DNA of 21,676 nucleotides from a virus. Under the pieces are notes generated by a model, which had not been told where the DNA came from, made no database searches, and saw nothing but the letters and a program-made list of their open reading frames with translations. Within the stretch, counting starts at the first letter, position 1. Every line of letters starts with the position of its first letter. The position numbers and the translations under genes were made by a program. Below, piece by piece: positions 1 to 21,676 of the stretch. The stretch spans positions 1-21,676 of the IMG/VR virus record IMGVR_UViG_3300021197_001721; one strand, written 5' to 3'.

Positions 1-904
1 GTTTGATCATCACACTTGCTAGGTTTATTTCTGGATCAGCCACGAATGAATGATCAACCAACCCTTGTTTGATTATCAGCACTGCTTTGTCTTGCAGTTC
101 ATCCTCCTTGCTTATGATGTCTAGGTTGTCATACAGCCATCTGTATATCTCCTCGCACTCCTCTGGTCTCGCCTGGGCACACACAAGTTTCCTTGCTTCT
201 TGTATCTTGCCCTGCTTGAACAGATCCACCATCTGCAGTCTGTAGTCCTGCTGTCCTGAATCACCTGTTGCCGGTGGTTGCAGTTTGCCATCTCTACAAT
301 TCTGTTGTAGCATGTTGATACATTTTCTTAGATCAGGATATGATGCTTTTACATAAGTGTCCAGGACTTCTATGTCCGGAGTAATACTTTCTGTGATAAG
401 AATTTCACAAGCCCTTGCAGTGTATTCTGTTTTGTCAATAGTTTCCATGTGGAAGCCTTGGCACCTGCTGTGCAGTGCAGGGATGACTCTGTTGGGATAG
501 TTGCAAGTCAATATAAATCTTGCTGATGTGTGATACATTTCCATAACACCACGCAACGCCGCTTGTCCATTTGGACTCATATAGTCAGCCTCATCTAGCA
601 ATACGTATTTGTAATCACCGAATGGCATAATCTGTACGAAGTTGTTGATCTTCTCCCTAACTGTGTCTACTGAATTTTCTCTTGAAGCATTTATTTCCAG
701 TATATCATAACTGCTGACATCTAGTTCATTAAACAATACTTTTGCCAGTGTAGTTTTACCCACACCAGGTGCTCCACTCAATAGCAAATGCGGGATCGCT
801 TTGTCCGTGATCCAAGATTGTATTTGCTGTCGCTGTGCCTCGTCCCTTACAACATATTCTTTCAATGTTTTTGGTCTATATTTCTCTACCCAAAGTTCTT
901 TCAT
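1..904 (-). CDS. 44: Sliding-clamp loader ATPase subunit, gp44-like (C-terminus cut by window edge)
   Basis: AAA+ ATPase that loads the sliding clamp (gp45 in T4) onto primer-template DNA for the phage replisome. Translating the minus strand from the ATG at 904 gives 301 residues open to the left edge; T4 gp44 is 319 aa, so only a short C-terminal piece should be missing. Visible motifs are Walker A SGAPGVGKTT (residues 43-52), Walker B VLLDEAD (101-107), a sensor-1-like LTCN (132-135) and the SRC arginine-finger motif (146-148), in the order expected for clamp loaders. The start overlaps the TGA of the 54-aa gene by 4 bp (ATGA), indicating translational coupling; an AAGGAA lies about 12 nt upstream. 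A cellular RFC/DnaX protein is less likely given the phage context and the length. Confidence 0.93.
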   Translation of the reverse strand, partial: MKELWVEKYRPKTLKEYVVRDEAQRQQIQSWITDKAIPHLLLSGAPGVGKTTLAKVLFNELDVSSYDILEINASRENSVDTVREKINNFVQIMPFGDYKYVLLDEADYMSPNGQAALRGVMEMYHTSARFILTCNYPNRVIPALHSRCQGFHMETIDKTEYTARACEILITESITPDIEVLDTYVKASYPDLRKCINMLQQNCRDGKLQPPATGDSGQQDYRLQMVDLFKQGKIQEARKLVCAQARPEECEEIYRWLYDNLDIISKEDELQDKAVLIIKQGLVDHSFVADPEINLASVMIK

Positions 905-1065
905 TTACGTAACCATTTCCTTGCCGCTTCGATTGGATTTTTTAATCCATCATATGTTGAATCGATAAACTTAATATGTTTATAAAGGCTTTGTGACAGT
1001 TTGTCAATGGTGTTTTGAAGTTTATCAATCTTCTTGTTAATTTCTTCAATTTCCTTTTTTGTCAT
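901..1065 (-). CDS. Small coiled-coil protein, 54 aa, unknown function
   Basis: I do not recognise a family. The protein is highly charged: residues 1-30 form a Lys/Glu/Ile/Leu heptad-like helix (EEINKKIDKLQNTIDKL), probably a short coiled coil, and the tail is basic (ARKWLRK). The ATG at 1065 is preferred because AAAGG lies 7 nt upstream and it starts 16 nt after the formate dehydrogenase stop. An in-frame start at 1179 would overlap that gene by almost 100 bp. Its stop overlaps the clamp-loader start by 4 bp, so the two are probably co-translated. A replication accessory role is only an inference from position. Confidence 0.7.
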   Translation of the reverse strand: MTKKEIEEINKKIDKLQNTIDKLSQSLYKHIKFIDSTYDGLKNPIEAARKWLRK

Positions 1066-1081
1066 CACAAAGCCTTTTATA

Positions 1082-2278
1082 TTATTTTTTATATTTCGCC
1101 GCTTCCTCAGATCCACCTGTTGCAGTTCCTTTACTGTAACTGTGGGCACCCATGCCAGCAAGTTCACCATTCTGTACAATTAGGTATTGATCCCTGATTG
1201 GTGTGTTATCGAACATACATTCCAGTATCTCTCTAACACCGTCAGCATATCTTGTCTGTGCTGATAGTGATGTTCCTGATGTGTGTGGTGTCATGCCATG
1301 ATTTGGCATTGATCTCCAAACGTGATCATTTGGTGCTGGTTGTGGGAACCAAACGTCTCCTGCATAACCAGACAGTTGTCCACTCTTCAATGCGTCAGCG
1401 ATGGCTTCTCTGTTACAGATCTTGCCTCTCGCAGTGTTGACAATGTAGGCACCTTTTTTCATCTTGCCTATCATCTCAGCATCAAATAAGTTTTCCGTCT
1501 CTGGGTGTAGTGGACAGTTGATTGTCACGACGTCACACACCTTGACCATTGACTCCACTGACTCATGGAAAGTGAGATTTAGCTCTTGTTCCACTGCTTC
1601 AGGTAGTCTGTGTCTGTCAAAGTAATGTAGATGTACATCAAATGGTTTCATTTTTCTCAGTGCGTCCAAGCCAATACGTCCAGCCGCAACTGTACCTATG
1701 TGCATACCTTCAACGTCATATGATCTTTGTACTGCGTCAGCAATATTCCAACCACCTGCGTTAACGATTGCGTGTTGGGTGTGATAATCTCTGACCATAG
1801 AAACTATCATCATCACGATGTGTTCAGCAACTGATCTTGAATTACAGTAAGTCACTTCTACAACATCAATCTTGTGATCCATAGCCGCTTGTAAGTCCAC
1901 GTGATCAGATCCGATACCTGCCGTGATTGCCATCTTAAGGTTCTTCGCTTTCTCCATTTTTTCTCTTGTCAGATAGTAAGGGAAAAACGGTTGAGAAATA
2001 ACAACGTCTGCGTCTACCAGCTCTTTGTCTGCTTCGCAGTCGTCACCATCTTTGCTAGAAGTCACAACAAGCTCATGGCCTGCGTCCTCTAGAAACTTTC
2101 TTAGTCCAAGTTCGCCAGACACACAACCTAATAGTTCACCCGCATTAAAATCTCTGCCTTTTGGTGATGGTAGTGTCATACCGTCTGGATACTTTTCTAA
2201 CTTGGGTAGATCCGTAAGTGGATAACTCTCAGGCATTCCGCCTTTTGGGTCGTCGTATAATACGCATAGTATTTTCAT
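1082..2278 (-). CDS. fdh: NAD-dependent formate dehydrogenase (D-2-hydroxyacid dehydrogenase family)
   Basis: Oxidises formate to CO2 with reduction of NAD+ to NADH, as a soluble metal-free dimer in the cytoplasm (EC 1.17.1.9). At 398 aa it has the family's usual full length (about 400). The sequence can be laid along the well-studied Pseudomonas sp. 101 enzyme with the same residue numbers: Ile122, Cys145-Asn146, Rossmann motif GTVAAGRIG (195-203), Asp221 (NAD choice), Arg284, Asp308, Gln313, His332 and Ser334, plus the C-terminal GAHSYSKG. All catalytic and cofactor residues are therefore present, and no truncation or frameshift is seen. It has its own sigma70 promoter and a strong AGGAG 6 nt before the ATG. 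As an auxiliary metabolic gene it could supply NADH from C1 compounds during infection. Other 2-hydroxyacid dehydrogenases lack the Asn146/Gln313/His332 set, so the assignment is firm. Confidence 0.96.
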   Translation of the reverse strand: MKILCVLYDDPKGGMPESYPLTDLPKLEKYPDGMTLPSPKGRDFNAGELLGCVSGELGLRKFLEDAGHELVVTSSKDGDDCEADKELVDADVVISQPFFPYYLTREKMEKAKNLKMAITAGIGSDHVDLQAAMDHKIDVVEVTYCNSRSVAEHIVMMIVSMVRDYHTQHAIVNAGGWNIADAVQRSYDVEGMHIGTVAAGRIGLDALRKMKPFDVHLHYFDRHRLPEAVEQELNLTFHESVESMVKVCDVVTINCPLHPETENLFDAEMIGKMKKGAYIVNTARGKICNREAIADALKSGQLSGYAGDVWFPQPAPNDHVWRSMPNHGMTPHTSGTSLSAQTRYADGVREILECMFDNTPIRDQYLIVQNGELAGMGAHSYSKGTATGGSEEAAKYKK

Positions 2279-2300
2279 TTTATCTCCTGTTAGTGTAATG

Positions 2301-2329
2301 ATTATACAGAATTTTCTTGTGCCTGTCTA
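2301..2329 (-). promoter_or_regulatory. Sigma70 promoter of formate dehydrogenase
   Basis: On the minus strand TAGACA (2324-2329), a 17-bp spacer and a perfect TATAAT (2301-2306). The predicted start near 2294 gives a 16-nt leader carrying AGGAG before the ATG at 2278. It overlaps the last codons and stop of uvdE. Confidence 0.8.
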
Positions 2330-3342
2330 TATAATTGTTCCGATGCCATGTTCTTGCCTTTGGCTTCTACCTGTATATCGAAGTGATCTGAGAACGATAA
2401 TGCCCAGTCATTGACTTTCCTATTTGGTAATAGGTCAGAGTGTGCCCTTAGTTTCTGTTTCTTGCAACCTCTGTCCAGTAAATCTTTGATGTTGTGCATC
2501 TCTGTGTGTGTTTTGTCACCTAGTCCTGCCACTGCTAGATGTTCGTCCCTGGAGTACGAGTAGTGCATACTAGGTCTGACACCACGCCAAGAGTCAATGA
2601 TCCTTTTTACCCTGTCGTCGTTGGCTTCTATGTATTCCTCATCTCTGATCCAGTGATGATGTATGTCCATAACCAGTGCTAGATGTTTTTCCAGCATCAA
2701 CGACTGTTCAAGTCCATGCGACATCTCGTCATTCTCTATGGTGATAAGATTCCTTGCCTCCTGCGACAACCTAGGCAGTGCTTTTATAATGCCGTCTGGT
2801 CCTTGCTTGCCTGAGATGTGTACGTTTATCTTGCAACCATCCTGGAAGCTCTTGCCAAATCCCATCCAACGTGCCAGGTCTGCATGATATTCAAACTCTT
2901 CTATGCTCCTCTCCACTATTTCTGGAGTTGCACTTGATAGCACACAGAACTGTCCAGGATGGAAACTAATTTTTACATCTAATTTTCTTGCCATTTCACC
3001 AACAGGTGAGAATAATTTTTCTAGGTGACTCTGTATGTGCGGTTGTTGCCACCATACCTTCCAGTCTTTCTCTGTGTAGCCCTGCAACATCTCACTGCCC
3101 AGTCGAACCATCCTACGTCCGGGTGGTAGTGAACCAACACGTTGTACAAGTTTCCTTGCCGCGATAGAGTTGTGTGTCATGATGTCCCACTGTCTCTGTA
3201 CTGCTTCGTCCTTGTGTTCTCGAAGCCATCGCATTGTTGTTGATCTACCATTGAGATCCCTGTCCTTGGCGTTCACTTTCATTCCACCAAATTCAGATGT
3301 GTCATTGAGCCATTTACAGCAGAAGCCGATTCTTTTGTGCAT
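2302..3342 (-). CDS. uvdE: UV-damage endonuclease UvdE/UvsE
   Basis: Nicks DNA 5' of cyclobutane dimers and 6-4 photoproducts to start alternative excision repair; a metal-dependent TIM-barrel enzyme. At 346 aa it is somewhat longer than the Thermus protein (about 300). Metal-site motifs appear in family order: SFHPGQ (126-131), NVHISG (173-178), ENDE (203-206), DIHHH (226-230), MHYS (259-262), HSD (301-303) and EAKGK (326-330). The Lys expected two residues before the His of the K-x-H-x-S motif appears to be Ser258. The ATG at 3342 is the only sensible start (MHKRIGF), but it has no Shine-Dalgarno: a perfect TTGACA/TATAAT promoter ends 6 nt before it, so the mRNA is predicted to be leaderless. 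Its 3' end contains the formate dehydrogenase promoter. Useful to a phage in sunlit surface water. Confidence 0.93.
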   Translation of the reverse strand: MHKRIGFCCKWLNDTSEFGGMKVNAKDRDLNGRSTTMRWLREHKDEAVQRQWDIMTHNSIAARKLVQRVGSLPPGRRMVRLGSEMLQGYTEKDWKVWWQQPHIQSHLEKLFSPVGEMARKLDVKISFHPGQFCVLSSATPEIVERSIEEFEYHADLARWMGFGKSFQDGCKINVHISGKQGPDGIIKALPRLSQEARNLITIENDEMSHGLEQSLMLEKHLALVMDIHHHWIRDEEYIEANDDRVKRIIDSWRGVRPSMHYSYSRDEHLAVAGLGDKTHTEMHNIKDLLDRGCKKQKLRAHSDLLPNRKVNDWALSFSDHFDIQVEAKGKNMASEQLYRQAQENSV

Positions 3343-3348
3343 GTTGTT

Positions 3349-3376
3349 ATTATAACAGGTATTAGAAGTGTGTCAA
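3349..3376 (-). promoter_or_regulatory. Consensus sigma70 promoter of uvdE (leaderless start)
   Basis: On the minus strand a perfect TTGACA (3371-3376), a 16-bp spacer and a perfect TATAAT (3349-3354). Six bases separate the -10 box from the ATG at 3342, so the start of transcription should fall on or next to the A of the ATG. Confidence 0.85.
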
Positions 3377-3379
3377 TAG

Positions 3380-3402
3380 TAAGGCGGATTATTACCGCCT
3401 TA
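3380..3402 (-). terminator. Hairpin after rubrerythrin, probable (bidirectional) terminator
   Basis: Perfect 8-bp stem TAAGGCGG/CCGCCTTA with a 7-nt loop, placed between the rubrerythrin stop (3420) and the uvdE -35 box. On the minus strand the tail (CTATTG) is poor in T; on the plus strand it is T-rich (TTATTCTTTAT). It may therefore stop antisense transcripts better, or simply protect the mRNA 3' end. Confidence 0.6.
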
Positions 3403-3419
3403 TTATTCTTTATATGATA

Positions 3420-3845
3420 TTACTTTTGTGATTCGTAGGCATCCAATGTTTTTTGGAATTTACCTGCGTGTGATTTTTCTGCTTTGGCTAGTGTTTCAAA
3501 CCAATCAGCAATCTCTTCAAATCCCTCTTCTCTGGCAGTTCTCGCCATGCCTGGGTACATGTCTGTGTACTCATGCACTTCACCTTTGACTGCAGATTTA
3601 AGATTGTCCGCTGTCTCGCCCATTTTCTCACCTGTGGCTGGATCGCCAACTTCTTCTAGGTACTCTAGATGTCCGTGTGCGTGTCCTGTCTCACCTTCGG
3701 CAGTGCTTCTGAACACAGATGCCACATCTGGTGCTCCTTCGATGTCGGCCTTTTGTGCGAAGTAAAGATATCTTCTGTTGGCTTGTGACTCACCTGCGAA
3801 AGCATCTTTAAGATTTTCGGCTGTTTTACTATCTTTTAGTTCCAT
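3420..3845 (-). CDS. Rubrerythrin-family diiron protein, no rubredoxin domain
   Basis: Ferritin-like four-helix diiron protein, probably an NAD(P)H-linked peroxidase acting in the cytoplasm. The 141 residues hold the full ligand set: Glu19 (FAGES), Glu52-x-x-His55, Glu89/Glu92 in KGEVHEY, and Glu123-x-x-His126. The C-terminal CxxC/CxxC rubredoxin domain of classical rubrerythrins (about 190 aa) is absent, as in the short rubrerythrins and sulerythrin, so a separate electron donor is needed. The ATG at 3845 is chosen because [11 protein letters not shown] is a typical N-terminus and AAGGA lies 9 nt upstream. A GTG at 3917 would add 24 untypical residues and run through the leader hairpins. The gene has its own consensus promoter and an 87-nt structured leader. 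Confidence 0.92.
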
Positions 3846-3863
3846 AATATGTTTTCCTTGTTT

Positions 3864-3886
3864 TTGCAAATGCGTACTATTTGCAA
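3864..3886 (-). promoter_or_regulatory. Second hairpin in the rubrerythrin leader
   Basis: Perfect 8-bp stem TTGCAAAT/ATTTGCAA with a 7-nt loop AGTACGC in the minus-strand RNA, ending a few bases before the ACAAGGA ribosome site (3855-3861). It could hold the site open, be a protein-binding operator, or protect the 5' end. Confidence 0.5.
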
Positions 3887-3902
3887 TGGTTAGCTTAAAA
3901 CG

Positions 3903-3926
3903 AAAAAAAGGAATCACAAGGATCCC
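3903..3926 (-). terminator. Intrinsic terminator-like hairpin inside the rubrerythrin leader (possible attenuator)
   Basis: Minus-strand RNA GGGATC, loop CTTGT, GATTCC (six pairs, one G-U) followed by seven U. It lies after the ParB-like gene, so it could end that operon. However, it also lies about 6 nt downstream of the predicted rubrerythrin transcription start at 3932, so transcripts from that promoter must pass it. Confidence 0.6.
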
Positions 3927-3938
3927 TTCTTTATAATT

Positions 3939-3967
3939 ATTATAAACTACTTATCTGGATTTGTCAA
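3939..3967 (-). promoter_or_regulatory. Consensus sigma70 promoter of rubrerythrin
   Basis: On the minus strand a perfect TTGACA (3962-3967), a 17-bp spacer and a perfect TATAAT (3939-3944): the ideal bacterial promoter. Predicted start near 3932, leader about 87 nt. The -35 box directly abuts the stop codon of the ParB-like gene. Confidence 0.87.
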
Positions 3968-4360
3968 CTAGTCTTCTAGAAGAGATTGCATCATTGCCCA
4001 GTGTCCTATTATGTCACTGCAATTAAGTTTGAAACCAAACTCCCTGTCTATGTCCCTCAGAATCTTGTTGGCCTTTGCCATGCTCAGGCCCACGTTTGCG
4101 GGCATCGGTATTGCATTTATTGTCTTTCTCTTCAATCCTTTTGCGGCCTGTACTCTGTGCCAGCCATCTGTAAGCAAGTAGTAGCCAGAATCTTTTATTG
4201 GTGTTACCAGGATAGGATCCCAAGCACCCTCTTTCTTTAACTTTGCAATCCATCCACGTTTCTCTTTGTTCAGAGGACGCACCACACCCAGTCCCATCTC
4301 TGCCATTGTGACCAGTTTGTCTATGTCTACTTTGATCTTTTTAAGTTTAATCTGTTTCAT
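3968..4360 (-). CDS. ParB/sulfiredoxin-like domain protein
   Basis: A 130-aa protein with one ParB N-terminal/Srx-like fold: GAWDPILVTP (residues 45-54) then LLTDGWHRVQAA (62-73), matching the family's 'pattern, then DG-H-R-A' signature, and KRKTINAIPM (78-87) for the following strand. ParB/Srx-domain proteins in phages include nucleases, ATPases and CTPases, so the biochemical role is open. Residues 88-130 are mostly helical and unassigned. There is no DNA-binding helix-turn-helix of true partition ParB and no ParA nearby, so plasmid partition is unlikely. The start overlaps the end of the preceding 80-aa gene by 14 bp with no Shine-Dalgarno, suggesting coupling within the co-chaperonin operon. 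The rubrerythrin -35 box abuts its stop codon. Confidence 0.78.
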   Translation of the reverse strand: MKQIKLKKIKVDIDKLVTMAEMGLGVVRPLNKEKRGWIAKLKKEGAWDPILVTPIKDSGYYLLTDGWHRVQAAKGLKRKTINAIPMPANVGLSMAKANKILRDIDREFGFKLNCSDIIGHWAMMQSLLED

Positions 4361-4589
4361 ATTCGATATTGTCTATGTTGTGTATTATCTGCCATTCAGG
4401 ACCATGGGGTAATGGTCTTCTCTGTGGGTAATCATTCACGTCTGATATCTCTCTGTATTTGTTCGCACAGGGTGGACCACAGAATGGTCGGATTATTCTT
4501 TTTTCGTACTTGGTGTCGTGTAAGCTGTCGTACCAGTAAATTGCGTTTATGAAAGTTTTCTTACAGACGTAACAGGTATGACTAGTCAT
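4347..4589 (-). CDS. Small protein with two Cys pairs (zinc-ribbon-like), 80 aa
   Basis: Not recognised as a named family. Cys6-x2-Cys9 and Cys37-x3-Cys41 form a four-Cys arrangement that could bind zinc; the first is in HTCYVCKKTF and the second in RPFCGPPCANKY, resembling treble-clef or MYM/FCS-type fingers, where the C-terminal Cys pair starts a helix. The C-terminal 35 residues are acidic and Pro-rich with no clear fold. The ATG overlaps the co-chaperonin stop by 8 bp and the gene overlaps the ParB-like gene by 14 bp, so all three seem to be made from one mRNA. Nucleic-acid or protein binding is a guess. Confidence 0.65.
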   Translation of the reverse strand: MTSHTCYVCKKTFINAIYWYDSLHDTKYEKRIIRPFCGPPCANKYREISDVNDYPQRRPLPHGPEWQIIHNIDNIEYETD

Positions 4590-5046
4590 TGCCAGGGAGT
4601 TTGGTCATCTGCTGGGCACCGCCCATGTTGACGTATCCTGCCTGTTTCCTATTGAAATCTGGTTCCTCGTCTGAGACTAACAGGATGTCATTCTCGTCTA
4701 TCATTCTCACTTCAAGTTCAACACCGATGTCACCTGCTGATCCTTTTTCTTTTCTCTTTAGTTTGAAAGCTCTTGACCACCGGCCATGTGAGACCAATAC
4801 CCATTGTCCAACTGTCACGTCTTCTTGTAGGTTCCCCACAGCATATACCTTGCCCCATCTAGGGTGGATACCTTCTGCTGATCCGTCATCGTCAACAAGT
4901 ATGATCCCGCCCTTGGATTTTGTTTCTCCGAAGTGCATGTCAGATACTAGTACTCTCTTCTTTAGGGGTGTGATATCGTTCTCGACAGTGTATTGCTTTC
5001 CACCATCTCCACCAAATCCTTTTGCCTGTGCTGTTTTAATGTCCAT
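4582..5046 (-). CDS. GroES/gp31-like co-chaperonin
   Basis: Co-chaperonin that caps the host GroEL ring, typically used by T4-like phages to fold the major capsid protein. Of 154 aa, residues 25-127 align with GroES: ITPLKKRVLV, then the mobile loop ETKSKGGIILVDD (41-53), whose IIL is the equivalent of the GroES hydrophobic tripeptide IVL. These are followed by GKVYAVGN (65-72), VGQWVLV and the closing MIDENDILLV (115-124). The mobile loop is closer to bacterial GroES than to T4 gp31. Extra parts are a Gly/Lys-rich N-terminal arm (1-22) and a C-terminal extension (128-154). The ATG at 5046 is the first possible start; it has no Shine-Dalgarno and lies only about 3 nt after the predicted transcription start. 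It leads an overlapping three-gene unit. Confidence 0.9.
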   Translation of the reverse strand: MDIKTAQAKGFGGDGGKQYTVENDITPLKKRVLVSDMHFGETKSKGGIILVDDDGSAEGIHPRWGKVYAVGNLQEDVTVGQWVLVSHGRWSRAFKLKRKEKGSAGDIGVELEVRMIDENDILLVSDEEPDFNRKQAGYVNMGGAQQMTKLPGND

Positions 5047-5055
5047 CGTAGTATT

Positions 5056-5084
5056 ATTATACTAGATTTATTCTAATCCGTCAA
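5056..5084 (-). promoter_or_regulatory. Sigma70 promoter of the co-chaperonin operon (near-leaderless)
   Basis: On the minus strand TTGACG (5079-5084), a 17-bp spacer and a perfect TATAAT (5056-5061). Predicted start near 5049, only about 3 nt before the ATG at 5046. It lies across the end of the 137-aa gene. Confidence 0.83.
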
Positions 5085-5481
5085 GTGCTTCGTCGATACC
5101 TTTTTTAGGTGCAACAGTTTTCTTTGGTGCCGCTTTCACAGTTGCCTTAGGTGTTGCTACTTTAGTCGTTGCCACTTTAGGCGTTGCTACTTTTGTCTCG
5201 ACTGTTTTTGTTTCAACTGCTTTTGGTTGTGGTGCTGGTTTCTGCATTATGGCAGAGGGACCTTCGCTGGCCTTACCTTTAGGTTGTTCGTAGTATTTCT
5301 TGATCACTTGTGATTTTGGAGTGACCACTTGTCCGTTTGCTCCTAGTACATCACCTCTTGCATTTACTTTCATATTACCAACAGCTTGTACTGATTCGTT
5401 GGCCGCTCTCAATTGGTCTATGTCCACCATACGTCCCTGCATGGTTCTGTACATTTTTTTTCTTGTTGGTCTTGCTACCAT
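5068..5481 (-). CDS. Conserved-looking basic protein with Lys/Ala/Thr/Pro repeat tail, 137 aa
   Basis: No family recognised. Residues 1-60 are basic and probably folded (starts MVARPTRKKMYRTMQGR, then a helix around DIDQLRAANESVQAV). From about residue 75 the sequence turns into a low-complexity tail built from VETK, VATPK, VATTK and AAPKK units, ending in an acidic IDEALDGLE. Such tails resemble histone H1-like or alanine/lysine-rich nucleic-acid-binding regions, but could equally be a disordered linker in a virion or scaffold protein. AGGAG lies 6 nt before the ATG. The next gene's sigma70 -35 box begins 9 bp before the end of this gene's stop codon. Confidence 0.72.
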   Translation of the reverse strand: MVARPTRKKMYRTMQGRMVDIDQLRAANESVQAVGNMKVNARGDVLGANGQVVTPKSQVIKKYYEQPKGKASEGPSAIMQKPAPQPKAVETKTVETKVATPKVATTKVATPKATVKAAPKKTVAPKKGIDEALDGLE

Positions 5482-5507
5482 TATATGCTCCTATTTTAAA
5501 TTACTTA

Positions 5508-6029
5508 TCATCTCAGAAATTCAGTGATATCCAAATTGTACAGCAAAGGATTAATCTTGTGTACTCCTATTAGGAATAAACAGAAACTTGCAACTGAACT
5601 GCCTCTACCCACACCCCATACTAAATTATTTGCTCTCAATGTGTCCACGAAGTACATTAGGAATTGTAATACCTTTATAAAGTCTTTCTGTTCAAACAGT
5701 TTGTATTCCATTTGTACTCTCGTCTTCTCATCATTGTTCTGACATTTATCCAAAAGCCATTCAAGCACATCAATTTGGTAATACTTGTCAGGCATGTGCC
5801 AGTTGTTGATGTTCTTGTGATCAAACTCTTCTAACGATTCTCTTTTCGATACTGTGTTTATTATGGGCAGGTCAATGCCTAGCTCTTTGAGACTGCTGTT
5901 GTATTTTTCAGTATCCTCGAAGAATAGTTTGGAGATGTTGAATTTAGGATCTGTGTATAATAGGTCTATTGCTTCTTGCTCTGTGAATATAACATCACCG
6001 TGATCATTTATTTTTATCTTTGCCGCCAT
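5508..6029 (-). CDS. Stand-alone fragment resembling the DNA polymerase III alpha (C-family) palm, 173 aa
   Basis: Residues 115-173 match the start of the DnaE/PolC palm: a helix (FIKVLQFLMYFVDTLRANN), then VWGVGRGSSVASFCLFLIGV (137-156) and INPLLYNLDITEFL. This corresponds to the bacterial GPGRGS-x-AGSLVAYAL-x-I-x-DPL-x-(FY)-(DN)-L-x-FERFLNPER region. The protein stops where FLNPER should follow, so the catalytic Asp-x-Asp strand, fingers and tau-binding parts are all missing. Residues 1-110 are acidic and match nothing I know. It cannot polymerise DNA alone; a nucleotide- or DNA-binding remnant, or a partner of a replication protein, is possible. It is not an accidental break: only 26 bases separate its stop from the next gene. 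The start overlaps the upstream gene by 26 bp, with AAAGG 8 nt before the ATG. Confidence 0.75.
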   Translation of the reverse strand: MAAKIKINDHGDVIFTEQEAIDLLYTDPKFNISKLFFEDTEKYNSSLKELGIDLPIINTVSKRESLEEFDHKNINNWHMPDKYYQIDVLEWLLDKCQNNDEKTRVQMEYKLFEQKDFIKVLQFLMYFVDTLRANNLVWGVGRGSSVASFCLFLIGVHKINPLLYNLDITEFLR

Positions 6030-6639
6030 CTAATACCTTTGGGTTGAACTCAAATATTTTAGCATGGTCTTCGTGTTTCTTGTCAACTGGAATCTTGTTG
6101 TTGTTCCAACTGAAATGTCCTGTGTATATGCCTTTGTCAAATTCTTCATCATAAGTTGCCGTGTCCGCCCTCAACCACCATGGGTCAAATTTAGTGTATT
6201 TGTCTGAGAACCAATTAGGCGCATCTAACAGTATAAGCTCTTTGCTGTTTTTGTCAACCGTGTAGGTAATACCATCGCCCTGCCATGAGGATAACTCAAT
6301 AAAGTTAATGGTAATCTTGCTGTCAAGTATGGCATTCGCCTTGCAGAAACACACTGCCGCCATGATCTGATCATATGGTGGTTTGGGCAGTTCCACGAAT
6401 CTGTTGTTGCTGGATTTCTTGAGTGTGTGATAAAGTTTCTCATCTCTCCATGTGGTGATTGTGTTTGCGAAAACCATTTCAAAAAGATTTTTAAGTCTTT
6501 CAAAATAGTCAGTCTGTTCTTTCAAGTTTGCTGTGTGTGGAGTGAGGGAGATGTTTAAATTGTATTCGTTGCCGAACAGTTCACCGTCTACTATGATAAT
6601 TGATTTGAATTTGGTCTTCCAAGAAAATGTGTTTGACAT
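6004..6639 (-). CDS. Uncharacterised protein, 211 aa
   Basis: Function not recognised. It is a soluble mixed alpha/beta protein without signal peptide or membrane segment, rich in aromatic residues (for example NWFSDKYTKFDPWWL, residues 141-155). A central NFIELSSWQGDGITYTVD (112-129) looks like a beta hairpin and the C-terminus is Lys-rich (GGKDKNK). I place the start at the ATG at 6639 (MSNTFSW); a TTG directly upstream would add one residue. There is no clear Shine-Dalgarno, but the upstream gene ends only 12 nt before, so coupling is likely. It overlaps the polymerase-fragment gene by 26 bp. The conserved order with a replication-like fragment hints at, but does not prove, a DNA-related role. 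Confidence 0.72.
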   Translation of the reverse strand: MSNTFSWKTKFKSIIIVDGELFGNEYNLNISLTPHTANLKEQTDYFERLKNLFEMVFANTITTWRDEKLYHTLKKSSNNRFVELPKPPYDQIMAAVCFCKANAILDSKITINFIELSSWQGDGITYTVDKNSKELILLDAPNWFSDKYTKFDPWWLRADTATYDEEFDKGIYTGHFSWNNNKIPVDKKHEDHAKIFEFNPKVLDGGKDKNK

Positions 6640-6651
6640 CAAAAGTATTTA

Positions 6652-6906
6652 CTATTCGATGTTGACCAAGTCGCCTAGGTCTGGTTCGTTCCTTATCTTC
6701 TTGTTGTTCTTGTGCCATGCCTCTATCCTTCTTTCCCTGACAGCATTCTGGTATGTCATTAATGCGTGTTGCAGTTGTGCCAGCATCTCTGGATTCCTAC
6801 CAAATCTCTTGGCAGTGTTCACTTTCCGAGAAAGTTCTTTTATTCTTTTTGATATGTCCTCTTCGGATAGGTTGCCTATTTCTTCTTGTAGTGGGTGGAA
6901 ATACAT
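6652..6906 (-). CDS. Small helical protein, 84 aa, unknown function
   Basis: Not recognised. Two long amphipathic helices are predicted by eye (about residues 14-35 LSEEDISKRIKELSRKVN and 39-66 MLAQLQHALMTYQNAVRERR), separated by a short RFGRNP turn, followed by an acidic tail (DLGDLVNIE). This helical-hairpin pattern fits a small assembly, chaperone or virion protein. A strong AAGGAGG lies 4 nt before the ATG, among the best ribosome sites in the window, so it should be well translated. It sits 15 bp after the 187-aa structural gene and 12 bp before the 211-aa gene, which suggests it is read as the end of the late structural run; that link is inferred. Confidence 0.72.
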   Translation of the reverse strand: MYFHPLQEEIGNLSEEDISKRIKELSRKVNTAKRFGRNPEMLAQLQHALMTYQNAVRERRIEAWHKNNKKIRNEPDLGDLVNIE

Positions 6907-6921
6907 GTTCCTCCTTATCTA

Positions 6922-7485
6922 CTAGATGTAGATTTTACCAATTTGGTGCATTAATATAGTTGTGCCACCATCTGGACTTAGAAACTCATATAAGAATCTT
7001 TTATTGTCTGGAAAGGTGATTGTGTCTGAGGATCCGTCACCGCCTGTCACGTTGTCTGCAACTAACACAGAACTAGGTATAGTCAGTGTGTGTGCCACGT
7101 TGGCGCATGTTATGTCTAGAACAATTCTACCAAGTGATCCCGATACTGGAAAATTTGTAAATGTCAAAGTAACTGATGCGTCAGTTGTGATTGTTTGATA
7201 ATGACCATTGTTATGGTTCAGTGTGATTGCTCCTCCATCAGTCCCGTGTGCATAAACGACTTCTGATGTGTCCTTGAATTTGGCTTTAAGTACTTCGTTG
7301 TTGTTGAAGTTACTAGAACTGTTCAGTGAAGCCTTGTTTGTTTGTAAACTATCAATCTCTGTCTTAGCTTCTGTAAAGTTGTTCTTGATCGCTGTGAAGT
7401 TATCTCTAAAGCCCTGTGAACTGTTGTCCTGTCCTGCTGTAGGATATGTTCCGTCTACGTTACCTGGTACTATGTTGCTTGCCAT
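6922..7485 (-). CDS. Virion structural protein, small fibre-like, 187 aa
   Basis: The N-terminus (NIVPGNVDGTYPTAGQDNSS, then QGFRDNFTAIKNNF, residues 4-37) is a module I know from structural proteins of marine T4-like phages, and is a variant of the N-terminal module on the larger fibre proteins here. A helix (TEAKTEIDSLQTNKASL) probably trimerises the protein. Residues 70-187 are a beta-rich head (QTITTDASVTLTFTNFPVSG, then LDITCANVAHTLTIPSS) like the short beta-domains that end marine phage tail proteins. There is no enzymatic motif. AAAGGA overlaps the end of the 866-aa gene, which stops 3 bp before the ATG, so the two are coupled. Confidence 0.8.
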   Translation of the reverse strand: MASNIVPGNVDGTYPTAGQDNSSQGFRDNFTAIKNNFTEAKTEIDSLQTNKASLNSSSNFNNNEVLKAKFKDTSEVVYAHGTDGGAITLNHNNGHYQTITTDASVTLTFTNFPVSGSLGRIVLDITCANVAHTLTIPSSVLVADNVTGGDGSSDTITFPDNKRFLYEFLSPDGGTTILMHQIGKIYI

Positions 7486-7488
7486 GTG

Positions 7489-10089
7489 TTAAATTCCTTT
7501 GTTTCTAAATGCTAGATATTTATCGTTGCTTCTCTCCACCTTGATAATTGTGCCCTCTGCAGGTGCTTCCTTGGTGAAATTAATTGTTGTTTTCTTGTTT
7601 GCTGTGTCGTGTGTTAGTGTTACTCCAAGTTCGTGATCGGCCGATCTCAATGTTCCATCCACTGTCAAGTAACTGGGATCAACATTGTTGTCTGCAGTCA
7701 CTCCACTGCCAACAAATACCACGGAACTTCCTTCTTTTACCAGTATGTCTTGTTCATGCACGATCTCATTAAGCTCGAATGCAGTAGTGGATCCGTCTGC
7801 TGTGAACACTTCTGGAGATACCACACTCTTGCTGACCACATACCTGTCTATGGTAAACTGTATGTTCTTGAAATCTACTTTTTTGTCTTCTATCCTCTTC
7901 TTCAGTTTGCCACTTGTTCCTGGCTTACAGTAACAGATGGGCACTGCCATGACATATCCCAACGGGGCAAGTGTGTCTGACTGTGTCGTCCTCATCCATA
8001 ACGGCAAGTATGTGTATTCCTTGTGTCCCAAGTTCTTCATCCTTGATCTCATGTTAGCCACAGCATTTGGATAGAGATGCGTGACAGTTCCTAGGTCAGC
8101 ACTCAATTGGTTCGCATATCTTACTTTTGATCCAGATGTGCTGAATGATAATCCACCATCTGTTGTTACCTCGTACACTTCATAATCAGTTGTGGTATTC
8201 GTACTTGAAGCCTTGGGTCCTAGTACAGGTTTTGCGATAGCATCTCTCAATTTTATTGAACTTGCTACTGATTCACCTTTGCTGTTGACCATGGTGTCTT
8301 TCATCTCAACATAAACCACTTCATATTTCACTACACCGTCTTCCTTGGCCTCTGCTGTTTTTATATCCCCAAAGTATAAAGTTTTTGGTGCATGATTTTG
8401 TTCCATTTGTCTTTGTAAAACTGTCAGTGTCTGTGCTTCCAGGCCTGCCAGTAATAGCATTTCTGCGTTGTTCTTCATTCCAAAATTTGGATCCTCTGCT
8501 CTGTAGATGTCTGCCGAGTTTATGTTTGGATCCTGTGATATGTTATAGAACACATTCTGATCTATGAAAGATGTTGCATGTCCTGACATGTTTCCGTATT
8601 CTGTCTGAGTGTATGGTATATCTACGTTAAGTGTGAAATCTTTTTTGGTTGCCGCGGATTGATATTGATCACTAACAGTGACCTCAAACGTAAATGCTCT
8701 AGTGGAATCTGTGAAGTCACTTGGATCTATAGTTCCTATCAGGTTGCCTGCTTCTGACAGTGTTATGCCCGTCGGCAGTGATCCTGATGTCACATTGTAT
8801 GACAACACCCTATTTGGTTCTTCATCCACAGTCTCTATTGAAAGTAGACTCGGTATGCCCGCGGTCAGTGTTCCTATGATATCTGGTGTTAAGAAGCTGA
8901 TGCCGATGTTGATCTCACCAACCACCTTCATTGTGAATGTTCTTTCTGAGAACGTGTTAAGTCCTGTTGCTACAACTCTGTTGGCCCTTACAGTAAATGT
9001 GTAATCAACTTCCACAGCGGCCTGGCTAGACAATGTTCCGTGTATCTCTCCTGAATTTAGATCAATTGAAAGGCCAGTTGGCAGTGCACCTGATGTTATA
9101 CTGTATTCCAGATTGGCCTGTAAGGGATCGAAGTCCGAAACGTCGATCCTGATGAGAACCTTGTTGTCGTGTCTGAACGTTCCTAGATCTGATGCTGTTG
9201 TGAACACAGGAGGTCTTCCTGTGTGTAGATCCATTGTCACTGAATTGTCACCAATCAGCGTCTGGTCAATTGTGACATTTGAATTTGAAACCACCCAATA
9301 GTCAGCTGAGTAAACAAAAATATTGAAATTACGATCCACACTTGAAACGCCATCAGTTACCCTTACTATGAAATCATAGTTTACAGATCTAGATCTAGAA
9401 AAAACTGTTCTATCGTATATGTTTTGTGGGTCAAGTGAGTTTCCGCCATCACTAGGAGTCAATGCTGAGAAATCAGGAAATGCATCAAAGTCATAACCAC
9501 CCTGTGGTCCGTAATTTTCATCGATTGACAATTCAACAACACCTGATATTTTACCACCCAGTGTCATAGTCACCCCCGGTGGAAGTGATCCTTGTACAAC
9601 TTCGTAAACGAGATTCTGTCCTGCCACCGTGTCTGTGTCTGTTGCCACAATGCTGTATTCTATAAATGAACCGTCAAGCACAGTGACATTTCCTGTGACA
9701 TCTGCCGTGGACAATATACTGTCACAAGTTGACGTGCTGTCTGATGTGTACACCGTGGAAAGTGGTTTGTTCAGCTGTCCTGCCACTGTTGTGAATGATG
9801 GTGCATCTGCACCTGACACATCTAGCGTGAATGTTCTGTCTGTGATTGCGGATCCGGCCGTGGCTCGCACGACGAAGGTGTAAAGAGTTCTTTTGGCAAC
9901 CTCAGCCGGAGTTCCTGTTAGTAAGCCCTCGGATGTTATTGACATTCCAGTTGGTAGGCTTCCTGCAATCAGAGAGTACGTAATGGCCGTGGAATCAGTT
10001 GTGTTCGCTTCTAGTTGTAGCGAAAATGCTGACTGTTCATCGATTGATGCCAGTTTTCCTGCTGTGGTTGTCCACACTGGTGTTGCCAT
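7489..10089 (-). CDS. Virion structural protein with four Ig/cadherin-like (putative Ig, He_PIG-type) domains
   Basis: 866 aa. Four beta-sandwich repeats occupy residues 1-91, 96-259, 292-391 and 393-490. Each has the putative-Ig signature: a hydrophobic strand, Y-(S/N/E)-(L/I/V)-x-x-GSLPTG-(M/V/I/L) (for example 43-49, 168-172, 334-340, 436-442), then G-x-(L/I)-x-GT and a final (Y/F)-(T/D)-F-x-V-R-(A/V)-x-x/-F-T-L-x-V strand. Such domains are common in phage tails and bacterial adhesins and bind sugars or proteins weakly. Residues 491-757 form a different domain (VLGPKAS, DTLAPLGYVMAVPICYC), perhaps the conserved virion-anchoring part, and 758-866 a beta-rich tip. AAGGAGT lies 6 nt before the ATG but is covered by a hairpin whose loop holds a late-type promoter octamer. 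Confidence 0.85.
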   Translation of the reverse strand: MATPVWTTTAGKLASIDEQSAFSLQLEANTTDSTAITYSLIAGSLPTGMSITSEGLLTGTPAEVAKRTLYTFVVRATAGSAITDRTFTLDVSGADAPSFTTVAGQLNKPLSTVYTSDSTSTCDSILSTADVTGNVTVLDGSFIEYSIVATDTDTVAGQNLVYEVVQGSLPPGVTMTLGGKISGVVELSIDENYGPQGGYDFDAFPDFSALTPSDGGNSLDPQNIYDRTVFSRSRSVNYDFIVRVTDGVSSVDRNFNIFVYSADYWVVSNSNVTIDQTLIGDNSVTMDLHTGRPPVFTTASDLGTFRHDNKVLIRIDVSDFDPLQANLEYSITSGALPTGLSIDLNSGEIHGTLSSQAAVEVDYTFTVRANRVVATGLNTFSERTFTMKVVGEINIGISFLTPDIIGTLTAGIPSLLSIETVDEEPNRVLSYNVTSGSLPTGITLSEAGNLIGTIDPSDFTDSTRAFTFEVTVSDQYQSAATKKDFTLNVDIPYTQTEYGNMSGHATSFIDQNVFYNISQDPNINSADIYRAEDPNFGMKNNAEMLLLAGLEAQTLTVLQRQMEQNHAPKTLYFGDIKTAEAKEDGVVKYEVVYVEMKDTMVNSKGESVASSIKLRDAIAKPVLGPKASSTNTTTDYEVYEVTTDGGLSFSTSGSKVRYANQLSADLGTVTHLYPNAVANMRSRMKNLGHKEYTYLPLWMRTTQSDTLAPLGYVMAVPICYCKPGTSGKLKKRIEDKKVDFKNIQFTIDRYVVSKSVVSPEVFTADGSTTAFELNEIVHEQDILVKEGSSVVFVGSGVTADNNVDPSYLTVDGTLRSADHELGVTLTHDTANKKTTINFTKEAPAEGTIIKVERSNDKYLAFRNKGI

Positions 10090-10093
10090 TAAA

Positions 10094-10124
10094 ATACTCC
10101 TTACATGGATATTTATTGGAGTAT
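10094..10124 (-). promoter_or_regulatory. Hairpin hiding the ribosome site of the 866-aa gene
   Basis: In minus-strand RNA ATACTCC (10118-10124) pairs perfectly with GGAGTAT (10094-10100), which contains the Shine-Dalgarno, across a 17-nt loop. Messages started at the late-type octamer in the loop would lack the first arm. Confidence 0.6.
10110..10117 (-). promoter_or_regulatory. T4-type late promoter octamer before the 866-aa gene
   Basis: AATAAATA on the minus strand, one base from the T4 late box TATAAATA, 21 bp before the ATG. The predicted start falls near 10104, inside the hairpin loop. Confidence 0.6.
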
Positions 10125-10163
10125 CAACGATTTATAGTGTGTGTTATAGTGTGTTATTAACTA

Positions 10164-12071
10164 TTAACTGACTGCCGCACTAAATGGTGTTGCTGGGTTA
10201 GAACCTGCTGGCACCCTCATTACGCCTCTCACATGATATTGGTTGGTAGCTATGTCAATCAGCTCAAGATAATCACCAACGACACCACCCTGTGTAGTAC
10301 CGTTGAGAGTGATAGTGTCCGAAGCCGCCACTGTTGGGAAGGCTGTAACTGCTGTACCATCTTCATCTAGGTACATCATGATACCGTCGATTGTGTCTGT
10401 TGCATCAGCCACCTGTATCTTGTAGTTTGATGTGTTTGTAACACTAACGATGAATTTGTAAACAGCACCTGTACCAGTCGCCGCCGGTAGTGTTAAAGTC
10501 AGTGCCGCGTTACCACCAACTTCACCAAGTAATAGTGTTCTACCTGCGTGTTCTGTGATCGTAACTGCGTCCGTTGCCACGAATGTGTGTATCGCTGGCA
10601 GGAATGATCCTGTCAGTGTAAGCTGTGAACTTATACCAACTACACCCGTACCCTGTGATGATATGTTGATGTCTGCGTCTGTAGTGTCACTCTGGATTGT
10701 GTTTGATCTCAACACACCCGAAACTTCAATGTCCACTGCGTTCAATTCATTTGTTACACCTACGATCTCTCCACCTAGTACAATAGAACCTGATCCGTTT
10801 GGAGAAATGGTTACACCACCGTTTGTGTCTGTGGCTGTAAGTGCGTTTCCGTCTAATCTCAGGTTGTCAACGTTTACTTGTCCTGTTGTAGTCTGTACAC
10901 CTGTTGCAGTGATAGGTCCTGTCAGCACGATAGCACCTGTACCTGCTGGATCAACAACGAAGTCACCGTTTGTGTCTGTTGTGATTGTACCGTCTGCTAG
11001 GATGTTCAAGTCACCTATTCCAACTGCTCCACCAATTGTAAGTGCACCAGTTGTTGTAAGTGCCACAACTGTTGTAGTTCCTGTCACATCTAGTGTTCCA
11101 CCTACTGTGGCATTGTTTGTAATTGCAGTGTTACCTGTTGCTGTAATAGTACATAGTCCACCTGATGTTATTGTAAGGTCTGTGTTGTCACCTTCGATCT
11201 TCTCACCTGTACCAAATGTTACGCCTACATTGGCAGGAACAACTACATCTGTTGTTGCTGTTAAATTGATTGCACCACCTGAAGTTACTGTAAGGTCTGT
11301 GCTGTCACCTTCAATCTTCTCACCTGTACCAAACGTGATTCCCACGTTTGCAGGTACAACGATGTCTGCCACCGCTGTAAGATTGATGTTGTTTCCTGAA
11401 ATAGTTAAATCTGTTCCGTCACCTTCGATCTTTTCAGCATCATCACCAAAAGTCAAACCGATGTTTGCTGGTATGTTTACATCAGCACCTGCCGTCAAGT
11501 TGATGTCACCAGTTCCTGTTGGATCTAGTGTGATGTCTGCGTTTGAACCATTCGACACGATGTCGTTAGTTGTAACTGAAGTTGCCGTCACACTGTTGTT
11601 GACTGTCAACGCACCTGTTAGAGTAGTTGCCCCTGTCACTGCTAGTGTTGTGCTAAATGCTCCTGATGTTCCTGTAAGTGCCCCTGTTACCGCAACAGTT
11701 GAAGTGGCTGTGACCGCTCCATCGATATTAGTTGCACCGTTCACTTGGAATGCTTCACCTATCGTGATCAGAGATGAATCATCTGAGCTTATTGTAGTTC
11801 CTGCTAGTCTGATTGCTGAAGCAAGTACTCCACCTGTACCAGCTGGTAATAATACTATGTCTTCGTTTGTTCTTGCTGACGTTATTCTTCTTCCGTTAAC
11901 ATCAAGATCTCCACCTAGTTGCGGAGTTGCGTCTTCTATAAGATCGTTGGCCTCGGCCGTTGTGCCGTATAACTCGTCAAAGTTATCGTTTATCTTGTCA
12001 AATGCTGTTCTTAATGGATCACCTGTACCGTCGTTTGCACTAGACCCTATGCCGATTGTTTGTTTAGCCAT
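10164..12071 (-). CDS. Tail-fibre-like repeat protein, 635 aa
   Basis: Starts with the shared N-terminal module (ANDGTGDPLRTAFDKINDNF, residues 12-31), expected to attach the protein to the virion. A beta-repeat shaft follows with S-N-A-D-I-x-L-x-P-x-GTG-type units (for example 177-190, 368-383, 419-432). Three adjacent 39-residue repeats begin at residues 190, 229 and 268 (INLTA, then PAN-x-G-(L/I/V)-TFG, EKIEGD). Residues about 495-635 form a C-terminal beta-domain (TLLLGEVGGNAALTLTLPAA, then YKFIVSVTNTSNY) typical of marine phage tail proteins. No catalytic motif is seen. GGAG is 10 nt before the ATG, with a late-type CATAAATA further upstream. The long plus-strand open frame opposite is a by-product of its codon pattern. 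Confidence 0.85.
   Translation of the reverse strand: MAKQTIGIGSSANDGTGDPLRTAFDKINDNFDELYGTTAEANDLIEDATPQLGGDLDVNGRRITSARTNEDIVLLPAGTGGVLASAIRLAGTTISSDDSSLITIGEAFQVNGATNIDGAVTATSTVAVTGALTGTSGAFSTTLAVTGATTLTGALTVNNSVTATSVTTNDIVSNGSNADITLDPTGTGDINLTAGADVNIPANIGLTFGDDAEKIEGDGTDLTISGNNINLTAVADIVVPANVGITFGTGEKIEGDSTDLTVTSGGAINLTATTDVVVPANVGVTFGTGEKIEGDNTDLTITSGGLCTITATGNTAITNNATVGGTLDVTGTTTVVALTTTGALTIGGAVGIGDLNILADGTITTDTNGDFVVDPAGTGAIVLTGPITATGVQTTTGQVNVDNLRLDGNALTATDTNGGVTISPNGSGSIVLGGEIVGVTNELNAVDIEVSGVLRSNTIQSDTTDADINISSQGTGVVGISSQLTLTGSFLPAIHTFVATDAVTITEHAGRTLLLGEVGGNAALTLTLPAATGTGAVYKFIVSVTNTSNYKIQVADATDTIDGIMMYLDEDGTAVTAFPTVAASDTITLNGTTQGGVVGDYLELIDIATNQYHVRGVMRVPAGSNPATPFSAAVS
11157..11504 (-). 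repeat. Three 39-residue tandem repeats in the 635-aa protein
   Basis: Units start at residues 190, 229 and 268, each INLTA..(V/I)PAN-x-G-x-TFG..EKIEGD-x-TDLT. The third is followed by GGLCTIT, the start of a broken fourth unit. Confidence 0.85.
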
Positions 12072-12106
12072 GTATTAATTCTCCGTTAAATTTTTGTTAG
12101 TGTGTT

Positions 12107-12114
12107 TATTTATG
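12107..12114 (-). promoter_or_regulatory. T4-type late promoter octamer before the 635-aa gene
   Basis: CATAAATA on the minus strand, in an A/T-rich 69-bp gap, 36 bp before the ATG; a leader of about 30 nt would contain CGGAGAA as ribosome site. Confidence 0.62.
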
Positions 12115-12140
12115 GATTATTCTAAGAACCGAACGTAAAA

Positions 12141-13919
12141 TTATACATCTATTGCTATTCTCTGGAACTTGAACACACAGCTGTCGGCAGATGTGTTTGT
12201 TGTGAGCAATCTTACATTTCCACCACTTACATCTGCTGAGAATGTGGCCAGTGGTCCTGTGTGGTCAGTGGTTGATCCAAATGCTGTAATGTAGGCGTCT
12301 GAACCGTCGTGTGTGACGTTGGCTTCAACTACCTCGAATCTGCTGTTCGTTGCATCTGCTATGGATATGAAGTATTTTGCACTCCTGTATGTTCCAATAG
12401 CGAACGTGTTCAGCACCGATGTTGTTGAAGTGGCCACTGTTGTCGTGGCATCTGCTATGTCCGAATTGTTCAATGTCGCACCCGCAGTGGCAAACGCAAG
12501 GTTACCCGAACCATCCGTTTTCATGAACTGGTTCGCACTACCATCTGATGTTGGGAAAGTCAATCCACTTATTGTCACACTGCCTGTACCATTACCTGTT
12601 AATTCAAGATTGGCATTTGATGAATTGGTCTTGACTGTGTTGTCATCAAGTGTTATTCCTTCCAGTGTGAGTGCTGAAGTAACTGTAAGTGTTGTGAACG
12701 TACCCGCCGCCGGTGTTGTAGCACCAATGGCAGTGCCATCTATGCTTCCAGAATTGATGTCAGCTTTGGCTATTGAAACCTGTCCTGTTCCTGCAGGTGA
12801 CATGACCAGGTCCGAGTTTGACTGTGTTGTTGTTATTTCGTTGTCTGTTATGTTGATGTTGTCGTCAATAGTAAGACTGTCTATTACAACTGTACCTGTT
12901 CCACCTGGCTCAAGACGTATGTCCGCGTTCGAGTCTGATGATATCGTGCTGTCAAAAATATTTAAGTTGTCTACCGCCAGTGTGCCTGTGATGTTAAGAG
13001 AGGTAACTGTCATTGCTCCCAATGTGGCTGTGCCGTCCACCTGCAGTGTTCCAGTTGTAGTAAGATTCTCATTGCCAAAACTTATGGCACCCGAAGAATC
13101 TGTAATAGATCCACTTGATAGTGTAACGTTTCCAACAGCCAGTGTTCCTGTGGTTGATAGGTTCTCATCACCAAAACTTATAGATCCACCCGAATCAGTG
13201 ATAGATCCGTTGGCCACCGTGATTGTTCCAAAAACTGAACCAGTTGCGGCCGTTATTGTTCCTGTTGTTGTAATATTTTCATTGCCAAAACTTATGGCAC
13301 CTGATGAATCAGTTATTGATCCATTTGCTAGTGTAAGGTTACCCAGGCTTGAACCTGTTGCGGCTGTTATTGTTCCCGTCGTTGTTAGGTTTTCGTTTCC
13401 GAAGCTGATTGCCCCACTGGAATCTGTTATGGATCCATCGGCCAGTGTGATGTTTCCAACTGTTGTGCCTGTTCCTGCTGAGATGGCTCCTGAAAATGTT
13501 GTTGCACCTGACACAGTCAAAGTGCCGTCAACTATCAAGCCTTCATTGATGTTGATGGCAGTGGAATCAGTTGAACTTAGGGTTGTTCCTGCTATCTGTA
13601 TGGCACCAAAAATCACGTTACCTGTGCCCGCGGGCAGTAGGTTTATGTCTTCATTTGTTCTTGTACCGATTATGTCGTTGCCACTGATCATCAATGCAGG
13701 GAAAACCACTGCACCTGAACCTGCCGGAGAGAACACCAGGTCATCATTTGTCCTGGTTGCCCTGATCTCATTGCCAGTGACCTGTATAGTTGTAAGATCA
13801 AATCCAGGTGATGCATAAATCTCGGTGAAGTTGGTGTTCACCTTGATCATAGCGTCTCGTAACGTATCTCCCGTTCCGTCGTTTGCGTTTTGTCCTACAT
13901 TTAAAACTAGTTGTGCCAT
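12141..13919 (-). CDS. Tail-fibre-like repeat protein, 592 aa, short paralogue of the 1678-aa protein
   Basis: The N-terminal module ANDGTGDTLRDAMIKVNTNF (12-31) is followed by GTG-type shaft repeats and then four near-identical units around GSITDSSGAISFGNENLTTT starting at residues 162, 200, 238 and 270 (spacing 38, 38, 32). After more shaft (330-450) and a TDGSGNLAF hinge (468-476), a single beta-domain (500-592; LNTF, YRSAKYFISI, NVTHDGSDAYIT, LATFSADVSGGNVRL) ends the protein. The same order and spacing occur in the 1678-aa protein, so the two arose by gene duplication. The ATG is 1 bp after that gene's stop, with AAGGGTG inside its end: tight coupling. Probably a host-contact fibre; no enzyme motif is seen. 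Confidence 0.85.
   Translation of the reverse strand: MAQLVLNVGQNANDGTGDTLRDAMIKVNTNFTEIYASPGFDLTTIQVTGNEIRATRTNDDLVFSPAGSGAVVFPALMISGNDIIGTRTNEDINLLPAGTGNVIFGAIQIAGTTLSSTDSTAININEGLIVDGTLTVSGATTFSGAISAGTGTTVGNITLADGSITDSSGAISFGNENLTTTGTITAATGSSLGNLTLANGSITDSSGAISFGNENITTTGTITAATGSVFGTITVANGSITDSGGSISFGDENLSTTGTLAVGNVTLSSGSITDSSGAISFGNENLTTTGTLQVDGTATLGAMTVTSLNITGTLAVDNLNIFDSTISSDSNADIRLEPGGTGTVVIDSLTIDDNINITDNEITTTQSNSDLVMSPAGTGQVSIAKADINSGSIDGTAIGATTPAAGTFTTLTVTSALTLEGITLDDNTVKTNSSNANLELTGNGTGSVTISGLTFPTSDGSANQFMKTDGSGNLAFATAGATLNNSDIADATTTVATSTTSVLNTFAIGTYRSAKYFISIADATNSRFEVVEANVTHDGSDAYITAFGSTTDHTGPLATFSADVSGGNVRLLTTNTSADSCVFKFQRIAIDV
13020..13448 (-). repeat. Four tandem GSITDSSGAISFG units in the 592-aa protein
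   Basis: Units begin at residues 162, 200, 238 and 270. Spacing of 38, 38 and 32 residues is identical to that in the 1678-aa protein. Confidence 0.9.
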
Positions 13920-13920
13920 G

Positions 13921-16900
13921 TTATAATTCTATCACCCTTTTTACTACCGTAATTTCATGTGTGTTACTACTACTTATCTGTCCCCTGAGCCTGATGTTGT
14001 CACCAACTACGTCAGCAGTGATGGTCGCTAGGTCAGTGCCGGAGCTACTTGTCCTTCCAAACGTGGAAATGTATGGAGTGGTGCCGTCGTGTGTGACCCT
14101 AACGTCAAGGATCTCATAATTGCCCAACGTGCCTGAGTTGGGATCAGATATGGACATGTTGTACAAAGCACTCCTATGCACAGTTTTGTCGAACGTGTCC
14201 AGTGTGGCAATGTTTTGTGGGTTTCCTGCCGCCCTGTCTAGGTGGACCTGCCATGCTGTGATTGTACCCTGGGCCCGACTGTCTACCAATTGTGCCCTCA
14301 CCTTGACATCGTTGCCGTCCACTACCGTGGTCCAGTCCACTATGTCTGAGGTTGCTGAATTTGAATTTATACCGTACCTTAGGTTGTAGGCATCCGTGCC
14401 ATCTGTCACCACCATGATTTCATCTATCTCTGACTTGGTGTCTGCTTGGTTGGTCACTGCCACGTACATGGCACCCTGTGTGCTGGCATGTGCGAATGAA
14501 TCTATCTCCGTGTACTGTGTCCCTGCAGGTTTGGCCAATATTATCCTGTATGCGTTTACCGTGGTAGAACCACCAGATGTTGACGATGCCTGTAATGTTG
14601 TGGTTGTGCTAGAATGAGATGCTGACAGTTCCAGCTGTGCTGTGCCTTTGGTGCTGACCTGTGGACCTTCTGACACACTTGCTTCTGTGCCATCACTGAT
14701 CACAGTGGCCTCCATGATGCTCTTGCCGTCACTGGCAGAACCTATTATGATGTAGTGTGCCCCGGCGTGTGTGTTGGTGCTGAACGTGTCTATTGTCGTG
14801 GCCGAACTGGAAACAGTCACGGCTGATATCACATTCACATCTGCACGTGGAGTTGCCGCGGACTGATCATCCGCCAAAAGAATTTTATAAAATTTCAATG
14901 TGGTGTTTGCAACCAATGGCGAGGCCGTGAGCACAACATCGTCTCCTGATATCGCGGCCGCAAGTGTGTATAGTCTGCTGGCTGAAATTACTTCATTGTA
15001 TGTTGTTATGAACGCATTGGTCCCGTCATGCACAACCAGGGCCTCCAAGTTCATGGTTCCGCCATTCTCAGTGCTGGTTGCACTGATGTAATACTTGGCT
15101 CCCCTGAAATCTGCATGGGCGAACGTGTCCAGTTCCGCAGTAACAACGGCCGGGGCTTTCAATATCATTCTGTAGGCATTGACCAGTGTTGAACCACCCG
15201 ATGTTGATAGTGCATTCAGCACAACCGAGTTTGAACCATCATGTGTTGCTGTGAATGACAGCATGTCTGTGCCTTTGGTTGAAACGTTTGGTCCTTGTGA
15301 TACGAAAACAGCCGCACCATCTGTCACGACAGTGAGCTCACAAACAAATTTCTCATTGGCACCATTCTGTCCTGACACTATGTAGTGTGCGGCATCTGTG
15401 GCAGTGTCTTCGAATGTGTCTATCTGTGTGGCACTGCTTGATACTGTGACATTGGCGATAGTTTTTGTGTTTGTTCCTGTCTCTGCACCTTCTGTGTCGC
15501 CTAGTAAAATTCTGTATACCGTTACCCTTGTGTTGGCACCTGCGTTTGCACTTCCTCTCAGTCTAACATTGCCACTGTCTATGTCTGCCGTGAATGTCAC
15601 TAGTGAATTACTTCCTGAAAAGACATCGTTGTAGGTTGATATGTAGGCATTGGTGTTGTCATGTGTAACCAAGGCTTCCATGTTGCCGGTCTCGCCTGTG
15701 GCCATGTTGTTCATGGAGATGTAATACTTGGCCGCCGTGTTGGCGTTAGCCGCGAATGTGTCCACGTTTGCCACCGTGCTTGACAGTGTGGCCTTGTTGA
15801 CTGATATCTCGTCTGTCTCGTTGTTTGCGTAGCCTGTTGAATCGTCGTCACCCAGTCCCACACGGTAGTATGCCATGGTGTTGCTTGGTGTTACAGTTGA
15901 ACCATCACCATCGGTGATCCTCAGCCTAATTTTTGATGTGCTGTCTCCCGCGGACACTATGTCTGCATCAAACGTTGGGTGTGTGTCACCAACATCTGTA
16001 CGATTGACTGATGATGCTGATATATAGGCATCCTGTAGGTCATGCACTATCGAAAGTTTCTGTGTCTCAAAACTGCCATTGGCAAGATCACGTGTGATCA
16101 CGTGGAACCAGGCACTATCAAAAGTTCCTGCCGTGAATTCTGCTCCTGTCCTTTCCGCCGCCAACAGACCTTGTGTGGTACCAGATGCTGTGACATGATC
16201 TATTGTTGTTTCAGCATTACCGGCAAGTATAACACCACCTTCACTCTCAACAGCTCCTGTAGATGAATCACTTGTGTTATCCCCCAGTCCGATCCTGTAT
16301 GTGTTTGCGAAATTCAATAAGGTAGTTGATCCATCACTGATGCCGGTCAGTTTCAGTTGTATGTTGCCATCGTCAACACCGACAGCGGCAGTGACTGCAT
16401 CAAATTCTTCACTCCTCAATATACCACTGTCTGTGATGAATGCTTCTATACTGCTGTCGTCACTGGTCCCGTGTAGCACAGAGTACTTGTGGAATGCCAG
16501 TCTATCACCGTTCATGTCCTTGACCAATGTGTGATACCACACACTGTTGAATGCCGTAGAGGCCCATTCGTCAAGTCTTTCTGCGGTCTCGAATCCCTGT
16601 CTCGATGATATCGTTGTGATGTTGCTATCAAGATCAAGTGTAGTAATCTGTCCAATTGCAGTGGATCCGACTATTGCGATCGGTGTGCCAGATCTTGATG
16701 ATTCAGCGTCCGACAATAAAACCCTGTACATGGTAACCCTGCACGTGCCGGCTGTGCCGTTGGCACCCCTCAGCCTCACGTTCCCTCCACTTATGTCCGC
16801 GGTGAATGTGGCCAGTGGTGTGGACTCTGCGTTTGTGATTATGGTGTTGTATTCTGTTATGAAGGCGTTGGTATCATCATGTATCACCATTACCTCTGTT

Positions 16901-18957
16901 GAAGAAACTTCGTTCGTAGTGGTGTTGTTTATTGATATGAAATACTTGGCACCCCTGTAATCTGCAACTGCCCATGTGTCAAGATTGGCCGCGGCCGAGT
17001 CTAGGTCCGCCACCAACAGGGTCTGTTGCTGTGTGTAAGTTGAGTCTCCGGCCTGTGCGCCTGACGAGTCATCATCTCCCAGTCCGATCCTGAAGAAGTG
17101 CAGTGTGTTTATGGCTGAAGTTGAGGAACCGTCTGCGAGTGTACCACCTTGTCCCAGCAGTCTAACATTGCCACTGGCCGCTCTTATGTCTGTGGCCAGC
17201 ACCACTGCCTCGTCATCCGATGTACGTATGACCTGTGATGAACCAGAGAAAGAGTCAAAGGTTGAACCATCTTCTGTGCCCTGTGCGAGTACGTGCTTCT
17301 GCATCTGGTACTCTATGGCACTGTCCGCCCCTTCCAATCTGCTCAATGCGATGTACCAAGCACTGTCGTACTTTGACTGATCCCAGTCATTGATCATGCT
17401 CTGGTCCGCTGTTATTGATTCGTTCTCACCTGTTGACAGGTTGGCGTCTAGGACAACCTCTGTGGTGTTACCAACAGTGTTCCTTGCGTCCTGTATGTCT
17501 GAAACGCCCAGTGCGATACCAGTTGAACCAAATCCTATGACACCACTTCCGTCGGTCTGTAGGAATTCTCCCGTCTGTCCGTCCGTGATCGGCATGGATA
17601 GGCCATCGATTACTACTTTACCTGAACCGCTGGCCTCGAACTCTAGATTGTCATTGGTCCTGCTGGATGAAAGTGTGTTGCCTGAGAAAGTTAATTTTGT
17701 AGGTATGACCAGTGTGGTGTAGTTCAACGGATCGAACAGACCTGTTGATGGTTCATTGGCCCCTATCACAACATTGTCTATGGTACCATCATCAAGGTCT
17801 ATGTTGTTGATAACCACTGATCCTGTGCCATTCGCTGACAGCACCATGTCTGCGTTCGAGGTCGTGACCTTGATCACGTTGTCTGTGAAGTTTATTGACG
17901 AGTCTATTGTCAGGTTAGATACATTAACCACACCGGTTCCACCTGGTGTAAGGTTAAGGTCCGCGTTTGAGCTGGTCGTAATTATGTTGTCATTGAATGT
18001 CAGGTTGTCCACGGTAACTGGGAAAGCCACTGATGTTGCTCCACCCACGGACAATGAATCGAATGTTGATGTTCCGTCCACTTGCAGGTTACCTGTTGTC
18101 GTCAGGTTCTCGTTTCCAAAACTGATTGCTCCGCTGGAATCTGTGATAGATCCGCTCGCCGTTGTTAGAGTGCCAACGGTCATGGTACCTGTTGTTGTTA
18201 AATTTTCATTGCCAAAACTTATGGCACCTGATGAATCAGTTATTGATCCATCATCGAGCAAAATGTTGCCTGCGGCAAGACACGGACCCGACTGAAAAGT
18301 ACCTGTGGTAGTCAAGTTCTCGTTGCCAAAACTTATTGCACCTGACGAGTCAGTTATTGATCCGTCTGCCAGTGTAAGATTCCCTATCGTAGAACCAGTA
18401 CCAAATACCATTGTACCTGTGGTTGTTAAATTCTCGTTTCCGAAACTTATGGCACCTGTTGAATCCGTTATGGATCCATTCGCGAATGTGAGTGTTGCGA
18501 AAGTTGATCCTGTTACGAATGTCTTTGCACCACTGAATGCGAATGTACCACCAAAGTTACCTGTGCCATCCACTATTAAATTTTCATTTATGTTTATACT
18601 TGTCGAATCTGATGAACTTATTGAGGTTCCTCCAAAACCAAGTCCGGCTATGACCACCCGGCCGGAGCCATTGGCTCTGATTTTGATGTCATCGTTGGAG
18701 TTTAAGGCTTCGATGTTGTTGTCGTTGAATCTTATGGCAGGGAATACTATAGATCCTGTGCCGCTGGGGTGTACATCGATGTCTGCGTTTGAAAGCCTCG
18801 AAGTGATGTTGTTGCCAAAGAACTTGATGTCCGCCTTGACAGGTACAAGATCAAAGAAATCTTCGAAATTGTTGTTGATCTTGTTGCCGGATTCATACAG
18901 CGAATCACCGTCACCGCTGTCCGCATTTACACCTACATCTATTATCTGTTGTACCAT
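13921..18957 (-). CDS. Giant tail-fibre-like repeat protein with ten C-terminal beta-domains, 1678 aa
   Basis: The largest gene here. The N-terminal module is a divergent form (NADSGDGDSL, KINNNFEDFFDL, 11-37). Shaft repeats follow, with four GSITDSSGAISFGNENLTTT units at residues 161, 199, 237 and 269, the same spacing as in the 592-aa protein. A hinge TDGSGVIGF (468-476) leads to ten tandem domains of about 100-150 residues from about 505 to the end. Each reads roughly D-x-(F/W)..(A/S)-x-(Y/W)-(Y/F/H)-x-I, then (V/L)-x-(H/T)-D-x-x-x-A-(Y/F), a (V/I)-x-L strand, and Y-R-(I/V/M)-x-L. Domains 5-6 (1051-1270) and 7-8 (1271-1478) are duplicate pairs. Probably a long, flexible receptor-binding fibre or whisker. 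There is no good Shine-Dalgarno before the ATG; a CTAAATAT resembling the late octamer lies just upstream. Confidence 0.85.
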   Translation of the reverse strand: MVQQIIDVGVNADSGDGDSLYESGNKINNNFEDFFDLVPVKADIKFFGNNITSRLSNADIDVHPSGTGSIVFPAIRFNDNNIEALNSNDDIKIRANGSGRVVIAGLGFGGTSISSSDSTSININENLIVDGTGNFGGTFAFSGAKTFVTGSTFATLTFANGSITDSTGAISFGNENLTTTGTMVFGTGSTIGNLTLADGSITDSSGAISFGNENLTTTGTFQSGPCLAAGNILLDDGSITDSSGAISFGNENLTTTGTMTVGTLTTASGSITDSSGAISFGNENLTTTGNLQVDGTSTFDSLSVGGATSVAFPVTVDNLTFNDNIITTSSNADLNLTPGGTGVVNVSNLTIDSSINFTDNVIKVTTSNADMVLSANGTGSVVINNIDLDDGTIDNVVIGANEPSTGLFDPLNYTTLVIPTKLTFSGNTLSSSRTNDNLEFEASGSGKVVIDGLSMPITDGQTGEFLQTDGSGVIGFGSTGIALGVSDIQDARNTVGNTTEVVLDANLSTGENESITADQSMINDWDQSKYDSAWYIALSRLEGADSAIEYQMQKHVLAQGTEDGSTFDSFSGSSQVIRTSDDEAVVLATDIRAASGNVRLLGQGGTLADGSSTSAINTLHFFRIGLGDDDSSGAQAGDSTYTQQQTLLVADLDSAAANLDTWAVADYRGAKYFISINNTTTNEVSSTEVMVIHDDTNAFITEYNTIITNAESTPLATFTADISGGNVRLRGANGTAGTCRVTMYRVLLSDAESSRSGTPIAIVGSTAIGQITTLDLDSNITTISSRQGFETAERLDEWASTAFNSVWYHTLVKDMNGDRLAFHKYSVLHGTSDDSSIEAFITDSGILRSEEFDAVTAAVGVDDGNIQLKLTGISDGSTTLLNFANTYRIGLGDNTSDSSTGAVESEGGVILAGNAETTIDHVTASGTTQGLLAAERTGAEFTAGTFDSAWFHVITRDLANGSFETQKLSIVHDLQDAYISASSVNRTDVGDTHPTFDADIVSAGDSTSKIRLRITDGDGSTVTPSNTMAYYRVGLGDDDSTGYANNETDEISVNKATLSSTVANVDTFAANANTAAKYYISMNNMATGETGNMEALVTHDNTNAYISTYNDVFSGSNSLVTFTADIDSGNVRLRGSANAGANTRVTVYRILLGDTEGAETGTNTKTIANVTVSSSATQIDTFEDTATDAAHYIVSGQNGANEKFVCELTVVTDGAAVFVSQGPNVSTKGTDMLSFTATHDGSNSVVLNALSTSGGSTLVNAYRMILKAPAVVTAELDTFAHADFRGAKYYISATSTENGGTMNLEALVVHDGTNAFITTYNEVISASRLYTLAAAISGDDVVLTASPLVANTTLKFYKILLADDQSAATPRADVNVISAVTVSSSATTIDTFSTNTHAGAHYIIIGSASDGKSIMEATVISDGTEASVSEGPQVSTKGTAQLELSASHSSTTTTLQASSTSGGSTTVNAYRIILAKPAGTQYTEIDSFAHASTQGAMYVAVTNQADTKSEIDEIMVVTDGTDAYNLRYGINSNSATSDIVDWTTVVDGNDVKVRAQLVDSRAQGTITAWQVHLDRAAGNPQNIATLDTFDKTVHRSALYNMSISDPNSGTLGNYEILDVRVTHDGTTPYISTFGRTSSSGTDLATITADVVGDNIRLRGQISSSNTHEITVVKRVIEL
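13924..17445 (-). repeat. Ten tandem beta-domains in the 1678-aa protein
   Basis: Domains of about 100-150 residues from about residue 505 to the end. Their starts are near 505, 641, 759, 901, 1051, 1164, 1271, 1373, 1479 and 1580. One further copy ends the 592-aa protein. Confidence 0.8.
18058..18489 (-). repeat. Four tandem GSITDSSGAISFG units in the 1678-aa protein
   Basis: Units begin at residues 161, 199, 237 and 269. One of them shares 50 identical bases (18202-18251) with the 592-aa gene (13275-13324). Confidence 0.9.
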
Positions 18958-18999
18958 ATTAAGTAATATTTAGCGGTTTTTATGATTTGATAAAACTGC

Positions 19000-19836
19000 C
19001 TACGGCGAGACGTTCTTGAACGGGTGGTCACTGGGTAAATTTCCCGTCAGACCCCACTTATGAGCCAGGTATCCCTCAGCCTTTTGGAACTCCGTTATGT
19101 CAGTTCCGCCCGTGCCCGGCAGTGCGCCTACCACGAAGAATTCAGCAACCCTGCCATCCAACCTCTCGTTGGCCCTGTTTCGCATGATCCTCACATCCTG
19201 TTTCTGGTTGATGGATCTGTCGTAGTCGTTCACAGGAGTGAATGCGTCTGCGCCGTCCACCCTGGCGGAGATCTGGTTGCCGGTCTTGTTGAATATGGTG
19301 CCCACTATGTGGAATGCGTCAAGGGTGACCGCTGAGTCGAATGCTTGGAGGTTACCTATGGTTGATGAGATCCTGTTGGAACTCAATCCGTCCAGGTCCA
19401 ACTCACCGTTGAACGCACTGGAGTTACCGGCGCTGACCGCGTAGTCCCTCTTGCTCCCTGACGATACTGTGTTGTTCTCGAAACTGTAGAAACTGTCCTG
19501 CGTGTCATTGACAGTGTCTGCCAGGAACACACCTATGGCCCAGTGGTTGCCTGAACCATCCGTGACATTCTGTTCGTCCGACGTGGTGAAGTCCTCACTG
19601 GAACCGCTGAAGTCCCACACATTGAGGCTGTTGAGGGCACTGGAGACCCTGGTTGGTGTGCCGTTGACAGTGATTGAGAAATTGCCTGCCTTGTCAGTTA
19701 TAGATGAAACGTTGCTACCACTGAGTGAATAACTTGATGTGTCTGCGGCATCGATGTGAAAACTTGTGGTGACGCTGTCTGAAGGATCCCAGTTGCCGCC
19801 CACTGTGATGATGTGTCTGTGTATACCAAGAGGCAT
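19000..19836 (-). CDS. LamG/concanavalin A-like lectin-fold virion protein, 278 aa
   Basis: Residues about 25-278 form a concanavalin A-like jelly roll. It opens with SFHIDAADTSSYSLSG, has a central SARVDGADAF strand, and ends with the diagnostic EGYLAHKWGLTGNLPSDHPF, which closes many phage LamG-like domains. Such domains bind glycans at the virion tip or decorate the capsid; no hydrolase residues are visible. There is no N-terminal attachment module like that of its neighbours, so it may ride on the 568-aa fibre encoded just upstream. A perfect AGGAGG lies 5 nt before the ATG and overlaps that gene's stop, giving tight coupling (9-bp gap). The gene looks clearly richer in G+C than its neighbours (57% in one 60-base stretch counted), which may mark acquisition from elsewhere. 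Confidence 0.86.
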   Translation of the reverse strand: MPLGIHRHIITVGGNWDPSDSVTTSFHIDAADTSSYSLSGSNVSSITDKAGNFSITVNGTPTRVSSALNSLNVWDFSGSSEDFTTSDEQNVTDGSGNHWAIGVFLADTVNDTQDSFYSFENNTVSSGSKRDYAVSAGNSSAFNGELDLDGLSSNRISSTIGNLQAFDSAVTLDAFHIVGTIFNKTGNQISARVDGADAFTPVNDYDRSINQKQDVRIMRNRANERLDGRVAEFFVVGALPGTGGTDITEFQKAEGYLAHKWGLTGNLPSDHPFKNVSP

Positions 19837-19845
19837 CTAGTCCTC

Positions 19846-21552
19846 CTATGATGACCTGTAGTCCTTGGCAATGTTGCCCAGGAAGTTGGTTCCGTCGTTG
19901 ATGATTGTGACAACGTCTATGTCAGCGGCACCGGTCGAAAGTGTGCTACTGTTGGATGGGAACTTCACGGCCGAAGAACCGTCAGTGCCGAAAGTGGCCG
20001 TCCTTGAACCTGTGCCATCCTGTGTGATGATTAACGTAACCGTTCCACCTGTTGGTAGGTTTGCGATGTTGAATTCCGTTGATGTTGCCAGTGTCACTGT
20101 GTGTATGCTGGCCGTCGCACAGTCAACTGTGATGGTTGAACTTGATGTGAGTGTGTTGATCTTCTCAATGTACCCTGCGTTGAACGTGAATGGACTTTGT
20201 GCTATGACACCACCTGTTCCATTTGCTTCAAGTTCTAAGTTGTCATTTGATCTATTTGATGTGATCTTGTTGTCTGTTATCGTGACTCCCGGTGTCTGTA
20301 CACTACCTGTTCCACCTGGGCTCAGTGTTAGGTCTGCGTTTGAAGGTGTTGATATGGTTGATCCCGTTATTGCAAGGTCACCTGTTGTGCCACCTGCGTT
20401 GTTGTCCACATAGTCTTTGACAGCGGCACTTGTTGGTATGGTCGTGTCGTTGTCGTTGGATCCGATGCCTTCACTTTCAGTTACTATGGTTGCGGCCTTG
20501 AAGTTGTCCACTTCCAAGTTGGAAATTGTTGACGAGTCGGCGTCAATTGTGCCTGTGACTGTTCCTGTTATCGTTCCAGAGATGTTCCCAGTCACGTGTA
20601 AATTTTCTTTTATTGTGATCTGTGTTGAGTCACTCGAACTGATTTCTGTTCCTGAAATCTGTATTCCGTCAATGCTGACTGATCCCGTACCTGAGGTGGT
20701 CAAAGTCAGATCCGCATTTGACGGTGCTGATATCGTCGAACCTGTTACGGATAGGTCACCTATATCCCTTGCGTCCACGTAATCTTTTACGGCCGCCGAC
20801 GTTGGTAGAGTTGTGTCATTGTCGTTGCTTCCGATACCTTCCGCTTCTGTGACAATTGAAGCGGCCTTGAAGTTGTCCACTTCTAGGTTTGAAACTGTTG
20901 AGTTGTCAGCGTCAATCGTGCCCGTGATGTTCCCAGTCACGTGTAAATTCTCTTTGATTGTTATCTGTGTAGAGTCTGAAGAACTGATTTCTGTTCCTGA
21001 AATCTGTATTCCGTCAATGCTGACTGATCCTGTGCCTGACGCTGTGAGTTCTAGGTTGGCGTTTGATGATCCTGTTGTGATCGTGTTGTCCGTGATGCTG
21101 ACACCATCTATGGTTGCTCCCCCGGTCAATGTTGACGCCCCTGTTACAGACAGGGTGCCAGAGAAGTCTCCTGTGCCGTCAACTATGAGATTCTCGTTGA
21201 TGTTGATTGTGCTACTGTCTGAGCTTGTAATCGTTGTGCCATTTACACTAATACCTTCTATGTTCACGCCACCCGTGCCATTGCCAGTGATGTCCACTGA
21301 ACCGTTTGTGACTATTGAGGTGATTGAGTCACCATTTATTGATAGTTGGTCTATCTCTATGTTACCTGTTCCGTTGGCCTGTAATTTCAGGTCACCGTTC
21401 GTTACGTCGGTGGCTATCAGTCCAGAAGATCCGTCCCTGACCAACGAGTATACTTCATCAAAGTTCGTATTGACCTTCGTCATCGCGGTACGTAAGGTAT
21501 CGCCCGTGGCCGGATTCCCCAGTGTTCCTATATCTATGTTAATTCTCGCCAT
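19846..21552 (-). CDS. Tail-fibre-like repeat protein, 568 aa
   Basis: The ATG at 21552 gives MARINIDIG, then GNPATGDTLRTAMTKVNTNF (12-31), matching the sister proteins' N-terminal module. An ATG at 21609 would add 19 unrelated residues and cross the promoter, so it is rejected. Shaft repeats of the N-x-D/N-L-x-L-x-x-x-GTG-x-(V/I) type follow. A unit of about 115 residues (163-277) containing IQISGTEISSSDSTQITIKE and EGIGSNDNDT is repeated almost unchanged at 278-403, the second copy with an 8-residue insertion TITGTVTG. The two share a 50-bp exact DNA match. The C-terminal part (about 450-568) is a beta-rich tip (TVTLIITQDGTGSRTATFG). It leads the late run of structural genes, with an AATAAATA octamer 14 bp upstream and no clear Shine-Dalgarno. 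Confidence 0.84.
   Translation of the reverse strand: MARINIDIGTLGNPATGDTLRTAMTKVNTNFDEVYSLVRDGSSGLIATDVTNGDLKLQANGTGNIEIDQLSINGDSITSIVTNGSVDITGNGTGGVNIEGISVNGTTITSSDSSTININENLIVDGTGDFSGTLSVTGASTLTGGATIDGVSITDNTITTGSSNANLELTASGTGSVSIDGIQISGTEISSSDSTQITIKENLHVTGNITGTIDADNSTVSNLEVDNFKAASIVTEAEGIGSNDNDTTLPTSAAVKDYVDARDIGDLSVTGSTISAPSNADLTLTTSGTGSVSIDGIQISGTEISSSDSTQITIKENLHVTGNISGTITGTVTGTIDADSSTISNLEVDNFKAATIVTESEGIGSNDNDTTIPTSAAVKDYVDNNAGGTTGDLAITGSTISTPSNADLTLSPGGTGSVQTPGVTITDNKITSNRSNDNLELEANGTGGVIAQSPFTFNAGYIEKINTLTSSSTITVDCATASIHTVTLATSTEFNIANLPTGGTVTLIITQDGTGSRTATFGTDGSSAVKFPSNSSTLSTGAADIDVVTIINDGTNFLGNIAKDYRSS
20344..21066 (-). repeat. Duplicated unit of about 115-126 residues in the 568-aa protein
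   Basis: Residues 163-277 and 278-403 are near-identical. The bases 20636-20685 and 20981-21030 are an exact 50-bp direct repeat at a distance of 345 bp, a whole number of codons (115). Confidence 0.9.
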
Positions 21553-21565
21553 AATGTGTTGTACA

Positions 21566-21578
21566 TATTTATTAAATA
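21566..21578. promoter_or_regulatory. Divergent late-type promoter palindrome
   Basis: TATTTA-T-TAAATA is a perfect 13-bp palindrome. On the minus strand it reads AATAAATA (21566-21573), 14 bp before the 568-aa gene; on the plus strand ATTAAATA (21571-21578), before the possible plus-strand gene. Confidence 0.5.
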
Positions 21579-21583
21579 CTATT

Positions 21584-21676
21584 ATGTTCATAGAAACGCT
21601 CAGGACCATGAGACTGTACGAACGCCAGAGTAAATTGGGGGTTTATCACACCTTCCACAGGAAAAACACCATATAC
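21584..21676 (+). CDS. Possible start of a divergent plus-strand gene (cut by right edge)
   Basis: An open frame begins at the ATG at 21584, with a second in-frame ATG at 21608, and runs to the window end (31 or 23 residues). The residues (RLYERQSKLGVYHTF, then HRKNTIY) look like an ordinary basic, non-repetitive protein start, unlike shadow frames in the fibre genes. Neither ATG has a well-spaced Shine-Dalgarno (AGGA lies only 2 nt before the second). A late-type ATTAAATA is at 21571-21578 on this strand. The frame is too short to be sure, and no family is recognised. Confidence 0.4.
   Translation, partial: MFIETLRTMRLYERQSKLGVYHTFHRKNTIY

Follow-up and report, generated by a model that had tools for sequence, protein, structure and literature searches.

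A predicted T4-type late promoter within a Shine-Dalgarno-sequestering hairpin upstream of a tail gene in an uncultured phage

In phage T4, the Shine-Dalgarno sequence (SD) of gene e (lysozyme) is hidden in the long, early RNA, while the late RNA lacks the 5' strand of the structure; some phages possess the gene and are missing the structure (PMC3014915). A late box lying within an SD-hiding hairpin has also been described for T4 I-TevI, I-TevII, I-TevIII and segB, and for Aeh1 mobE (PMC2988022). The late-promoter motif of the cyanomyoviruses S-PM2 and Syn9 is NATAAATA (PMC2984593).

The stretch of DNA analysed here (the window; 21,676 nucleotides of viral DNA from IMG/VR record IMGVR_UViG_3300021197_001721) carries about 19 genes, among them an 866-aa open reading frame (ORF) with a candidate switch of this type in its leader. 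Upstream of this ORF, the minus strand reads GATACTCC-AATAAATA-TCCATGTAAGGAGTATTTTA-ATG. The features of the site are:

7489–10089, minus strand: downstream gene with the hairpin leader, 866 aa, Ig-like He_PIG domains (Pfam)
10094–10100, minus strand: 3' arm GGAGTAT, containing most of the SD
10102–10097, minus strand: SD, AAGGAG
10104, minus strand: predicted +1 of the late transcript, from T4 spacing
10110–10117, minus strand: late-promoter box AATAAATA, in the hairpin loop, immediately after the 5' arm
10118–10124, minus strand: 5' arm ATACTCC, directly upstream of the late box and not part of an RNA begun at the late promoter
10129–10136, minus strand: second box-like sequence TATAAATC, upstream of the 5' arm
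10164–12071, minus strand: upstream co-directional gene, 635 aa, phrog_677 (baseplate wedge/tail fibre connector)
12114–12107, minus strand: box CATAAATA of the 635-aa gene

The two arms (10124–10118 and 10100–10094) form 7 bp with 100% complementarity and 17 nt between them, confirming the hairpin proposed in the first-pass annotation, in which the loop contains the box and the second arm the SD. The span given there, 10089–10124, was essentially right; the feature is slightly wider (10087–10124). T4 late promoters carry their box at positions -13 to -6, a rule that places the predicted +1 at 10104. In RNAfold predictions the long RNA forms the hairpin, and a short RNA begun at that position does not. 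The z-score of the hairpin is modest (-1.6 to -1.9). Dinucleotide shuffling of the upstream sequence produces a stem of at least 7 bp over the SD in 2.0% of cases, and 24 of the 6182 45-mers of the window (0.4%) have one. Considered on its own, apart from comparative data, the hairpin is suggestive: mildly unlikely by chance, and not compelling. The second box-like sequence was considered as another late box and dropped; it is replaced by TGTAAATC in two relatives of the window (L001 and L002), and is thus probably non-functional.

The proposed switch would work as follows: (i) RNA reading through from upstream, possibly from the 635-aa gene, would carry both arms and fold into a hairpin that masks the SD of the Ig-domain tail gene, and (ii) the late polymerase, starting at the AATAAATA promoter at about 10104, would produce RNA without the 5' arm, in which the SD is free. 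The He_PIG gene would then be translated mainly from its own late transcript. We put the probability that a T4-type late promoter inside an SD-sequestering hairpin controls the He_PIG tail gene at roughly 0.6. The position of the +1, the repression itself and the purpose of the switch are what we infer from the arrangement.

The promoter element has support from its placement across the phage group. In 668 distinct gene leaders of the window and of 80 related IMG/VR sequences, nearly all occurrences of NATAAATA fall in the ~20–40 nt preceding ATGs. This positioning bears out the earlier claim of a late promoter: NATAAATA, an established late motif among T4-type phages, is a genuine late-promoter motif in this group. 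Of 20 contigs examined for a gp55-type late sigma factor (phrog_12791), a single one yielded it, the 156-kb contig of L486, a member of the wider family; the other 19 are fragments. No such factor was seen in the window, itself a 21.7-kb fragment. In ten contigs, the pattern NATAAATA N{11,14} AAGGAG gave zero matches, a count to which we attach no weight; the boxes at the He_PIG gene are spaced otherwise there.

Two further observations concern late boxes at other genes. Firstly, late boxes lie close to the ATG at window positions 21573–21551 and 18973–18955 (minus strand), and in L003, L015, L064 and others. An SD accompanies 0 of 21 boxes that are at most 15 nt before the ATG, and all but one of those that are at least 18 nt away. 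Several fibre genes may accordingly be translated from near-leaderless late mRNAs, with predicted leaders of mostly 5–9 nt. Secondly, a conserved element resembling TTACATTAGGTTTATAGAAT sits just 5' of the NATAAATA box at window positions ~12142–12107 (minus strand), and a similar element is found upstream of a 480–590 aa fibre gene in most relatives.

Computed accessibility of the SD is consistent with a switch. By prediction, the SD lies within a helix in the long RNA of the window, and opening it costs 6.8–7.0 kcal/mol, versus 0.2 kcal/mol in RNA starting at the predicted +1. Mean opening costs (long versus short RNA) are 4.0 versus 0.5 kcal/mol for the window's own subfamily of orthologs (MATPVW), 3.5 versus 0.8 kcal/mol for a sister clade, and 2.1 versus 1.1 kcal/mol for other late genes. 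Shuffling just the 20 nt before the box removes 1.0, 1.9 and 0.25 kcal/mol from these three groups, respectively.

Raw counts of the arm pattern in IMG/VR were dropped as a test, one of two permuted control arms having outnumbered the real arm, and the gene-family analysis alone was retained. A perfect stem of at least five Watson-Crick pairs adjoins the box in 9 of the 33 clusters of the family (defined at 80% identity), as opposed to 1 among 172 late genes of other kinds (Fisher p ~2e-7). The sister clade was gathered with MADFW- and MSEVW-type ortholog queries; both query proteins came from arm-pattern matches, and the relatives that they recovered are unselected for the arm. The hairpin is kept in 20 of 37 sister-clade representatives, with the covarying pairs ACTCC/GGAGT, ATTCC/GGAAT and ATCC/GGAT, and with U-G intermediates in which ATTCC faces GGAGT or GGGAT. 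Longer matches include TTAATTCC/GGAGTTAA (L473) and TATTTCCT/AGGAGATA (L470). Across 36 distinct sister-clade leaders, the covariation score is 0.216, compared with 0.150 for shuffled arms (0 of 500 reached the real score) and at most 0.120 for slid partners. Arms swapped between members rarely match the real pairing (1–2 of 5000, for summary scores that include G-U pairs); the swap test is weak at 70% clusters (101/1000) and gives 2/1000 at 80% clusters.

These shuffle probabilities ignore relatedness, and phylogenetically independent compensatory events are few, so the values overstate significance. Independent contrasts number two for and none against at pair 4, a median of about two for and none against at pair 7, and essentially none at pair 6 (~0 for, 1 against). 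On the tree of 97 orthologs, the hairpin state is clustered and needs ~13 changes. For these reasons, the evidence that the arms covary across the wider family is good but not final.

The window's closest relatives tell a different story. The first-pass annotation had suggested following the two arms through related phages, and held that variation without compensation would refute its reading. The arms do covary in distant orthologs, but the closest relatives mostly lack the 5' arm, uncompensated, and, read naively, the MATPVW subfamily shows just the variation that would refute the claim. The box, TGTAAGGAGTA and the ATG are strongly conserved in this subfamily; the 5' arm, in contrast, is present in only about 5 of 56 representatives, and AATCGCC or AATTGCC usually precedes the box. 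The arm is found in the window, L001 and L002, and in a shifted register in L048 and L049. In L002 it reads GTACTCC, a single A to G change that gives a G-U pair. Three more contigs with the arm (L142, L129 and L114) were recovered via the arm pattern and are hence selected; L142 has U-A at pair 7 where the window has A-U, at a position left unconstrained by the search pattern. Patchiness of this kind does not exclude membership of the gene e class, given that T4 e has also lost its structure in some phages carrying the gene. Modelling tentatively suggests that most MATPVW members may use an alternative fold, pairing GCC with GGC of the start region and CCC of the spacer with the SD. This fold (GCCA/UGGC plus UACCC/GG-A-GUA) gives accessibility differences beyond those of other late genes; after shuffling controls, the excess is small.

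The absence of the arm from most close relatives is also what would be expected if a conserved late promoter and SD had acquired a fortuitously complementary, functionless 7-mer in a small clade. Such a coincidence has a frequency of 0.4–2% per site in a window of ~19 genes and, because CC before the box is common in the MATPVW subfamily, two of the pairs come free there. We nevertheless consider chance unlikely: the stem is enriched in the He_PIG family over other late genes, the sister clade covaries, and the stem is kept in L001, L002 and related contigs, with the U-A for A-U replacement of L142 among them. Translational coupling, in which the hairpin closes the SD and has to be opened by a ribosome completing the gene before it, is a live rival in the sister clade, where the upstream stop overlaps or abuts the 5' arm in many members (TAACTCC, TTAATTCC, TGATTCC). 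The corresponding stop in the window ends at 10164; this leaves 40 nt to the arm, probably more than a terminating ribosome could reach across. Coupling, moreover, does not require a late box in the loop, where it is invariably found, and we regard this explanation as improbable.

With one arm on each side of the box, the dyad could instead act at the DNA level, as an operator that overlaps the late promoter and is recognised by a regulator; T4 I-TevI likewise binds an operator situated across the late promoter of its own gene (PMC2988022). This is very improbable, since the second half of the dyad is the SD of a gene, the inter-arm spacing is variable, and the U-G intermediates are valid in the sense RNA only. 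At pair 4 the counts are C-G 11, U-A 9, U-G 4 and C-A none, a pattern that, in the aligned leaders, fits a sense-strand RNA better than a DNA dyad. An SD-hiding hairpin around the late promoter is the reading that we carry forward, and the data support an architecture of the T4 gene e/I-TevI type, subject to gain and loss, at a virion gene new to this class.

What the switch would be for depends on the neighbourhood. The 866-aa He_PIG gene is a tail-region gene by genomic context; no near relative was found in the phages collection searched. The locus order (tail gene, He_PIG gene, ~190 aa, ~75–84 aa, DNA polymerase fragment) is common to a distant clade, relative to which the window holds one extra, 212-aa ORF. 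Downstream, at window positions 1082–6029 (minus strand), lies cargo encoding a 2-hydroxyacid/formate-type dehydrogenase, a UvdE endonuclease, a rubrerythrin and a GroES-like protein, together with a short DNA polymerase fragment. All five co-directional genes upstream of the He_PIG gene in the window are tail or fibre-like; no early genes were seen upstream of it in the window, and sigma-70-like promoter matches show no excess over shuffles. The gene e-style reading of the first-pass annotation therefore stands in part: the anatomy resembles that of e, soc and I-TevI and the promoter motif is present, but an early read-through RNA is not evident and the early-versus-late timing is not supported. 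Given the tail and fibre-like genes upstream, the read-through RNA is possibly late itself, and the switch may serve to shield translation of the gene from polycistronic RNA arriving from upstream no less than to time its expression.

A broader proposal, which we hold to be doubtful, is that a whole family of uncultured T4-superfamily phages restricts translation of this tail gene largely to the gene's own late transcript while swapping the structures that would do so: an ACTCC-type arm in one clade and the window, and pairing of the box, spacer and GCC with the SD and start codon in most of the window's subfamily. The hairpin switch proposed for the He_PIG leader would itself widen the range of a control known mainly from the T4 lysis, soc and homing-endonuclease genes, adding a tail gene resident in a large group of uncultured phages, with covariation as evidence. 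It would also suggest that such switches set a virion gene apart from the genes with which it is cotranscribed, beyond separating early from late.

Similar layouts also turned up at other genes. In L107 (1573–2442), a homing endonuclease gene (phrog_314, NUMOD3) has AACTCCT/AGGAGTT around TATAAATA; this is the classical T4 use, and an unsought positive control for the arm pattern. L167, L135 and L169, recovered through the arm pattern and hence selected, belong to other families (MNNPLTNAFEGL..., MATNALTRIRNN...) and have 6–9 bp SD-hiding stems around the late box. At a locus unselected for the arm, in L213 (MHNFSEFIAELK..., 240 aa), TATAAATA and the SD are enclosed by a stem of 9 bp, G-U pairs included.

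With respect to described systems, the locus shares with the cyanomyoviruses S-PM2 and Syn9 the box NATAAATA (PMC2984593); it differs in that hairpin use is absent from that promoter description, and in that the nearest isolates here are PA5oct-like. Specifically, the closest isolates for the clamp loader gp44 and the DNA polymerase fragment are PA5oct-like jumbo Pseudomonas phages (54% and 46%), and so "marine T4-like" in the cyanophage sense, the earlier label, is not the best one. I-TevI, I-TevII, I-TevIII, segB and mobE encode mobile endonucleases and are carried on early or middle transcripts, whereas the gene here is resident in the virion region. The likeness to T4 gene e is in the late promoter directly upstream of the SD (PMC3014915), and patchy occurrence among relatives is common to gene e and the He_PIG leader. 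Unlike gene e, the gene here encodes a large Ig-domain tail-region protein behind tail and fibre-like genes, and its switch is a prediction.
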